Positions 1-64,000 of a DNA stretch of 64,000 bases are shown one piece after another; position 1 is the first letter of the stretch; every line of letters starts with the position of its first letter. A model generated the notes under the pieces. It had not been told where the DNA came from. It worked only from the letters and a program-made list of their open reading frames with translations, and did no database searches. The DNA is from Candidatus Saccharimonadales bacterium (GTDB taxonomy: Bacteria; Patescibacteriota; Saccharimonadia; Saccharimonadales; Saccharimonadaceae). A program made the translations under genes and the position numbers. Location of the stretch: positions 62,001 to 126,000 of the forward strand of contig JBDSSF010000001.1 of NCBI GenBank assembly GCA_039928925.1, written 5' to 3'.

Positions 1-113
1 ATTACTACACGCCCGATAGCTAGTAGTAGAAAAATGGTCAGGATAATAATTCCAATGCTAATAAGTAGCGTATTTGACACGCGTACCCACTGAATGAGCG
101 AATCGATCATCAT
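1..113 (-). CDS. membrane protein, N-terminal fragment (runs off window)
   Basis: The first 37 codons of a minus-strand gene. The start ATG overlaps the TGA of the upstream M23 peptidase gene (CCATGATG context), so the two are translationally coupled. The visible part is a short amphipathic stretch followed by a strongly hydrophobic segment rich in I and L (about residues 17-35), which I read as one transmembrane helix. It is the last visible member of the type IV secretion operon, so a role in the envelope-spanning apparatus is likely but unproven. The family cannot be recognised from this fragment. Confidence 0.6.
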   Translation of the reverse strand, partial: MMIDSLIQWVRVSNTLLISIGIIILTIFLLLAIGRVV

Positions 114-736
114 GGATCCAGCCTTGGATTACCACTTATAAAGTCTCGAGGATCTACCGGAATACCAAACACATCAATTTGAAAGTGGACATGTGGCCCA
201 GTCGCTCGCCCAGTCGCACCCTCAAGTCCGATCACATCATCCGGTTTTACTTGTTGCCCGACTTTTACGAGAGCCTCAGATAGGTGCCAGTACTGTGACT
301 GAATAGCATTGCCGTGATCTATAAAAACATATCGTCCATACTGGTTATCAACATTCATAACGACGCTTACGGTACCCGGCATGAAAGTTGTGACAGGTTG
401 GCCAATCTTGCCGTAACTATCGGCTATATCAATACCCGTATGATGATCTTGGTATGGTGGATCAGATGCTCCAAATTCGAGCGTAACTACACCAGCAACT
501 GGCCAGGTTGTTGTTACGTCGAGGGTCGTCACAAGATCACCTTTCGGATCATATATCTCTACCTTGTGGTTCGATGGGTTAACACCTACAAGGCTACTCG
601 CTGCGGCTGATACACCAACATTTGCAAGTTCAACTACTGCAATAACCGGAAGAGTAATGAGAAGTAATATGACGCCTAGTACCAGCATAATTTCATTTCG
701 AAACGTAGTGATAATCTTAGCAGTCATGAGATTCAT
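110..736 (-). CDS. M23-family (LytM) peptidoglycan endopeptidase
   Basis: A 208-residue zinc metallopeptidase of the LytM/peptidase M23 family, which cuts peptide cross-links in peptidoglycan. Residues 15-40 form one transmembrane helix, so the catalytic domain lies outside the cell. The zinc site is visible: H99 and D103 in HHTGID, H151 in WHLS, and H182/H184 in the HVHF motif. The start ATG overlaps the TGA of the VirB4 gene (ATGA), which fixes the start. Wall-cutting hydrolases are normal members of type IV secretion operons in single-membrane cells, where they open the wall for the channel. Family assignment is firm; the secretion role is inferred from position. Confidence 0.9.
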   Translation of the reverse strand: MNLMTAKIITTFRNEIMLVLGVILLLITLPVIAVVELANVGVSAAASSLVGVNPSNHKVEIYDPKGDLVTTLDVTTTWPVAGVVTLEFGASDPPYQDHHTGIDIADSYGKIGQPVTTFMPGTVSVVMNVDNQYGRYVFIDHGNAIQSQYWHLSEALVKVGQQVKPDDVIGLEGATGRATGPHVHFQIDVFGIPVDPRDFISGNPRLDP

Positions 737-2484
737 GATGTGTATACCTCATTTGGATTTGTCGTAATAAGTGGATGCTCCTTTTCGGATGCAACTATCT
801 GTACTGCTACATGGTTTTGATCAGCAATAATAATTCCATCACCCCTATCACAGGTAAGAAGAAAGGACTGCTCATATTCACTCAGGTTAAATTCCGACAC
901 GACGTTTTTTATTGTTGTCGTATCTTGTCTCATAAGAATACGAAGTGAACTCTGAGATGCGATTGCTCGGCCATATTCACTTTTTAGAAAGTCATTTGCT
1001 TGTTGCGATATTATAGCTACACCAAGATAATATTTACGCGCCCTACGTACAAGCCCAGCTACAAAACGTGCACTCTCTTCATGCTCCAGTAGTAGCCAGC
1101 CTTCATCTATAACGAGTAATCGCTTTTTTGGGTAAACCTTCACTTGATTCTGGACGAAATTAGCAATGATCATCATCATGATCTGGCGCAAGCTTTCGGG
1201 TAGGTCTTTAATATCGAATATAACTAATCGGTTATCAAGTTTTATATTGGTCTGAGCATTAAAGACACCAGCTAGCGATCCGCTAATATATTTCTCGAGT
1301 CGTTCACATAACTCAAGTTGACCCATACCATGAAGCTGGGCGTATATATCTTGCAGGAGTGGCGTACCTATACTCTCATCTTTATAGACGCATAAGATAG
1401 CTCTATCAATCGCCGCTTTCTCGCGTGGGTTCAGACCCTCAGCCATAAGTGAAAGTATCTCTATTAAATCTTGCACATGTTCTGCCAGGCTATCATTTGA
1501 ATAAGAGTTAGTCGCTAGATCAAATGGATTAATTTTCTCCTGACTTCTTGCAGATAGTTTAATGTATGTGCCTTCTACTGAATTTGCTAGTTGTTTATAT
1601 TCACGTTCAGGATCAATCACAATAACACTTGTCCCTTGCATCAGTTGACGAAGAATTTCAACTTTGGCTGCGTAGCTTTTTCCACTTCCTGACTGAGCAA
1701 ACATAATACTGTTGGCATTGTTAAGACTGAAACGGTCTAATATCACAAGCGAATTGTTGGATTTATTGATGCCGTATAAAATACCCGCTTCATGCACGAG
1801 TTCAGACGAAAGAAGTGGGAAGGTAAGGGCAGCTGATGAGCTATCGAGATTTCGTTTCTGCGACAAGATGTCTTCACCTCGAGGGAGTACCGACTGCAGT
1901 CCTTCTATTTGTTGAAACCTGGCTGATTTGATATAGAATAGTCGAGCCGATAATTCAGTTTCAAGTAGCTTTGTCGTATTATCCAGAGCTTCAAGTGTCA
2001 GTGCACTAATAGTGATATAGATAGACATCTGAAATAGTTTTTCTTGTCCACGTTGGATCTTATCTCTAAGATCGGTCGCTGATTCGAGCGGATCGGTAAT
2101 TTCAGATCCAACTATTCGACCACTCCGTATCATGGCTCTTCTCGTCGATTCAAGCTCTGTAATTTTACGTCGCAACTTTGGTAAGGCCTGTAGTGCATCG
2201 ACCTCGTGAACATGATACGAGATGTCGCAGTTATGAGAGAAGTTAATGAGGCTGTTGAGCCAACCAGATGAAGCTGTTAGAGGATACCCTGATATAAAAA
2301 GGGTACGCATATAAATATCATCAATCTCTATGTAGTTTGGCTGCTCTTCAAGCCCTGCATAAGAAATGACATCCATCGGATCTTGTTGACCATAGCTAAA
2401 ATCAAGTTTTTGCGTACTTGCACGCGGCTTTGTTTTGCGTGACAAAAGAGTACAAATCATTTTCGATTGCCTTATAAGTGTCAT
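733..2484 (-). CDS. VirB4/TraC-type secretion ATPase
   Basis: A 583-residue hexameric ATPase of the VirB4/TraC family that powers type IV secretion at the cytoplasmic face of the membrane. The Walker A motif (SGSGKS) lies near residue 265 and Walker B (LLVIDEGWLLL) near residue 458. The region before Walker A matches the usual VirB4 N-terminal part in length. The start ATG overlaps the stop of the preceding gene by 4 nt, and its own TGA overlaps the M23 start. The neighbouring 207-residue protein resembles an extra VirB4/TraC N-terminal domain carried as a separate gene. Confidence 0.92.
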   Translation of the reverse strand: MTLIRQSKMICTLLSRKTKPRASTQKLDFSYGQQDPMDVISYAGLEEQPNYIEIDDIYMRTLFISGYPLTASSGWLNSLINFSHNCDISYHVHEVDALQALPKLRRKITELESTRRAMIRSGRIVGSEITDPLESATDLRDKIQRGQEKLFQMSIYITISALTLEALDNTTKLLETELSARLFYIKSARFQQIEGLQSVLPRGEDILSQKRNLDSSSAALTFPLLSSELVHEAGILYGINKSNNSLVILDRFSLNNANSIMFAQSGSGKSYAAKVEILRQLMQGTSVIVIDPEREYKQLANSVEGTYIKLSARSQEKINPFDLATNSYSNDSLAEHVQDLIEILSLMAEGLNPREKAAIDRAILCVYKDESIGTPLLQDIYAQLHGMGQLELCERLEKYISGSLAGVFNAQTNIKLDNRLVIFDIKDLPESLRQIMMMIIANFVQNQVKVYPKKRLLVIDEGWLLLEHEESARFVAGLVRRARKYYLGVAIISQQANDFLKSEYGRAIASQSSLRILMRQDTTTIKNVVSEFNLSEYEQSFLLTCDRGDGIIIADQNHVAVQIVASEKEHPLITTNPNEVYTS

Positions 2485-3104
2485 AAGATAGCCTCCGTAA
2501 ATAGTTTCATTGTTTGTTCGGTCAGTGACTGACGTTTAGCTTGAACAGGGCTATAGAACTCGTAGAACATATCAAGCACTTCTAAGCTACTCAGTTTCCT
2601 TGTTTGGACGCCTAGCCTGCCAAGGCCCTTACTGACAATGTCACTACTGAGTCGGAGTTGCTCGTGGATAATGGCGGTATTTTTACTGCTTGCAACAAGC
2701 GAGCCTGTGTAAGGAATAACGATATAAAAACGTCTAGTGAGAATCTTATTTTTTATAACCAGACTTTGTATAAATTCGCTATAGTGTCTCGCTTGCTCTC
2801 TATAGATTGATTCTTCCTCACTCTCCACTCGTGATCGGAATGCTTCTAGATATGTATCCATATCCATTTCTCTAACTCGTATAATCATCTGAAGAGGAGA
2901 CGAGAGAGCATTTAAAAAAGCTTGGTATGTGTCGATCATTGCATCTTGCTCATCTTCACTCTTTAGCTCAAAGTTAATCGATGACGATTCGAGTATCACA
3001 CGAAACCTATTGCCAGCGAGCATAAGCACTCCATCATCAACTCCCTCTATAGCTATCTGCTGCCGCGACGAAGCTTTTTTAATCGTTTTTTGAAACACTG
3101 ACAT
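2481..3104 (-). CDS. TraC/VirB4 N-terminal-domain-like protein
   Basis: About 207 residues with no ATPase motifs. Its mixed alpha/beta pattern (an early stretch binding-like 'GNRFRVILE', then a charged helical middle with EEESIYREQ) and its place directly before VirB4 suggest the separate TraC-type N-terminal domain seen in single-membrane type IV systems. I chose the ATG at 3104 because AAAGGA lies 7 nt upstream; a GTG at 3152 would extend the protein by 16 residues but has no good ribosome site. With this start it overlaps the end of the PrgI gene by 26 nt. Function is inferred from context; the family call is moderate. Confidence 0.7.
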   Translation of the reverse strand: MSVFQKTIKKASSRQQIAIEGVDDGVLMLAGNRFRVILESSSINFELKSEDEQDAMIDTYQAFLNALSSPLQMIIRVREMDMDTYLEAFRSRVESEEESIYREQARHYSEFIQSLVIKNKILTRRFYIVIPYTGSLVASSKNTAIIHEQLRLSSDIVSKGLGRLGVQTRKLSSLEVLDMFYEFYSPVQAKRQSLTEQTMKLFTEAIL

Positions 3105-3585
3105 AGAGTGATCCTTTCCTACTACGTTTATATACGATCTTTTTTGTGCCACCGTGTATCAACTGCTCAAACCCAATTCGCTCCGCAGTTGTAGAAATGT
3201 GCAGCGGTGGACTTGGGATATTTATTTCTTTTGGCTTATCCAAATTTTTTTCTTGGTTTCGTTTGATAAGAATTGGTCTCAGTGTCTTATCGTTTTTATT
3301 AAATACATAATAGCGAGGCCTCATGTTGTAGCGTGCAAGTAGTTGCGCCCAGTCGAGGATAAGTGTTCCACGTACGCGTATCGCTAGTACTCCAAAACTG
3401 ACGATTATGATCAACATGACAATAACTTTATACACGCCAATCGCAAATGTGGGTGGTAACGCTGCATATATAACACCCGATATAAAAATAGGTAAAGCGA
3501 TCAGTATTAACTGTGTCAAACTAAGATTCCCAGCGACCTTATCCTCGATGCTCGTGACCTGTGCTGGAACAATAGCAATTTTCAT
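3079..3585 (-). CDS. PrgI-family membrane protein
   Basis: A 168-residue protein of the PrgI family, a small inner-membrane component found in type IV secretion clusters of Gram-positive and Patescibacteria genomes (VirB3-like position). Two close transmembrane helices lie at about residues 25-65, after a short N-terminal strand with the typical 'VPAQV..IEDKV.GNLSL' pattern. The C-terminal half is basic and cytoplasmic. The start ATG overlaps the TAA of the VirB6-like gene. The C-terminal end overlaps the next gene. Confidence 0.82.
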   Translation of the reverse strand: MKIAIVPAQVTSIEDKVAGNLSLTQLILIALPIFISGVIYAALPPTFAIGVYKVIVMLIIIVSFGVLAIRVRGTLILDWAQLLARYNMRPRYYVFNKNDKTLRPILIKRNQEKNLDKPKEINIPSPPLHISTTAERIGFEQLIHGGTKKIVYKRSRKGSLYVSVSKND

Positions 3586-4862
3586 TTATTTACCACTTTC
3601 GTTATTGTTACGGTTTTTGGAACTTGAGCAGCTACTTTGCGACTATCTCTAAATCGACTTGTCGCCTGGTCTATGCCGTACATAAACTGACCACCTAGCC
3701 TTCGAGCCGACCGCGCACCAGCACTCGCCACTACAAGTGACGACATTGAGTGTTCAGTTTTGAGAAGCGCGAGTAAGGTCGCGACACCTACGAGTGTCGA
3801 CATAACTGGATCGAGCACTTTATGCGGATCATTTTGTATCATGCCGTTAAAGATTGAAGCTGCCAGTACCAAGATGACTACATGAATGAAGAGTACAAAC
3901 ACCGTTGTTAGATATGTACGCAGTGCATTAATCGCGAAATCCTTAAAACTAGGTACCAGCCAAAGGAGAAGTACGAGCGGTGCAAGTACGGCTCCAATGT
4001 ATAAGATGACAAGTCGAAGAATATAGTAGATGAGCAGAATAATAGACAATACAATAAACACGATAAATACAAGGAGCGCCGCCAGCTTCATATCCTTTGA
4101 CTGCTCGGCAACCAGTTTTAAGCTATCCCACACGCTCGAGATCGAAAACCCTGCTTTTAATGCATTAATCATACCGTTCGACAGGCTAACGATGCCGTCG
4201 ATGAGAAAGATCGAACTATTCATCAGCATGAAGATCAGAATTAGCTGTGGTATTAGATGCTTGAACTCTAGCTCATCTATCCCAAGTGAGCTCGCACTCA
4301 TAATATGAAATCCAAGTAGTATGACGACAAGTATAAATAAGACATCTGCAATGGCCAGAATCGCAAGCCATAAATTAAGCACACTACTGTTAGGGGACAT
4401 TAGCGGAGTCGCATTCGTGAAGTAGCCCAGTGCACCAATAAAGGGCTGAGCTGCTGACTCGATAATATTCCTGAGAAGCCCAGTAATAGCCTCAACAAGT
4501 ACATCCACCAAACTACCTGAACTTGCCGTTGGCTGAACTGGAGCTAGTGCGGGTACTTCGCTTGACGGAGTTGATCCACTTGATGTAAATGTATTTGTAA
4601 GAATACCAGTAAGTGTCACAGCAGCGAGTACAACAACTAGGCCGATGATCGCATTACGAATGATATGTTTTGCATGCTGAAGTTTTTCCGGTCTACCGCT
4701 ACTCGTTATCATCTGGATGCCGCCGTTAACGATAAAACCGACAGCTACTATTCCAGCAAGAACGAATAGGCTTACGACTATAGGATGGATAAACGTTTGC
4801 ATTGAGTTGGTTGTAGCTGCTATATCAGCCACAAGTGAGAAATGGGCTGATAGGTAGCTCAT
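3582..4862 (-). CDS. VirB2-like/VirB6-like fusion membrane protein
   Basis: A 426-residue polytopic membrane protein. Residues 20-95 repeat the layout of the neighbouring pilin gene: a helix ending in 'GGIQMITSSGRPE', a basic link, then a second helix. The same TSSG.PE link occurs in the 113-residue pilin upstream. The rest has at least five further hydrophobic segments and looks like VirB6/TrbL, the channel-forming inner-membrane subunit. So this seems to be a pilin-like domain fused to a VirB6-like domain. The start lies 6 nt past the pilin stop codon. The domain homology is read from sequence pattern only. Confidence 0.78.
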   Translation of the reverse strand: MSYLSAHFSLVADIAATTNSMQTFIHPIVVSLFVLAGIVAVGFIVNGGIQMITSSGRPEKLQHAKHIIRNAIIGLVVVLAAVTLTGILTNTFTSSGSTPSSEVPALAPVQPTASSGSLVDVLVEAITGLLRNIIESAAQPFIGALGYFTNATPLMSPNSSVLNLWLAILAIADVLFILVVILLGFHIMSASSLGIDELEFKHLIPQLILIFMLMNSSIFLIDGIVSLSNGMINALKAGFSISSVWDSLKLVAEQSKDMKLAALLVFIVFIVLSIILLIYYILRLVILYIGAVLAPLVLLLWLVPSFKDFAINALRTYLTTVFVLFIHVVILVLAASIFNGMIQNDPHKVLDPVMSTLVGVATLLALLKTEHSMSSLVVASAGARSARRLGGQFMYGIDQATSRFRDSRKVAAQVPKTVTITKVVNK

Positions 4863-4868
4863 AACCGA

Positions 4869-5210
4869 TTAACTCCCGAATGCCCCAGTGGCGAGTGATG
4901 TAACAATATTTGCGATGACGAAAGCTGCAATTGTAATGGCTAGTCCGATAGCCGCCCAGGTAATTGTCCGCTTTGCTCGGTCAAGGTGCTCCGGATTACC
5001 GGAGCTGGTAATGTAAGTGAACCCCCCTACAACAAAAAAGCCGGTCGCTGTGAGACCGGCTAATCCTGCAATAATCTGTATGATACTGCGTATGAAGTTT
5101 TGTACCTGCGACACATCCCCTGTCGCCGCAAAGACCGGAGTAAAAGATAGTACCTGGATGACAATCACCGCACTAAGCTGAATGATAAATTTTATATTTC
5201 GCTTCGTCAT
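4869..5210 (-). CDS. VirB2/TrbC-like pilin subunit
   Basis: A 113-residue protein with an N-terminal signal helix ending in 'PVFAATG', followed by two hydrophobic helices separated by a short polar link with TSSGNPE. This is the layout of VirB2/TrbC pilins, which form the surface pilus or inner channel of type IV secretion systems. It is the first gene of the operon: a promoter-like sequence (TTGACA, 16 nt, TACGAT) lies upstream, and an AGAGGAG ribosome site ends 10 nt before the ATG. Confidence 0.85.
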   Translation of the reverse strand: MTKRNIKFIIQLSAVIVIQVLSFTPVFAATGDVSQVQNFIRSIIQIIAGLAGLTATGFFVVGGFTYITSSGNPEHLDRAKRTITWAAIGLAITIAAFVIANIVTSLATGAFGS

Positions 5211-5220
5211 GGGGCAGGTA

Positions 5221-5278
5221 CTCCTCTTTGGCTACGATAATAGTCTCTAAATCGTAGCATATATATTTGACGTGTCAA
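5221..5278 (-). promoter_or_regulatory. promoter and inverted repeat of the type IV secretion operon
   Basis: On the minus strand, TTGACA (5278-5273) and TACGAT (5256-5251) are separated by 16 nt. A perfect 7-nt inverted repeat, CTACGAT/ATCGTAG (5232-5238 and 5251-5257), overlaps the -10 box and extends into the leader. It could be an operator or a leader hairpin. An AGAGGAG ribosome site follows at 5227-5221. Confidence 0.6.
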
Positions 5279-5358
5279 CTATATTATTTCAAAATAGGTT
5301 TAAGCATAACTAGTATGCATTATTTATGTTTGCTTTATGAGTTTATTGTGTATTTATA

Positions 5359-5387
5359 TTGACCTCCTGACATTTCAGGAGTATTTT
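5359..5387 (+). promoter_or_regulatory. promoter with palindrome filling the spacer
   Basis: TTGACC (5359-5364) and TATTTT (5382-5387) are 17 nt apart. The spacer holds a perfect inverted repeat, CTCCTGA-N4-TCAGGAG (5364-5381), a classic position for a repressor operator. It reads toward the gene at 5464. Confidence 0.6.
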
Positions 5388-5463
5388 ATATGTAAGCGTA
5401 CGGGATGTTCCCGGTGAGGATAGCTGTAGTTGGCTATCTATTGCGTTTGTCAGAGGAGTGTTT

Positions 5464-5871
5464 ATGCTTACCGATCTGAGTAGGTACAACCTTCCGCCGA
5501 TGCACACGGTCACGAGTGCTCAAGAACAAGAGGAGAACGATCGTCCGTCAGAAACCTGCATCGTCTCGGCGATGAACATCATCAGGCGTACCCTGAGCCG
5601 ACACCGGCGCAGGGGCCAGGGCCTCACCAGAGAGGCACTCTGGAAGCGGTTCGACACCGACAAAGTAGGGGGCACGTACGACGAGCGACTTCAGTCGTTC
5701 GAGATTGCACTTGCAAGGCTCAAGGCATCTTCAGAGGTCAACTTGATCTCTGTGCCGGAGTTCCTCGGGGGCAAGTGGGTGGGCGACACATCCATCTACC
5801 GAATCACACCTGGTTGCGGTTCGTCCAGCAAGCAGGTTCGAAGCAGCAAGGCCGTGCGACAGATCGCATGA
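5464..5871 (+). CDS. uncharacterised protein, possible winged helix (island A)
   Basis: A 135-residue soluble protein that I do not recognise. I chose the ATG at 5464 because AGAGGAG ends about 6 nt upstream; a GTG at 5458 overlaps that site. Residues ~40-70 are basic (RRTLSRHRRRG) and are followed by a helix-rich stretch (LTREALWKRF, then FEIALARLK) and a beta-hairpin-like end. This would fit a winged helix, but it is only a pattern guess. GC content and codon choice (CGG, CAC, ACC, CTG) are unlike the flanking operons. It has its own promoter with a palindrome and a very strong hairpin downstream, so it forms an independent unit. Confidence 0.65.
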   Translation: MLTDLSRYNLPPMHTVTSAQEQEENDRPSETCIVSAMNIIRRTLSRHRRRGQGLTREALWKRFDTDKVGGTYDERLQSFEIALARLKASSEVNLISVPEFLGGKWVGDTSIYRITPGCGSSSKQVRSSKAVRQIA

Positions 5872-5878
5872 CCATTCC

Positions 5879-5951
5879 CCAGGTGGGAACGTTCGGGATC
5901 CGATGAGGCGGCCATGAAAAGCCACTTCTCTCCCAGAACGTTCCCACCTGG
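5879..5951 (+). repeat. 16-bp perfect inverted repeat after the 5464 gene
   Basis: Arms 5879-5894 and 5936-5951 (CCAGGTGGGAACGTTC and its exact complement) are separated by 41 nt. It begins 7 nt after the TGA. The arms lack a T-tract, so this is more than a simple terminator; a normal terminator follows at 5961. It may stabilise the mRNA 3' end or mark a mobile cassette end. Confidence 0.75.
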
Positions 5952-5960
5952 TGGACACAC

Positions 5961-5984
5961 AACCCAAGTTTGGGTTATTTTTTT
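5961..5984 (+). terminator. intrinsic terminator
   Basis: AACCCA-AGTT-TGGGTT followed by ATTTTTTT. It ends transcription of the 5464 gene. Confidence 0.8.
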
Positions 5985-6051
5985 ACATTTTTACATTATT
6001 TCGATGAAACACGTATAAGGCGACGATATTATTTAAATCTAATGAAATGAA

Positions 6052-6080
6052 AATAGGACGCACGTAGTGTGCGTCCTATT
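6052..6080 (-). terminator. terminator of the 6101-6526 gene
   Basis: A 12-bp perfect stem, AATAGGACGCAC with a 5-nt loop, lies 20 nt after the stop of the minus-strand gene and is followed on that strand by a T-rich run. Confidence 0.8.
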
Positions 6081-6100
6081 CCCGAACTGATCCTGTCTAG

Positions 6101-6526
6101 CTATGCAGGAATACCCGCCGGCTGGTAGCCCATGACGGCGACCTTGCCCTTGAGTGCGAGCTGGATGCCCTGTGGATTGTCGTACTCGAGACCAAGCATG
6201 GTGAATGGATCCAGGATGTACCACCAGTCGAGAGTCTTCCCGAATGCGAACAACATGAACGCCATCGTTTGATCACCGAGAATTCTTCCTGCGGTGATGT
6301 AGTTGATCTCCTCACCGAGACGGGGAACTGACCTACCGTAGCTCTCACTGGGCCAGCCTTTGAGGAGTTCGATCATCTCAGCTGCATGCTCGTGAACCTT
6401 GTTGGTCTTGAGAGCAATCTTGACGAGGAAGAAGTTGAATACTTCGCTACCTTCGACGGGTTGTTGGTTCTCATCCGCCTCGCCGAGCGAGTCGTTGAGG
6501 AGTACGTTGATTCTCGCGATATCCAT
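6101..6526 (-). CDS. uncharacterised 141-residue protein (island A)
   Basis: A soluble protein of 141 residues, family unknown to me. The N-terminal third is acidic with a possible helix pair ('VNVLLNDSLGEADENQQPVEG' region, then 'FFLVKIALKTNKVHEHAAEMIELLKG'); the C-terminal half is hydrophobic and aromatic (FMLFAFGKTLDWWY) and could be a buried core. It has its own promoter (TTGCTA, 17 nt, TATATT), an inverted repeat over the -35 box, an AAAGGAT ribosome site and a 12-bp terminator. It is a stand-alone unit convergent with the 5464 gene, with GC-richer codons than the flanking pyk gene. Function unknown. Confidence 0.7.
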   Translation of the reverse strand: MDIARINVLLNDSLGEADENQQPVEGSEVFNFFLVKIALKTNKVHEHAAEMIELLKGWPSESYGRSVPRLGEEINYITAGRILGDQTMAFMLFAFGKTLDWWYILDPFTMLGLEYDNPQGIQLALKGKVAVMGYQPAGIPA

Positions 6527-6559
6527 CGCAGGTACATCCTTTCAGTCGGGAATACATAT

Positions 6560-6598
6560 AATATATCATAAAAACACGTAATTAGCAACTATACGTGT
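6560..6598 (-). promoter_or_regulatory. promoter and operator-like inverted repeat of the 6101-6526 gene
   Basis: On the minus strand, TTGCTA (6588-6583) and TATATT (6565-6560) are 17 nt apart. The perfect inverted repeat ACACGTA-N11-TACGTGT (6574-6580 and 6592-6598) brackets the -35 box, as expected for a dimeric repressor site. Confidence 0.65.
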
Positions 6599-6641
6599 CG
6601 ACAGCGGCTCACATTTTTCGATGGCCACCCCTGATGAAAAA

Positions 6642-6650
6642 TGGTATACT
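6642..6650 (+). promoter_or_regulatory. extended -10 promoter of pyk (leaderless)
   Basis: TGG-TATACT ends 7 nt before the pyk ATG at 6658, so transcription should begin at or next to the start codon. Confidence 0.7.
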
Positions 6651-6657
6651 GATCCAT

Positions 6658-8082
6658 ATGAGTATCATTTTTAAACGAACAAAAATACTAGCGACGCTTG
6701 GCCCTCCGACAAGTACACCAGAAATGATCGAGAAGCTTGCGAGCGCTGGCGTCAACGGATTTCGCCTGAACTTTAGTCATGGTGACTACCCAGAGCGCGA
6801 TGATCAAATCAGATGGATTCGCGAAGCAAGTGAGAAACTTGGGAAGCCAGTTGCTATCTTGCAGGATCTTCAAGGTCCAAAAATCCGACTCGGTAATTTA
6901 AACGAAAATATGTCAGTGAAGACTGGTGATGTATTAACACTTGATCACGCCGCTGAACACGATGGACTTATTATCCCAATTCAGTACAACCTTGCCGAAA
7001 AAGTAAAAGTAGGGGAGCCTGTCTATATCTTTGATGGTAAGATTCGAACGACTGTTCTTGAAATATCTTCTCAAACAGCAATTAAAGTTCGTGTTGAAAA
7101 CAATGGAACACTGATGAGCCGAAAGGGAATTAACCTTCCTGATACGGACTTTGGTGGTGACATTCTTACCGCAAAAGATCTCAAAGATGTTGAGTTTGGT
7201 GCGACCCGTGACTTTGATTATGTCGCTCTTAGTTTCATCCAAAGTCCTGAAGATATTATTAACCTTCGTCAAATTCTTGTAAGCCTCGGCTCAAACGCTC
7301 AGATCATTTCGAAAATTGAAACAAAAGCTGCAATTATGGACGGTGTTCTTGAAGAAATTGTAAAAGTAAGTGACGGTGTCATGGTTGCCCGCGGAGACCT
7401 TGCGGTTGAAGCAGGTGCAGAAGTTGTTCCAATCGTTCAGCGTAAAATCATCGCTCTTTGCCGTAAGCATGGAAAACTAAGTATCGTTGCGACGCAGATG
7501 ATGGCAAGTATGGTTGACGCACCAGAGCCAACTCGCGCCGAAGTAAGTGACGTCGCGACTGCTGTTATCCTTGGCGCGGACACTGTCATGCTCTCCGATG
7601 AAACGGCCAACGGATCGTATCCGCTTGAAACAGTTGCTGCTATGAAAAAGGTAATTATCCATACCCAAGAGAATGTTCCAGTTGCGCCGATTGCTGAAGT
7701 CACAACACGCGGAGCAGCAGATCTTGATGCGATCGCAGCTGCTGCAGTAAAACTTGCAGAGCAGCTTAAAGTAACGGCTATTATTGCGAAAACGAAGACA
7801 GGCGCCACTGCCTGTGCCATTGCTGCCTACCGTCCAAACCTTCCGATCATTAGCCTAACAAGTGACATAAAGACAGCCCAAAAACTAGCGCTCTGTTATG
7901 GAAACCGAACGTATGTTCGTCCTGACGGCGAAGGGGTTGCGTACAAATTAGGTATGGAACTAAAAGAAGAAGGATACTTCAAATCTATCGATGATAAACC
8001 TATCCGAATCGCTATTGTAAGCGGAAGTCAACCAGGCATGCCAGGAACCACTGACACAATTAGGATGCGTGTGCTAAAATAA
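6658..8082 (+). CDS. pyk: pyruvate kinase
   Basis: Converts phosphoenolpyruvate and ADP to pyruvate and ATP, the last step of glycolysis. The 474 residues contain the N-terminal 'TKILATLGP' strand, the active-site 'SKIETKAAI' and 'VMVARGDLAVE' segments and the 'ATQMMASM' loop, with the C-terminal regulatory-type domain also present. I chose the ATG at 6658 because the -10 box ends 7 nt before it; an upstream in-frame ATG at 6595 would add 21 residues that precede the conserved start and would lie upstream of the promoter. First gene of a pyk-pgk-tpiA unit; pgk begins 18 nt after its stop. Confidence 0.96.
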   Translation: MSIIFKRTKILATLGPPTSTPEMIEKLASAGVNGFRLNFSHGDYPERDDQIRWIREASEKLGKPVAILQDLQGPKIRLGNLNENMSVKTGDVLTLDHAAEHDGLIIPIQYNLAEKVKVGEPVYIFDGKIRTTVLEISSQTAIKVRVENNGTLMSRKGINLPDTDFGGDILTAKDLKDVEFGATRDFDYVALSFIQSPEDIINLRQILVSLGSNAQIISKIETKAAIMDGVLEEIVKVSDGVMVARGDLAVEAGAEVVPIVQRKIIALCRKHGKLSIVATQMMASMVDAPEPTRAEVSDVATAVILGADTVMLSDETANGSYPLETVAAMKKVIIHTQENVPVAPIAEVTTRGAADLDAIAAAAVKLAEQLKVTAIIAKTKTGATACAIAAYRPNLPIISLTSDIKTAQKLALCYGNRTYVRPDGEGVAYKLGMELKEEGYFKSIDDKPIRIAIVSGSQPGMPGTTDTIRMRVLK

Positions 8083-8099
8083 CAACAAAAGGGGTGGGG

Positions 8100-9326
8100 A
8101 TGAAATTTTTTAAAGAGACTATACGTGACGTGCCGCTAGAACACCAGACTGTTCTTATGCGCGCAGACTATAATGTGCCGTTAAATGCTAAGGGTGAAAT
8201 TGACGACGATCTTCGTATTCGCGCCAGTCTTCCAACGATTGAATATTTGCTTGAACGCGGCTGCAAGGTGGTGATTATTAGCCACCTTGGTCGCCCAGAA
8301 GGTATCGATCCAAAACTGAGTCTCGAACCTATTGCGGTTCGACTCGCACAGCTCCTTAGTCGTGAGATTAGGTTTATTAATGATACGATTCATGACCGTG
8401 CAGCTCAGGTTGTAAAACGTGCACCAAAAAACAGTGTTATCGTGCTTGAGAACCTTCGTTTTGATAAGCGCGAAGAAGCTGATGACATGGACTTTGCAAA
8501 AGCAATCGCTAAAGCATCAGGCGCACGCTATTTCGTGCAGGATGGGTTCGGTGTTGTTCACCGTGCTCATGCCAGTACACACGCAATTACGATGTGCCTC
8601 CCAAGTGTTGCTGGTCTTCTTCTTGAAAAAGAATACATGTCTATTACAGGTGCAATGAATCATCCAAAACGACCACTTTACGCAGTCATGGGCGGAGCAA
8701 AAGTGAGCGATAAAATCGGGCTTATTAAAGAATTCGTGACACGTGCCGATAAGATTATTGTCGGCGGCGCCATGGCAAATACATTTCTTGCATATAAAGG
8801 GCTCTCGCTTGGTGCAAGTAAATACGAATCAGATCAAAAAGATACCATTGATGGTATTTATGCTGCGGTCCGTGAAAAAGTAGGCGATGATGTCGATAGT
8901 TTCTTGGTTCTCCCAAGTGATGTCGCAGTTGCAACCTCAATTGATGCTGATCAGCCTCGTAAAAATGTCTCAGTTGATAAAATAGGAGACAAAGACGAAG
9001 CACTCGATATTGGTGATCAGACGATCGAAGTGATTGTAAAAGATGTCACAGATAACGCCGCGACCGTCATCTGGAACGGAACGCTTGGCTACGCTGAACT
9101 TCCAAACTTTGCTCATGGCTCTGCAAGACTTGCGATGGCACTTGCGACAAAACCAGAGACAACATCAATTATTGGTGGTGGTGATACGGCCGATTTCATT
9201 ATCAAATGGGACGCAAAAAAAGGTGGTAGTTTTACGCACGTTTCTACTGGCGGCGGCGCGAGCTTAGAGCTCATGGCTGGGGACAAATTGCCAGGTATTG
9301 AAAGTTTGCTAGACGCCCGTAAATAA
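8100..9326 (+). CDS. pgk: phosphoglycerate kinase
   Basis: Transfers phosphate from 1,3-bisphosphoglycerate to ADP. The 408 residues carry 'LMRADYNVPL' (substrate site, R and D of the RxDxNVP motif), 'ISHLGRPEG', 'LENLRF', 'GGAKVSDKI' and the C-terminal 'GGGDTADF' nucleotide loop. I prefer the ATG at 8100, with a GGGGTGGGG purine run just upstream, over a GTG at 8094. It lies in the pyk-pgk-tpiA operon. Confidence 0.96.
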   Translation: MKFFKETIRDVPLEHQTVLMRADYNVPLNAKGEIDDDLRIRASLPTIEYLLERGCKVVIISHLGRPEGIDPKLSLEPIAVRLAQLLSREIRFINDTIHDRAAQVVKRAPKNSVIVLENLRFDKREEADDMDFAKAIAKASGARYFVQDGFGVVHRAHASTHAITMCLPSVAGLLLEKEYMSITGAMNHPKRPLYAVMGGAKVSDKIGLIKEFVTRADKIIVGGAMANTFLAYKGLSLGASKYESDQKDTIDGIYAAVREKVGDDVDSFLVLPSDVAVATSIDADQPRKNVSVDKIGDKDEALDIGDQTIEVIVKDVTDNAATVIWNGTLGYAELPNFAHGSARLAMALATKPETTSIIGGGDTADFIIKWDAKKGGSFTHVSTGGGASLELMAGDKLPGIESLLDARK

Positions 9327-9363
9327 GTACGTTACACTAAAGAATAAGAAAAGCAGAAGCATT

Positions 9364-10149
9364 ATGGCTCAAGATAAAACACTCATTGTCGGCAACTGGA
9401 AAATGAACCTCACTACTCATGAGGCAAGTTTATATATTCATAAGCTCGCAGGTCTCGTAAAACCTCACCGTGACGTCGAAGTTGTCATCGCACCGTCACT
9501 TCTTTCACTCCAATCACTGAGTCTTCAAATAGACCGAAAACAGTTTAAACTCGCTGTTCAAAATCTCTACTGGCGAGATAGCGGTGCATTTACAGGCGAG
9601 GTTTCAGCCGCGCAGCTTCACGGCATTGTTAACTACGCTATTGTCGGTCACTCCGAACGACGTCATATTTTCCATGAATCAGACAAAGATACCCGTGCGA
9701 AGGTACAGGCAGCGATTCGTAATGACATTAAGCCAATCCTCTGTATTGGTGAAACAGCCAGTGAACGTGCCGATGGTGAAACGCATGACGTCCTTCACGA
9801 TCAACTTCTTGGTGGACTTGCTAATGTGACAAGCGAAGAACTAAAAAGTGTTGTCATCGCCTACGAACCAGTCTGGGCAATCGGAACGGGTGTTAGCGCT
9901 ATGCCGGCAGACGTTGAAAAAGCAGTGAAGACGATACGTAACCAGGTTAAACACCTTTATGGTAAAGAAGCAGCCGAAGCAATCGCAGTTCTTTATGGTG
10001 GTAGTGTGAAGGCAGATAGTGCTGCAGCATACCTCGCAACTCCTGGAGTTGATGGATTACTGATTGGTGGAGCAAGTCTCGAAGCAGAAGGATTTGTCAG
10101 TATCATAAAAGGGGCACATAAACTAAAAAGTAAGGGTGGGGACCAATGA
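9364..10149 (+). CDS. tpiA: triosephosphate isomerase
   Basis: Interconverts dihydroxyacetone phosphate and glyceraldehyde 3-phosphate. It has 261 residues, slightly longer than the usual ~250. Visible motifs: 'GNWKMN' (catalytic Lys), 'VGHSERR' (catalytic His), 'AYEPVWAIGTG' (catalytic Glu and flexible loop), and 'LYGGSVK' (phosphate loop). The stop overlaps the start of the next gene (ATGA). Confidence 0.96.
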   Translation: MAQDKTLIVGNWKMNLTTHEASLYIHKLAGLVKPHRDVEVVIAPSLLSLQSLSLQIDRKQFKLAVQNLYWRDSGAFTGEVSAAQLHGIVNYAIVGHSERRHIFHESDKDTRAKVQAAIRNDIKPILCIGETASERADGETHDVLHDQLLGGLANVTSEELKSVVIAYEPVWAIGTGVSAMPADVEKAVKTIRNQVKHLYGKEAAEAIAVLYGGSVKADSAAAYLATPGVDGLLIGGASLEAEGFVSIIKGAHKLKSKGGDQ

Positions 10150-11363
10150 AAGAACTTGATTTTGACGAACTAGACCGGGCAGTGAGCTCTCTCATGTCTG
10201 ATGCCTCATCTTTTGCTACTTCCGCTCCTGATGGACCAAAAGAAAAAATCCTTGACATTCCACTGACAGATACACAGCCTGCATCTCAAGCAGGTGGCTT
10301 TATGATGCCTGGCGCTCAGAAAGTCGATAAGGCCGAAGACGACGACGATGCGGACGAAGAAGATAATACGCCAGTTGTCAAAGCACCACCAGCGATTCGT
10401 CGTTCGAATGGCCGCTTTATGGACGTTGTTCACCCCTCATCAGATATGAAACAAGCAGGTCCATCATTTACTTCAGCACCGAGGCAGGGAATAAGTATCT
10501 CCCCTGCCCCATCGGTTCTTGCTATGCCGACTGAGCCACCAAAACCAGTTGAGCCAATCGAACAAACGCCAACAGCAGCACCAGTGGTCTCTGAACCTGA
10601 AGTAAAAGAAGAAGCTGCTACGAGCGACTGGCCTGACCCACTTGATATGGCGAAACCGTCTGAGGAAAAGCAAGAAGAGAAGCCTGAAGAGAAAGTTTTA
10701 GATACTGAACCTGATACAGAACTTGCAGCAGCTCTTGAATCGCTCCCTGCTATTGATGAGGAAGTAAAATCTTCACCACTTGCATCACCGTTTCTGAGTG
10801 ATACGAAAGTTGAAAAGCGACCACTCGGTGGCTCTGGCTCATTTACAGTAAGTGAGCAAACAAACGCGCTAGCAAGTGATGTACCCGTTCCAGAAGTGAC
10901 AGCTGAAGATCAGACGGTTACAGACCCTACGGCATTTGAAGCACCACTTCCTGAAGAATTCCAATCTGATCTTGTGGCAATTGAATCTGGTGAGGCGAAT
11001 GAACCAACACCAGATCTAGTTCCAGCTCCAGTTGAAGCACCTGCACTCGTTGTCACGACAAAAATGGCATCAGCTCCAGAGCGCGTGACCTCTAAAGAGC
11101 CAGTCAAAGCACTTATTCCAGACCATTTCCCTGACGAAGATCTTCCAAAAGGACCATCGTCTATTGCACAGCAGTACCGCGAAGAAGCAAGCACTGGTGA
11201 CCAGACGAATGGCTCAATCTATGACACGGATTCATACCATAAACCACTTGCGCATCCAGCTAAGAAAAAAGCTAGTTGGCTATGGATTGTTTGGATCCTT
11301 CTTATTCTTGCCGTTGGTGCAGGCATTGGTGCCGGACTCTACTATTTCGGTATTGTAAAATAG
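10146..11363 (+). CDS. acidic low-complexity protein with C-terminal membrane anchor
   Basis: A 405-residue protein whose first ~365 residues are acidic, rich in P, E, S and A, and probably unstructured. It ends with a basic 'AKKKAS' followed by one transmembrane helix (WLWIVWILLILAVGAGIG), so it is tail-anchored with a large cytoplasmic part. The ATG overlaps the tpiA stop and has an AGGGTGGGG ribosome site. I do not recognise a family. Low-complexity acidic membrane proteins of this type are common in Patescibacteria genomes. Cotranscription with the glycolytic genes is likely; any link in function is unknown. Confidence 0.8.
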   Translation: MKELDFDELDRAVSSLMSDASSFATSAPDGPKEKILDIPLTDTQPASQAGGFMMPGAQKVDKAEDDDDADEEDNTPVVKAPPAIRRSNGRFMDVVHPSSDMKQAGPSFTSAPRQGISISPAPSVLAMPTEPPKPVEPIEQTPTAAPVVSEPEVKEEAATSDWPDPLDMAKPSEEKQEEKPEEKVLDTEPDTELAAALESLPAIDEEVKSSPLASPFLSDTKVEKRPLGGSGSFTVSEQTNALASDVPVPEVTAEDQTVTDPTAFEAPLPEEFQSDLVAIESGEANEPTPDLVPAPVEAPALVVTTKMASAPERVTSKEPVKALIPDHFPDEDLPKGPSSIAQQYREEASTGDQTNGSIYDTDSYHKPLAHPAKKKASWLWIVWILLILAVGAGIGAGLYYFGIVK

Positions 11364-11396
11364 TCAGCTTCAGTGTGATTCACGTCTTAAGTCGGC

Positions 11397-11402
11397 TATA
11401 CT
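11397..11402 (+). promoter_or_regulatory. -10 box of the UvrD gene (leaderless)
   Basis: TATACT ends 7 nt before the ATG at 11410. There is no Shine-Dalgarno sequence. Confidence 0.65.
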
Positions 11403-11409
11403 AGATACA

Positions 11410-13521
11410 ATGGATTTATTCGAAGGACTTAACCCGGCACAGTCCGAGGCAGTACAAACTGTGGACGGCCCAGTACTCATTTTGGCAGGTGCGGGGAGTG
11501 GGAAAACAAAGACACTGACGCACCGTATTGCGTATCTTATTGCGCACGAACATATCTGGCCAAATGAAATTTTAGCCGTTACGTTTACGAACAAGGCCGC
11601 TAAGGAAATGCGCGAACGTCTCGGCCATCTTCTGAATCAGAACGGTTCCAACCGTTCTTTTATGCCATGGATGGGAACATTCCATGGTATCTGCGTTCGA
11701 CTGCTAAGACAAGACGGAGACAAGATTGGTATTGCACCAAACTACGTTATTTACGATGAGGATGATCGTCAGGGACTTATTAAGCAGGCGATGAAGCAAC
11801 TGTCCCTTACGGACAAGCAGATTAAACCCCGTGCCGTCAGTAGTATTATTAGTAATGCAAAAAATGAGCTTGTCAGTCCTGGAGAATTTATTTCTACGGC
11901 TCAGTATCCATTCGAACAATCAGTAGGGAAAATATATGAGCACTACGAAACACTCCGCAAAAAAGCCGGCGCACTAGATTTTGACGATCTTCTGATTGAA
12001 ACAGTTCGTCTGTTTAAAGAAAAACTAGATATAAAAGCTATTTGGCGCGACCGCTTTAAGCATATTTTAGTCGACGAGTACCAGGACACAAACGCTGCCC
12101 AGTACGCCATTATTAAGAGCCTCATCGGTGAATCTCGTAATGTCTGCGTCGTCGGTGACGACTGGCAGTCGATCTATAGCTGGCGAGGGGCAGACTTTAC
12201 GAACATTTTGAACTTCGAACGTGACTTTCCAGGTGCAAAGATTATAAAACTCGAGCAGAACTATCGTAGCACTGGCTCTATTCTTGAAGCCGCACAGAAT
12301 GTTATTACTAAAAATACGACAAGAACAGATAAGAAGCTTTGGACAGCTGAACCAATGGGTGATCCAGTTCAAGTCCACGGGGTCTACGATGAAGCCGAAG
12401 AAGCCTATACGGTTGCAAGTAGAATCAGCGCTCAGGCGGCAATTGGGGCAAGGGCATATGGAGACTTCGCTGTCTTGTACCGAACAAACTCCCAGAGCTA
12501 CACACTTGAGCGCTCATTTTTACAGCTCCGTATCCCCTACCAGATTATTGGCGGTGTTCGTTTCTATGACCGTAAAGAAATTAAGGATATGATTGCTTAT
12601 CTTCGACTCCTCTACCAGCCAAACGACAGGATGAGCTTTACTCGTATTGTGAACATCCCAGTAAGAGGTATCGGCGCAACCAGTCTCGAAAAATTCCTAT
12701 CATGGCAGGCAGGTAGTGGCATGGATATTATCGGCGCTCTTTCAAATGTCGAGCAGACTAGCAGCCTGATGCCAAGGGCGCGAATGGCCCTCGCTAAATT
12801 CGGTGAGTTACTAAGAATCTTACAGGCAAAAGTCCAGGCAGAGCAATCACCAACTGAGATTATTGAATACCTTATTGAAAAAACTGGGTATCGAAACTAT
12901 CTTCTCGATGGAACACCGCAGGCAGAGGAGCGGGAAGCCAACATCGGTTCCCTTATATCTGACGCCGCATCGTTTGCCTCGCTTCCAGACTTCCTCGAAG
13001 AAGTGGCGCTCATGTCGAGTGCCGATACGAGTAGTAATGATCAAAAGGTGACGCTTATGACGATCCATGCTGCAAAGGGTCTCGAGTTCCCTGTTGTTTT
13101 TATGGTCGGCATGGAAGAGGGTATTTTCCCACATTCGAGAGTCTACGAGGCAGGTCCGAGCGAACTTGAAGAAGAGCGTCGTCTTTGCTACGTCGGTATG
13201 ACGAGAGCAAGGCAGGAGCTTCATCTTAGCTACGCACAGAGCAGGCTGCAGTTTGGCCAGCGGGCATATAATCCAGCATCTAGATTTCTGAGTGATATGG
13301 GCTACGAACTCGCTTCGATGCCATCACCATCATTTAAGCAAAATACCTCAGACGAGACATTCTTTGACGTACCACAGTTTGAAATATCAGACCGAGTTCG
13401 CTCATTACAATTTGGGGCAGGCGAGATCGTTGATATAGACGGCATGGCGGTAACGGTGTTATTTGACAGCGGCCAGCGGAAAAAACTAAATGTTGAATAC
13501 GCACGGCTTGAAAAAATATAG
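11410..13521 (+). CDS. UvrD/PcrA-type DNA helicase
   Basis: A 703-residue superfamily 1A 3'-5' DNA helicase for nucleotide excision and mismatch repair and for clearing replication obstacles. Motifs in order: Q motif 'LNPAQSEAV', Walker A 'GAGSGKTKTL' near residue 30, motif Ia 'AVTFTNKAAKEM', Walker B 'ILVDEYQDTN', motif III 'GDDWQSIYSWRGA', motif IV 'LEQNYRS', motif V 'MTIHAAKGLEF' and motif VI 'YVGMTRAR'. The C-terminal tail (RVRSLQFGAGEIVDIDG) is the PcrA/UvrD Tudor-like domain that contacts RNA polymerase. The ATG at 11410 directly follows a -10 box. Confidence 0.96.
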   Translation: MDLFEGLNPAQSEAVQTVDGPVLILAGAGSGKTKTLTHRIAYLIAHEHIWPNEILAVTFTNKAAKEMRERLGHLLNQNGSNRSFMPWMGTFHGICVRLLRQDGDKIGIAPNYVIYDEDDRQGLIKQAMKQLSLTDKQIKPRAVSSIISNAKNELVSPGEFISTAQYPFEQSVGKIYEHYETLRKKAGALDFDDLLIETVRLFKEKLDIKAIWRDRFKHILVDEYQDTNAAQYAIIKSLIGESRNVCVVGDDWQSIYSWRGADFTNILNFERDFPGAKIIKLEQNYRSTGSILEAAQNVITKNTTRTDKKLWTAEPMGDPVQVHGVYDEAEEAYTVASRISAQAAIGARAYGDFAVLYRTNSQSYTLERSFLQLRIPYQIIGGVRFYDRKEIKDMIAYLRLLYQPNDRMSFTRIVNIPVRGIGATSLEKFLSWQAGSGMDIIGALSNVEQTSSLMPRARMALAKFGELLRILQAKVQAEQSPTEIIEYLIEKTGYRNYLLDGTPQAEEREANIGSLISDAASFASLPDFLEEVALMSSADTSSNDQKVTLMTIHAAKGLEFPVVFMVGMEEGIFPHSRVYEAGPSELEEERRLCYVGMTRARQELHLSYAQSRLQFGQRAYNPASRFLSDMGYELASMPSPSFKQNTSDETFFDVPQFEISDRVRSLQFGAGEIVDIDGMAVTVLFDSGQRKKLNVEYARLEKI

Positions 13522-13551
13522 TTTTCAAAATTAGCGCCATACGGCCTAATT

Positions 13552-13560
13552 TGGTATAAT
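13552..13560 (+). promoter_or_regulatory. extended -10 promoter of the Rpf-like gene
   Basis: TGG-TATAAT. The likely start codon is 38 nt further on, so this mRNA should have a short leader with no Shine-Dalgarno sequence. Confidence 0.6.
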
Positions 13561-13598
13561 TAATCAAAGTACATTCTAAATTGAATGCTACCTTGTGT

Positions 13599-14825
13599 AT
13601 GAGAAATTTATTTCGTATTAATCCCACCCACCTATTCCGTGTTTTCGCTTTTACCGGCGTCGTTTTGTTATTGTTTACGCTTTTTAGCTCAGTTATGACT
13701 GCACAGGCGGCTACAACCAGGACAGGAACCGGCGGACGCCTCATTACGATCCACGATAACGGACAGGACCGTGGCCTTATGACAAACGCAACGACTCTTC
13801 GAGATGCGTTTAATGAAGCCCATATTCCACTAGATAAAAATGACCTGGTTGAACCTGGTCTTGATGAACAACTCGTCGCAAATAACTATGAAGTGAATGT
13901 CTATAGAGCACGTCCTGTCATGATCATCGACGGTGCGGTTCGTCAAAACGTTATGACCCCATACCAAACAGCCGAGCAAATTACCCAGCACGCTGGTATC
14001 GAGCTTCACGACGAAGATAAGACAACTATTAGCAGGAGCGACAATATCGTTGCTGATGGAAGTGGCCTCCTCCTTACGATCAACCGGGCAACACCATTTA
14101 CACTCGTACTTTATGGTAAAAAAGTTAGCGCGTATACACAGGCAGCATCTGTGGGAGACATGCTAAAAAGTAAGGGCATTAGTCTTGGAAAAGATGACAC
14201 ACTTTCAGTTGGATCAGCTACAAAAATACAGGCTGGTATGTCAATTGAACTATGGCGAAACGGCGTCCAGACAGTGACGCAAAGTGAAGATATCGCCTTT
14301 ACGACTCAGCAAATTCAAGACGCTGATCAGCCAGTTGGCTACAAGGTAGTCCAAACTCCTGGTGTTAACGGGAAGAAGTCCGTTTCATACCAGATCGAAA
14401 TGAAGAACGGTATTGAAGTAAGTCGTCAGGTGATTCAGAGCGTCACAACAACAGAACCGGTCAAACAGGTTGAAACTGTTGGTATTAAAGTAAATCTTCC
14501 CCCTGGATCTCATCAGGACTGGATGGCAGCCGCTGGTATTGCCGAGAGTGACTTTGGATACGTCGAATATATCGTTGGCCACGAAGGTGGATGGTGCCCA
14601 GTAAGATGGCAAGGTGATCGCGGATGTGTCAATCACGGTTCTGCACCAGCAGGATCTGGCTATGGTATCGTGCAGGCAACTCCTGGCGGTAAGATGGCGT
14701 CAGCCGGAGATGACTGGCTTACGAACCCAATTACACAGCTTCGCTGGGCAACAGGTTACGCAGTAGGAAGATACGGTAGCTGGGCGGGTGCATATAACCA
14801 CTGGCTCTCTAGTCATAACTGGTAA
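13599..14825 (+). CDS. Rpf-like secreted wall hydrolase (DUF348, G5, lysozyme-like domains)
   Basis: A 408-residue exported protein. It has an N-terminal signal-anchor helix (about residues 13-35, ending MTAQAA), then two or three DUF348 ubiquitin-like repeats ('TLRDAFNEAHIPLDKNDLV', 'TAEQITQHAGIEL', 'SVGDMLKSKGISLGKDD'), then a G5 domain ('VQTPGVNGKKSVSYQIEMKNG'), and a C-terminal lysozyme-like domain with 'IVGHEGGW', 'GYGIVQATPGGKMASAG' and 'WATGYAVGRYGSW'. This is the RpfB/YabE layout of resuscitation-promoting factors, which cut the glycan chain. The ATG at 13599 is favoured over a TTG at 13581. It stands 2 nt before rsmA. Confidence 0.9.
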   Translation: MRNLFRINPTHLFRVFAFTGVVLLLFTLFSSVMTAQAATTRTGTGGRLITIHDNGQDRGLMTNATTLRDAFNEAHIPLDKNDLVEPGLDEQLVANNYEVNVYRARPVMIIDGAVRQNVMTPYQTAEQITQHAGIELHDEDKTTISRSDNIVADGSGLLLTINRATPFTLVLYGKKVSAYTQAASVGDMLKSKGISLGKDDTLSVGSATKIQAGMSIELWRNGVQTVTQSEDIAFTTQQIQDADQPVGYKVVQTPGVNGKKSVSYQIEMKNGIEVSRQVIQSVTTTEPVKQVETVGIKVNLPPGSHQDWMAAAGIAESDFGYVEYIVGHEGGWCPVRWQGDRGCVNHGSAPAGSGYGIVQATPGGKMASAGDDWLTNPITQLRWATGYAVGRYGSWAGAYNHWLSSHNW

Positions 14826-14827
14826 TC

Positions 14828-15592
14828 ATGCCAAATAAATCCCTCGGACAGCACTGGCTACGAGATCGCGATGTGTTAGCGCACATTGCAGATCTTGCAG
14901 ATATTAAAAAGTCAGATACGGTTCTTGAAATTGGTCCTGGACTTGGTACTCTAACATCCGAACTGCTCAGACGTGCAGACAAGGTGATTGCCGTTGAATT
15001 TGACGAAGACCTGGCGCGAAAACTCCCCGGTCAGTTTCCTGGCAAGAATCTCGAAGTCAAAACAGGTGACATCCTTTCATTCGATCTTTCCCAGCTTCCG
15101 AAAAACTATAAAGTTGTTGCCAATGTCCCCTACTACATCACGAGTAAAATAGTTCAGCTTCTTATGACAGCAGATAACAAGCCATCAACAGCAGTACTTC
15201 TTGTCCAAAAAGAAGTAGCCCAGCGCCTCGCGGCAAAACCAGGTGATCTGAGTATCCTCGGCGTCAGTGCGCAGCTTTTTTCTCATGTAAGTCTTGGCGA
15301 CATAGTTCCGGCTGCTCTTTTTGAGCCAGCCCCTAAAGTAGATAGTCAGGTGGTGGTATTAAAAACCCGCACTGAATCATTTCTAGGTGATATACCAGAA
15401 AAAGAATTCTTTAAAGTTGTAAAAGCTGGCTTCTCTGCAAAACGCAAAAAACTACGCTCGAGTTTGTCTGCTGGTCTTGGTATCACGAAACCAGAACTAG
15501 AAGCAATGCTAAAAGAGGCGAACATCAGCCCGGACGATAGGGCAGAGAGCTTGTCGCTCGATGATTGGCTACGACTAACGAAACTTCAATAA
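14828..15592 (+). CDS. rsmA: 16S rRNA dimethyladenosine transferase (KsgA)
   Basis: Dimethylates two adjacent adenines in the 3'-terminal hairpin of 16S rRNA during small-subunit assembly. The 254 residues show 'KSLGQHWLRD' (substrate recognition), the SAM loop 'LEIGPGLGTLT', 'AVEFDEDLA' and the catalytic 'NVPYYITS' motif, with the small C-terminal helical domain at the end. The start lies 2 nt after the stop of the Rpf-like gene, so the two are cotranscribed, as rpf and ksgA are in Actinobacteria. Confidence 0.95.
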   Translation: MPNKSLGQHWLRDRDVLAHIADLADIKKSDTVLEIGPGLGTLTSELLRRADKVIAVEFDEDLARKLPGQFPGKNLEVKTGDILSFDLSQLPKNYKVVANVPYYITSKIVQLLMTADNKPSTAVLLVQKEVAQRLAAKPGDLSILGVSAQLFSHVSLGDIVPAALFEPAPKVDSQVVVLKTRTESFLGDIPEKEFFKVVKAGFSAKRKKLRSSLSAGLGITKPELEAMLKEANISPDDRAESLSLDDWLRLTKLQ

Positions 15593-15618
15593 TACCTGGC
15601 ATACGGCCAGGTATTATT
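15591..15618 (+). terminator. rsmA terminator
   Basis: A 10-bp stem (AATACCTGGC with 5-nt loop) overlaps the rsmA stop codon. The T-run behind it is weak. Confidence 0.65.
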
Positions 15619-15708
15619 CGTAGAAAACAAAAAAAACATAAAAAAAGACGCCTACTTGGCGCTATGCATATCGATTGAAGTTATCGACAGTTAGATAATA
15701 AATATATG

Positions 15709-16147
15709 CCTGGGGCGGGTAACTGTTTCCAGTAAACCCGCCCCAGGGGCAAATCACATACAATCTGAAGTGATCAGCTCGCCCCGAAGGGGAGGTATCT
15801 GTCACAGATGGAAGAGCAGAACTGCTCGTCCGGTGACGATCGCATCAGTTTAATACATGGGCCCGCAGTGGGTTCACCGTCCAGCGCAGCTGTTTGGCTG
15901 GCACGGCGTCCCCACTGCGGGGGCTTGTGAGCGGGTGGACGTTTGGGCCGCTGCTTCGATTTGCATCGACGCGGCCCAGACTACTGCCCGAGAATCACTG
16001 TGAACATTCCTTCACCCTTTCTCACGCGAACTAGCTGTCGCATGGGTCACAAAGTTGCTCTAGGCGTCTTTCCCTTGCGCGGGCAAAAGACGGAGAACCC
16101 TTTGGTGGGGGACTCTCTAAACCCTAGACTAAGGTCATTCGTTCTCC
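15709..16147. other. hairpin-dense GC-rich stretch, candidate large structured RNA (island B)
   Basis: About 440 nt without a convincing gene but with six successive helices: 15710-15720/15736-15746 (11 bp), CCCC/GGGG with small hairpins at about 15780-15835, 15862-15872/15911-15921 (11 bp, with an inner CCAGC/GCTGG), 15941-15951/15971-15981 (11 bp with one wobble and an inner TCGAT/ATCGA), 16066-16071/16086-16091, and 16092-16098/16141-16147 (GGAGAAC/GTTCTCC). A weak promoter may precede it near 15675-15705. I see no RNase P, tmRNA or SRP signature. The strand is not certain, though the terminator at 16392 favours plus. Confidence 0.5.
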
Positions 16148-16195
16148 ATTCGGACTACATGTGCTTGATCACCGAGTGCGACGACGGCCACTTGC

Positions 16196-16387
16196 ATGGG
16201 CGCCGTGTCCCATCTGGAGTGGCCGCCGCCGGCCGATGATCAGCTGTCGCTGGTGATCGGGTCGGAGCCGCCGGCCGGGGAGGGGTTCGAGATCTCGGAC
16301 TTGGTCTTCTTGAAGGACTCGTGGTGCGAGGTGGTGCCGTACGGAGGGGACATGGTTGGTGTACCTTTCGTTTGGCCGGAAGTGTGA
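16196..16387 (+). CDS. 63-residue high-GC3 protein (island B)
   Basis: A small ORF of 63 residues that ends 4 nt before a very strong terminator hairpin. Almost every third codon position up to about codon 50 is G or C (CTG GAG TGG CCG CCG CCG GCC), as in high-GC Actinobacteria and unlike anything around it, which argues that it is coding. The product is acidic and rich in P, E and V, with no signal peptide. No clear ribosome site precedes the ATG. An ORF starting at 16159 in another frame overlaps its 5' end with similar codon choice, so an older, longer gene broken by a frameshift is possible. Family unknown. Confidence 0.45.
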   Translation: MGAVSHLEWPPPADDQLSLVIGSEPPAGEGFEISDLVFLKDSWCEVVPYGGDMVGVPFVWPEV

Positions 16388-16391
16388 TTCA

Positions 16392-16448
16392 CTCCGGTCT
16401 GATCTATACTGAAATTATGTTCAGTCCAGATCAGACCGGAGTATTTTT
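16392..16448 (+). terminator. strong terminator of island B, first part
   Basis: A 14-bp perfect stem (16392-16405 with 16428-16441) continues into an inner ACTGAA/TTCAGT pair, followed by a T-rich run. The stem is unusually long for a terminator. Confidence 0.8.
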
Positions 16449-16530
16449 ATTACCTAACTGTCAAAGTACCGACCAGGATTGAATTGCTCCACTCAACTGA
16501 TTGATTTACACACTCTACATCATAATTATA

Positions 16531-16590
16531 CTATTGTCAATATCTTTTAAAAAAAGTTGCTAGAATTATATAAAAGTGAAATAATATATA
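16531..16590 (+). promoter_or_regulatory. AT-rich promoter region of the 16632 gene with palindrome
   Basis: It contains the palindrome TATTG-T-CAATA (16531-16541), also present in the island C promoter, and a possible promoter TTGCTA (16556-16561) with AATAAT or TAATAT 17-19 nt later. The palindrome match is clear; the exact promoter boxes are not. Confidence 0.45.
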
Positions 16591-16631
16591 CAGGTTTATG
16601 CCAGTAGTCCCACACTTCGATCGGAGTTCGC

Positions 16632-17108
16632 ATGGTTCTAAGACGAACCGCTGTGATCCTGCTAGGACTTGTCCTATCAGGTGTTGTGATGCTTGTTGCA
16701 GTCATGATTCATCTCGTGGCAGCCGGGAAAATGTCAACGTGGCCGTCTGCGCTTCGGTGCGTAGACGACATGACGGGCGATGATCATCCGGAAGGTGCAT
16801 TTGCAGATGCACTGTGCATTCTCACAAGCCATGAGATGTCGGAGGAACAGAGGCAGTTCGCTGGGCAGTATGGACTCGTGGCCATGTATGGTTTACCAGA
16901 ATCTGGTGAGATCCAGGGTGTCGGTATTGCTCCCTATGAGTCAAGCTGCGTCGTGTTTTTCGCGGGATCACCCAGTAGCCCGATTGCAGGACTCATGCCG
17001 CGATACGCGTACACTGGAGGAGATTTCCATGTCAGTACGTCCGCCAACGGAACAACCATCGCCGATATCACCCAGTTTCTAAGGGATAACGAGGCGATGT
17101 GTTCCTGA
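16632..17108 (+). CDS. membrane-anchored or secreted protein with four cysteines (island B)
   Basis: A 158-residue protein with a basic start (MVLRR) and one hydrophobic helix at residues 6-30, so it is either anchored outside the membrane or exported. The outer part has four cysteines (RCVDD, ALCILT, SSCVV, and the penultimate residue), enough for two disulfides. CGGAG lies 6 nt before the ATG. It has its own promoter region and terminator, and it is GC-richer than the pgeF-like gene that follows. I do not recognise the family. Confidence 0.7.
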   Translation: MVLRRTAVILLGLVLSGVVMLVAVMIHLVAAGKMSTWPSALRCVDDMTGDDHPEGAFADALCILTSHEMSEEQRQFAGQYGLVAMYGLPESGEIQGVGIAPYESSCVVFFAGSPSSPIAGLMPRYAYTGGDFHVSTSANGTTIADITQFLRDNEAMCS

Positions 17109-17163
17109 CCCGCTACTAGCAGTGTAGAGCCCCGCTCCGCTGCACACGGTAGCGGGGTTTCTA
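17109..17163 (+). terminator. terminator of the 16632 gene
   Basis: CCCGCTAC (17109-17116) pairs with GTAGCGGG (17149-17156), with a partly paired interior, followed by GTTTCTAT. It begins right at the stop codon. Confidence 0.7.
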
Positions 17164-17185
17164 TATCTAAGATTATTAGCTCATG

Positions 17186-17191
17186 TATAGT
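17186..17191 (+). promoter_or_regulatory. -10 box of the PgeF-like gene (leaderless)
   Basis: TATAGT ends 6 nt before the ATG at 17198. Confidence 0.6.
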
Positions 17192-17197
17192 AGTCAT

Positions 17198-17875
17198 ATG
17201 ACAACACTTCAGATTGCTTGCTCGACAACTCTTGATGGCTCTATGAAAATAGGGGATTCATTTCATCCTGAAGAGATTGGGGCAAATCGTGAGAAGTTTC
17301 TCAAAAAGAATGACATGACTCTTGAACAGATGATTCTTGTGCCACTCACATACACTGGCGACAATTACCGCCGCTATTTTACTGTCGGTAAAGATGAAGC
17401 AGGTGAGGGAATTACTAAACCATCAACAAAAGAAGCCGACGGGCTACTCACAACTGAAGCTGGCCTCAGCCTGTTTCTTCCTCTTGCCGATTGTATCGGA
17501 ACGGTGCTTTACGACGCTAAAAATGGAGCAGTGATGCTCACTCATCTTGGGAGACATAATCTTGAACAAGAAGGTGGAAGAACATCCGTCGAATATATGG
17601 TCCAGCAATGTGGCAGTGATCTCCGTGATATAACCGCCTGGCTCAGCCCTGCAGCGGGTGGAGTGAATTATCCTCTCTTTGGATTTGATAACAGGAGCAT
17701 GCACGACGTTGCTATAGAGCAACTTCTTAGCGCCGGTGTTTTAAGGGAGAATATTACCGCATCTCCTATTGATACAACAACCGATCCAAAGTACTTTTCA
17801 CACAGTCAATTTCTAAAGGGCGAAAAAGATAGTGATGGCCGCTTCGCTGTCGTTGCCGTCCTTTATGAAGACTAG
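17198..17875 (+). CDS. PgeF/YfiH-family (laccase-domain) protein
   Basis: A 225-residue protein of the YfiH/PgeF family (DUF152, 'multicopper polyphenol oxidase'). Family members act as purine nucleoside phosphorylases or repair wrongly built peptidoglycan precursors. The family's metal-site pattern is visible: 'PLADCIG' (Cys), 'THLGRHNL' (His), and the C-terminal 'YFSHSQF....DGRFAVVAVL' strand. The ATG at 17198 is set by a -10 box 6 nt upstream; the ORF could extend 5 codons further upstream but across the promoter. The precise substrate cannot be told from sequence. Confidence 0.82.
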   Translation: MTTLQIACSTTLDGSMKIGDSFHPEEIGANREKFLKKNDMTLEQMILVPLTYTGDNYRRYFTVGKDEAGEGITKPSTKEADGLLTTEAGLSLFLPLADCIGTVLYDAKNGAVMLTHLGRHNLEQEGGRTSVEYMVQQCGSDLRDITAWLSPAAGGVNYPLFGFDNRSMHDVAIEQLLSAGVLRENITASPIDTTTDPKYFSHSQFLKGEKDSDGRFAVVAVLYED

Positions 17876-17895
17876 TTTATACCTCCTATGTAATC

Positions 17896-17904
17896 TGTTA
17901 CAAT
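17896..17904 (+). promoter_or_regulatory. extended -10 promoter of metG (leaderless)
   Basis: TGT-TACAAT ends 8 nt before the ATG at 17913. Confidence 0.65.
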
Positions 17905-17912
17905 AAGACGCA

Positions 17913-19406
17913 ATGGGAAAAAAATTATACATCACTACCGCCATTCCTTACGTGAATGCCAAACCGCACATTGGTAATGCGCTTGATTACCTCATCGCAG
18001 ATATTTGGTCTCGCTACCAAAAACAAAATGGCCATGAAGTTCGTTTTCAAGTTGGAACTGATGAACATGGTAATAAGATTGCCAGTAAAGCCGCAGAGCT
18101 AGGGCTTCAGCCCCAAGCCTACACTGATCAAATGTACGGAAACTTTGAGCAGCTCATGCTCAAAACTGGTGCCGAGTTTACAGATTTCATCCGCACAACA
18201 GACCCGCACCATATTGGTGCAGTTCAGTATATCTGGCAAAAACTCCAACCGTATATCTATAAAGGTACCTACGAAGGTTGGTACTGTGTTGGACATGAGG
18301 CGTTTTTTACAGATAAAGAAGTGCAAGCGACAAACGGCGTCTGCCCCGATCATCAGACACCATATGAACATGTCAGCGAAGAGAACTACTACCTAAAAGC
18401 TAGTGCATTCACCGAGAAGATTCGTGAAGCCATTGAATCAAAGCGTATGGAAATTGTTCCTGAATTTCGTGGTAAAGAGTTCCTTGAACTTATGAAAGAC
18501 GGGCTTCAGGATGTGAGCATTAGTCGGCCACGTAAAAACCTTTCATGGGGTGTTCCTGTTCCTGGTGACCCAGAGCAGGTTATGTATGTCTGGATTGATG
18601 CACTTGCAAACTACATCACCGTCCTTGGCTATCCAGATCGTGCTGGTTGGGAAGAATACTGGCCTGCAGATGTACAGGTAATTGGCAAAGATATTCTTCG
18701 TTTTCACGCTGGTATTTGGCCTGCCATGCTTCTAGGTCTTGAGCTTTCAGTTCCAAAGAAGCTACTCGTTCATGGCTTTATTAATATTGCCGGAGCTAAA
18801 ATTAGTAAAACAGTCGGAAACGTCGTCGATCCAAATGAGGTGATTGATCAATACGGTCTTGATGCTTTTCGTTATTTCTTTTCTCGCCACATCCCAACTC
18901 AGGATGATGGCGATTTCACATGGGAGAAACTTGAAACTGCGTATAACACCGAGCTTGGCAATGATCTGGGTAACTTAGTGCAGCGTGTATCAAGCATGAT
19001 CGTTCGCTACCAATCAGGGGTTATTGGCGACGCTCCACAAAATGAGCATGACAATAAAACATATCATGAACATATGCAGACACTTAACTTCAACCGTGCA
19101 CTTGATGAAGTATGGGCAATGGTCCGAGGCCTTAATCAGTACATTGAAGACGTTAAGCCTTGGGAAATAGCTAAAACTCGTGAACAAAATCCTGACGCTG
19201 AAGCACATCTTTCCGAGGTATTATCTCATGCAGTAGGTAACCTTCTTCAGATCGGTGATCTTCTCCTGCCGTTCTTACCAACGACGGCTACTGCTATTCA
19301 CGGTATGTTTGAATCGGGGCTTGTGACTCCGTCGACGAGTGTTCTCTTTCCAAAGATATATCTTCACACTCCTGATCCTCGTGCGGGACTTCCTCCAAAG
19401 AGCTAA
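17913..19406 (+). CDS. metG: methionyl-tRNA synthetase
   Basis: Charges tRNA-Met with methionine. The 497-residue protein has the class I signature 'YVNAKPHIGNAL' (HIGN for HIGH), the connective domain with 'GWYCVGHEAFF' and 'CPDH', 'MYVWIDALANY', and the second signature as KISKT in place of the usual KMSKS. The C-terminal anticodon-binding helical bundle is present (NLVQRVSSMIVRY). There is no appended tRNA-binding OB domain. It is followed by tatD with 1 nt between stop and start, an arrangement known from many bacteria. Confidence 0.95.
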   Translation: MGKKLYITTAIPYVNAKPHIGNALDYLIADIWSRYQKQNGHEVRFQVGTDEHGNKIASKAAELGLQPQAYTDQMYGNFEQLMLKTGAEFTDFIRTTDPHHIGAVQYIWQKLQPYIYKGTYEGWYCVGHEAFFTDKEVQATNGVCPDHQTPYEHVSEENYYLKASAFTEKIREAIESKRMEIVPEFRGKEFLELMKDGLQDVSISRPRKNLSWGVPVPGDPEQVMYVWIDALANYITVLGYPDRAGWEEYWPADVQVIGKDILRFHAGIWPAMLLGLELSVPKKLLVHGFINIAGAKISKTVGNVVDPNEVIDQYGLDAFRYFFSRHIPTQDDGDFTWEKLETAYNTELGNDLGNLVQRVSSMIVRYQSGVIGDAPQNEHDNKTYHEHMQTLNFNRALDEVWAMVRGLNQYIEDVKPWEIAKTREQNPDAEAHLSEVLSHAVGNLLQIGDLLLPFLPTTATAIHGMFESGLVTPSTSVLFPKIYLHTPDPRAGLPPKS

Positions 19407-19407
19407 T

Positions 19408-20178
19408 ATGCTAATCGATACGCATTGTCATATCCATGAATCTGACTATCCTTTAGATAGTACTGTTGTTTTACAGCATGCCAAAGACGTTGGGGTAGGT
19501 AAGATGATATGCGTCGGAACCAGTGAGAAGAGCTCAAAAGATGCTATTACGTTTGGTGGCCTTCACGAGAACATTTACGCCTCGATTGGCGTTCATCCAC
19601 ATGATACAAAAGATGGCTATGACATAGAGGGACTTTTTAACGCACCACGACTTGTGGCTGTTGGTGAAATTGGTCTCGACTACTTCTATGCACATAGTAA
19701 GCGCGAGATTCAGATACAGGCCTTAGAAGCCCAAATACATATGGCACTCGCTCATAATCTCCCAATTATCTTCCACGTTCGTGATGCGGCAACAGTCATA
19801 CAAGGACACTCAGTATGGGATGACTTTTGGCCAATTATAGATAATTTCCATGGCATAAGGGGTGAGCTGCATAGCTTTACTGATTCACAGATTCAACTTG
19901 AAAATGGACTGAAACGAGATTTTTTTATAGGGGTCAACGGTATCAGTACATTTACAAAAGATGAGGCCCAAAAAGCCATGTTCACCTCAATTCCGCTGTC
20001 TAAATTACTTCTTGAAACTGATGCTCCCTTCTTGACACCAGCTCCTGTACGTGGTATAGTCAATGAGCCAGCATTTGTGAAGTACGTCGCAGAGCATCAT
20101 GCAGCGGTAAGAAATATACCACTTGATGAACTTGCGGCAGTAACGGCCGCAAATGCTACAGTGCTTTTTGCACTCTAA
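19408..20178 (+). CDS. tatD: TatD-family metal-dependent DNase
   Basis: A 256-residue TIM-barrel hydrolase of the TatD family (3'-5' exonuclease or deoxyribonuclease, two-metal site). Motifs: 'DTHCHIH' (metal pair), 'GEIGLDYFY' (Glu ligand), 'IIFHVRDA', 'HSFTDS' and 'LLETDAPFLTP' (Asp). The start is taken at 19408, right after the metG stop; the reading frame stays open upstream into metG but the conserved domain begins here. Confidence 0.92.
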   Translation: MLIDTHCHIHESDYPLDSTVVLQHAKDVGVGKMICVGTSEKSSKDAITFGGLHENIYASIGVHPHDTKDGYDIEGLFNAPRLVAVGEIGLDYFYAHSKREIQIQALEAQIHMALAHNLPIIFHVRDAATVIQGHSVWDDFWPIIDNFHGIRGELHSFTDSQIQLENGLKRDFFIGVNGISTFTKDEAQKAMFTSIPLSKLLLETDAPFLTPAPVRGIVNEPAFVKYVAEHHAAVRNIPLDELAAVTAANATVLFAL

Positions 20179-20226
20179 CATACACACGAAAAGAAACCTC
20201 TATAGCAACTAGACGGAGTAATAACT

Positions 20227-20553
20227 ATGTCAGAATTTGAACATATCCCGACAGAACTCACTACCGACACTGATGTGTCCCTCCATGCTGGCAATCCAGA
20301 TCTATTGGATTTGGCAGAAGCACGCATTCTTCTTGAAAAAACTCAAAATGATCTTGCATCCGAAGCACTAAAGACGACTCCACATGGGTATATTGGACGT
20401 CTGAGCGTTATTGTGAGCGAAGCACGACAGTATGAACTTGACTCTACAATATCAGACGATGATTACGAGTACACACAAAGTAATGTCATATCGCTTGCCG
20501 ATGCGCGTCGCCGTAAACAAGAGAATACGATATTTCTCGACAAAGCAGCATAA
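20227..20553 (+). CDS. uncharacterised 108-residue protein
   Basis: A small acidic, helix-rich, soluble protein (LDLAEARILLEKTQNDLASEAL) with no motif that I recognise. A GGAG site lies 9 nt before the ATG. It lies between tatD and another small protein gene, 12 nt before the latter, and the two are probably cotranscribed. Confidence 0.75.
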   Translation: MSEFEHIPTELTTDTDVSLHAGNPDLLDLAEARILLEKTQNDLASEALKTTPHGYIGRLSVIVSEARQYELDSTISDDDYEYTQSNVISLADARRRKQENTIFLDKAA

Positions 20554-20565
20554 GGAGATCATGCC

Positions 20566-21000
20566 ATGGCTGATGTATTTAAAAAAGCACTCAAACTACT
20601 TATCGGAAACAGTTCATCTCTTCCGAAACTAAGTATGCCAAAAAACCGACCGTTCAAAACACTGACTGAACGTGAACTAATTCAACTTGAAAGTAATATC
20701 GGATCAGAGCTATTTGGTCCTATTCCCGCTGGGAATCGACGAGAATTTTTTAATCTCGATCCAAATACGTGGATTTGGCACGAAGAATGGATAGATGTTG
20801 AAACTGGTAAGAAAAAAGTAGCGACAACAAGGTACGAAGTTCACGATAATGGCATCTTGAAAGTACAAGAAGGTGCAAAGTATAAATTTATCGAAGGTGA
20901 AGAGTTAAAAAATCTGACAGTTGCCGTGCAGATGTATCACGAGCGAGTAATGCGTGAAGTATACCAGCGTGATCCAGCAAGCGGTGAAAAGCTTAGCTAA
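20566..21000 (+). CDS. uncharacterised 144-residue protein
   Basis: A soluble protein with an N-terminal basic helix, a middle stretch 'PIPAGNRREFFNLDPNTWIWHEEW' (aromatic-rich), and a C-terminal amphipathic helix. The W-x-W-H-E-E-W pattern and the beta-rich centre look conserved, but I cannot name the family. AAGGAG lies about 9 nt before the ATG. It ends just before the promoter of the cysteine desulfurase gene. Confidence 0.78.
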   Translation: MADVFKKALKLLIGNSSSLPKLSMPKNRPFKTLTERELIQLESNIGSELFGPIPAGNRREFFNLDPNTWIWHEEWIDVETGKKKVATTRYEVHDNGILKVQEGAKYKFIEGEELKNLTVAVQMYHERVMREVYQRDPASGEKLS

Positions 21001-21001
21001 C

Positions 21002-21010
21002 TGGTATAAT
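21002..21010 (+). promoter_or_regulatory. extended -10 promoter of the cysteine desulfurase gene (leaderless)
   Basis: TGG-TATAAT overlaps the end of the preceding gene region and ends 7 nt before a GTG start at 21018. Confidence 0.7.
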
Positions 21011-21017
21011 TAGTTAC

Positions 21018-22172
21018 GTGAGCACTGATACTATTTATCTTGATCATGCCGCGGCGACTCCTATGGACGAACGTGTGCACGCTGCTATGCAGCCGTACTT
21101 TTCTGAACTCTTTTATAATCCATCAAGTCCATATTCTCCTGCCATTGCTGTACGGCGAGATTACGAAGAAGCAAAGCATACAATTGCAGGTATCATAGGC
21201 GCAAAACCAGATGAACTTGTCATGACTGCAGGCGCAACTGAATCAATTAATCTTGCTTTTGGAGCCGTTACCGGCCACGTTATCACGGCAAATATCGAGC
21301 ACCATGCTGTGCTCGCGGCTGCGAGAACTCACGATCATACCATTATTGCAGCTGACGAACGTGGAACTATCTCACCGGAATCGGTGAAGCAGGCGATTCG
21401 ACCTGAAACTGAGCTTGTGAGCATTGCCACCGCTAACAATGAACTTGGCACCGTCCAGTCTCTCCGTGATATCGCAGCTGTGATTCACCAGGAGCGCGAA
21501 AAGCGCCTTGAGGCAGGTAACCACACGCCTATTTATCTTCACACAGATGCATCTCAGGGGGCAGGACAACTCGATATTACCGTAGCGCGGCTTGGCGTTG
21601 ATATGCTGACCCTTAATGCGGGGAAGATGTATGGTCCAAAACAAGTTGGCCTTCTTTGGGCAGCAAGTCATGTCCGGCTTCAGCCGCAAATTGTTGGCGG
21701 TGGACAGGAGCGAGGGCTACGAAGTGGAACCGAAAACGTTGCTGGTGTGATCGGATTTGCGAAAGCATTTGCGCTCGTTGATCGTCACCGAAAAACAGAA
21801 GTTGAGCGACTCTCAAAACTACGGGACACGTTAGAGGAAAAGCTAACGAACACATTTCCAGAAGCGGTCATTTCAGGTTACCAAAAAAAGCGGCTAGCAG
21901 GACATCTTCACATTTCATTTCCAGGTATCGATGCTGAGCGTCTTGTATTTGGCCTTGAAGCACGCGGTGTACTCGTTGCAACAGGTAGTGCCTGCGCTGC
22001 AAATAAAGGGACACGTTCACATGTGCTTACTGCCATCGGTCTTGATCCAACAGTCGCAGATGGAAGTCTGAGACTCACATTTGGCCATCTATCGACAGAA
22101 GAAAATACCGAGGCTGCAACGTTGATTCTTATCGATGTGATTGCTACTGAATATAAGAGGCTAGCAAAATGA
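21018..22172 (+). CDS. cysteine desulfurase (NifS/IscS family)
   Basis: A 384-residue PLP enzyme that takes sulfur from L-cysteine to form a persulfide for tRNA thiolation or Fe-S assembly. Motifs: 'YLDHAAATPMD' start, 'TAGATESINLA' PLP-phosphate site, 'TDASQGAGQLD', the lysine in 'NAGKMYGPKQ' that binds PLP, and the active cysteine in 'ATGSACAANKG'. The start is GTG at 21018, set by the adjacent -10 box. mnmA lies two genes downstream in the same unit, so the sulfur is most likely delivered to MnmA for 2-thiouridine. Confidence 0.94.
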   Translation: MSTDTIYLDHAAATPMDERVHAAMQPYFSELFYNPSSPYSPAIAVRRDYEEAKHTIAGIIGAKPDELVMTAGATESINLAFGAVTGHVITANIEHHAVLAAARTHDHTIIAADERGTISPESVKQAIRPETELVSIATANNELGTVQSLRDIAAVIHQEREKRLEAGNHTPIYLHTDASQGAGQLDITVARLGVDMLTLNAGKMYGPKQVGLLWAASHVRLQPQIVGGGQERGLRSGTENVAGVIGFAKAFALVDRHRKTEVERLSKLRDTLEEKLTNTFPEAVISGYQKKRLAGHLHISFPGIDAERLVFGLEARGVLVATGSACAANKGTRSHVLTAIGLDPTVADGSLRLTFGHLSTEENTEAATLILIDVIATEYKRLAK

Positions 22173-22771
22173 TAAAAGGACTTATTTTAAGCGCCGTTTT
22201 GTTTGCGGTTATCGCTTTTAGCCTCAGTGCGTACCTTGCACCTGATGATCTTCGTACGTGTTCGGCGGTATCGCTAACAAATTCAGAGTGTGCTGCGAGC
22301 GATGCAATCGTTGCGGTAAGTGGTGGTGATACCACTGCAAGAACTAATGAGGCGATTAATTTGTATAAAGCTGGTTGGGGTAAGAAGCTTATATTCTCAG
22401 GCGCCGCAGCCGATAAATCAGGACCAAGTAATGCAAAAGCGATGCAAGGTTTAGCGGAACAAGCCGGCGTATCAGACAGTGATATTATCATCGAAGAGTA
22501 CGGCGAGACAACAAAAGAAAACGCTGAAAAAACACGTAATATATTCAATGAATATAATATTAAATCCGTTATTTTAGTGACAAGCGGCTACCACCAACGA
22601 CGGGCAGGACTTGAGTTTAGCCAGCGTTCACCTGACGTTACAATTCGTAACCATCCCGTTGCAAGTGATGCGCAGTGGTCCTCATGGTGGTGGTTAACGC
22701 CAACAGGCTGGTACCTTGCACTCAGTGAGTTTTTCAAAATCATTGCATTTTACGTGGGTGGTAGCAGATGA
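22169..22771 (+). CDS. DUF218/YdcF-family membrane-anchored protein
   Basis: A 200-residue protein with an N-terminal signal-anchor helix (residues 3-24) and a DUF218 (SanA/ElyC/YdcF) domain: 'DAIVAVSGGDTTART', 'AINLYKAGWGKKLIFSG', 'EEYGETTKENAEKT' and 'ILVTSGYHQRRA'. Family members work at the envelope; some affect polysaccharide or vancomycin sensitivity, but the reaction is unsettled. Its ATG overlaps the desulfurase TGA, and its TGA overlaps the mnmA ATG. Confidence 0.85.
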   Translation: MIKGLILSAVLFAVIAFSLSAYLAPDDLRTCSAVSLTNSECAASDAIVAVSGGDTTARTNEAINLYKAGWGKKLIFSGAAADKSGPSNAKAMQGLAEQAGVSDSDIIIEEYGETTKENAEKTRNIFNEYNIKSVILVTSGYHQRRAGLEFSQRSPDVTIRNHPVASDAQWSSWWWLTPTGWYLALSEFFKIIAFYVGGSR

Positions 22772-23808
22772 TCAATGTCTATGTTGGTATGAGCGGTGGG
22801 GTTGACTCCTCATTAACTGCGGCACTTCTTGTCGAGCAGGGGTATAACGTCACGGGTGTTTATATGAAGAACTGGACCCAGGATCTTCCTGGTATGAAAT
22901 GTCCATGGGCCGACGATCTAGCTGATGCAAAACGCGTTGCCGTTCAGCTCGGTATCGACTTTAAAGTATTCGATTTTGAAACTGAATACCGTCATAAAGT
23001 CGTCGACTACATGATCGAAGAATACCGCCTGGGTAGAACCCCAAATCCAGATATTATGTGCAACCAAGAAGTAAAGTTTAAACTCTTCCTAGAGGCAGCA
23101 CTTGAGGACGGTGCAGACATGATCGCAACAGGTCACTATGCACGTGTCGAAAACGGTATCTTAAAACAAGCCGTCGATACTAATAAAGATCAGACCTACT
23201 TCTTATACCGAGTAACGGGCGAGGCACTTGAAAAAACACTGTTTCCACTTGGTGAGTTCACAAAACCTGTTGTACGCGAAATGGCGAAAGAAAGAGGCCT
23301 TTATACCGCTGGTAAAAAAGACAGCCAGGGTATTTGTTTTGTTGGAAAAATTGGTATACGTGAATTCTTATCTCAGTACGTCGAACAAACATCGGGTGAG
23401 ATTATAGATAAAATAACACGTAAAGTTCTTGGACATCATGACGGGGCAATTTTCTACACACTTGGCCAGCGACATGGGCTTGATGTTGGCGGCGGACTCC
23501 CGTACTACGTCGTTGGTAAGGATATGGATAAAAACGAAGTCTACGTGACGACAAATCTTAACGATGAAACACTATGGAGAGACACGGTTGGACTTCAGAA
23601 CCTTCACTGGATAAACGAAACACCAGAAGAAGGAGTCTATACTATTCGGATTCGCCACCGTGCTCCGCTTACAAAAGCGACGTTATTCCACACAGAAGCA
23701 GGAGGAGCAAAACTGACGCTTCATGATCAGCAGCGTGCGGTCACTGCCGGGCAGTCAGTCGTCATCTACAAAGATGATATATGCCTTGGTGGCGGCATTG
23801 TCGATTAG
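22768..23808 (+). CDS. mnmA: tRNA-specific 2-thiouridylase
   Basis: Makes the 2-thio group of s2U at wobble position 34 in tRNAs for Glu, Gln and Lys. The 346 residues hold the PP-loop 'GMSGGVDSSL', the first catalytic Cys in 'NPDIMCNQEVKF', 'ATGHYAR', 'KDQTYFLYRV' and the second Cys in 'SQGICFVG'. The C-terminal beta domain is present. It is the third gene of a desulfurase-DUF218-mnmA operon with 4-nt overlaps. Confidence 0.96.
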   Translation: MINVYVGMSGGVDSSLTAALLVEQGYNVTGVYMKNWTQDLPGMKCPWADDLADAKRVAVQLGIDFKVFDFETEYRHKVVDYMIEEYRLGRTPNPDIMCNQEVKFKLFLEAALEDGADMIATGHYARVENGILKQAVDTNKDQTYFLYRVTGEALEKTLFPLGEFTKPVVREMAKERGLYTAGKKDSQGICFVGKIGIREFLSQYVEQTSGEIIDKITRKVLGHHDGAIFYTLGQRHGLDVGGGLPYYVVGKDMDKNEVYVTTNLNDETLWRDTVGLQNLHWINETPEEGVYTIRIRHRAPLTKATLFHTEAGGAKLTLHDQQRAVTAGQSVVIYKDDICLGGGIVD

Positions 23809-23857
23809 GCTCTCACTGGAAGTTAAATACTTGGTGACTGAGATCTAGCTTATGGTA

Positions 23858-23863
23858 TATACT
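23858..23863 (+). promoter_or_regulatory. -10 box of the pilin gene (leaderless)
   Basis: TATACT ends 6 nt before the ATG at 23870. Confidence 0.6.
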
Positions 23864-23869
23864 GAGTAA

Positions 23870-24466
23870 ATGTATAAAGCGTGGGCGCTAAGACAATCAA
23901 AAGGCTTTACAATTGTCGAACTTCTTATCGTGATTGTCGTCATTGGCATTCTTTCAGCTATTGTTATCGTAGCGTACAGAGGCATCCAATCGAATGCCTC
24001 TGATGCAATTGTAAAATCCGATGAGACGGCAATATTTAAAGCACTTCGCAGGTATAAAGTCCTTAAGGGCAATTATCCTCAATCTACGGCTGAACTTGAG
24101 TCAATGGCAGATGCGGTGACAGGCTATCCAGAATCAAAAATTCGTATTAATACAAGCGCATATGATGTCACGACACCAGCTGCCAGTAACGATACGAATC
24201 GCCGCAATCTCATAATTTGTGTGCGAAGTGGCCCCGATCCAAGAGCGGGAATTGCAAGTCTTAGTAAATCTGGAAAGATATTTTTCTACACTTCATTCGG
24301 TGGTCCTTCTGAGAGCACACAGAATTGGATCGCTCAGCAATCAACGATGTGCCCACGATTAGGCATCGCGACAACTGATCCTGGCTATGCAAGATCTTTT
24401 GGTTATGAGAGGTCAGCTACCCAAGACCCATCAGTCGGATGGAAGCCATACACAAATGGTGAATAG
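23870..24466 (+). CDS. type IV pilin-like protein
   Basis: A 198-residue prepilin. After a short basic leader (MYKAWALRQSKG) comes the cleavage and methylation site G-FTIVELL and a hydrophobic helix (IVIVVIGILSAIVIVAY), as in type IV pilins and pseudopilins. The C-terminal globular part has two cysteines (ICVRS, TMCPR) that could close a D-loop. It is alone here, without assembly genes nearby. A second pilin lies at 53988. Confidence 0.9.
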   Translation: MYKAWALRQSKGFTIVELLIVIVVIGILSAIVIVAYRGIQSNASDAIVKSDETAIFKALRRYKVLKGNYPQSTAELESMADAVTGYPESKIRINTSAYDVTTPAASNDTNRRNLIICVRSGPDPRAGIASLSKSGKIFFYTSFGGPSESTQNWIAQQSTMCPRLGIATTDPGYARSFGYERSATQDPSVGWKPYTNGE

Positions 24467-24489
24467 CTTTTTATAAGGGAATAAAAATA

Positions 24490-24543
24490 GCCGCGACCCG
24501 GCTGGGCGGCGCCATGTGGCACCAGCCCAGCCGTTTTCGCGGC
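24490..24543 (-). terminator. terminator of the 24548-24787 gene
   Basis: Nested stems: CGGCTGGGC/GCCCAGCCG (24499-24507 and 24525-24533) inside GCCGCGA/TCGCGGC (24490-24496 and 24537-24543). On the minus strand a TATTTTTATT run follows. Confidence 0.8.
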
Positions 24544-24547
24544 GTTG

Positions 24548-24787
24548 TCAGAGACCCGCTAAGGATCTGAGACTCTGTAGCCCTGGTGTATCAATCTCGA
24601 TGTAGTAGCCATCACACTCCGGGATGGTACGCTCGGTGTGGTCTGAGAGAGTCACAACTGTCGAGTTGGTCTCGTTGTTGTGCATGATTCGAAGGAAATT
24701 CTCGAACCGGATAGGTATACGGTTCTCGGTTCTCCTTCTGTCCTCCCCGTCATTTTTATATGTGACAATGGTTATGAACGAATCCAT
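24548..24787 (-). CDS. uncharacterised 79-residue protein (island C)
   Basis: A small soluble protein with charged strands (RRRTENRIPIRFENFLRIMHNN, VVTLSDHTERTIPE), possibly one beta domain. GGAGGG lies 6 nt before the ATG. It has a perfect consensus promoter and a nested hairpin terminator, so it is a stand-alone unit between a pilin gene and alaS. Its family is unknown to me. Confidence 0.65.
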   Translation of the reverse strand: MDSFITIVTYKNDGEDRRRTENRIPIRFENFLRIMHNNETNSTVVTLSDHTERTIPECDGYYIEIDTPGLQSLRSLAGL

Positions 24788-24838
24788 AACTATCCCTCCG
24801 GCTTTTTGAAAAACATCGCCAATCTGACAATGTAATAA

Positions 24839-24870
24839 ATTATATCATGGTATCATAATATTGTCAATAT
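24839..24870 (-). promoter_or_regulatory. perfect consensus promoter with palindrome (island C)
   Basis: On the minus strand, TTGACA (24867-24862), exactly 17 nt, then TATAAT (24844-24839): an exact sigma-70 consensus. The -35 box lies inside the palindrome ATATTG-T-CAATAT (24858-24870), a likely operator. The core of this palindrome also occurs at 16531. Confidence 0.8.
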
Positions 24871-24889
24871 AGTCCAAAATGACAATGAC

Positions 24890-24898
24890 TGGTAAAAT
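24890..24898 (+). promoter_or_regulatory. extended -10 promoter of alaS (leaderless)
   Basis: TGG-TAAAAT ends 7 nt before the ATG at 24906. Confidence 0.6.
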
Positions 24899-24905
24899 AA
24901 CAGAT

Positions 24906-26795
24906 ATGAATGCTCAAGAAATACGTCAAGCTTATCTAGATTTCTTTAAAGACCGCGGACACGCAGTTATTCCACGCGCAAAAATAGTGCCGGAAAATGA
25001 TCCATCGACTCTTTTTACAGGAAGTGGCATGCAGCCAATGATTCCATTTCTTCTTGGGCAACCACACCCATCAGGGACTCGTCTTGTCGATAGTCAAACA
25101 TGTCTTCGAGCTCAGGACATTGAAGAAGTAGGCGATAACCGTCATACAACCTTTTTTGAAATGCTCGGCAACTGGAGTATGGGTGACTATTTTAAAGCTG
25201 AACAAGTCCCTTGGATGTTCGAGTTTCTTACAGAAGTTGTGAAATTAGATCCAAGCAAGATCTACGTCACATGTTTTATTGGTGCACCAGAATATAATAT
25301 TCCAAAAGATACCGATGCTGCACAAATTTGGCAAACACTTTTTGCTACTAAGAATATTACGGCTGAAGTTGCTGACATTGGCTCAGAAGAGGACGGCTAT
25401 TCTCGTGGCATTAAAGATGGTGAACGAATATTCTACTACGATGGATCAAAGAACTGGTGGAGTCGAAATGGTGGTCCAGAAACGACACCAGTAGGTGATC
25501 CGTGTGGTCCTGATTCAGAAATGTTCTACGACTTTGGTACGCCGCATAACATTGAGTATGGTGAATTTTGCCACCCAAACTGCGACTGTGGTCGTTTTAT
25601 GGAAATTGGTAACAACGTCTTTATGGCGTACAGGAAAGAGGCTGAAGGTGTCTTTGTCCCACTTGAAAAACCAAACATTGATCATGGCTCGGGCTTAGAG
25701 CGCATTGCAGCTGCTGCAATCAATGACCCAGATGCATATAAGATCAGTCTTTTGTGGCCAATCATTGAAAAATTAGAGAAAATTAGCGGCAAGAGTTACG
25801 ATGCAAATCAGGCAAGTATGCGGGTCATCGCTGATCATCTTCGCGCTGCAACATTTATGGCCGTTGATGGTATCGTACCGAGCAACAAACAACAAGGTTA
25901 CGTTATGCGTCGTCTCGTAAGACGTGCCATGATCAAAGCATTTGATCTTGGTATCGAGCAAAACTTCCTCGAACAAATCGTGCCAGTTATCGCTGATCTT
26001 TATCATAATGATTTTCCAGAAGTTGCCGAAAACCGTGAGCAGATTATTGCAGTCCTTATTAAAGAAGAAAAGGCATTCCGCCAAACAATCAGAAAAGGCC
26101 TTTTGGTGTTTTCAAAACTACAAGCAGGTGGTCTTACGGGCGAAGAAGTATTTACACTGTATGACACATACGGCTTTCCATCTGAGCTCTCAACCGAAGA
26201 AGCATTTAAGCAAGGAATTGATCTTAGCGAAAATTGGCGCGAAGAATTTGATGCAAAAATGACCGAGCAGCGTGAACGCTCTCAAACTGCAGCAAAGGGT
26301 ACCTTTAAGGGTGGTCTTGGCGGTCAGACTCTTCAACATAAGAAATACCACACGGCGACGCACCTTATGTATCAGGCGCTTCGCCAGGTTCTTGGTGATC
26401 ACGTCGTACAACATGGAAGCAATATCACTGAAGAACGTCTTCGCTTCGACTTTTCTCATCCTGAAAAAGTAACTCCTGAACAAATTCAAGAAGTTGAAGC
26501 TATCGTCAACGAACAGATTCAAAAAGATCTAAAGATTAGTTTCGCTGAATATCCAACAAAAGTAGCGCGCGAAGAAAAAGGTGCGCTTGGTCAGTTTGGC
26601 GACCGCTACGGTGATACGGTTAAAGTCTACAAGATGATTGCAGACGGTGAAGATGTTCCGTTTAGTTTTGAAATTTGCGGAGGTCCTCATGTCGATCACA
26701 CACACGAACTTATCGATGGTGGCAAAACCTTCAAAATAATTAAAGAAGAATCATCAAGCGCCGGAATTCGTCGTATAAAAGCAGTCCTCCAGTAA
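24906..26795 (+). CDS. alaS: alanyl-tRNA synthetase, short form
   Basis: Charges tRNA-Ala. The 629-residue protein has the class II core ('YLDFFKDRGH', 'FTGSGMQPMIPF', 'RHTTFFEMLGNWSMGDYF', 'DHGSGLERIAAA'), the tRNA-binding helical domain, and the editing domain with HxxxH in 'HTATHLMYQ' and the C-x-x-x-H in 'CGGPHVDHT'. It ends soon after 'EESSSAGIRRIKAVLQ', so the coiled coil and C-Ala (DHHA1) domain of typical 870-residue enzymes are missing. I placed the start at 24906 because the -10 box lies 7 nt before; an ATG at 24879 would precede the promoter. Confidence 0.95.
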   Translation: MNAQEIRQAYLDFFKDRGHAVIPRAKIVPENDPSTLFTGSGMQPMIPFLLGQPHPSGTRLVDSQTCLRAQDIEEVGDNRHTTFFEMLGNWSMGDYFKAEQVPWMFEFLTEVVKLDPSKIYVTCFIGAPEYNIPKDTDAAQIWQTLFATKNITAEVADIGSEEDGYSRGIKDGERIFYYDGSKNWWSRNGGPETTPVGDPCGPDSEMFYDFGTPHNIEYGEFCHPNCDCGRFMEIGNNVFMAYRKEAEGVFVPLEKPNIDHGSGLERIAAAAINDPDAYKISLLWPIIEKLEKISGKSYDANQASMRVIADHLRAATFMAVDGIVPSNKQQGYVMRRLVRRAMIKAFDLGIEQNFLEQIVPVIADLYHNDFPEVAENREQIIAVLIKEEKAFRQTIRKGLLVFSKLQAGGLTGEEVFTLYDTYGFPSELSTEEAFKQGIDLSENWREEFDAKMTEQRERSQTAAKGTFKGGLGGQTLQHKKYHTATHLMYQALRQVLGDHVVQHGSNITEERLRFDFSHPEKVTPEQIQEVEAIVNEQIQKDLKISFAEYPTKVAREEKGALGQFGDRYGDTVKVYKMIADGEDVPFSFEICGGPHVDHTHELIDGGKTFKIIKEESSSAGIRRIKAVLQ

Positions 26796-26814
26796 AGTTA
26801 TCAGAAATTAAAAT

Positions 26815-26845
26815 AGGGCAAGTGTTCATACACTTGCCCTTCACG
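26815..26845 (+). terminator. alaS terminator
   Basis: An 11-bp perfect stem (26815-26825 with 26830-26840). The flanking A and T runs may let it work in both directions. Confidence 0.75.
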
Positions 26846-26851
26846 TCTTTT

Positions 26852-26871
26852 GCTGTGTATTACTACACAGC
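26852..26871 (-). terminator. hairpin after the 26888-27196 gene
   Basis: GCTGTGTA-TTAC-TACACAGC, 8 bp, lies 17 nt past the stop of the minus-strand gene. Confidence 0.55.
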
Positions 26872-26887
26872 CCTCATTGAAGATTAT

Positions 26888-27196
26888 CTACTTCTTGGTG
26901 CCATCATTCGAGCCGAACAGTATCCAGCGGACGAGTAGTACTAAAAGCATGAGCACATCCAGTATCAAAACTGCCATAATGTAGGATGCCACAATCTTAC
27001 CAGTAGGAGCGTCACCATAGCCCCACCAGTCGATCTTGCAGGTGAGAGACGACAATGACTCACACCCCTTCATCTTGACACCGATGACGAGGAACAGGGT
27101 TACTCGCTCGACAGCGAAGATGAGTAACAGAATACTCAGTACAAATCCAAGTCGACGAGGAGCGCTACCGAGCTTACTGCCAGATCCTGACGTCAT
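26888..27196 (-). CDS. small membrane protein with two helices (island D)
   Basis: A 102-residue protein: a basic N-terminus, a transmembrane helix (about 17-38), an outer loop of ~30 residues with two cysteines (GCESLSSLTCKIDWWGYG), a second helix (about 68-91), and a basic tail. The two loop cysteines could form a disulfide. GGAG precedes the ATG by 6 nt. The promoter is TTGATA-17-TATAGT. The family is unknown; it stands alone between alaS and the FtsA-like gene. Confidence 0.7.
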   Translation of the reverse strand: MTSGSGSKLGSAPRRLGFVLSILLLIFAVERVTLFLVIGVKMKGCESLSSLTCKIDWWGYGDAPTGKIVASYIMAVLILDVLMLLVLLVRWILFGSNDGTKK

Positions 27197-27230
27197 GATA
27201 ACTCCAAATTTTCGAGGAACGGATGATGAA

Positions 27231-27259
27231 ACTATACAATGTTATTCATTTAATATCAA
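27231..27259 (-). promoter_or_regulatory. promoter of the 26888-27196 gene
   Basis: On the minus strand, TTGATA (27259-27254) and TATAGT (27236-27231) are 17 nt apart. Confidence 0.65.
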
Positions 27260-27322
27260 TAGATGAGAAAAATATGTCTCCATCTAATGGTAAGAAAATT
27301 TCATCAAACGCGTAAAGTGCTC

Positions 27323-27328
27323 TATAAT
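27323..27328 (+). promoter_or_regulatory. -10 box of the FtsA-like gene
   Basis: TATAAT ends 11 nt before the ATG at 27340, leaving a leader of only a few nucleotides. Confidence 0.55.
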
Positions 27329-27339
27329 GAATACTAATT

Positions 27340-28605
27340 ATGGTTTTTGATAAATTTCGCCAAGCTCGCAAAAATACATCTGATGCAGATTACGTTGTCG
27401 CCCTCGACATCGGTACTGAATTTGTCAAAGCACTTATTGCAAAACAGACAGACGATACGCTTGAGATTGTTGGCGTCGGACGTGCACGCCAAGATGTTAG
27501 TGACATGTACTCTGGTGCAATAGCAGACATATCTGGCGTTGTTCGTAACTGTGAAGAAGCACTGAGTGCTGCCGAAGATCAATCTGGCATTCACGCCACT
27601 CGTGTCGTTATCGGTATTGCAGGTGAACTCGTTAAGGGTGTCACAAATACAATTCGTTACCGCCGCCCACAACCAGATCGTCCACTCGATGTTGCCGAAA
27701 TGGAATTCATTATTGAAAAAGTTCAAGAGCGCGCCCAGGGTAAGGCTCAAAAACAAATCGCCCTTGAAACAGGTAACGATGAAGTTGAAGTAAAGCTCGT
27801 AAACTCTGCACTTGTGAGTATTCACATTGATGGCTACAAGGTTAGTAATCCAATTGGTTTTCAGGGTAAAGACGTTGCAGTACAAATCTATACCGCCTTT
27901 GCGCCAATGGTGCATATTGGCGCCCTAGAGCGCGTCGCAGACGAACTGGCGCTCGAGCTTGTTGCTGTTGCCGCTGAACCATTTGCCGTCAGTCGTTCGG
28001 TTCTTGGAACTGATGCGAGCAGTACGTTTACAGCTATTCTTGTCGACGTTGGTGGTGGTACAACGGATATTGCGGTCGTCAATGATGGTGGCGTCGAGGG
28101 AACAAAAATGTTCGGTATTGGTGGCCGTAGCTTTACGCGCACAATCGCAACTGACATGGACCTCAATTACAGTGACGCTGAAAAACTAAAAGTGAACATT
28201 GATAGTCCTCAGATCAAAGCCAGTGTGTCAAAAGATGCAAATGCAGCAATCGATAAAACACTAGATGTCTGGCTTGCTGGTGTTGAACTTGCGCTAAGCG
28301 AATTTGATTCAGTCGATCATTTACCAAATCGTATTCTTCTTTGTGGCGGTGGTTCAAGTCTGAAAAAGATTATCACGTCACTCGAATCAAGTGCATGGCA
28401 CAAAGAACTTCCATTTACAAAACAGCCTACGGTGCAGCTTATTAATCCTAAAGAAGTTGCCGGAATTACTGATGCAACAGGTGATGCAAACGACCACACC
28501 TTCATCACAGCCATGGGTCTTCTAAGGGTTGGATATGATACAATAATTGGTAGTAGTGATACAGATACGATCAAGGATAAACTAAATCGGCTTCTGAGAA
28601 TATAA
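27340..28605 (+). CDS. FtsA/PilM-family actin-like ATPase
   Basis: A 421-residue protein with the actin-fold phosphate loops: 'VVALDIGTEFVKALI' near residue 22, 'ILVDVGGGTTDIAVV' near residue 230, and 'ILLCGGGSSLKKI' near residue 335. The SHS2-like insertion expected for FtsA or PilM fits the region 'DQSGIHATRVVIGIAGE...'. FtsA tethers FtsZ rings to the membrane; PilM is part of the type IV pilus alignment complex. I cannot separate the two. The downstream gene, a bitopic protein with a baseplate-J-like outer region, begins 3 nt after the stop and may be its membrane partner. Confidence 0.85.
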   Translation: MVFDKFRQARKNTSDADYVVALDIGTEFVKALIAKQTDDTLEIVGVGRARQDVSDMYSGAIADISGVVRNCEEALSAAEDQSGIHATRVVIGIAGELVKGVTNTIRYRRPQPDRPLDVAEMEFIIEKVQERAQGKAQKQIALETGNDEVEVKLVNSALVSIHIDGYKVSNPIGFQGKDVAVQIYTAFAPMVHIGALERVADELALELVAVAAEPFAVSRSVLGTDASSTFTAILVDVGGGTTDIAVVNDGGVEGTKMFGIGGRSFTRTIATDMDLNYSDAEKLKVNIDSPQIKASVSKDANAAIDKTLDVWLAGVELALSEFDSVDHLPNRILLCGGGSSLKKIITSLESSAWHKELPFTKQPTVQLINPKEVAGITDATGDANDHTFITAMGLLRVGYDTIIGSSDTDTIKDKLNRLLRI

Positions 28606-28608
28606 ACA

Positions 28609-30270
28609 ATGAATAAAGACGTTATTTACATCGATGTCGAAGACGATATCACGGCAATTATCGGTAAGGTAAAATCAGCCAAAGAAAAAATCGTCGCACT
28701 TGTACCACCAAAACGAATTGGTGTGTTACAGAGTGCTGTCAATCTTCGTCTTCTTGCCCGTGCCGCAGGCCAGGCAAATAAACACCTCGTTGTTATTACG
28801 AATAACCCAGCACTCTCAGCCCTGTCTGCTGCAGCACTGCTTCCAGTCGCAAAAAATCTTCAGAGCAAGCCAGGTCTTGCTGATATTCCAGCCCTGGATA
28901 TTGATGATGGGGAAGATGTCATTGATGGCGCTCAGCTCCCTGTTGGTGAACTTGTAAAAACTGCCGATACCCCACAAGGTCGTAAAGTAATTCCTGTCTC
29001 AGATAATACAGGTACGGATACTGCGGTTGATGACATCGCAAAAGCGGCAGCTCCTTCTGTTGGCGGAACACTCGCAAAGCCAAAAGCGAAAAGTGGCGTT
29101 AAGGTACCAAACTTTAACATTTTTCGTAAAAAACTCCTCCTCCTTATCGGCGGCGGCATTTTGCTTATAGGATTTTTAATTTGGGCAATATTTATCGCTC
29201 CACGTGCAACGGTGCTTATTACTGCAAGAACTACAGATTCATCCGTAAACAGCAAAGTAACATTCGATAGTACAGCAAAGACAGACCTTACTTCGAACGT
29301 CATTCGATCTGCAACGCAGCAGATCAAAAAAGATGATTCAATTGAGTTTGATGCTACTGGTAAAAAGGATGTTGGTGATACGGCGAAAGGCAATGTAAAA
29401 TTATCGAAGCTTTCTCCATCTGCAACATCAATCCCAGCTGGTAGCCAACTAACAAGTACCGCTGGACTCGTATTTACAACTGATACTGACACGACAATTC
29501 CTCCGAGTACTCCATGTTTTCCTAGTTTCTGTGCACAGAGTGTGACCGTCGGTGTGACGGCTGCTGCGAGCGGTACAAAATATAACGGAGCAACAGGTGC
29601 ACTGAGTGGTGCACCAAGCTCCGCATCGGCAAGCTTCGTGGATGCAAGTGCTGGTGGTACAGATAAGGTCGCAACAATTGTTACTGCAGATGATATCCAA
29701 AAAGCAACAGATGCACTTCTTCAGAAAAATAACGATGACATGAAAACACAGCTAAAAACTCAGTTTGGCGCTCAGTCAGTCGTTCTAGACTCAAGCTTCA
29801 TGTCATCTCAAACTGGAGCAACTTCAACGCCCGCTGTAAACCAAGAACTTGTTGCCGGAGCTGGTAAAGCAAAACTTTCTGCAAGCCTAACATATACAAT
29901 GGTTGGTATCGATAAGTCTGAAATTAAAACATATCTCGATGCATACTTTAATAAGCAACTAACAGATCAGAATAGTCAACGTATCTATGGTGATGGTTTA
30001 GATAAAGTAACATTCACGAACGTTAATGCACCAACTGACGGTAAGCCGACAGCAAACATTGTCGCAACAGCTCAAGTTGGTCCAAAGATTGATGATGCAG
30101 TCATAAAATCAACTGCCATGGGCAAACGATACGGTGAAATTCAATCTGCAATCGAAGGCATTCAGGGCGTTAACAACGTCGATGTACAGTTCTGGCCATT
30201 CTGGGTAACATCAGCACCAAATGATACTAGCAAGATCAATGTTGAATTTAAATTAGATGCCTCAAACTAA
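28609..30270 (+). CDS. bitopic membrane protein with baseplate-J-like extracytoplasmic domain
   Basis: A 553-residue protein. Residues 1-90 form a compact cytoplasmic domain ('IIGKVKSAKEKIVALVPP', a P-loop-free alpha/beta pattern), followed by a Pro/Ala-rich link, a transmembrane helix at about 180-200 (LLLLIGGGILLIGFLIW), and an outer region with the phage baseplate-J pattern ('AKGNVKLSKLSPSATSIPAG', 'GTKYNGATGALSG'). Such genes are commonly found beside FtsA/PilM-like genes in Patescibacteria. The reading as part of an envelope machine is inference. The C-terminus overlaps ruvX by 14 nt. Confidence 0.75.
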   Translation: MNKDVIYIDVEDDITAIIGKVKSAKEKIVALVPPKRIGVLQSAVNLRLLARAAGQANKHLVVITNNPALSALSAAALLPVAKNLQSKPGLADIPALDIDDGEDVIDGAQLPVGELVKTADTPQGRKVIPVSDNTGTDTAVDDIAKAAAPSVGGTLAKPKAKSGVKVPNFNIFRKKLLLLIGGGILLIGFLIWAIFIAPRATVLITARTTDSSVNSKVTFDSTAKTDLTSNVIRSATQQIKKDDSIEFDATGKKDVGDTAKGNVKLSKLSPSATSIPAGSQLTSTAGLVFTTDTDTTIPPSTPCFPSFCAQSVTVGVTAAASGTKYNGATGALSGAPSSASASFVDASAGGTDKVATIVTADDIQKATDALLQKNNDDMKTQLKTQFGAQSVVLDSSFMSSQTGATSTPAVNQELVAGAGKAKLSASLTYTMVGIDKSEIKTYLDAYFNKQLTDQNSQRIYGDGLDKVTFTNVNAPTDGKPTANIVATAQVGPKIDDAVIKSTAMGKRYGEIQSAIEGIQGVNNVDVQFWPFWVTSAPNDTSKINVEFKLDASN

Positions 30271-30664
30271 GTCGTATCTCGCTCTTGATGTCGGTGAAAA
30301 GCGCATAGGTGTCGCCGTAGGTGACAGCGGCGTCCGGATTGCCGTGCCTTTTGATACGATCGAAGTTGATGGTAATGAGGTTGAACGTATCGCACGACTG
30401 GTTATCGACGAAAGTGTCGACACGGTCGTTGTTGGATACCCGCGTAACCAATCGGGCGAACCAACTGCACAGACCGCGTTTGTTGAAGATTTTACAAAGC
30501 AGCTTACAGACATTGCACCAGATCTTGTTTTTCAGGACGAGTCACTTACGAGCGTTATCGCAGAACAGCAGCTGAAGTCATACAAAAAGCCATATTCCAA
30601 AGGCGATATTGATGCTCAAGCTGCGGCTATTATCCTTCAGGATTATTTGGAGCAAAATGCATGA
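30257..30664 (+). CDS. ruvX: Holliday junction resolvase-like / pre-16S rRNA nuclease YqgF
   Basis: A 135-residue RNase H-fold protein. The family processes the 5' end of 16S rRNA and may resolve Holliday junctions. Motifs: 'LALDVGEKRIGVAVGD' (catalytic Asp), 'VVVGYPRNQSG', 'FQDESLTSVIAEQ' (Glu) and 'DIDAQAAAIILQDYL' (Asp). The ATG lies inside the end of the preceding gene, and the stop overlaps the mltG ATG. Confidence 0.93.
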   Translation: MPQTKSYLALDVGEKRIGVAVGDSGVRIAVPFDTIEVDGNEVERIARLVIDESVDTVVVGYPRNQSGEPTAQTAFVEDFTKQLTDIAPDLVFQDESLTSVIAEQQLKSYKKPYSKGDIDAQAAAIILQDYLEQNA

Positions 30665-31917
30665 ACAATGATATCCGACCACCTCGACCACAGCAGCGTC
30701 CTGAGCGATTAGTACAGAATGAGCCCGTAAAGCCACTTCAGCCAACCATAAGACCTGAGGCAGTCCCTTCATTCGCACCAATAGCAACACCTGAGAACAT
30801 TCCTTTTGCTCCTGCTGAGCCTAGTCCAATTCCTGACCCACCAAAGCTTTCTTTACCAGATAAAAAGAAGCGTTCTGGACTACGTAAATTTATGATTGGT
30901 CTTATTGTCGTCGTTGTTCTTGCGGTCATTGCCGTTATCGGATCTTACGTCTGGTATAACAACCAGCTCCAGGCCGTATCAAGTGATGCGAAATCTGCCC
31001 GTGTGAGAGTAACAATTGAGAGCGGCGCAAGCCCAGCTATGATCTCTACGCAGCTGCATGATCAAAAACTCATTCGAAGTACGTTTGCTTTTGATATCTA
31101 TACAAGGCTTTCGGGTGTAAGAGATAAGTTAAAAGCTGGGACATTTAGCTTATCTCCTCACGACACAACGCAGCAGATAGTCGACCATCTTGTAGCGGGA
31201 AAAACAGACGAGTTTCAGCTTACATTTCTTCCAGGTGCAACAATCACAGATAATAAAAAAACCCTTATAAAAGCTGGTTACGCCAAAGCTGATGTCGAAG
31301 CGGCATTTAATAAATCATATGTAGACAAATACCCAGATTTATTTAATGGCCATCCAGCATCTGCTGGCCTTGAAGGCTATATGTACGGCCAAACATATAG
31401 CTTTTTTACAACTGCAACGCCTGAGGATATCATTTCCCGGACTCTTGATGAATTTAACACGCATGTTGCGACGCTGAAGGCTGATTTCCAAAAACAAGGA
31501 CTCACTCTCTACCAGGGGATTACACTTGCATCTATTATCCAACGAGAAACAAGCTCAACTACGCCTGATAGTGCAAGTAGTGACCAAAGCCAAGTCTCTC
31601 AGGTTTTTTACTCACGGCTTGCGGCAAATATGCCACTCGGTTCTGATGTCACCGCATACTACGGCGCGGACCTTATTGGAGCGTCCCATGCTGTCACTGT
31701 CGATACTCCTTATAATACCCGCATTCATACAGGGCTGCCTCCAGGTCCAATAGCAACGCCAAGCCTTGGTGCGCTAATTGCAGCCTCGCATCCTGCAGCA
31801 GGAGATTATATGTATTTCCTCAGTGGTGACGACAATATTACGTATTTTGCACGTACAAATGATGAACATGAGCAAAATATCACGAATCACTGCCAAGTTA
31901 AGTGTTCAATTCCGTAA
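30661..31917 (+). CDS. mltG: endolytic murein transglycosylase MltG
   Basis: A 418-residue YceG/MltG protein that cuts nascent glycan strands and sets their length. Residues 1-75 are Pro-rich and cytoplasmic, residues ~78-100 form a transmembrane helix (FMIGLIVVVVLAVIAVIGSYVW), then come a LysM-like part ('VRVTIESGASPAMISTQL', 'LKAGTFSLSPHDTTQQIVDHL') and the catalytic domain with the Glu in 'ASIIQRETS' and the 'YNTRIHTGLPPGPIATP' signature. It overlaps ruvX by 4 nt; the ruvX-mltG pairing is common. Confidence 0.95.
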   Translation: MNNDIRPPRPQQRPERLVQNEPVKPLQPTIRPEAVPSFAPIATPENIPFAPAEPSPIPDPPKLSLPDKKKRSGLRKFMIGLIVVVVLAVIAVIGSYVWYNNQLQAVSSDAKSARVRVTIESGASPAMISTQLHDQKLIRSTFAFDIYTRLSGVRDKLKAGTFSLSPHDTTQQIVDHLVAGKTDEFQLTFLPGATITDNKKTLIKAGYAKADVEAAFNKSYVDKYPDLFNGHPASAGLEGYMYGQTYSFFTTATPEDIISRTLDEFNTHVATLKADFQKQGLTLYQGITLASIIQRETSSTTPDSASSDQSQVSQVFYSRLAANMPLGSDVTAYYGADLIGASHAVTVDTPYNTRIHTGLPPGPIATPSLGALIAASHPAAGDYMYFLSGDDNITYFARTNDEHEQNITNHCQVKCSIP

Positions 31918-31947
31918 ATAACAGAGGTAGATATTTTATAAAACAAA

Positions 31948-31976
31948 TTGACATTCTTTGCAATGCCTGATACAAT
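31948..31976 (+). promoter_or_regulatory. promoter of the LysM-CHAP gene
   Basis: TTGACA (31948-31953), 17 nt, TACAAT (31971-31976). It is much closer to full consensus than most promoters in this window and is followed by a long leader. Confidence 0.8.
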
Positions 31977-31981
31977 AAATC

Positions 31982-32262
31982 ACAGCACATTTGTAAGTTC
32001 GTCTACTAAATGCGGTCAAAAGCTGTATATGCGAGTGGGCAGTACGAATTACAAATGAGCCTACCAATAAATGTCGCTACGGGCACCGATAAAGAACTTT
32101 TCAATTAATATCATTAACGAAATCGGTCGAAACACGTGCCCTGTTCTTGCGAGAAGAAAGACAAAGTAAGGTAGACGCCTTTGCAGTAATGCGAACGGCA
32201 GGAGAACCAGAATTAGTAAATCAGAATCCGTTTTGGATACACCTCTAAGCGCTGCTTCTATG
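31982..32262 (+). promoter_or_regulatory. structured 5' leader of the LysM-CHAP gene, candidate riboswitch
   Basis: About 280 nt of untranslated leader with two clear helices: 31988-32002 with 32044-32057 (14 pairs around one bulge), and GGGCACCGAT at 32081-32090 with ATCGG (32122-32126) and GTGCCC (32136-32141). A 19-codon ORF (32190-32249) lies near its end. Wall hydrolase genes are often under c-di-AMP (ydaO) riboswitches, but I do not see that consensus here. Confidence 0.5.
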
Positions 32263-33381
32263 AAGCAACAAGTTCTTTCGAGACACAAAAATCTCCGTAA
32301 GAACAAGGGTGGACCGAAATCGACAACGATTGCCGCTTACACCGGTGTCTTCCTGCTCATTATGTCGATAGTCGCTATTGGCTACCGACCACCTCAGTCA
32401 ATCGAGGCACTTGCGAGTGCGTCCACATCAGCTCCAGCGACCGATCAAGTTGATCAGCCTTCTGTTGACCAATTAGTTGCAACCAACATTGCAGCAAATA
32501 TTGCTGAACGTGCAGATCTCCCAATTGCACCAAACGTTGCTAACCTTTCAGTTTCACTTTCTGTCCGGAGTGAACTATCACAAGGCGATACAGCAGCTAC
32601 AGTTTCTAAACCTCAAATTATCCAACCAACTGCTGGTAGTAGGGAAATTAAAACCTACACAGCAAAAGCTGGTGATACAGCTGAAGGCGTTTCAAGCCTT
32701 TATGGTATTTCTGCAACAACCCTTAAATGGGCAAACAATATTGCAAGTGATGCAATTGAAGCAAACAAGCAACTTATGATCCCACCAGTTGACGGTGTGG
32801 TATATGTCGTAAAAGATGGTGATACAGTTGATTCTCTTGCAGCGAAGTACGGTGCAGATAAAACTCGTATCGTATCATTTAATGACCTTGAGCTAGCTGG
32901 CGTCAAAACAGGTATGAAGATTATTATTCCAGGAGGTGTTCTTCCTGATACTGAGCGCCCAGGCTATGTCGCACCACGACCAGTCTATGTTGGTGGCGGT
33001 ACTAGCGGCGGAACAGACTACTCTGTTATTAGTAGCTCAGTTGCACGTGCCTCAGCAGGTAATCGTTATGCATTTGGTAACTGTACTTGGTATGCATACG
33101 AACGCCGTGCGCAGCTTGGCCGACCTGTTGGTAGCTTCTGGGGTAACGGTGCTGAATGGGATAACAGCGCACGTGCTGCTGGTTTCCTTGTTGACCGTAC
33201 ACCTGAACCAGGCGCTATCCAAGTTATGGAAGGTGGTGCAGGGCATGTCGCAATCGTTGAAGAAGTATATTCAGACGGCAGCATTCGCTTAAGTGAAATG
33301 AACTACGCCGGTAACTTTAACCGCGTGACATCACGTACTATGAGTGCTGGTTCAGCTGGTGGATTTAACTACATTCACTAG
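32263..33381 (+). CDS. LysM-CHAP peptidoglycan hydrolase
   Basis: About 372 residues: a basic N-terminus, one transmembrane or signal helix (about 25-45), a low-complexity link, two LysM domains ('YTAKAGDTAEGVSSLYGI', 'YVVKDGDTVDSLAAKYGA') that bind peptidoglycan, and a C-terminal CHAP amidase/endopeptidase with the catalytic Cys in 'FGNCTWYAYERR' and the His in 'GAGHVAIVEEV'. The start is uncertain: the first ATG is at 32263, with no ribosome site; an in-frame TTG at 32233 is another option. It is driven by its own strong promoter with a long structured leader. Confidence 0.9.
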   Translation, partial: KQQVLSRHKNLRKNKGGPKSTTIAAYTGVFLLIMSIVAIGYRPPQSIEALASASTSAPATDQVDQPSVDQLVATNIAANIAERADLPIAPNVANLSVSLSVRSELSQGDTAATVSKPQIIQPTAGSREIKTYTAKAGDTAEGVSSLYGISATTLKWANNIASDAIEANKQLMIPPVDGVVYVVKDGDTVDSLAAKYGADKTRIVSFNDLELAGVKTGMKIIIPGGVLPDTERPGYVAPRPVYVGGGTSGGTDYSVISSSVARASAGNRYAFGNCTWYAYERRAQLGRPVGSFWGNGAEWDNSARAAGFLVDRTPEPGAIQVMEGGAGHVAIVEEVYSDGSIRLSEMNYAGNFNRVTSRTMSAGSAGGFNYIH

Positions 33382-33416
33382 GCCGCACAAAACCTAAACA
33401 CTGTCGCCTCTGTTAA

Positions 33417-34742
<1,326 letters not shown>

Positions 34743-34766
34743 GTCACATTTATTTTTAGAAATATG

Positions 34767-34775
34767 TGTTATAAT
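34767..34775 (+). promoter_or_regulatory. extended -10 promoter of the island E transcript
   Basis: TGT-TATAAT. It overlaps the 3' arm of a CACAT...ATGTG hairpin (34745-34768), so obgE termination and this promoter share sequence. Confidence 0.55.
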
Positions 34776-34933
34776 TTTTCCAGGTTTTAGTGAGATTACT
34801 CCTAAGACATACATTAATAGACGAGAAGTATACGCACCACAGCATGGAAACGTGTTGTTTATGGCAATTTCGCTATAAACATTACCTTTCCTTGCTGTGC
34901 CGACTCACAGTAAAGGACAAAGCCGGAGGCATC

Positions 34934-35083
34934 GTGTCGTTCGGTGTGTTTGATTCACTACTCGGTCTCAAAAGGACCAAGGAAGGAAGCAACATGAGCT
35001 GCATTCAGCGAGGCGGCCGTATCGGTCGCGGTGGCAGGATCGGTCGAGGTGGCCGAGTCGGTCGCGGCGGCAGCGAAGGCTGA
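34934..35083 (+). CDS. 49-residue Gly/Arg-repeat peptide (island E)
   Basis: A short ORF starting with GTG at 34934, with GGAGG 4 nt upstream. A second in-frame start, ATG at 34994 with AAGGAAGGA upstream, would give 29 residues. The C-terminal half is three copies of a 6-residue unit GGR(I/V)GR, encoded by three 18-nt repeats (35012-35065). The N-terminal part (FGVFDSLLGLKRTKEGSN) looks like a leader. The peptide is strongly basic and could bind RNA or membranes, or be a precursor peptide. No family recognised. Confidence 0.55.
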   Translation: MSFGVFDSLLGLKRTKEGSNMSCIQRGGRIGRGGRIGRGGRVGRGGSEG

Positions 35084-35132
35084 CCAAGGGGAAACCCAGC
35101 GGTTCGCGAGAAGGACACTGCGATACACCCGG

Positions 35133-35164
35133 GGCAGGGATGACGACGCATCGTCGTCCCTGCC
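35133..35164 (+). terminator. hairpin at the end of island E
   Basis: GGCAGGGATGACGACG and CGTCGTCCCTGCC form a 13-bp stem with a short bulge and a 3-nt loop. Only a weak T-run follows, so its terminator role is probable rather than certain. Confidence 0.6.
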
Positions 35165-35253
35165 TTCGGGCTTAAATATATTACTTCTCGTCTATCATTA
35201 TACTTTCAAACGATCACCCAGAAGGGTGTTTTTTATTTTGCTAGAAAACAGTC

Positions 35254-35259
35254 TATAAT
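35254..35259 (+). promoter_or_regulatory. -10 box of sbcB (leaderless)
   Basis: TATAAT ends 7 nt before the ATG at 35267. Confidence 0.65.
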
Positions 35260-35266
35260 AGATATA

Positions 35267-36703
35267 ATGCCTAAAACATTCTTTTTTTATGACCTTGAAA
35301 CAAGTGGGCTAAGCGCCCAGAGTGACCGCATAATGCAATTTGCCGGTATACGAACGGATATGGACCTTCAGCCTATAGGTGAGCCATACAACGTCCTCGT
35401 ACGACTTAATGATGACACACTCCCAAGTCCCGAAGCTTTGATGGTGACAGGCATTACACCCCAGCAGACAGTTAGTGACGGTTATAGCGAGGCTGAGTTT
35501 GCTCGTATCCTCGTCGATGAGATATTTACACCCGATACTATCACTGTTGGATTTAATAGTATTAGATTTGATGATGAGTTTATTCGCCACCTCTTTTGGC
35601 GTACATTCCAAGATCCATATGAGTGGGCCTGGAAAGATGGCCGCTCAAGATGGGACCTTCTTGATGTTGTTCGTATCACAAGAGCGCTTCGACCTGAGGG
35701 CATCAAGTGGCCGGTTGTTGATGGTAAGGCAGTTAATAGGCTTGAACATATTACAAAAGAAAACGGTATTGTTCATGCGAAGGCACATGATGCACTCAGT
35801 GACGTTGAGGCTTTGATTGATGTGACGCGTCTTATTAAAGATAAACAGCCACAACTTTATAATTATCTTCTTGATATGCGTGATAAGAAAAAAGTGCAGC
35901 AGCTCATTAATCTTGACGATAAAAAACCATTTGTCTATACAAGTGGACGACTCGACGCGGAGCATGAAAAGACAACCGTCGCATTTCCGCTAACAAGCAG
36001 CAAGAATGGTAACGTAGTTGTTTATGATCTTCGCTATGATCCAGCGCTGTTTATAAATCTTTCGTCCGATGAGCTAGCAAAAAAACTCTATGCATCATGG
36101 GAAGAGCGAAAGTCTGAGGACTTTGTGCCTCTTCCGGTCAAAGAACTACAATATAACCGCACACCCGCAGTTGCACCGCTCGGTGTTTTGGAATCATGTG
36201 ATGGCTGGAATAAGATACATCTTACAAAAGATATAATTGAGAGTCATAAATCCGCGCTCGTATCAGCACCTCACTTTGCTGAAAATATTCGTAGCTTATT
36301 TGAAAATAGGGCAGAATTTAAAAAATCAAAGGATGCCGAGGCGCAACTCTATGATGGCTTTGTCGCAGATCGTGACAGACTGAGAATTGAAACTGTTCGA
36401 AATGCCGATGAGCGAACACTTGCAGATTTTAATCCTGAGTTTACGGATGAGAGATTACCGACACTTCTTATGCACTACAAAGCTCGTAATTATCCCCGTT
36501 CACTAAGTGAAGAGGAATCACGCGCATGGGAGCAGTGGCGAACCGAGAGAATAAAGTCCCAGCTTCCATCATTTATGAAGTCGCTTCATAAACTTGCCGC
36601 AACAGAACTTGATGACGGAAAGCAGTACGTTATGCAGGAAATGCAACTATGGCTTGAAAGCATTGCACCAACTGATACATCAGACCAAGACAGCGAAGAC
36701 TAG
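35267..36703 (+). CDS. sbcB: exodeoxyribonuclease I
   Basis: A 478-residue 3'-5' single-strand DNA exonuclease for repair and recombination. The DEDDh active site is visible: 'FYDLETSGL' (D and E), 'FNSIRFDDEFIRHLFWR' (D), and 'HDALSDVEALI' (H and D). The middle SH3-like and C-terminal helical regions match the length of E. coli ExoI (475 residues). Its stop overlaps that of the convergent small membrane protein gene. Confidence 0.94.
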   Translation: MPKTFFFYDLETSGLSAQSDRIMQFAGIRTDMDLQPIGEPYNVLVRLNDDTLPSPEALMVTGITPQQTVSDGYSEAEFARILVDEIFTPDTITVGFNSIRFDDEFIRHLFWRTFQDPYEWAWKDGRSRWDLLDVVRITRALRPEGIKWPVVDGKAVNRLEHITKENGIVHAKAHDALSDVEALIDVTRLIKDKQPQLYNYLLDMRDKKKVQQLINLDDKKPFVYTSGRLDAEHEKTTVAFPLTSSKNGNVVVYDLRYDPALFINLSSDELAKKLYASWEERKSEDFVPLPVKELQYNRTPAVAPLGVLESCDGWNKIHLTKDIIESHKSALVSAPHFAENIRSLFENRAEFKKSKDAEAQLYDGFVADRDRLRIETVRNADERTLADFNPEFTDERLPTLLMHYKARNYPRSLSEEESRAWEQWRTERIKSQLPSFMKSLHKLAATELDDGKQYVMQEMQLWLESIAPTDTSDQDSED

Positions 36704-36990
36704 ATTTGGCTGTAACGGTGACGAGGCATTCGCTTCTTCGTAGCAAGATGGTGCTTGGTAAGACGTCGAAATGACAAATTACGGATAAGACCAAAGGCTG
36801 CAAATCGCAAAAGAATGAGCCACATAATAACCGCAATGATGAGAAGCATCAAACCTGAAGGAACGGCGTAGCTTGTTCCTGGGACAGCACCAACGAGAAG
36901 AAAGAAAAGAAGTGAGGTCAGAATTCCAGAATTCCCAAGAAGCAGCACAACAAGTACGACTATGAGCACGGAAATGATAGTTTTTCGCAT
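36700..36990 (-). CDS. small membrane protein, two or three helices
   Basis: A 96-residue protein with hydrophobic segments at about 4-35 and 42-65, followed by a very basic C-terminus (RNLSFRRLTKHHLATKKRMPRHR) that should lie in the cytoplasm. I chose the ATG at 36990 because AAAGG lies 7 nt upstream; a GTG at 36996 is the alternative. A TGC-TATATT sequence near 37030 could be its promoter. Function unknown. Confidence 0.75.
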   Translation of the reverse strand: MRKTIISVLIVVLVVLLLGNSGILTSLLFFLLVGAVPGTSYAVPSGLMLLIIAVIMWLILLRFAAFGLIRNLSFRRLTKHHLATKKRMPRHRYSQI

Positions 36991-37098
36991 TGACACACCT
37001 TTTTTATCTTTTGACTTCCTCCGAATATAGCAGCCAGATTACCCTCATGCAACGATAAGCAAGATAGAATAGCAGTCTTACGTAAAAGGGTCTAAAAA

Positions 37099-37107
37099 TG
37101 ATATAAT
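37099..37107 (+). promoter_or_regulatory. extended -10 promoter of uvrA (leaderless)
   Basis: TGA-TATAAT ends 7 nt before the ATG at 37115. Confidence 0.7.
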
Positions 37108-37114
37108 TATTGGG

Positions 37115-39928
37115 ATGTCTGAGGTGATTAAAGTTCGCGGAGCACGCGAGCACAATTTGAAAAATATCGATGTAGAAATACCTCGAGATAAGTTAGTTGT
37201 TATCACTGGCCTTTCTGGATCAGGGAAGTCTTCACTTGCCTTTGATACGATTTATGCCGAAGGTCAGCGCCGTTACGTTGAGAGCCTTAGTAGCTATGCA
37301 CGCCAGTTTCTTGGCACGATGGATAAACCAGATGTTGATCAAATTGATGGGCTAAGTCCTGCAATTTCAATTGACCAAAAATCAACAAGCCGAAACCCTC
37401 GTTCGACGGTTGCGACAGTTACTGAAATTTACGACTATCTTCGTCTACTATTCGCTCGTATTGGTGTCCCGCACTGTCCGATAGATGGTAGTGAAGTGCA
37501 GCGCCGTACACCACAGGCCATTATTGATGAAATCTTGAAATATGAGACGGGTATGCGTCTTATGATACTTGCCCCAATCGTTAAAAGTAAGAAGGGTGAG
37601 TTCGCTCATATTCCTGAACAGTATCGACGACTTGGATTCGCTCGTGCTCGAGTTGATGGGGTTGTTTATGCGCTTGATGAATTCCCAGATCTTGAAAAGA
37701 ATTACAAACACGACATTGAAATAATCGTCGATCGTATCGCCATGGGAAGCGATATGAACGGGCGTGTGACACAGTCCGTTGAACAGGCGCTCGAGCTTGC
37801 CTCTGGAATCGTCGAAGTGCTAAAAGTAGATACAGATAAAGTCGATACCTATTCCCAGCGCTATGCATGCGTGAATCATCCTAATGAAGAAATTCCTGAG
37901 CTTGAACCTCGTATTTTTAGTTACAATACTCCCCAGGGTGCATGCCCTGTATGTACTGGACTTGGAAGCCGACTTGAAGTTGATCCTGACCTTGTTTTTA
38001 ATCCTAATCTTACGCTTACGGAAGGGGCTATTCGTCCATATAATCGCGTCAACAGCGACGCATGGTACATGAGGCGGCTTGCTGAGGTGGCAAAATCACA
38101 TAAGTTTAGTCTTAACGTTCCTGCTGGTGAGCTTAGTAAAGATAATTTAGATAAAATTCTTTACGGTACTGGTGATGAAAAATACATGGTTAATCTTGGA
38201 AGTGGCCGAAGCTACGAGTCGGTGTATGAAGGCGTTGTTCCAAATCTTGAAAGACGACATAAAGAAACCGACAGTGAGTTTATGCGAAAAGACATCGAGC
38301 GCTTCATGCGCGAAAGACGATGTAACACATGCAAAGGCGCTCGTCTAAAACCTGTTATTCTAGCGGTGACTGTTCATGGTCTGAGCATTATGGATATTTG
38401 TAATCTCGGTGTCGACGATGCACTCGATTTATTCAAGAATACATTGAAATTAACAGAACAAGAACAATTTATTGCTGAGCAGATCATGAAAGAAATTAAT
38501 GCACGACTTGGATTTATGAGTAATGTCGGTCTTAATTATCTTGAGCTTGCCCGCGCTGCAAATACATTATCTGGTGGTGAGGCCCAGCGTATTCGCCTGG
38601 CAACACAAATTGGATCAGGTCTTCAAGGTGTTCTCTATGTGCTCGACGAACCATCAATTGGTCTTCACCAGCGCGATAATGATCGTCTCATTGGAACATT
38701 AAAGCATCTCCGAGATCTTGGGAATACTGTTCTTGTGGTTGAGCATGATGAAGATACAATTCGTCACGCTGATTACCTTCTTGATATAGGCCCAGGCGCT
38801 GGAGTCGCTGGTGGTGAAGTTGTCGCTGCCGGTACACCGGAAGAAGTGGCAAAGAACCCAGATAGTGTGACAGGACGTTACCTCGCAGGAACTGAAAAAA
38901 TAGATGTTCCAAAAAAGCGTCGTGCCATCCTGCGTGATCGAAAACTAGTTATTCGGGGCGCAAAAGAAAATAATCTTAAGAATATCGATGTTGCGTTTCC
39001 GCTCGGCGTTATGACAGTCGTTAGTGGTGTCAGTGGATCTGGTAAATCAACACTCGTAAACGATATTCTTGCAAAAGAACTTGCAGCTCGTCTTCACAGA
39101 TCACATGAGGTTCCTGGAGCTCACGAAAACATCGAAGGTATTAATCACCTCGATAAAGTAATCATCATCGATCAATCAGCAATCGGCCGTACGCCGCGTT
39201 CTAACCCAGCGACATATACGGGTGTCTTTACGCCAATTCGTGACCTCTTTGCGGCAACGCCGGAGTCTAATATTCGGGGCTACAAATCTGGTCGTTTTAG
39301 CTTTAACGTTAAAGGTGGTCGCTGTGAAAATTGTCAGGGTGATGGAATGATTAAAATTGAAATGCACTTCCTACCAGATGTCTACGTAACCTGTGATGTT
39401 TGTAAAGGAAAACGCTATAACCGCGAAGCGCTTGAGATAAAATTTAAAGGCAAAACAATTAGTGATGTGCTTGAAATGACCGTTGCGCAGTCAGCTGAAT
39501 TCTTTGAAAACGTTCCAGCAATTGCTCGTAAACTAAACACACTTGTTGACGTTGGGCTTGGCTATATTCGTCTTGGACAACCTGCAACGACATTTAGTGG
39601 TGGTGAAGCTCAGCGTATTAAGCTCGCATCAGAACTCTCTAGGCGCGCAACTGGTAAGACACTATATATTCTCGACGAGCCAACGACTGGTCTTCATAGC
39701 GCAGACGTCAAGCGACTACTTGGTATTCTTCAAAAACTAGTTGAAGGTGGTAACAGTATGGTGATTATTGAACACAACCTTGATGTCATCAAATCTGCCG
39801 ATCACGTTATCGACATGGGTCCTGAAGGTGGTCTTGGTGGTGGTATGGTCGTTGCTGAAGGAACGCCTGAAGAAGTGAGCAAAGTTAAAGCATCATTCAC
39901 TGGTAGTTACCTAAAGTCGATGTTGTAA
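37115..39928 (+). CDS. uvrA: excinuclease ABC subunit A
   Basis: The damage-sensing ATPase of nucleotide excision repair. Its 937 residues hold two ABC cassettes: Walker A '[12 protein letters not shown]' near residue 32 and '[12 protein letters not shown]' near residue 645, signatures '[11 protein letters not shown]' and '[11 protein letters not shown]', and Walker B '[11 protein letters not shown]' and '[11 protein letters not shown]'. Zinc fingers are visible at 'CPVC', 'CNTC' and 'CENC...CDVC'. Length is typical. The stop overlaps the next start by 1 nt. Confidence 0.97.
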
Positions 39929-40482
39929 TGAAGCGACTCTTCTTTTATCAGTACGTTAGAAACGTACGAACCGTTGGTGCGGTTGCACCAAGCTCACGGT
40001 TCCTGGCAAAAGCCATGATGAAATCAATAGACTTTGAACAAGCAAAAGTTATTATTGAATATGGTCCTGGTACCGGAGTCTTTACTTCAGAAATTGCAAA
40101 AAATATTCTGCCTGAAACGAAGGTTATTATCATTGAGCAAAATAAAGCATTTCATGAACTGTTAAAGAAAACATATGTAGATCATAAAAATATAATCATA
40201 CTTCATGACTCCGCAGAAAATGTCGAATCAATTCTTAAAAAACACGATATTAAAAAAGTAGACTACATTGTTTCTGGACTTCCATTTGCTGCGCTACCTG
40301 TCGAAGTATCCGATCGGATTCTCACAAGTACTAAAAAGCTTGTTCATAGTCACGGTGTATTCATTACTTTTCAGTACACACTTCTTAAAAAGAATTTCAT
40401 GCACGGCTTCTTTAAAAAGATTATAATCACCCGTGAATATCGAAACGTACCACCAGCCTACGTTTTTACGTGTACAAACTAA
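39928..40482 (+). CDS. SAM-dependent methyltransferase, PmtA-like
   Basis: A 184-residue class I methyltransferase with the SAM loop 'IIEYGPGTGVFTSEI'. The N-terminal 'RTVGAVAPSSRFLAKAM' and the 'IVSGLPFAALP' motif are typical of the phospholipid N-methyltransferase (PmtA) group, and distantly of rRNA dimethylases. The lipid substrate is inferred from the family. Its ATG overlaps the uvrA TAA. It ends 2 nt before the convergent DedA-family gene. Confidence 0.82.
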   Translation: MKRLFFYQYVRNVRTVGAVAPSSRFLAKAMMKSIDFEQAKVIIEYGPGTGVFTSEIAKNILPETKVIIIEQNKAFHELLKKTYVDHKNIIILHDSAENVESILKKHDIKKVDYIVSGLPFAALPVEVSDRILTSTKKLVHSHGVFITFQYTLLKKNFMHGFFKKIIITREYRNVPPAYVFTCTN

Positions 40483-40484
40483 AA

Positions 40485-41177
40485 CTATTTACGACGAAGA
40501 AGAACGTTTACTTGTCGTTTCGTCGCAGCCCAAACGGCGTCACGTTGCTTCTTGTCTTTGAAAAGATGGTAAAGAGCAGGAAGAAGAGACGCGAGGATAA
40601 CAATAAGAATGACTGGAAGAATGACCTTATCGATACTTTCAGGTTTCACGCCCATTTTTTCTAACCAACCACCTGCAAAATAACCAGCATACGTCACGCC
40701 AACTGCCCATAGTCCAGCACCAATCATGTTGAAAGTAAGAAATACTTTGTAACTCATTTTACCAACACCAGCAATAATAGGGGCAAAGGTTCGAACAATT
40801 GGTACGAAGCGGGCAATAATAATAGTCTTGCCACCATGCTTCTCGTAGAACGCTTCTGCGCGCTCCATATTTTCTTGACGGAATAAGATAGAATCTGGAC
40901 GTTTGAAGATCTTTCTTCCTATCCGCCTACCAAATAGGTAGCCAACACTGTCGCCGAGTACAGCGGCAATGAACAGAATCAGTACCATAAGATGAATGTC
41001 AAAGTGGAGAATGCCACCATAGACGAGGAAACCAGCACTAAATAGCACTGTATCACCAGGAAGGAAGAATCCGATAAGAAGACCAGACTCAGCAAAAATA
41101 ATTGCTGCAAGAATAAGGACGACGGCAAGTGGGCCAACGGAGTTTGTCAGTTCGGTGAGGTTAAAGCCAGGTATCAT
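40485..41177 (-). CDS. DedA-family membrane protein
   Basis: A 230-residue VTT/DedA protein, a family of lipid scramblases or undecaprenyl-phosphate flippases. The signature parts are present: 'ESGLLIGFFLPGDTVLFSAG', 'GYLFGRRIGRKIFKR', and the re-entrant 'IARFVPIVRTFAPIIAGVGKM' with essential Arg residues. There are four or five hydrophobic segments and a basic C-terminal tail. It is divergent from rplY, with a 66-nt shared promoter region. Confidence 0.92.
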   Translation of the reverse strand: MIPGFNLTELTNSVGPLAVVLILAAIIFAESGLLIGFFLPGDTVLFSAGFLVYGGILHFDIHLMVLILFIAAVLGDSVGYLFGRRIGRKIFKRPDSILFRQENMERAEAFYEKHGGKTIIIARFVPIVRTFAPIIAGVGKMSYKVFLTFNMIGAGLWAVGVTYAGYFAGGWLEKMGVKPESIDKVILPVILIVILASLLPALYHLFKDKKQRDAVWAATKRQVNVLLRRK

Positions 41178-41208
41178 ATCTCTTATCTTAGCATGATATG
41201 CCCAGAGG

Positions 41209-41217
41209 TGGTATAAT
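41209..41217 (+). promoter_or_regulatory. extended -10 promoter of rplY
   Basis: TGG-TATAAT. Unlike most first genes here, rplY has a true leader with an AGAGGAG ribosome site at 41232-41238. Confidence 0.65.
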
Positions 41218-41243
41218 AGAACACATATTCAAAGAGGAGAAAT

Positions 41244-41933
41244 ATGAACGAAATTACCCTAAAGCTCGATGAACGAATTGTTCAGGGCAAAAAAGTTGCT
41301 AAACTGCGTGCCGATGGTTTTGTGCCAAGTGTTGTTTACGGTGGAAACGCCGAGCCAATGTCGACACAATCACTTGTTGTTGAGACAACAAAAGTAACAC
41401 ATCAAGCTGGTAAACATACACCAGTGCATTTGATGATAAACGGAAAAAATACACTCGCTATCATTAAGAACATCGACATCGATCCAGTTCGACATGAAGT
41501 GCGACACGTAGCCTTCCATACTATTAAGCAAAACGAAAAGATTGTTACTGAAGTGCCAATCCATCTTACTGGTGAAAACGAAAGCCCAGCTGAACGTGCT
41601 GGACTCGTTGTCCTCCAGGCAATTGAGCACGTCGAAATCCGTGCCATTCCTGCAAACCTTCCAGAAGCACTCGAAGTATCTATTCTTGGTCTTACAACAA
41701 CTGAAGATAAGTTAACACTTGCTGACATTAAACTACCTGAGGGTGTTGAGTTTGCAGACCACGAACAAGACGTTGAACTTGTTGTTGCAAACGTTTACGA
41801 GCCAAGTGCCCTTCAAGCTGCAAACGAAGCAGCCGGCGGTACAGCTGAAGACGAGTCAGAAGTTGAAGCAGAAAACGGAAGCGAAGAAGCCGCTCCTGAT
41901 GCTGAAGCAGATACGAAAAAAGAATCTAAATAG
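41244..41933 (+). CDS. rplY: 50S ribosomal protein bL25 (CTC form)
   Basis: A 5S rRNA-binding protein of 229 residues in the long CTC form: an N-terminal L25 beta-barrel ('VAKLRADGFVPSVVYGG'), a second TL5-like domain ('HVEIRAIPANLPEALEVSI'), and an acidic, low-complexity tail of about 40 residues. It has an AGAGGAG site 5 nt before the ATG and is followed by a terminator. Confidence 0.95.
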   Translation: MNEITLKLDERIVQGKKVAKLRADGFVPSVVYGGNAEPMSTQSLVVETTKVTHQAGKHTPVHLMINGKNTLAIIKNIDIDPVRHEVRHVAFHTIKQNEKIVTEVPIHLTGENESPAERAGLVVLQAIEHVEIRAIPANLPEALEVSILGLTTTEDKLTLADIKLPEGVEFADHEQDVELVVANVYEPSALQAANEAAGGTAEDESEVEAENGSEEAAPDAEADTKKESK

Positions 41934-41954
41934 AACTAAAACTAGCTAATAAGA

Positions 41955-41981
41955 GGAGCTGGTATTCCGGCTCCTTTTGTT
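41955..41981 (+). terminator. rplY terminator
   Basis: GGAGC-N10-GCTCC followed by TTTTGTTTT. Confidence 0.75.
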
Positions 41982-41999
41982 TTACTAAAAAGGATATAT

Positions 42000-42305
42000 A
42001 TGAACATTGAAGAATTACAAAAATGGGTTTCTGATGATTGGAAACAACACTCGACCAGTAGCCCATCCGTCGAACTGCAACTACTGTTTATTATGGAAGA
42101 GCTTGGTGAAGTTGCCGAAGCAATCCGTAAAAATAGTGGAGATAAAGATCGAATTCAAAAAGTTACTGATCTTGGATCAGAAATTGCTGACCTGATCGTT
42201 TCGATTACGACGCTTGCGAACCATTTTAATATTAATCTTACCAACGAGATTAAAGGTTTTCAGGATCGGATTGAAGAGCGCCGAACCACAGCGCGATCAG
42301 ACTAA
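42000..42305 (+). CDS. MazG-like nucleotide pyrophosphohydrolase
   Basis: A 101-residue all-alpha NTP pyrophosphohydrolase. The Mg-binding pattern is visible: 'MEELGEVAEAIRK' (EExxE) followed about 25 residues later by 'SEIADLIVSI' (ExxD). It has one MazG domain, as in the house-cleaning dNTPases. It stands alone between two terminators; 'AAGGATATAT' just before the ATG is a fair ribosome site. Confidence 0.88.
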   Translation: MNIEELQKWVSDDWKQHSTSSPSVELQLLFIMEELGEVAEAIRKNSGDKDRIQKVTDLGSEIADLIVSITTLANHFNINLTNEIKGFQDRIEERRTTARSD

Positions 42306-42320
42306 GTATAAAAATAAAAA

Positions 42321-42349
42321 AAACACCTCGTATATATAGAGGTGTTTTC
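42321..42349 (+). terminator. MazG terminator, probably bidirectional
   Basis: AAACACCTC pairs with GAGGTGTTT (42321-42329 and 42339-42347), with A- and T-runs on either side. Confidence 0.8.
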
Positions 42350-42374
42350 ATATAACAAAAAACTTCACTCACGG

Positions 42375-42421
42375 GGAGATTGTTGGTAGGAAAGTAGCCG
42401 GCTGGCATATGCCTCATCTAC
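42375..42421 (+). repeat. 47-nt direct repeat, copy 1
   Basis: This 47-nt core is 41/47 identical to 45339-45385 in the same orientation, without gaps. The match loosely continues on the left through an AACAAAAAAC run. The two copies bracket an accessory block of about 2.9 kb. Copy 1 lies downstream of the minus-strand membrane protein gene. Confidence 0.8.
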
Positions 42422-42425
42422 TATT

Positions 42426-43016
42426 TTAAATAAAAGGAACATCGAAAAAGTAGGCATAAAAAAGCAGAACCAACGAGAATAGCCCGAAAACACAAGATCC
42501 GACCATAGTGTAGGTAACCCACATTTTTGTTGAAGCTTTTTCAGAGTCAACATACTTCGCTTCAATTTCTCCCAACTGAGCAGTTCTTTGAAGAGTCCCG
42601 TCTTTGAATTTTGCATTAACCTCTTTATCGACATTGTGATAAACCTTTGACCATTTATCGTGAAAATGTATCGTTTGAAGATAATCTATTGCTCCGGATA
42701 CTATAGATAATATTTCAATAAATAATATGAAAAGTATGAGCCATTGTTGGTTGGGTGTTAATCTATTCTCAGTCTGTGTAATTACAAATCCTGTAACCGT
42801 AAGAGTCAATGTAGCTAAAAGCGCAAAATGAGATATGAGCTGAACTTGGGCATTATTTGAACGATCACTTTGTCTTTCTAGTAGCTTTTGATTACGATCT
42901 TTAAAGTTTTCATAGGTTTTATTAACCATTTCTACAGCAGCAACAGGTTCGACCTCTAGGTTATTTACTATAAGTTTGATGCTTTCTGTAAATGGAGCAT
43001 CTTTCGATACAGTCAT
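42426..43016 (-). CDS. three-helix membrane protein
   Basis: A 196-residue protein: a cytoplasmic N-terminal part (~65 residues, helical, ending in 'YENFKDRNQKLLERQSDR'), two close transmembrane helices (about 72-90 and 102-122), a ~45-residue charged link, and a third helix near the C-terminus (about 165-190). The 2TM-plus-helical pattern is faintly like SLATT-type membrane effectors, but I would not assign it. The ATG at 43016 comes 1 nt after the stop of a short upstream ORF and has AAAGGA within that ORF. Confidence 0.72.
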   Translation of the reverse strand: MTVSKDAPFTESIKLIVNNLEVEPVAAVEMVNKTYENFKDRNQKLLERQSDRSNNAQVQLISHFALLATLTLTVTGFVITQTENRLTPNQQWLILFILFIEILSIVSGAIDYLQTIHFHDKWSKVYHNVDKEVNAKFKDGTLQRTAQLGEIEAKYVDSEKASTKMWVTYTMVGSCVFGLFSLVLLFYAYFFDVPFI

Positions 43017-43017
43017 T

Positions 43018-43134
43018 CTATTCCTTTGGTGCACTTTCGGGCACGATAGGCTTCGAAATAATGTCCGCAATGCTAACTGGTGTAGTTGTAGCTAAGTTTT
43101 CTGCACCTTTGATTATAGGTTGTATATCAGACAT
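43018..43134 (-). CDS. 38-residue small protein upstream of the membrane protein
   Basis: A short ORF whose stop lies 1 nt before the start of the next gene, so translation is probably coupled. The product (MSDIQPIIKGAENL..., ending PESAPKE) is soluble and alanine/proline-rich. TATACA lies about 16 nt before its ATG and could be a promoter. It may be a leader or a small partner of the membrane protein. Confidence 0.5.
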   Translation of the reverse strand: MSDIQPIIKGAENLATTTPVSIADIISKPIVPESAPKE

Positions 43135-43306
43135 AATTAATACTATTGTATAACAAAAAGTTCGAAGTTCTTCCACTAAGGGGGCTTGAACTTGTAATAA
43201 AAATCTCTGTCTGTTATAAATAATAAGTTCTTCAGCGAGGACATAGTCAAATCGTAAGGAAAACCTTGCGACACTGTTCATTAACAACTTGGAAGAAGGC
43301 TCAATC

Positions 43307-44818
43307 ATGAAGCGGAAATGTTCGGTTGTTTTATGTCTACTGCTAGTGTTTGCATCTTTGTGCTTGCAAAGTACTGCTGCAAACGCGAACAGTGTATTTG
43401 ATGACACGTATGTGAAAACGAATACGCTGTACGCAGGCGACGCTAACTGTGAATTCGAAGACAATATCACAAATACGTGGTCGTCTTACATTACAGACGA
43501 GACGCGCTGGGGAGGTGAAGTAGTTTCAATGACTGAAGATGCAAAGCTTGCTTTCGTTGAAGCTATGGTAGATGGTGACGTATCTGTCAGTCAAGTGTCG
43601 TGGCAGCAAACCTCAACACGAGTGGGAAAATACGTCACGGTCTACTTTTCTGAAGACAAAACCTCATACCTAGATTGGAGTGGGTGGAATAATGCACTGT
43701 CGGTTAAGGGCTATCAGTATGGCTTATTAATAGGCTGCAACTCTGGCATCGATACATTACATCCTACGGTGTATCTATTCTCGACACCAGCCTTCAGCAC
43801 GACCGGAACGCTTTCGCAAAATACGGGAAGTTCCAGTCCGATTGTGACGAATTTCTTCACAAATGCCACTCAAAACCTTCCCACTGGTTATGCCGGTGTG
43901 TCGATTGTTACTCAGCCTTCTGGAACGAAGTACGTTGCTATGGGTGATTCATACAGTTCGGGCGAAGGGTCACTTAACTACGATCTTCCTGGTGGTGACT
44001 GTCATCGTTCGTCTTCAAGTTATCCGTATTACTTGGTAAATAACCAACCTATACCTCTGGCTCCACTTGTGCCTCTTGATTTTGTGGCATGTAGTGGTGC
44101 TATAACAGATGATCTATTCAACTCGAATTCAATCAATACTGCAGAGGATGCTCAGATGAGTCATCTAAAGGCGGACACGGCAGTCGTCACTTTAACGATC
44201 GGAGGTAATGACATCGGATTTACTGATGCGACCAACGCGTGCGCTGACTATACAACTCATTCCGGCTATAGTTGCGCGACAAATAGTTCGCTATCAAGCG
44301 CAATAAGTAGTCGGATGAGTGCATTTGAAGACTCAACAGTACATGTTAATGCTCCTGGGCAAAATAGGCCAATCCACTCCCTATCGAGCGTGTTGTCAGC
44401 GATAGTGACGGCTGCCCCGAATGCAAAAATATACATTGCTGGTTATCCGCATCTGTTCGGTGCATCCACTAGTAACTATGAGTATGACGGTGATGCTCCT
44501 GGTGCGTATAAATGCATTGTTACACATGGCATTGGGCCTGTAGTAGCCTTTGCATATAGCGATGCGCAGTGGCTTAATGATAAAGTCGACGAGTTAAACC
44601 AGATCGTTTCGGATGCAGTTGACAATTTGGCGAACCCTGACGTGTTATATGTCAGTCCGTCCACATTTGATACTCATGGCCTGTGTGATAGTTCATCATC
44701 ATACTTGAATGACATCCATTTTACAGGTTTTAACACTGTGAAATCAGAAAGTCTTCATCCGAATGTCGATGGGATAACTTATGGGTATGGTGTTGCATTT
44801 GAGGCCAAAATTAATTAG
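43307..44818 (+). CDS. secreted SGNH/GDSL esterase or lipase
   Basis: About 503 residues. The signal peptide (MKRKCSVVLCLLLVFASLCLQSTAANA) is followed by an N-terminal domain of ~180 residues that I do not recognise, and then an SGNH hydrolase of the actinobacterial secreted-lipase type: block I 'VAMGDSYSSGEGS' (nucleophile Ser), 'DFVACSGA', block III 'LTIGGNDIGF' (Gly/Asn oxyanion), and block V 'ESLHPNVDGI' (His with 'D/S..HP'). Cysteine pairs in the catalytic domain are consistent with export. AAGAAGG lies before the ATG at 43307. A 15-bp hairpin terminates it. Confidence 0.9.
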   Translation: MKRKCSVVLCLLLVFASLCLQSTAANANSVFDDTYVKTNTLYAGDANCEFEDNITNTWSSYITDETRWGGEVVSMTEDAKLAFVEAMVDGDVSVSQVSWQQTSTRVGKYVTVYFSEDKTSYLDWSGWNNALSVKGYQYGLLIGCNSGIDTLHPTVYLFSTPAFSTTGTLSQNTGSSSPIVTNFFTNATQNLPTGYAGVSIVTQPSGTKYVAMGDSYSSGEGSLNYDLPGGDCHRSSSSYPYYLVNNQPIPLAPLVPLDFVACSGAITDDLFNSNSINTAEDAQMSHLKADTAVVTLTIGGNDIGFTDATNACADYTTHSGYSCATNSSLSSAISSRMSAFEDSTVHVNAPGQNRPIHSLSSVLSAIVTAAPNAKIYIAGYPHLFGASTSNYEYDGDAPGAYKCIVTHGIGPVVAFAYSDAQWLNDKVDELNQIVSDAVDNLANPDVLYVSPSTFDTHGLCDSSSSYLNDIHFTGFNTVKSESLHPNVDGITYGYGVAFEAKIN

Positions 44819-44855
44819 TTTTAGTTAAAGCTATAATGTACTCGCTGAAGAACTA

Positions 44856-44891
44856 GAGGAGCGGTGTTGCAATTCAGCAACACCGCTCCTC
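44856..44891. terminator. strong bidirectional hairpin between convergent genes
   Basis: A 15-bp perfect stem (GAGGAGCGGTGTTGC) with a 6-nt loop, between the SGNH gene and the convergent small membrane protein gene. Confidence 0.8.
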
Positions 44892-44910
44892 GTCAAATCT
44901 ATATTTAGAA

Positions 44911-45189
44911 CTATTTGTTAGCTTTTTTTCTGTTTGTGAAATACTTAGCTAGCCCATAGGCTAAAATAGCTAACCCGATTACTAGCCAGAGTACTGCAAA
45001 TGCATCCGCATAGAACGCATATTTATAGCCGTTATCCAAGCCACACTCTCTAATACCATACAATACTGGACAATGCATTATTAGTAATTGTCCAATTGTA
45101 TATTGCGCAAACGGTGTCAAGATGATAAATATAATTCCAAGAATCGAAACAACGACTGGTCTGTTATCTGTTTTTTTAATCTTACTCAT
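44911..45189 (-). CDS. small membrane protein, two helices
   Basis: A 92-residue protein with helices at about 11-33 and 60-82, and an outer loop of ~25 residues with two cysteines (MHCPVLYGIRECGLDNG). The tail is lysine-rich. This layout (two helices around a loop with a cysteine pair) resembles the island D protein at 26888, with no obvious sequence identity. TAGGAG lies 14 nt upstream, which is rather far. Function unknown. Confidence 0.7.
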   Translation of the reverse strand: MSKIKKTDNRPVVVSILGIIFIILTPFAQYTIGQLLIMHCPVLYGIRECGLDNGYKYAFYADAFAVLWLVIGLAILAYGLAKYFTNRKKANK

Positions 45190-45325
45190 TTTTGATGTCT
45201 ATACTCCTATGCTATAAAGTTTAGCACAAGAAGACAATTACTACAGACACAAGTTGTACATTTTTGGTACTTAATAATAAAATGTTCCAGTCTCGTTCAT
45301 TAGGGGTTATGTGTTAAACAAAAAA

Positions 45326-45418
45326 ACTTAACCCTCGAGGAGATTGTTGGTAGGAGAGTGGCCTGCTGGCTTAATCCTCATCTACACTTTTACAATCTCC
45401 CCGAGGGATCAGTTAGGC
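45326..45418 (-). repeat. attC-like imperfect palindrome including 47-nt repeat copy 2
   Basis: 45339-45385 is the second copy of the 47-nt repeat. It sits inside a 15-bp imperfect inverted repeat (CCTCGAGGAGATTGT at 45332-45346 with 45392-45406) with ACTTAAC at one end and GTTAGGC at the other. These fit the integron attC core patterns RYYYAAC and GTTRRRY. On the minus strand the stop codon of the 45413 gene lies inside GCCTAAC, as in many integron cassettes. It may also act as a terminator (poly-T follows). Confidence 0.5.
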
Positions 45419-46081
45419 GACAGTCTGCGAAGGGAACCCAGAGCGAGCATTACTCGCCCTACCATGCCAGCCCCGATCGTTCTTGATACGTCGACGATGC
45501 TTTGTCCGCCGGTGCACGTCCATCGTGCGAACGGAGACATACCACGTTTCGTTCACGAACATGAGTTCTCCACGCGAGTACATCGTGAGGATTGCATCCT
45601 CGACGAGGTACCAGCGCATCAGGTCGACGAGTCGGTCGACATCAGATTGGCTCATATTGCGCTTGTCGATGTAGCTCTGGTCAATGTCTGCACCCCCGAA
45701 GAGTGCGGAACGACGTCGCTTGACGTTCTGCGGCGAGCGCAGAAGTCCAGCATTCCGTGTTGCTGCACCCTTTGCACGTCGCGGTCGCTGCTTGCGAACT
45801 CGACGTGCACGGTGGCCATCTTTCGCATCCACGTAATCCGCGAGTGCTTCGATGCGACGTTTCCCATCAGGCAGATCGATGTCGATCTGGTGACAGGTGC
45901 CACGTCCGGTGAGAGGAACCTCCGCGGTACTGATGGAGTTCAGAACGCGTCGGCGAGCTTCTTCAACTCGCTTCACATACTCCGCATCATTACCGGCGAA
46001 GAAAAACTCCGGCCTCATCGTTTGAAGCTCGTTCGCCGAAACGTAGACCGAGTGGCCACGTTCGTCTCTGACAATTGGCAT
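45413..46081 (-). CDS. uncharacterised basic protein (island F)
   Basis: A 222-residue soluble protein. The N-terminal ~90 residues look like a mixed alpha/beta domain ('VYVSANELQTMRPEFFFAGND', 'HQIDIDLPDGKRRIEALADYVD'), followed by a strongly basic region (RARRVRKQRPRRAKG) that may bind nucleic acid, and a C-terminal domain with 'DVDRLVDLMRWYLVEDAIL'. Codon use is GC-rich (GCG, CGC, GAC). AGGGG lies 4 nt before the ATG. An ORF on the other strand (45344-46153) is longer but is a shadow. Family unknown. Confidence 0.68.
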   Translation of the reverse strand: MPIVRDERGHSVYVSANELQTMRPEFFFAGNDAEYVKRVEEARRRVLNSISTAEVPLTGRGTCHQIDIDLPDGKRRIEALADYVDAKDGHRARRVRKQRPRRAKGAATRNAGLLRSPQNVKRRRSALFGGADIDQSYIDKRNMSQSDVDRLVDLMRWYLVEDAILTMYSRGELMFVNETWYVSVRTMDVHRRTKHRRRIKNDRGWHGRASNARSGFPSQTVA

Positions 46082-46111
46082 AGTGCCCCTAACTATGGAT
46101 GTACAATCGCA

Positions 46112-46134
46112 CTCACAAAATCAAAATCAGTGAG
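46112..46134 (-). promoter_or_regulatory. inverted repeat upstream of the 45413-46081 gene
   Basis: CTCAC-N13-GTGAG lies 31 nt before the gene, within the probable promoter region. No clear promoter boxes were found. Confidence 0.35.
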
Positions 46135-46215
46135 GGAGTATTGGAACTCCTGAAACTACGATGTCATTAGTAAAACGCATTGGCGTCAATAATGCAAATG
46201 ATTATCTACGAGCGC

Positions 46216-47964
46216 TTATTCTTCGATGAAACCACCCGATTGGTGTGACCAAAGTTTCGCATACACGCCAGCTTGTTTTGTTAGCTCGCTATGTGTACCT
46301 TGTTCTTTAACGACACCATTATCGAGAACTATAATGCGGTCAAGTTTTGCGATGGTAGATAGGCGATGAGCAATCACAATACTTGTTCGGTTTTTCATAA
46401 GCTTCGTGAGCGCGTCTTGTATGAGCTTTTCACTTTCGCTATCAAGTGCACTGGTTGCTTCGTCGAGAAGTAGGATTGGTGCATTCTTAAGAATTGCCCT
46501 GGCAATTGCAACACGCTGTCTTTGGCCGCCAGACAGTTTTACACCACGTTCGCCGACCATCGTATCAAAACCATCAGATAAGTTCGTAATAAACTCAAGA
46601 GCGTTTGCTTGTATGGCAGCTTCCGTAATTTCAGCATCAGTTGCATCAGGTTTACCATAGGCTATATTTTCACGAAGCGTTCTGTGAAAGAGCATTGGTT
46701 CTTGTGGGACATAGGCGATTGATTTACGAAGTGATTCCTGTGATACCTCAGCTATATCTTGGCCATCAATTGTAATGACTCCCGCTTCAATATCATCAAA
46801 TCGTAGAAGGAGTCTTGTGAGAGTTGTCTTTCCGCTTCCTGAATGTCCAACGAGACCAACGCGTTCACCATCCTTAATCTTTAGTGAGAAATTATTAAAT
46901 AGCGGCTTTTTATTTCCATCATGTGTAAATGTAACGTCCTTGAATTCAACAGCACCATTTTTTACTGACAGTTCATCTGTCGACCTATCTGTTACCTGAG
47001 GAGATAGTCGAAGTATTTCAGTCATGTCATGAGCATCGCCCATGATTCGGTAATATGTTCGCATAATGTTATTCATTTCCCATAGCTGACGTGCCACAGT
47101 AAATGTATAAGTTATTGAGAGGTAGACGGTACCAACTGCAATAAGATTATGTTCCGATGCCCAGATAGCCGCAATAATTGCAACAATATTAAGACTTGCC
47201 ATGAGCACGGCATAGCTACCGCTAACAATTAAGAATCCTCTCATGGCAGATAAACTTTTGTCTCGCCATACGTCAGTTTTTTCGCTTAGTTTCAAGAGCT
47301 CTTTTGATTCGTGTCCATGTGATTTAATCGTGGCAACATTTGTCACAGAGTCGGCAATATAGGCATTTGTTGTTGTACTTGCCTGGGCCTCTTCACGGTT
47401 TCGTTTGAGTAAGAATCTTGATCCTACAATGACTGTGATGACGAAAATTACAATAACAACTGCAAGAACAATTGCGTATTGCCAGAAAAGAAAGCTCATT
47501 ATAACAACTGCGGCAATCATACTTGATATTGATGGCACGAGTTGGAAAATAACGGTGTCCCAGAATTTTTCAAATGAACCAACGAGCTTCGTTGTTTGTG
47601 ATACGAGTGCACCACCAAATCGATTTGCGTGAAAAGTGAGACTTTGTTCGGTTAGTGCGGTGTAAATTTTTTTGTAGAGATCTCTTTGAGCAGCTGTTTC
47701 CATTGTCCAGGTACACACAAGTACTGCACGCCAACCAAGAATTTCTCCATAAATCTGGGTGAGTGCAAAAAGACCTATAAGTTGCCATGACGTACCCAGT
47801 GCAATGCTACCTGTTTGAAGCTGATTTAAGAGCTGAGCAATAATGAAGGGTGCAAGAAAACCTGCCGTTATGGATGCGGTAGATGCACCAAAAATTGCCG
47901 TCAGTGTTCTGACTGGATATTTCATGGCACTACGCCAGAAAAGTGAAAATATATGCTTTTGCAT
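46216..47964 (-). CDS. ABC transporter, fused permease and ATPase (exporter type)
   Basis: A 582-residue half-transporter. The N-terminal ~320 residues form a six-helix type IV exporter domain; the ATPase domain has Walker A 'GHSGSGKTTL', the signature 'KLSGGQRQRVAI', Walker B 'ILLLDEATSALD' and the H-loop 'IVIAHRLST'. It works as a dimer to export lipids, drugs or peptides; the substrate cannot be told. AGGAG lies 4 nt before the ATG. It stands alone. Confidence 0.94.
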   Translation of the reverse strand: MQKHIFSLFWRSAMKYPVRTLTAIFGASTASITAGFLAPFIIAQLLNQLQTGSIALGTSWQLIGLFALTQIYGEILGWRAVLVCTWTMETAAQRDLYKKIYTALTEQSLTFHANRFGGALVSQTTKLVGSFEKFWDTVIFQLVPSISSMIAAVVIMSFLFWQYAIVLAVVIVIFVITVIVGSRFLLKRNREEAQASTTTNAYIADSVTNVATIKSHGHESKELLKLSEKTDVWRDKSLSAMRGFLIVSGSYAVLMASLNIVAIIAAIWASEHNLIAVGTVYLSITYTFTVARQLWEMNNIMRTYYRIMGDAHDMTEILRLSPQVTDRSTDELSVKNGAVEFKDVTFTHDGNKKPLFNNFSLKIKDGERVGLVGHSGSGKTTLTRLLLRFDDIEAGVITIDGQDIAEVSQESLRKSIAYVPQEPMLFHRTLRENIAYGKPDATDAEITEAAIQANALEFITNLSDGFDTMVGERGVKLSGGQRQRVAIARAILKNAPILLLDEATSALDSESEKLIQDALTKLMKNRTSIVIAHRLSTIAKLDRIIVLDNGVVKEQGTHSELTKQAGVYAKLWSHQSGGFIEE

Positions 47965-48084
47965 AAGACTCCTAAAATGTTTTATGAACGATGTTTGTGT
48001 CGTGATTGGTCTGGCTCGTCCTGACGTGCACGAAATAGCGGATCTTTGAGCGAACTACCAGATCATAATACGTAAATTATATAG

Positions 48085-48090
48085 TATAAT
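48085..48090 (+). promoter_or_regulatory. -10 box of trhO (leaderless)
   Basis: TATAAT ends 8 nt before the ATG at 48099. Confidence 0.6.
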
Positions 48091-48098
48091 AACTATTG

Positions 48099-49001
48099 AT
48101 GCAAAAGATTATTCTCTATTATAAATTTACGCCGATTAAAGATATAGTCGCTATGAAGCTATGGCAAAAAACACTGTGTGACAGTCTTGGCCTTAAGGGC
48201 CGGATTCTTATTAGCTCTCATGGCCTAAATGGAACAGTTGGTGGCGATATGGAAATGATCAAAAAATACATTAAAGCAACTAAGCAATTTCCAGGATTTA
48301 AAGATACTGTATTTAAATGGAGTGATGGTGGCAGCGAATTCTTCCCACGCATGAGCGTAAAAGTGCGTGACGAAATAGTGGCTTTTGATGCTGCTGATGA
48401 ACTACGCGTTGACGAAAATGGTGTTGTTGGTGGCGGTGTTCATTTAAAACCAAATCAGGTAAATGAGCTAGTCGAAAGAAGAGGCGATGATGTCGTTTTC
48501 TTCGACGGGCGTAACGCACATGAAGCAGCTATAGGAAAATTTAAGAATGCGGTCGTTCCAGATACGCATACATCACGCGACTTCATCCGTGAGCTAGATA
48601 GTGGTAAATACGATCATCTAAAAGATAAACCAATAGTTACGTACTGCACCGGTGGTATTCGCTGCGAGATACTATCCAGTCTCATGAAAAACCGTGGTTT
48701 TTCTGAAGTCTACCAAATTGATGGTGGCATAGTAAAGTATGGAGAAAGCTATGGTGATGATGGTCTATGGGAAGGTAGCCTCCGGGTATTCGATGACCGT
48801 ATGACTGTTGATTTTAGTGATCATACAAAAACTATTGGTGTCTGTAGTCACTGCGAAGGTCCTACTAATAATTATGAAAACTGCGCTTGGGACAACTGCA
48901 ACGATCTCGTTCTCATTTGTCTTATCTGCAAACAAAATCCTGATCTCCTGTACCATTCCATCGCATGTAAAGACAATGCGACAGCTACTCTTAAAAAGTA
49001 G
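48099..49001 (+). CDS. trhO: tRNA uridine(34) hydroxylase, rhodanese family
   Basis: A 300-residue protein of the YceA/TrhO family, which hydroxylates U34 in several tRNAs with prephenate as a cofactor source. It shows the N-terminal acylphosphatase-like domain ('[16 protein letters not shown]', residues 1-90) and the rhodanese domain with the catalytic Cys in '[11 protein letters not shown]'. The C-terminal part has cysteine pairs ([17 protein letters not shown]) that could bind zinc. I start it at 48099; a TTG directly before it is possible. Confidence 0.9.
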
Positions 49002-49007
49002 TATTAT
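49002..49007 (+). promoter_or_regulatory. -10 box of the LiaF-like gene (leaderless)
   Basis: TATTAT begins next to the trhO stop codon and ends 6 nt before the ATG at 49014. Confidence 0.5.
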
Positions 49008-49013
49008 ACATAC

Positions 49014-49679
49014 ATGCAACAAAACAAGTCTCGAATCACATGGGGAGCTATCATCGTCATTGTAGGAGGCCTCCTTCTTCTTAATAACTTCAATATTCCA
49101 TTTGCTCAAACACTATTTCGTCATTTTTGGCCACTCGCACTCATGGCCGCTGGTGTACTTATTTTTATTCAGGATCGACGAACTTTCGTGTGGGCTATTC
49201 TTGTCAGCGGCGTTGGTACATTATTACTGCTTCGTGAACTTGCTATTCTCAATTTTGAACCTTGGCAAGTTATTGGCCCAGTCGCCATTATTGTGGTCGG
49301 TTTATCAGTCTTGTTTCAGAGTACTGCAGGACGCAGTCATACCGGTAAAAACAATACCGATACTATATCGGCCGTTCTTGCAGGGAGCGATCATAAGAAT
49401 ACTTCTGATAACTACCTAGGTACAAAAGTAACGGCTATTATGGGCGGCGCGAAACTTGATCTACGTAAGGTGACTATTAAAAAAGATGCAACGATTGATG
49501 TATTTGCATTTTGGGGTGGTGTTGAAATTATCGTTCCACGTGACATTCTCATTAAAAATCACGCAGCAGCAATTTTAGGTGGTGTTGAAAATAAAACAGA
49601 CCAAGATGCTAAAGAAGGAGCTCCAGTCCTCCATATTGTTGGTAGTACAATTATGGCTGGTGTCGAGATTAAGAACTAA
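49014..49679 (+). CDS. LiaF/DUF5668-type membrane protein
   Basis: A 221-residue protein with four hydrophobic helices in residues 8-105 (DUF5668-type: 'ITWGAIIVIVGGLLLLNNF', 'FWPLALMAAGVLIF'), then a soluble beta-helical C-terminal domain ('VTAIMGGAKLDLRKV', 'IDVFAFWGGVEIIVP', 'AAILGGVENKT') like the LiaF 'cell wall-active antibiotics response' domain. In Firmicutes, LiaF restrains the LiaRS envelope-stress system; no such kinase is seen here. Confidence 0.82.
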   Translation: MQQNKSRITWGAIIVIVGGLLLLNNFNIPFAQTLFRHFWPLALMAAGVLIFIQDRRTFVWAILVSGVGTLLLLRELAILNFEPWQVIGPVAIIVVGLSVLFQSTAGRSHTGKNNTDTISAVLAGSDHKNTSDNYLGTKVTAIMGGAKLDLRKVTIKKDATIDVFAFWGGVEIIVPRDILIKNHAAAILGGVENKTDQDAKEGAPVLHIVGSTIMAGVEIKN

Positions 49680-49772
49680 GAGCAAGTTGCTTACTGTGCT
49701 CAAAATGGTTACACTTATGTGTAGTGGTTACAAAGATAAAAACAATTAAAATTACTCTCATAGGTTATTATC

Positions 49773-51473
49773 ATGTCGGGTGATGTTTTCGCGCAGCTAT
49801 CGATTGTGATTGTTGTTGCCGCGGGTGTTGCGATGGTTATGCGGCTACTGAAGCAACCACTCATCATGAGTTACATCTTAACTGGTATTATTGCCGGGCC
49901 TAGCTTTTTGAATCTCATTGAAGCTAGGGGTGCGTTTGATACATTTAGTCAAATTGGTATTACTCTCCTCCTCTTTATTATTGGACTTGAGCTAAGCCTT
50001 ACTGTCATTAAACAACTCGGTAAGCCGGTCTTTCTTACAGCTGGAGCCATTCTCGTCACTGTCGGGACGCTTGGATATCTTATTGGGATTGCATTTCATT
50101 TTACTGTCATCGAAGCGGTTATCACAGGTCTTGCACTCTTTTTTAGTAGTACGATTATTATCGCTAAAGTACTTAGTGATAAAAAAGAACTCACACGCCT
50201 TAATGGTCGCATCGCGATTGGCGTTATTCTTATAGACGACATCGTCGCGACGTTTGCACTACTATTTGTTGCAACGGGAAAGGGTGGCCAGGCGCTTGAT
50301 ATTGCCGCCATTGGCATACTTGTCGCAAAGGGACTACTTCTCGTTGCACTCCTTGTATTTGTCAGTATGAAAGTACTGCCAAAATTAACCAAGTTCATGG
50401 CTCAGTCGCAGGAGCTACTTTTCCTATTTGCACTTGGTTGGGGATTTGGTGTCGCGACGATCGTCAACATGGTTGGATTTTCCGTTGAGATCGGCGCACT
50501 ATTTGCTGGCGTTGCCCTTGCGCATCTTCCGTATGTCCATGAGATCGGCGCAAGGCTAAAGCCACTCAGAGACTTCTTCATTATCCTCTTCTTTATAACC
50601 CTAGGAGAAAGCCTCCAGCTACATAATATCGAACATGCAATTATTCCAGCGCTTGTCTTGTCAGTTGTTGCGATAGTCATAAAACCAGCTGTCGTCATGA
50701 TGTCACTTGGCATACTTGGCTACACAAAAAGGACAAGTTTTAAAACTGGCATTAACTTATCTCAGATTAGTGAGTTCTCAATTATTTTAGTTCTCCTAGC
50801 GACACAAGCCGGTCTGGTTGGCGGTGTCCTTAGTGTCGTGATTACACTTGTTGCGATCATCACTATCGCAACCTCGACGTACTTAATGCAGTACGACAAC
50901 TGGATTTATACAAAGCTCGAAAAACACCTTAGTTTGTTTGAACGGCAAAATACCGAAGAACATAAATACCACGCCAAAGCATTTCCACTCGTATTATTTG
51001 GATACAAAAATGGCGGACAGCAGTTTCTTAAAACATTTCGTGAGATGAAACAGCGGTTTGTTGTTGTGGACTATGACCCAGAAATAATTGAAGAGTTAGA
51101 ACGAAAGCACATTGAGTACCTATACGGAGATGCAACAGACCCTGAGCTACTTGCGGAGATCAATATTGAAAAAGCAAAACTAGTTGTTAGCATTGTAAGC
51201 GATCATAATGTTAATATGTCAGTTGTACGTTTCGTAAGGAAGTATAATAAAGACGCTGTCGTCATATGCTATTCTAAAGACCATAACGAAGCAGCTGAAC
51301 TATATGACCTGGGGGCAAGCTATGTCATGTTGCCGCACTTCATTGGATCAGAAAAGCTCAACATGTTCATTCATCTTCATGGAATTAATAAACACAGTTT
51401 TGACGAACATCGTAAGAAGCATTTAAAAGAAATTGGCCGAGTAGTGCTCTCAAAGCAGTCGGATAGGAGTTAG
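49773..51473 (+). CDS. Kef-type cation/proton antiporter with TrkA-N domain
   Basis: A 566-residue CPA2-family antiporter for K+ or Na+ against H+. There are about 12 hydrophobic helices in residues 1-375, with the 'LFIIGLELSL' and 'FFSSTIIIAKVLSD' segments and 'GVILIDDIVAT' (ion-binding Asp pair). A cytoplasmic RCK/TrkA-N Rossmann domain follows ('FVVVDYDPEIIEELERKHIE', 'YGDATDPELLAE'), which binds NAD(H) or another nucleotide ligand and gates transport. Four nt separate it from the next gene. Confidence 0.92.
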   Translation: MSGDVFAQLSIVIVVAAGVAMVMRLLKQPLIMSYILTGIIAGPSFLNLIEARGAFDTFSQIGITLLLFIIGLELSLTVIKQLGKPVFLTAGAILVTVGTLGYLIGIAFHFTVIEAVITGLALFFSSTIIIAKVLSDKKELTRLNGRIAIGVILIDDIVATFALLFVATGKGGQALDIAAIGILVAKGLLLVALLVFVSMKVLPKLTKFMAQSQELLFLFALGWGFGVATIVNMVGFSVEIGALFAGVALAHLPYVHEIGARLKPLRDFFIILFFITLGESLQLHNIEHAIIPALVLSVVAIVIKPAVVMMSLGILGYTKRTSFKTGINLSQISEFSIILVLLATQAGLVGGVLSVVITLVAIITIATSTYLMQYDNWIYTKLEKHLSLFERQNTEEHKYHAKAFPLVLFGYKNGGQQFLKTFREMKQRFVVVDYDPEIIEELERKHIEYLYGDATDPELLAEINIEKAKLVVSIVSDHNVNMSVVRFVRKYNKDAVVICYSKDHNEAAELYDLGASYVMLPHFIGSEKLNMFIHLHGINKHSFDEHRKKHLKEIGRVVLSKQSDRS

Positions 51474-51477
51474 AATA

Positions 51478-52209
51478 ATGAAACACATGATATCTTCACC
51501 AGTGACAGATTCACTAAAAAAGCGAGCGATATTGGTTCAGCGCGGCGGTGCCCGAGCGGCCGTCTTAGGTGTGAATGACGGACTTGTTAGTACACTGTGT
51601 CTCGTTGTGGGTGTAGCGGGCGCTGGGGGTGATCCTAAGGCAGTTCTTACTGCTGGTCTTGCGGGACTTCTCGCTGGGGCAACGTCAATGGCAGCAGGTG
51701 AGTGGATATCCGTAAAATCTCAAGTAGATTTACTCGAGGGTGTCCTAAGTGATCTGAAATCTGCCACAAAAACTGATCGACCGGCTCTTACGGATAACTT
51801 AGCTCACGCCTTAGCACATAAAGGCATGGACCAACATGTTGCCCACGAGGCGGCGGCGGATATCGCAAAACATGATAAGAACTTCATGTCACTTTATTCA
51901 TCACAGGTCATTGGACTTAACCAAGATGAGCTAGGTTCACCTTGGAACGCTGCTATTTCATCGTTCCTTCTCTTTATGGTTGGTGCGGTTGTACCACTGC
52001 TTCCATGGATGTTTGGTATGAGCCATGATCCTGCAATCATTCTTGCCATCACGCTTACAGGCCTCGCTGGACTGTTTGTTGGTGGCTTTACTTCTCGTTC
52101 GAGTGGAAAAAATATTACGTTTGGTGCGTTGAGGCAGCTGGGCATTGTCCTATTTAGCGCAGCTGCAACATATGGAATTGGGCTTTTGTTTGGCATGATA
52201 CTTAAGTAA
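51478..52209 (+). CDS. VIT1/CCC1-family metal transporter
   Basis: A 243-residue membrane protein of the VIT1/CCC1 family, which moves Fe2+ or Mn2+ out of the cytoplasm against H+. 'AAVLGVNDGLVSTLCLVVGVAGAG' and 'GATSMAAGEWISVKSQVDLL' match the family's first helices and metal-binding region, and three C-terminal helices follow. It is cotranscribed with the Kef-type gene. Confidence 0.9.
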   Translation: MKHMISSPVTDSLKKRAILVQRGGARAAVLGVNDGLVSTLCLVVGVAGAGGDPKAVLTAGLAGLLAGATSMAAGEWISVKSQVDLLEGVLSDLKSATKTDRPALTDNLAHALAHKGMDQHVAHEAAADIAKHDKNFMSLYSSQVIGLNQDELGSPWNAAISSFLLFMVGAVVPLLPWMFGMSHDPAIILAITLTGLAGLFVGGFTSRSSGKNITFGALRQLGIVLFSAAATYGIGLLFGMILK

Positions 52210-52239
52210 AAAACTCTCAGTGCGGACAATACAATAAAA

Positions 52240-52268
52240 ATACCCCGCCTACTTAGCGGGGTATTTTT
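52240..52268. terminator. bidirectional terminator between convergent genes
   Basis: ATACCCCGC-N7-GCGGGGTAT with TTTTT on one side and A-run on the other. It serves the VIT1-like gene and the convergent microprotein gene. Confidence 0.85.
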
Positions 52269-52275
52269 CAAGTAG

Positions 52276-52341
52276 CTACGCAGTCACTTTTTTTTGCTTT
52301 GGTTTCTTAATATTCTTGTGCTGATCTTTGCTTTTAGCCAT
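52276..52341 (-). CDS. 21-residue lysine-rich microprotein
   Basis: A 22-codon ORF with a good ribosome site (GGGAG 7 nt before the ATG) and a terminator just after the stop. The product starts MAKSKDQHKNIKKPKQ and is highly basic. Short proteins of the type M-(A/G)-K-S-K-D-x-x-K-N-x-K-K-P are found widely in bacteria, but their function is unknown. It is too small for ordinary gene callers. Confidence 0.6.
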   Translation of the reverse strand: MAKSKDQHKNIKKPKQKKVTA

Positions 52342-52447
52342 AGTGGAGTCTCCCGTTACTGTTTTAATGTAGCGATAAAATAACTACATTGCAGCGATTA
52401 TCTCGCTCGTGTCTATAGTATGCGCTAAAAATATTGCAAAAACAACA

Positions 52448-52453
52448 TATAAT
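52448..52453 (+). promoter_or_regulatory. -10 box of uvrC (leaderless)
   Basis: TATAAT ends 6 nt before the ATG at 52460. The AGGAGG between them is directly against the start codon and is thus too close to be a ribosome site for it. Confidence 0.6.
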
Positions 52454-52459
52454 AGGAGG

Positions 52460-53944
52460 ATGAATGAACGATTAGAGACTAAATTAAAGACATTGCCACG
52501 AACTCCTGGCGTCTATTTTCATAAGTCAAAGGCTGGTGAAATCATTTATGTTGGTAAGGCCGCAGTTCTCAAAAATCGTGTCAGGCAGTACTTTCAATCC
52601 ACGCGCGACATGGACGTAAAGACCAGGGCCCTTGTTGCCGAAATTGATGATACCGACTGGGTTGAAACAGAAAGTGAAATTGACGCACTATTTTTAGAAT
52701 CTGAAATGGTGAAACGGTACATGCCAAGGTTCAATATTTTACTAAGGGATGATAAATCACAATTATTTGTTCGAATCGATATGAAAAGCGAGTGGCCATA
52801 TGTTTGTTTTACTCATAACCCAGCAGATGATAACGCTGAGTACTTTGGTCCATACTTCAATGGCTACGCAGTAAAAAAAGCCTTACGATATCTTAGGAAA
52901 GTATTTCCATATTACACGAAACCTCCTAAGTCGGATGCACGTCCAGATCTTGATGCACATCTCGGGCTCTCTCCAATTGGTATGACGAACGAGGAGTATA
53001 AAGCAAACCTTAGAAAGCTTATTAGTTATGTCAAAGGAAACCGCAAATCATTAGTCTCTGAAATCGAAAAAGAAATGAAAACTGCAGCGGGTCTGCAGGA
53101 CTTTGAGCGTGCGACAATCCTTCGCAATAAGCTTTATAATCTTCGAGAGCTGCAGCACCGTATCATGTTTGGTGATAAGGAATTTCTTGATATTAGTAAA
53201 GATAAAGCTCTGGGAGATCTCGTTGACTTACTTGGTCTTAAGAAGATTCCAGCACGAATCGAAGGCTACGATATTAGTCATATGAGTGGAACAAATGTCG
53301 TTGCAAGTCAGGTTGTTTTTATAAACGGCGTCAGTAGCCGTAGTGACTATAGGAAATATAAAACCAAAATTGAACATAACGACGACTTCTATAATATGAA
53401 CGAAACAATTACGAGGCGGCTCAGTGAGAAAAACTTAAAGAGTTGGGGTAAGCCAGATCTATTTCTCATAGATGGTGGTAAAGGGCAACTCGATGCGGCT
53501 CTTAAGGCACGAGAAGACCGAGATATTCATGACATTCCTTTTATTGGTCTTGCAAAACGTGAAGAACAAATCGTCATTGACCATAGTCGCTCTAACGTCG
53601 TGCTAAATAAAGAAAAACTAAAAGCCCTTGATGGCTACATGACAATCACGGATAACTTTACACTTATTAATCTGCCGCATAGTTCCCATATTATAAAACT
53701 ACTGCAGCGCATTCGTGATGAGTCACACCGCTTTGCGGTGAGCTATCACACGGTACTGAAGCGAGCGAAGCAAACGGCTAGTATTCTTGAAGAAATTCCA
53801 GGTATTGGACCGGTTGCACGCAAGAAACTGATTCGTACATTTGGTAGTCTTCGATCAGTACAGACGGCGAGTAAGAGTGACGTCATTGCTTGTCTTGGTG
53901 AGTCCCAGGGGACAATCATTGCAACCTACCTCGCACTCCCATAG
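52460..53944 (+). CDS. uvrC: excinuclease ABC subunit C, short form
   Basis: The dual-incision nuclease of nucleotide excision repair. The 494 residues have the N-terminal GIY-YIG domain ('GVYFHKSKAGEIIYVGKAA'), the UVR motif ('MKTAAGLQDFERATILRNKL'), the RNase H-like C-terminal nuclease ('IEGYDISHMSGTNVVAS', 'FLIDGGKGQLDAAL') and a helix-hairpin-helix end ('EEIPGIGPVARKKL'). It is about 100 residues shorter than typical UvrC. The start at 52460 is set by the -10 box; an upstream in-frame start at 52409 would precede it. Confidence 0.94.
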   Translation: MNERLETKLKTLPRTPGVYFHKSKAGEIIYVGKAAVLKNRVRQYFQSTRDMDVKTRALVAEIDDTDWVETESEIDALFLESEMVKRYMPRFNILLRDDKSQLFVRIDMKSEWPYVCFTHNPADDNAEYFGPYFNGYAVKKALRYLRKVFPYYTKPPKSDARPDLDAHLGLSPIGMTNEEYKANLRKLISYVKGNRKSLVSEIEKEMKTAAGLQDFERATILRNKLYNLRELQHRIMFGDKEFLDISKDKALGDLVDLLGLKKIPARIEGYDISHMSGTNVVASQVVFINGVSSRSDYRKYKTKIEHNDDFYNMNETITRRLSEKNLKSWGKPDLFLIDGGKGQLDAALKAREDRDIHDIPFIGLAKREEQIVIDHSRSNVVLNKEKLKALDGYMTITDNFTLINLPHSSHIIKLLQRIRDESHRFAVSYHTVLKRAKQTASILEEIPGIGPVARKKLIRTFGSLRSVQTASKSDVIACLGESQGTIIATYLALP

Positions 53945-53987
53945 TACTTATGCTAAAATCACTACATGAATAAGGAAAGAATTCTTC

Positions 53988-54392
53988 ATGCGTTTCAAGA
54001 CGAACATAGTAGATAGACATCATCGGTCCGGTTTCACGATTGTTGAAATGCTAGCCGTAATTGTTATTATCGGTATTCTTGCAACAACAGTTATTTTTGC
54101 AATAGGTTCTTGGCGCCAACGAACTGCACAGACTGAAGTCAAAAATGATTTAAATGCTGTCTCTGCAGGTATGGAGAGTATACGCAATTTTGGAGCTGGT
54201 TATCCGTCCACATTACCTGGAGGTTTTAAGCCAAGTGTTAACGTGACTGTTACATATACTTCCGGAGATCTAACAAATTATTGCATCGATGGTAAAAGTA
54301 AAGTCGTTACCACCGTTACATATTTCATCAATACAAATACTGGTGGCAATATCCCTCAAAAAGGAACCTGCGCACTTGGTCCGATGCCATAA
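53988..54392 (+). CDS. type IV pilin-like protein
   Basis: A 134-residue prepilin with a 14-residue basic leader, cleavage site G-FTIVEML and a hydrophobic helix (AVIVIIGILATTVIFAI). Two cysteines lie in the C-terminal part (NYCID, GTCALG), a possible D-loop. AAGGA lies about 10 nt before the ATG, and TGC-TAAAAT at about 53951 is a possible promoter. It is smaller than the pilin at 23870 and may be a minor subunit. Confidence 0.88.
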   Translation: MRFKTNIVDRHHRSGFTIVEMLAVIVIIGILATTVIFAIGSWRQRTAQTEVKNDLNAVSAGMESIRNFGAGYPSTLPGGFKPSVNVTVTYTSGDLTNYCIDGKSKVVTTVTYFINTNTGGNIPQKGTCALGPMP

Positions 54393-54431
54393 GCTCACCT
54401 AGAGATTCCTTACGTCATTAAGAGGTGGGGA

Positions 54432-54440
54432 TGGTACAAT
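54432..54440 (+). promoter_or_regulatory. extended -10 promoter of the Xaa-Pro peptidase gene (leaderless)
   Basis: TGG-TACAAT ends 7 nt before the ATG at 54448. Confidence 0.65.
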
Positions 54441-54447
54441 CGTAGTA

Positions 54448-55662
54448 ATGGTCATGTCACGTGAATTTTATATAGAAAACCGCTCCCAGCTTGCAAAGCG
54501 GCTAGGTGGAGGCGTATTTGTGCTTACTGCATATAGCAAGCAGCAGCGTACAAACGATACTTCTCAGCGATTCGAGCAGGAGGCTAACTTCTGGTGGCTC
54601 ACGGGTATTGAAGCAGCACAGTGGCAACTCATTGTTGACGGTACAAGGAATAAAAGCTGGCTCGTCGCTCCTCATATTAAAGATATAAATTACATTTTTG
54701 ATGGCGGTCTTTCAGCTGAGGATGCGGTAGGAATAAGTGGCGTCGATACTGTCATATCTTCAGATGAGGCGACCGTACTTCTCCGTGATTTAGCAAAAAA
54801 ACATATTGTTGTCTATGCGATTGGCGAACATCAACACGTTGAATATTTTGATTTCGTTCAAAATCCAGCTGACAAAAAACTACGAGAATCACTCACGAGA
54901 ATCTTTGCGACAGTTCGTGGTTGTCGAAAAGACATAACGGCACTTCGAAGAATCAAGCAGCCTGAAGAAATTGCCGCGCTACGCCAAGCGATTGATCTCA
55001 CAATTGAAGGATTTGAGCTCATAAAGGAAAAACTTCCAACTCTAAAATACGAATATGAAGTTGAAGCGGAGTTTGGCTACTTGTTTCGTCGAAAAGGTGC
55101 ATTTGGACATGCCTATGATCCAATCGTTGCCGGTGGTTTACATGCCTGTACACTTCACTATGATACAAATGACGATACATTAAAAAAGCGAGAATTATTA
55201 ATGCTAGATGTTGGAGCAAGGCATCATGGCTATTCTGCAGATATTAGTAGAACCTACGCCGTAGGAAAGCCAACCAAAAGACAAATCGCAGTCCACGCCG
55301 CTGTTCAAGCAGCACAAACAGAAATTATTAACCTGCTTGGTCCAGGGGTTTCGGTGGAAGAGTACCATAAACGTTCTGACGCTATTATGATTGACGCCCT
55401 CATGAGCCTTGATCTTATGACAAACAAAGATGACACTGCTTCATTCAGAAAATATTTCCCTCATGCAATTAGCCATGGTCTTGGAATCGATACCCACGAC
55501 GGTCTCGGTGGACCCAAGTACTTTGAAGCTGGTATGGTACTTACCGTGGAACCAGGTATCTATATCAATGAAGAATCAATAGGGGTCCGCATTGAAGACG
55601 ATATTCTTATTACCAAATCTGGGTATGAAAATCTAAGCGTCAAACTATCGACAGACCTATAG
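54448..55662 (+). CDS. Xaa-Pro aminopeptidase (M24 family)
   Basis: A 404-residue peptidase that removes an N-terminal residue before proline. The N-terminal domain ('FYIENRSQLAKRLGGGVFVLTA') matches aminopeptidase P, and the pita-bread C-terminal domain has the five metal ligands: 'LLMLDVGARHHGYSADISRT' (two Asp), 'HAISHGLGIDTHD' (His), 'LTVEPGIYI' (Glu) and 'VRIEDDILIT' (Glu). Starts at 54448, with an alternative ATG at 54454. Confidence 0.93.
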   Translation: MVMSREFYIENRSQLAKRLGGGVFVLTAYSKQQRTNDTSQRFEQEANFWWLTGIEAAQWQLIVDGTRNKSWLVAPHIKDINYIFDGGLSAEDAVGISGVDTVISSDEATVLLRDLAKKHIVVYAIGEHQHVEYFDFVQNPADKKLRESLTRIFATVRGCRKDITALRRIKQPEEIAALRQAIDLTIEGFELIKEKLPTLKYEYEVEAEFGYLFRRKGAFGHAYDPIVAGGLHACTLHYDTNDDTLKKRELLMLDVGARHHGYSADISRTYAVGKPTKRQIAVHAAVQAAQTEIINLLGPGVSVEEYHKRSDAIMIDALMSLDLMTNKDDTASFRKYFPHAISHGLGIDTHDGLGGPKYFEAGMVLTVEPGIYINEESIGVRIEDDILITKSGYENLSVKLSTDL

Positions 55663-55671
55663 CCAAGCAGG

Positions 55672-55677
55672 TATAAT
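55672..55677 (+). promoter_or_regulatory. -10 box upstream of the 4-TM protein and secG
   Basis: TATAAT ends 11 nt before the ATG at 55689; the mRNA should have a leader of only a few nucleotides. Confidence 0.5.
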
Positions 55678-55688
55678 CAAGAAAGATT

Positions 55689-56081
55689 ATGAAAAAACAA
55701 TTTTTCGTCTTTGTTGTCCGATGGGCACTCAACTCTATTGGCCTATGGATAGCCGTCCGTATATTTGGGACTGGCTATAGTAATGCCGATTTAACGGCAG
55801 GTGTTTGGGCCTTTGTTTTTGCTGGACTAATATTTTCAATCATGAATAGTATCCTTCGTCCAATTGTTATTATCTTGTCACTTCCAGCCATTCTGGTCAC
55901 ACTCGGTCTATTCACTCTTATTGTCAACGGACTCATGGTGTATCTTTCACTAAAACTGGCACCAGGTCTTAATATGACATTCTGGAACTCTGTGCTTACC
56001 GGAATGGTGCTGAGTCTGGTAAACTATATAGTAAGTAGTGCACTTGAATTACAGTATGCACGTAGTGTAGAGGAGAAATAA
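55689..56081 (+). CDS. 4-TM protein of the phage holin superfamily IV type
   Basis: A 130-residue membrane protein with four helices. 'WALNSIGLWIAVRIFG', 'AGLIFSIMNSILRPIVIILSLPAILVTLGLFTLIVNGLMVYL' match the DUF360/'phage holin family 4' (PF04020) pattern common in bacterial genomes. Its function in cells is unknown and it need not be a holin. The stop overlaps the secG ATG (TAATG). Confidence 0.85.
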   Translation: MKKQFFVFVVRWALNSIGLWIAVRIFGTGYSNADLTAGVWAFVFAGLIFSIMNSILRPIVIILSLPAILVTLGLFTLIVNGLMVYLSLKLAPGLNMTFWNSVLTGMVLSLVNYIVSSALELQYARSVEEK

Positions 56082-56317
56082 TGACTATTGATAGCATCTT
56101 ACAAATTGTCACGATTGGTTCAGCCGTCTTGATGGTTGCATGTATTTTACTTCAGCAACGTGGCGCAAGTCTTGGCGCTGGTTTCGGAAGTTCAGGCGAG
56201 TTATATACAACTCGACGTGGGCTTGATAAAAATCTCTATGAAGCAACTATTGTTTTAGCGGTTGTTTTTATCTTATCGATTCTGGCTGGATTACTATTAC
56301 CAGCGTTCATAAAATAG
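56081..56317 (+). CDS. secG: preprotein translocase subunit SecG
   Basis: A 78-residue accessory subunit of the SecYEG channel. It has two hydrophobic helices (about 5-25 and 55-76), with the typical 'LQQRGASLGAGFGSSGELYTTRRGLDKNLY' link. Start overlaps the preceding stop; GAGGAG lies 7 nt upstream. Confidence 0.92.
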   Translation: MTIDSILQIVTIGSAVLMVACILLQQRGASLGAGFGSSGELYTTRRGLDKNLYEATIVLAVVFILSILAGLLLPAFIK

Positions 56318-56327
56318 GTGGTAAATA

Positions 56328-58130
56328 ATGGCTGACGAAAAACGCAATTGGCGTGACTTTCAGAAAATTAAATTTAGCAAAAAGCATCTCACTAGGCGTG
56401 CTAAAAAAGCTGAAGGTGCGACTGTACGTCATGCACGTAAATTTATTGTCGGCCGACTTGAGAGTATTCGTGAATCTCGTCGCCATATTATTGGATGGCT
56501 CCTCCTCGTCACAGTACTTGTTGCGGTCGTAGGTGTTCAACTGGTATGGTTTCAGCAGAGTTACCAAACGGTTGCCGCGAGTGATGGTGGAACATATGCC
56601 GAAGCGACGCTTGGTCCTATTGAGACGTTAAACCCACTCTACGCCTCTTCTAGTGCTGAAATATCATCGAGTCATCTTCTTTTTTCATCACTCTACGACT
56701 ATGATCAAAAAGGCGTGCTTCATGCGGATCTTGCTGACAGGGTAGATATTGATTCAGCCGGTACGACGTACACTGTGAAGCTAAAAAGTGGTGTAAAGTG
56801 GCATGACGGTGCTGCCCTTACGGCAAATGATGTTGCCTTTACTATTAATCTGATCAAACAACCCGAAACAAGATCATCACTTCGAGCAAACTGGCAAGAT
56901 GTAACTGTGCAGGCAATTGACGATACGACACTTGTTTTTAAACTACCTGCAGTTCATGCTGCATTTAAAGATGCCCTCACTTTTTCAGTACTCCCGGAGC
57001 ATGTCCTTGGAAAAATAGCACCAGGTGCCATCCGTGAAAATGCGTTTAGTCGCTCTCCAATTGGAAGCGGACCATTTAAACTAAGATTACTCCAGACTGC
57101 AGACACTGGTAATAAGCATAAAATCATTCACATGGTAGCATTTGAAGACTACTTTAAGGGGCAGCCAAAACTTGCACGATTTGAGCTACATGCGTTTGAT
57201 ACACCTGCACTCATCCTTGATGCACTAAAAACTGGAGAGGTAAATGCTGCATCTGATATATCAACAGGGGATATCAATTCGGTATCTAAGGTGAACTATA
57301 CGATTAAATCCCAGACTATTGATAGCGGTGTCTACGCAATACTAAATACTACGCAGCCACTTCTAAAAGATAAGACGGTGAGACAGGCTCTTCAGTTAGC
57401 CACAAATACAGGAGAGATTCGAAACGGTCTTAATACGCCTGTGCCATCTCTTGAACTTCCATTTATTAACGGGCAACTCACAGGAAACGATCTACCAAAG
57501 GTACCTGCCGCTGATACAAAACGGGCAGGAGACATACTCGATGCAGCTGGGTGGAAATTAGTTGGTTCAGTCAGGGAAAAGGGTGGCCAAAAACTCAGTC
57601 TTCAGGTTGTTACAACAAAAGATGCAGAGTACGAAAATGTACTCCAGATGCTTGCGACTCAGTGGCGAGCCATAGGTGTTGAGGTGATAACAAAAGTTGT
57701 TGATTCGAGTGATCCAGCGCAAAACTTTGTTCAAGATGTCTTACAGCCACGTCAGTATGATGTCCTCATCTACCAGCTCGCTATTGGTGCAGACCCAGAC
57801 GTGTATTCGTATGCATACTGGCATTCATCACAAGTTGGTCAGCGTGGTTATAACTTCAGTAACTACAGTAGTATCACATCAGATGATGCACTTGTTAGCG
57901 CGAGTCTCCGTCTTGAACCAGAGCTGAGAAATGCAAAGTACAAAGCATTTGCGAAGCAGTGGGTCGAAGATGTGCCTGCAATTGCACTCTATCAGTCAAC
58001 AGTTCAATACGTTCAAGGTCAGGGTGTCTCGTCGGTCGGTGACAATGCCGTGCTGGTATCGCCATATGATCGTTACAGCAATGTTCTCTATTGGTCAGTG
58101 AACCAACAAACAGTTTACAAAACACCGTAG
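56328..58130 (+). CDS. extracytoplasmic peptide-binding protein (SBP family 5)
   Basis: A 600-residue ABC-type oligopeptide-binding protein. A basic cytoplasmic N-terminus (~55 residues) is followed by a transmembrane anchor (about 56-75) in place of a lipobox. The binding domain has 'TLGPIETLNPLYASSS', 'WHDGAALTANDVAFTI', 'SPIGSGPFKL' and 'IGADPDVYSYAYWHSSQ'. No permease or ATPase genes are next to it. It follows secG by 10 nt and is followed by a tRNA gene. Confidence 0.9.
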   Translation: MADEKRNWRDFQKIKFSKKHLTRRAKKAEGATVRHARKFIVGRLESIRESRRHIIGWLLLVTVLVAVVGVQLVWFQQSYQTVAASDGGTYAEATLGPIETLNPLYASSSAEISSSHLLFSSLYDYDQKGVLHADLADRVDIDSAGTTYTVKLKSGVKWHDGAALTANDVAFTINLIKQPETRSSLRANWQDVTVQAIDDTTLVFKLPAVHAAFKDALTFSVLPEHVLGKIAPGAIRENAFSRSPIGSGPFKLRLLQTADTGNKHKIIHMVAFEDYFKGQPKLARFELHAFDTPALILDALKTGEVNAASDISTGDINSVSKVNYTIKSQTIDSGVYAILNTTQPLLKDKTVRQALQLATNTGEIRNGLNTPVPSLELPFINGQLTGNDLPKVPAADTKRAGDILDAAGWKLVGSVREKGGQKLSLQVVTTKDAEYENVLQMLATQWRAIGVEVITKVVDSSDPAQNFVQDVLQPRQYDVLIYQLAIGADPDVYSYAYWHSSQVGQRGYNFSNYSSITSDDALVSASLRLEPELRNAKYKAFAKQWVEDVPAIALYQSTVQYVQGQGVSSVGDNAVLVSPYDRYSNVLYWSVNQQTVYKTP

Positions 58131-58165
58131 CATAGCTATAATACGTCGAGTAATAACACCCTTAT

Positions 58166-58252
58166 GCGCGAATGGCGGAATTGGTAGACGCGTCAGCTTG
58201 AGGGGCTGGTGTCCTTCGGGACGTGGAGGTTCAAGTCCTCTTTCGCGCACCA
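58166..58252 (+). tRNA. tRNA-Leu, anticodon GAG, CCA encoded
   Basis: The acceptor arm GCGCGAA pairs with TTCGCGC (58242-58248), followed by A and an encoded CCA. The D-arm (GGAATTGGTAGACGC), anticodon arm TCAGC-TTGAGGG-GCTGG (loop with GAG), long class II variable arm (GTCCTTCGGGAC) and T-arm (GGAGGTTCAAGTCCTC) are all clear. Confidence 0.95.
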
Positions 58253-58268
58253 AAGATAGATTTTTTTA

Positions 58269-58299
58269 GACGTCAGAATTTTTTCTGACGTCTTTTTTG
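58269..58299 (+). terminator. tRNA terminator
   Basis: GACGTCAGAA-TTTT-TTCTGACGTC followed by TTTTTTG. Confidence 0.85.
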
Positions 58300-58521
58300 T
58301 TATAATCAAAATATGCCAAAGACTGATCCTTCTTTGATTTCGTTACATTACAGCAGATGATTAAAGATCCCTCTTTAATAAATCTTAACACTACCTTGCG
58401 AATACCAAGCAACGTGAAAATGATATAGAATATAGCATCACTGTTGCGGTTTTGTGCTGGTCTAATATATGATGGATATAAAATAAACCTTAATATAGCA
58501 ACTATTAAAAATGAGGGTGAA

Positions 58522-59055
58522 ATGAATTATATAAAAAAATTAGCAATTGGATCAGCAGCTATAATAAGTGCGAGTGCATTGATGTTCGGCGGCGCAGTTA
58601 GTGCTCTGACTTTATTTTCAACAACAACGCAACAAGTAAAAACATTTACGGTGACAGTGCCATATTCACAGATATTAACCGGAAATCAAACAAATAGTCA
58701 GTCAATCACACTAAGTAAGGCTGCTCAATTTCCTGCCAGGACAGAGATTTTGTCCGCATATATAGATGTCCTACAACCATTTGGAGATGATACTAGCAGT
58801 GATCTTGGTAGCAGTTATGCTGGTCAACTTTATTTTCGTGACACTAAGCACAATGTCAATAAACAGATGAATGGTGCTGACATAAGCAGTACTGGCATAG
58901 ATTCATCTTACGATGATACTGGTAAAGACCACTTCTATCTTTCTGACAGTCCAGAGTCTGTGGATATACAGGTTAATCAAAATTCAACCCTCGTAAATGT
59001 CACGAGCTTAAATAAGGGCTCTTTAAAGATTATTGTCAGTTATATCAATCATTAG
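58522..59055 (+). CDS. secreted protein of unknown function
   Basis: A 177-residue protein with a signal peptide (MNYIKKLAIGSAAIISASALMFGGAVSA) and a beta-rich mature part that I do not recognise ('VKTFTVTVPYSQ', 'ARTEILSAYIDVLQPF', 'SLKIIVSYINH'). The sequence is rich in S, T and D. I chose the ATG at 58522 with GAGGG 5 nt upstream; a further upstream start (58444) would cover the promoter region and add a stretch with no signal. The AT-rich codons differ from the fibre genes downstream. Confidence 0.75.
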   Translation: MNYIKKLAIGSAAIISASALMFGGAVSALTLFSTTTQQVKTFTVTVPYSQILTGNQTNSQSITLSKAAQFPARTEILSAYIDVLQPFGDDTSSDLGSSYAGQLYFRDTKHNVNKQMNGADISSTGIDSSYDDTGKDHFYLSDSPESVDIQVNQNSTLVNVTSLNKGSLKIIVSYINH

Positions 59056-59078
59056 TCGCTGACGGCATATTATTGGTC

Positions 59079-59084
59079 TATAAT
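59079..59084 (+). promoter_or_regulatory. -10 box of the glycosyltransferase gene (leaderless)
   Basis: TATAAT ends 6 nt before the ATG at 59091. Confidence 0.65.
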
Positions 59085-59090
59085 TGACTT

Positions 59091-60113
59091 ATGTATATCG
59101 TTTACTTAGCCTATATGCCTCTTCAGATCGTAGGCGGGAACAGAGTTATATTCGAACAAGTTCGTGAACTCAGTAAGAGAAAACATAGGGTAGAGATTTG
59201 GTCAGAGCATTGCTCTGGCCGATCCGTTTTTGAGCCTAACGTAAGTATAAAGAAATATAATCAGGCAGAATTGGATATACCTGACGTTGTAATAGCATGC
59301 GATCCTGGTTTTATTAAACCCATCAAAGAATTCCGGAAAACAGGAACCTCATATTTATTATTACAACATGATTTTGAATGGATAATTGAGCAATCTAGAA
59401 TACCAAACGGGATTGAAATATTCGATGAACTCAAGAATGACGTATTAACTGCTGGGATAAATATATTAACAGTTAGTAAATGGCTAACTTCTAAGATAGC
59501 AGAGCAGTTTGAGTTAAAGCCTACACTGATTTCGAATTCTGTAGATACGTCCCTCTTTAAGCCGTCGTCACCGCTCATAAATAACCTCGATGGATCTATC
59601 TTAGCGATATATGACCCACAAGAGTGGAAAAACTTTACATATACAACGGATATCATTGCACGTTTAAAATTTAATCATCCACGCTTAAAGTTTATGACTA
59701 TTTCAGCAACATTGCCTAGCGTTGAGGATGTTAATCTTTCGTACGTAGATACATGGTTCATAAATCCTAGACAAGATGATCTTGCTAAAATATATTCATC
59801 GGCAGACATATTTCTAAGTACGTCTTTGAAGGAAGGATTTAGCCTTCCTGGTCTAGAGGCTCTTGCTTGTGCTACAAGTTTAGTTACTACTGATAATGGC
59901 GGAAACAGAGATTATGTCAAGGATGGTTATAACTGCGTGATCCTTGACCAGTTCGATATAGAAGGGAGCGTTAAAAAGATGGAAGAGCTCCTAGATAATC
60001 ATGCGGTGAAGAAGTTATTAATTAAAAATGGCTTAGATACGGTGAAAAATTATCTGTTAATTAATTCTATTGACGCATTAGAAAACACGTTTCTCTCGAC
60101 GATTAAGACTTGA
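59091..60113 (+). CDS. glycosyltransferase, family 4 type (GT-B)
   Basis: A 340-residue GT-B enzyme. The N-terminal domain begins 'YIVYLAYMPLQIVGGNRVIFEQV'; the C-terminal nucleotide-sugar site has the E-x7-E pattern in 'LKEGFSLPGLEALA', followed by 'TDNGGNRDYVKDGYNCV'. It acts in the cytoplasm or at the membrane to build surface glycans. It lies between a secreted protein and fibre genes and might modify either, but this is only a guess from position. Confidence 0.87.
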   Translation: MYIVYLAYMPLQIVGGNRVIFEQVRELSKRKHRVEIWSEHCSGRSVFEPNVSIKKYNQAELDIPDVVIACDPGFIKPIKEFRKTGTSYLLLQHDFEWIIEQSRIPNGIEIFDELKNDVLTAGINILTVSKWLTSKIAEQFELKPTLISNSVDTSLFKPSSPLINNLDGSILAIYDPQEWKNFTYTTDIIARLKFNHPRLKFMTISATLPSVEDVNLSYVDTWFINPRQDDLAKIYSSADIFLSTSLKEGFSLPGLEALACATSLVTTDNGGNRDYVKDGYNCVILDQFDIEGSVKKMEELLDNHAVKKLLIKNGLDTVKNYLLINSIDALENTFLSTIKT

Positions 60114-60486
60114 GTTCTGAATATAAACCTTTAAGTATATAGATCCGATAATTACAAATTTAATATTGTTAGCTTTATTACTGGTCTTTGGGATGAAAAA
60201 TGAACTGACTAGCTCAGACTGCGGGCTTGAAAGTGAGCAAAAATAAATTTGACAGGTATCGCTAACCTTAGGCCCTTATTCGGGGGAGAACTAGCGGGGT
60301 GAGATAAGTCAATCCATTTGACGCTACAAACGCCAGCAATAGCCATAAACAATAGTAACCCGTGGCCATACATACAAGCTTAATTGTATTGATCATAGCT
60401 ATTTTATCTTATGAGCGAGAGGACTTCTAAGTTTAAACTCGTAGGTTAAAATTATGCTTGGGGTAACAATGCTTTTATACTTAAAA
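60114..60486. other. AT-rich intergenic stretch without a recognisable gene
   Basis: About 370 nt. No ORF of useful size on either strand has a ribosome site. A weak hairpin, GCTA...CTAGC with inner CCC/GGG (about 60259-60295), is visible. It could be decayed sequence or the 3' region of the glycosyltransferase transcript. Confidence 0.4.
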
Positions 60487-60515
60487 TTGACTTCTATATG
60501 AAATATTTTTTTAAT
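60487..60515 (+). promoter_or_regulatory. promoter of the 60.5-kb RNA candidate
   Basis: TTGACT (60487-60492), 17 nt, TTTAAT (60510-60515). Confidence 0.5.
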
Positions 60516-60521
60516 AATTCT

Positions 60522-60746
60522 GGGCGATGGACGTGATACCGAGTTGAAAGCTTTGAAAAAATAGACACTCCACCGCAAATCAACTTATGTAGGATTTGCC
60601 TGTGGTGTCATCCATCACTGTCATCGGAGGGATAATATTATGCCTATAAGCCAGGATAATAGCCAAGCATTATAGTTCTGACTTCGTCTACTATGGTGCG
60701 CCATATGTGTCTGTTTCAATCCTGCATCACTGATGCAGGATTTTCT
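60522..60746 (+). ncRNA. candidate small RNA or attenuator leader
   Basis: A promoter-to-terminator unit of ~225 nt. GATGGA/TGATACC (60526-60540) pairs with GGTGTCATCCATC (60604-60616), and CACCGCAAATC (60571-60581) can pair with GATTTGC/GTGGTG (60593-60607). The two pairings share 60604-60607, so they may be alternatives. A 12-codon ORF (60640-60675, product MPISQDNSQAL) has GGAGG 9 nt upstream. A 12-bp terminator stem follows at 60718. It matches no RNA family known to me. Confidence 0.45.
60718..60746 (+). terminator. terminator of the RNA candidate
   Basis: AATCCTGCATCA pairs with TGATGCAGGATT almost without a loop, followed by TTCTGTATTTT. Confidence 0.75.
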
Positions 60747-60861
60747 GTATTTTCGTGCTTTCGCACATCCCGCATCTTCCAGCTCGTTGACTTCCCCCGT
60801 TGAATAATTGTATCCTTAAAGCAATAGCAGTTACAAATTAGCGAGAATACAGAACGTACGT

Positions 60862-62784
60862 ATGGCACTTCACAGATTACCTACTCCAGGTTCAGATAAT
60901 GGTACCTGGGGAGATGTCCTCAATGACTATTTATCTCAGTCCCACGAAGCAGACGGGACTCTTAAGCCTAGTGCCATAACAGCAGCAGGATCAGGGACAT
61001 ACTCTAAACCGACGACTGGCATTCCTACTGCCGACCTAGCCGACGGGAGTGTTACTAACTCGAAGCTAAATGCAGCCGTGCAAACTAACCTGACAGCTGC
61101 AGGTACGGCGGTCCAGAATGTAAATGGCAAATCTGGTACGAGTATTACTCTCACGCCAGCTGATATTGGCACGCCGACAACACTGGCTGCGCTGACTGAT
61201 ATCTCAGGCGCTAGTAGTGCGACCAACAGCCAAGTACTAAGTTTTAATACTGTCTCAGGTAAGTGGAGTCCTGCAACTATTTCCAGTGCGCCGGTCACCA
61301 GTGTGGCCGGAAAGACGGGCACTGTCTTACTGACGAGTACTGACGTCGGTCTTGCTAACGTTGACAATACTTCAGATGTTAATAAGCCAGTTTCTAGTGC
61401 TACCCAGGCGGCTCTTAATGCCAAAGCGAATACGAGCAGCCTTTCGGTCGTTGCGACTAGCGGTAGCTACGCAGACCTTACGGGTAAGCCAACGATACCT
61501 GCTGCTCAGGTAAGTAGTGATTGGAATGCAGTCTCTGGTGCCTCTCAGATACTCAACAAACCAACGCTTGGAACGGCTGCCGCTGCGAATGTTGGTAATT
61601 TTATGCTAGACAACCGACCTAGCTACGCATCAACTGTGAAGAGATGGGATCCGATACGTGGAACCTATAATTTTCGCCAAGATAATTCGCTTCGCTGGCT
61701 AACAGGTATCGGTAAGGCTGGTCTTTCTGACTACACTGCCGCAAATCAGACGATCAATGAACTCTGGATCGGTGACTCTATTATGGGAGGATGTACCGGA
61801 CTTGGTAAACCAGCTGATAAATTTGGTGATACAACACGGTTTGACCGTAACAACGATTTTCCTCATGTCTATGGTAAGGCAGTTGCGCGTAGTAGTGGGA
61901 TATCAGCAGTCGGTACGGGGCTTACTCGTGCACAAGACGGTGCGCATCTGGACAACCGTTGGGATGTTGGATCGGCAACTACTGCAAATGGCTCATGTCG
62001 TCAGCTCGCAACAGGAGTAAATGGATGGATACGATTTACATCTGATATTCCAGGCGATATCGTACGCGTCATTTTCTATAACAATCTTCCATCAGGCTCG
62101 CCTCAACTAAAAGTGAGTCTTGACGGTGCAACGTCTGGTGCTGGGTATGGAACGGCTCAAGGTCCATCGACGTCAAAATACGAAATCATTGAACTTACCG
62201 GCGTCACGGTAAATGTAGGCTCGCAAATTCTTATAACAAATATTAGTGCGGGATCAATCCAGCTTGCTGGCATTGAAGTGACATCTGCTTCTGGTGGACT
62301 CGCTGTTCATAATTTTACATGTAGCGGTACACGTGCATACACAAGCTGGGACACCGTCTCAAGTGGATTTTCATTACTTCGCCAACTAACGGATGTCTCA
62401 ATTACAAATAAGTATAAATTTAATACGGTTCACATGGGTTGGGGACTATTTGACGCCTCGGATCCTGTGCCTCCAACTCCTACTCAGATTAGGGCGTCAC
62501 TAAATGCCATCGCTAGTTATTTTCCAAATTCAACTATCATTCTTCATGCAATGCCAGAACCAGGTCAACTTGCAATCAGTTATCCAGGTCGTTGGGCAAC
62601 GTATCTGAACGCATATTATCTTGCAGCCGACGATCTTGACTGTATTCTTGTCGACGATAATTTCCTTATGGGCGGTGGGTACACCTATCTTAACCCGCTT
62701 GGCGTCACTGCCGATACTACAGCTCACTATCTTCCATCCGCTTACGCAATGTGGGGCAGAGCTATTGCTCGAATCGTTTCTTAA
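60862..62784 (+). CDS. fibre-like surface protein with C-terminal SGNH hydrolase
   Basis: A 640-residue modular protein. Residues 1-40 carry 'HRLPTPGSDNGTWGDVLND' and 'YLSQSHEADGTLK', shared with the next gene. Residues ~40-240 form a repetitive region rich in T, S, A and G with tail-fibre phrases ('VQNVNGKSGTSITLTPADIG', 'VTSVAGKTGTVLLTSTDVG', 'LANVDNTSDVNKP'). Residues ~290-640 form an SGNH-type hydrolase: 'ELWIGDSIMGG' (nucleophile Ser), 'VHMGWGLFD' and a C-terminal 'AHYLPSAYAMWGRAI'. No signal peptide is visible. It probably binds and trims a surface glycan of a partner cell, which is inference. Confidence 0.78.
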   Translation: MALHRLPTPGSDNGTWGDVLNDYLSQSHEADGTLKPSAITAAGSGTYSKPTTGIPTADLADGSVTNSKLNAAVQTNLTAAGTAVQNVNGKSGTSITLTPADIGTPTTLAALTDISGASSATNSQVLSFNTVSGKWSPATISSAPVTSVAGKTGTVLLTSTDVGLANVDNTSDVNKPVSSATQAALNAKANTSSLSVVATSGSYADLTGKPTIPAAQVSSDWNAVSGASQILNKPTLGTAAAANVGNFMLDNRPSYASTVKRWDPIRGTYNFRQDNSLRWLTGIGKAGLSDYTAANQTINELWIGDSIMGGCTGLGKPADKFGDTTRFDRNNDFPHVYGKAVARSSGISAVGTGLTRAQDGAHLDNRWDVGSATTANGSCRQLATGVNGWIRFTSDIPGDIVRVIFYNNLPSGSPQLKVSLDGATSGAGYGTAQGPSTSKYEIIELTGVTVNVGSQILITNISAGSIQLAGIEVTSASGGLAVHNFTCSGTRAYTSWDTVSSGFSLLRQLTDVSITNKYKFNTVHMGWGLFDASDPVPPTPTQIRASLNAIASYFPNSTIILHAMPEPGQLAISYPGRWATYLNAYYLAADDLDCILVDDNFLMGGGYTYLNPLGVTADTTAHYLPSAYAMWGRAIARIVS

Positions 62785-62838
62785 AGAGTTTTTTAAGTAC
62801 GTCTGTGTGGGTATATTAACAAATTTAATGACCTAAGA

Positions 62839-62867
62839 TTGACTATTTTTACCTCATCACAGATAAT
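62839..62867 (+). promoter_or_regulatory. promoter of the second fibre gene
   Basis: TTGACT (62839-62844), 17 nt, GATAAT (62862-62867). So the second fibre gene can be expressed apart from the first. Confidence 0.55.
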
Positions 62868-62917
62868 ATAGATAACACATAAGCTTTAGCAACATAAACA
62901 TTCAGGGGATATGTAAA

Positions 62918-64000
62918 ATGAGTCGTCTTCCAATTCCAGGGCAGGATCAAAACACGTGGGGAGACATATTAAATGACTATTTGTCTCAAAGTCTTACAGC
63001 CGACGGTAAACTAAAAACAGGTATCGTTAGTCCAGCTAACCTAGCCAGCTCTGCGGTTGAAAGCGCTAACCTTGCTCCAAATAGCGTAACGGCAGCAAAA
63101 CTTGCAACCACAGCGGCACCTTCAACTGGCCAATCACTTTCATATGACGGTACAAATCTTTCTTGGATGACTCCAGTAGCAGCGTCAACAACAGCTGGCG
63201 GTGATCTTGCGGGAACATATCCTAACCCTACACTTAAAGTAACAAATAACGTCAGGACTATTCAACGCTCTCTTGGTGTTAACGTATTTTCAATCACTGA
63301 TCCAAAGTATGGTGGCGCTGGTCTTGGCTCAATGACACAGGATACTGCAGCGTTAAACGCTGCATTCCAAGATATGGTAGCAAGTGGCGGAGGAGTATTA
63401 TATGCACCAGCCGGAACATATAAAATCTCTAGCTGGCCAACCATTGTCCCACTTAATAATAAGCTCCCTTATTCAATCCAAGGTGCGGGTCGGAGCGCGA
63501 CTGTATTCATGTCATATGCACCGAACCTAGCTGCAAGCCTCATGGTCCATAACCCAAGTTTCAATCCTGGTAGTGCTTCTGAGGATTCTGGTGTATGGAA
63601 TGGCTTTACAATTGATGGTACAAACGCAGGACCTGGTGCGGTTGGCTTTCAATGGGGTGATGTTTCAACTGTCACGTTTAGCGATATTAATATCCAAAAC
63701 TTCACACAGGGCGATGGCATGTACTTCAATAACCAATACGGCTGGACTGAACGCGTAACAATGCAATCTGTTGTTGTCCTGAACTGTCAAAATGCGCTTC
63801 GTTTTGCTGTTCAATCTGGTGCATACGGTAGCTTCGATTATTGGAACGTTGACGGTCTATTTGTGTCAGCAAACGCTAGCCAGAGTGCTGTCGTTTCCGA
63901 AGCATCACTTGGTATCGGCGGAACAATTCAAAGGCAAGGTTCTAAGTTTCGTATGGTTGCCAATATGGCTAGTGGTACTGTTAATACGGGCAAGTTGTTT
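62918..64000 (+). CDS. fibre-like surface protein with pectate-lyase-type beta-helix (partial, runs off window)
   Basis: The first 361 residues of an open-ended gene. The N-terminus 'SRLPIPGQDQNTWGDILND' and 'YLSQSLTADGKLK' matches that of the 60862 protein. After a repetitive link ('AGGDLAGTYPNPTLK', a tail-fibre phrase) comes a Pectate_lyase_3-like right-handed beta-helix: 'TQDTAALNAAFQDMVASGGG' and 'LYAPAGTYKISS', then repeated short strands with N and G ('GVWNGFTIDGTN'). AGGGG lies about 9 nt before the ATG at 62918. Such beta-helices in tail fibres bind or cut polysaccharide. No signal peptide is visible. Confidence 0.82.
   Translation, partial: MSRLPIPGQDQNTWGDILNDYLSQSLTADGKLKTGIVSPANLASSAVESANLAPNSVTAAKLATTAAPSTGQSLSYDGTNLSWMTPVAASTTAGGDLAGTYPNPTLKVTNNVRTIQRSLGVNVFSITDPKYGGAGLGSMTQDTAALNAAFQDMVASGGGVLYAPAGTYKISSWPTIVPLNNKLPYSIQGAGRSATVFMSYAPNLAASLMVHNPSFNPGSASEDSGVWNGFTIDGTNAGPGAVGFQWGDVSTVTFSDINIQNFTQGDGMYFNNQYGWTERVTMQSVVVLNCQNALRFAVQSGAYGSFDYWNVDGLFVSANASQSAVVSEASLGIGGTIQRQGSKFRMVANMASGTVNTGKLF

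What the first reader, a model, noticed from the sequence alone, without database searches (positions are those of the whole stretch)
34767..35195. A 380-nt domain closed by a perfect 14-bp inverted repeat, holding a Gly/Arg-repeat peptide
Seen: ATAGACGAGAAGTA and its exact complement bound a unit with its own promoter, a well-formed hairpin (34838-34899), a 49-codon (or 29-codon) ORF with three GGR(I/V)GR repeats and a strong hairpin near the end. The whole could be one folded transcript that both is structured RNA and encodes a basic peptide. RGG-like repeats often bind RNA; a precursor or antimicrobial peptide is another option. No family I know fits.
Basis: partly seen in the sequence, partly recalled or inferred. 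Interest (0 to 1): 0.7.

Follow-up and report, generated by a model that had tools for sequence, protein, structure and literature searches.

The report
Closed-end cargo RNAs of epibiotic Saccharibacteria
The 379-base unit belongs to a so far undescribed class of strongly folded transcripts in tiny parasitic bacteria (Saccharibacteria): their two ends pair with each other, and between the ends they carry small, fast-changing genes, many written in a codon style unlike the bacterium's own genes.

Summary
The perfect 14-bp repeat (34817-34830/35182-35195), the hairpin at 34838-34899 and the strong 3' hairpin are real (fold z = -8.1). The unit lies between obgE and exonuclease I in a Saccharibacteria (TM7) genome. 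At the same place, relatives carry 278-777-nt units closed by perfect 12-17-bp helices with other sequences: 20 of 95 loci, against 2 of 570 when arms from different genomes are paired. All twelve helix positions show all four Watson-Crick pairs among 41 elements. The promoter and leader before the 5' arm are conserved. A model of that stretch alone found 30 further leaders; 14 have the exact complement (12 nt or more) of their 5' arm downstream (control 1 of 300). The class also occurs at other loci of this genome, once more in the window. Interiors are replaced between relatives and paralogues and often hold Shine-Dalgarno-led ORFs with 92-100% G+C at third positions (genome mean 36%). The RGG-like peptide is plausible cargo but peculiar to this genome and unproven. 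No Rfam family fits. Best reading: end-sequestered, messenger-like RNAs for variable small proteins. Whether they act in the actinobacterial host is open.

The parts
34770..34775 (+). -10 element TATAAT of the unit's own promoter (-35 poor at this member)
   Evidence: sequence; aligned with TATTGACA-N17-TGNTATAAT of relatives
34784..34808 (+). leader hairpin P0 (GTTTTAG / CTAAGAC)
   Evidence: sequence; hairpins at the same place in relatives
34810..34816 (+). conserved motif TACATTA directly before the closing helix
   Evidence: near-invariant CATT in the alignment of leaders
34817..34830 (+). P1, 5' arm of the closing helix (ATAGACGAGAAGTA)
   Evidence: perfect complement at 35182-35195; covariation in 41 elements
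34838..34899 (+). P2, long hairpin after the 5' arm
   Evidence: fold; hairpin at the same place in many relatives
34979..34989 (+). Shine-Dalgarno stretch AAGGAAGGAAG
   Evidence: sequence; Shine-Dalgarno-led ORFs exceed shuffles across the family
34994..35083 (+). cargo ORF, 29 aa, MSCIQRGGRIGRGGRIGRGGRVGRGGSEG (49-codon variant from GTG 34934)
   Evidence: open frame with Shine-Dalgarno site; no codon signature of its own; no match in Pfam, NCBIfam or PHROGs
35128..35170 (+). P3, strong hairpin just inside the 3' arm
   Evidence: fold; same position in relatives and paralogues
35182..35195 (+). P1, 3' arm of the closing helix (TACTTCTCGTCTAT)
35215..35239 (+). rho-independent-type terminator CACCC-AGAA-GGGTG-T6, ending the unit before exonuclease I
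   Evidence: sequence; a U-run within 90 nt after the 3' arm in 31 of 41 elements
15686..16462 (-). second member in the window: helix GACAGTTAG..CTAACTGTC, hairpin ACTCCGGTCTGATCT..AGATCAGACCGGAGT, terminator beyond; leader 16548-16449
   Evidence: found by leader model R1 and, with this genome left out, R2
16240..16353 (-). its cargo ORF, 37 aa, MSPPYGTTSHHESFKKTKSEISNPSPAGGSDPITSDS, GC3 0.97

Best explanation
The unit is one member of a multi-locus class of closed-end transcripts in Saccharibacteria. Each has its own sigma70-type promoter. A conserved leader with a small hairpin and the motif CATT precedes the 5' arm of a helix of mostly 12-17 bp (P1) whose 3' arm lies at the other end of the RNA. 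A strong hairpin (P3) sits just inside the 3' arm, and usually a terminator follows (a hammerhead-like motif in at least one member). Between the ends lies exchangeable cargo: most often small Shine-Dalgarno-led ORFs, sometimes a mini-ORF ended by TAG and a hairpin, sometimes no ORF. Shown by computation: helix, covariation, shared leader, exchange of interiors, real ORFs in many members. Inferred: P1 and P3 hide both RNA ends from exonucleases and make a stable, messenger-like RNA from which a variable small protein is translated, probably for dealing with the host bacterium or other outside partners. At this locus the cargo would be an RGG-like basic peptide; that it is translated is inferred.
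For: Closing helix: same-genome perfect helices of 12 bp or more in 20/95 loci against 2/570 cross-genome pairings. All four Watson-Crick pairs at each of 12 positions among 41 elements; 11.95 of 12 paired against at most 5.3 in 1000 permutations, the elements having been chosen for a helix. Prediction: a leader-only model found 30 leaders outside its training set; 14 close with 12 bp or more, control 1/300. All 22 elements tested fold at z between -6 and -20. Transcription unit: consensus promoters in relatives and a U-run after P1 in 31/41. Cargo: Shine-Dalgarno ORFs of 25 aa or more in 12/30 elements (shuffles mean 2.3, maximum 6), GC3 at least 0.85 in 7 (shuffles 0); mini-ORFs 17 against 1.6, TAG plus hairpin 8 against 0.07. 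Exchange: L041/L044, and window(-)15686-16462/L149, share frames but not interiors.
Against: No expression data. Some members have no long ORF (L057, L059, L083, L144), so translation cannot be the whole function. With this genome's sequences left out of the model, the leader of the given locus scores only E = 0.017; its -35 is poor and it has no TAG mini-ORF. About half of the model's independent hits show no closing helix of 10 bp or more, so the leader also serves unclosed genes. Stability, abundance and purpose are inferred.
Confidence: 0.6

Rival explanations
1. Structured noncoding RNA: the fold is the function (as in ornate large RNAs that assemble), and ORFs are secondary or exploit the RNA.
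For: Extreme folding energies in every element tested; members without a long ORF keep the frame; the interior of the given unit is highly structured and its ORF lacks a codon signature.
Against: Shine-Dalgarno ORFs with GC3 of 0.92-1.0 and TAG mini-ORFs far above shuffles; whole proteins of 97-181 aa inside the same frame; no conserved interior fold was found.
Confidence: 0.22
2. Host-directed messengers: these RNAs are passed to the actinobacterial host and translated there.
For: Cargo GC3 of 0.92-1.0 in seven exoI-locus members, where exoI itself averages 0.44 (own genome mean 0.36). Cargo is Shine-Dalgarno-led, while only 28% of the genes with GC3 below 0.6 are. Ends look shielded; cargo is rapidly replaced; cargo behind such leaders includes a ClpC-type N-domain protein and signal-peptide-like and LPxTG-like proteins. 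Epibiosis on Actinobacteria is established for cultured members.
Against: No export route for RNA is known in these cells; recent acquisition of genes from host or phage gives the same codon pattern; the given ORF itself is not strongly GC3-biased.
Confidence: 0.1
3. Mobile element or foreign gene cassette: the repeat is a terminal inverted repeat with a 5-bp CATTA target duplication, carrying passenger genes.
For: CATTA on both sides of the repeat here (34812-34816, 35196-35200); GC-rich foreign-looking cargo; different cargo in the same frame; one cargo (L208) related to secreted proteins of phages, actinophages among them.
Against: CATT before the 5' arm is a conserved leader motif, with no matching repeat after the 3' arm in other members; promoter and terminator lie outside the arms; arm sequences are unrelated between members (29% mean identity) but complementary within each; fixed place between obgE and exoI in many genera; no transposase or recombinase in the unit.
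Confidence: 0.05

Closest known systems
Hok-type mRNAs (type I toxin-antitoxin, fold-back inhibition) [general knowledge]
   Same: Small protein encoded in a stable mRNA whose 5' and 3' ends pair over a long range.
   Different: No Hok-like toxin found here, antisense RNA not looked for; cargo is diverse and exchangeable; the leader, not the cargo, is conserved; P1 does not cover the ribosome site.
icaR mRNA of Staphylococcus aureus, 5'-UTR/3'-UTR pairing (PMC3868564)
   Same: Pairing between the two ends of one bacterial mRNA.
   Different: One regulatory contact in one gene there; here a whole class with a long covarying end-to-end helix, extra hairpins and a shared leader.
Ornate large RNAs ROOL, GOLLD, OLE (PMC12286853)
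   Same: Large, very structured bacterial RNAs.
   Different: No Rfam match; no conserved interior; ORFs inside; seen here only in Saccharibacteria, the only genomes searched for it.
lysM-TM7 RNA (RF03005)
   Same: Structured RNA of the same lineage, present in this window at 32059-32204.
   Different: Cis-regulatory element of another gene; different sequence and size.
Hammerhead ribozyme type III (RF00008)
   Same: A hammerhead-like motif follows the 3' arm in L212, and one lies in L134 downstream of a leader hit.
   Different: Not seen in the given unit; below Rfam's gathering score where tested; found in few members.

Membership tests
Any Rfam 15 family | covariance-model match at the family's score | tested here: not met
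   No match in the given unit, in relatives or in paralogues and independent members
tmRNA (RF00023) / RNase P RNA (RF00010) | the genome's copy would have to be this locus | tested here: not met
   tmRNA is at C3:320989-321396 and RNase P RNA at C3:318838-319172
Hok-type toxin mRNA | 5'-3' end pairing of a small-protein mRNA | tested here: met
   P1; that it is an mRNA in the cell is not shown
Hok-type toxin mRNA | Hok/Gef-family membrane toxin | tested here: not met
   No Pfam or NCBIfam match for the given peptide or for the other cargo peptides tested at this locus
Hok-type toxin mRNA | antisense Sok-like RNA | not tested
   Needs expression data
Closed-end class described here | long perfect helix between the ends | tested here: met
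   14 bp
Closed-end class described here | conserved promoter and leader ending in CATT before the 5' arm | tested here: met
   31.2 bits, E = 1.8e-7 with R1 (which includes this locus); only E = 0.017 with R2, which leaves this genome out
Closed-end class described here | strong hairpin inside the 3' arm and terminator after it | tested here: met
   35128-35170 and 35215-35239
Closed-end class described here | Shine-Dalgarno-led cargo ORF with high GC3 (many members) | tested here: inconclusive
   Shine-Dalgarno ORF present; GC3 0.61, above the genome mean of 0.36 but below its own GC1 and GC2
Inverted-repeat transposable element (MITE) | related terminal repeats between copies, target duplication | tested here: not met
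   Arms unrelated between copies (29% mean identity); CATT is a leader motif

The most novel reading that the evidence does not exclude
The class is a set of host-directed messengers: an obligate epibiotic bacterium makes nuclease-resistant closed-end RNAs, written in the codon style of its actinobacterial host, which enter the host and are translated there into effectors, with cargo replaced under an arms race.
Probability: 0.1. Interest if true: 0.98.

Novelty: categorically new. Interest (0 to 1): 0.82.

Why it matters
It would be a new architecture of bacterial gene: a conserved RNA frame that closes both ends of a transcript around exchangeable small genes, found in many genera of one Saccharibacteria family and in some other families of the order. 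It gives a sequence-based way (leader model, then helix) to list candidate host-interaction proteins in bacteria where few are known, many of them too short or too odd for gene finders. It also makes two questions directly testable: what protects these RNAs, and in which cell they are translated.

Tried and rejected
tmRNA, RNase P RNA and every Rfam family. BLASTN of the unit against 100 relatives found nothing: interiors are too diverged, so synteny with exonuclease I was used. Transposon reading with CATTA duplication: rejected because CATT is a conserved leader motif and promoter and terminator lie outside. Leader-plus-attenuator of exonuclease I: unlikely, since a terminator and a separate promoter lie between (sequence). 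The weak Rfam hits to microRNA families are taken as chance. Relatives of two long cargo proteins: L051 had none in plasmids; L071 had none in phages, two weak Paenibacillus plasmid matches, and only its own source genome among 84,980 genomes. Literature searches on noncoding RNA, transcriptomes, codon use and hammerheads in Saccharibacteria gave no description; subscription journals are mostly not held, nor are bioRxiv's own preprints.

Full report
WHAT IS THERE. The window lies in a 0.98-Mb genome of the Saccharibacteria (TM7) lineage: it carries the lysM-TM7 RNA at 32059-32204, and the one relative with a name is a Saccharibacteria MAG. The given unit stands between obgE (33450-34742) and exonuclease I (35267-36703), both on the + strand. 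Its parts: TATAAT 34770-34775, leader hairpin 34784-34808, TACATTA 34810-34816, helix arm P1 34817-34830, hairpin P2 34838-34899, Shine-Dalgarno 34979-34989, ORF 34994-35083, hairpin P3 35128-35170, arm P1' 35182-35195, terminator 35215-35239. The RNA folds at z = -8.1 against shuffles.

NOT A KNOWN RNA. Rfam 15 gives nothing for the unit or for relatives. RNase P RNA and tmRNA sit elsewhere in the genome. BLASTN against 100 relatives finds no match.

SYNTENY SHOWS A FAMILY. I read the DNA upstream of exonuclease I in relatives. The obgE-exoI gap is mostly either short (no element) or 440-980 nt. Most of the long gaps hold a unit built like this one. The longest perfect helix between the stretch just upstream of exoI and the stretch 250-950 nt upstream is 12 bp or more in 20 of 95 loci when both come from the same genome, and in 2 of 570 when they come from different genomes. 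The helix sequences differ (for example ACAAGTTGGATA, AGCTAGATACGTAAAT, ACAAGGTAACGATAGT, TAACATGTCAGAGAG) while staying complementary. All 22 elements folded have z between -6 and -20 (that script then stopped on an error for the remaining ones).

THE CLASS IS NOT BOUND TO THIS LOCUS. A scan of 973 kb of the window's genome for a long-range helix with a strong hairpin inside its 3' arm found further units: C3:180127-180820 (16 bp; 181-aa ORF), C1:170873-171257 (15 bp; 97-aa ORF), C4:48807-49680 (12 bp; 174-aa ORF with a signal-like N-terminus), C1:355021-355675 (13 bp; no long ORF), C4:106962-107410 (12 bp; membrane-protein ORF). Aligning leaders gave a common sequence: TATTGACA-N17-TGNTATAAT, a hairpin, then GGTACATTGACAAGTTGGATA, that is, the last unpaired bases plus the 5' arm.

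INDEPENDENT PREDICTION. A sequence-only model of that leader (R1), which knows nothing of the 3' side, was run on the own genome and on 60 relatives. Of 30 leader hits outside the training set, 14 have the exact complement (12 nt or more) of their 5' arm downstream; exchanging downstream sequences between hits gave 1 of 300. Another hit is in this window on the minus strand (15686-16462): 9 bp perfect, prolonged through a G-U pair, hence not among the 14. Pooling 41 elements, each of 12 helix positions shows all four Watson-Crick pairs, and the 12-nt 5' arms agree on average at only 29% of positions (these elements were chosen for having a helix, so the unbiased tests are). With all own-genome leaders left out of training, the given locus is found only weakly (E = 0.017), the minus-strand one better (E = 2e-4).

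THE INTERIOR IS EXCHANGEABLE CARGO. L041 and L044 share promoter, leader, P1, P2 and terminator but not the interior. The window's minus-strand member and C4:48807-49680 share leader, P1 and P2, but one holds a 37-aa ORF and the other a 174-aa ORF. By a fixed rule, Shine-Dalgarno-led ATG ORFs of at least 25 aa occur in 12 of 30 exoI-locus elements; shuffles give 2.3 on average (maximum 6), the reverse complement 4. Seven have GC3 of at least 0.85 (0.92-1.00); no shuffle has any; the start of exoI in the same loci averages 0.44. In the own genome 907 genes of 100 codons or more average GC3 0.36 and none reaches 0.85. Mini-ORFs of 4-10 codons with a Shine-Dalgarno site number 17 against 1.6 in shuffles; those ended by TAG and at once followed by a hairpin number 8 against 0.07. 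So translation is a real feature of many members, while the peptides themselves are not conserved. Pfam recognises few: Clp_N (closest solved structures are ClpC/ClpC1 N-domains), TerD (an ORF behind a partial leader hit), DUF1523 with phage secreted-protein relatives.

THE GIVEN ORF. It sits inside the unit as cargo ORFs do and has a good Shine-Dalgarno site, but its tandem repeat gives GC1/2/3 of 0.75/0.79/0.61, so codon evidence is lacking. No relative examined has an RGG repeat. I treat it as probable but unproven cargo.

HOW IT MOST LIKELY WORKS. P1 joins the two ends, P3 blocks the 3' side and the leader hairpin the 5' side; such ends resist exonucleases (established principle; here inferred). 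The consequence would be long-lived messenger-like RNAs, with small proteins made from internal ribosome sites. P1 does not cover the Shine-Dalgarno site here, so a Hok-like block of translation is not indicated. Two loci carry a hammerhead-like motif near the 3' end (own genome C1 near 162.47 kb, E = 2e-5 to RF00008 though below its gathering score; and L212), which suggests that the form of the 3' end matters. Cargo codon usage resembles that of high-GC bacteria. Cultured Saccharibacteria live on Actinobacteria, so the cargo was either taken from hosts or phages, or is meant to be read in the host. The data do not separate these.

LIMITS. Everything is computed from DNA, largely from fragmented assemblies; there is no transcript. 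The leader model contains a promoter, so many of its partial hits are probably plain promoters. About half of the full-length independent hits have no closing helix. Novelty is judged against Rfam 15 and an open-access library only.

Noticed in passing
window 15686-16462 (-): Second closed-end unit in the same window; cargo ORF 16353-16240 with GC3 0.97, sharing its frame with C4:48807-49680 of the same genome.
   Followed up: yes
L134:16446-16498 (own genome C1 near 162.47 kb); L212; L142:14896; L172:7539: Hammerhead type III-like ribozyme motifs, in L212 right after a closing helix and in L134 downstream of a leader hit; Rfam score in L134 below gathering (31.6 against 48.5 bits).
   Followed up: partly
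L140:17851-18471 (own genome C1): GC-rich TerD-domain gene with a leader hairpin GAAACAATAGTTTC like those of the closed-end units.
   Followed up: partly
L147 about 7308-7892 (own genome C4): A 194-aa protein consisting mainly of a ClpC-type N-domain, behind a leader-model hit; it could act as a decoy or adaptor for a Clp protease.
   Followed up: partly
L130:13664-15879 (-) (own genome C1): GC-rich two-gene stretch (532 and 206 aa) in a 43% GC genome, preceded by a full-length leader hit but no closing helix found.
   Followed up: partly
exoI-upstream elements L013, L041, L068, L092: Mini-ORFs ending in ..GFT plus TAG (MVRSGFT, MIHVRGFT, MHTSGFT, MNTSGFT); in L092, L101 and L104 basic mini-ORFs (MRRHM, MKKRHM, MMKWRHS) with TAG followed at once by a hairpin; role unknown.
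   Followed up: partly
own genome: 28 of 907 genes of at least 100 codons have GC3 of 0.6 or more; 61% of these have a Shine-Dalgarno site against 28% of the rest.
   Followed up: partly
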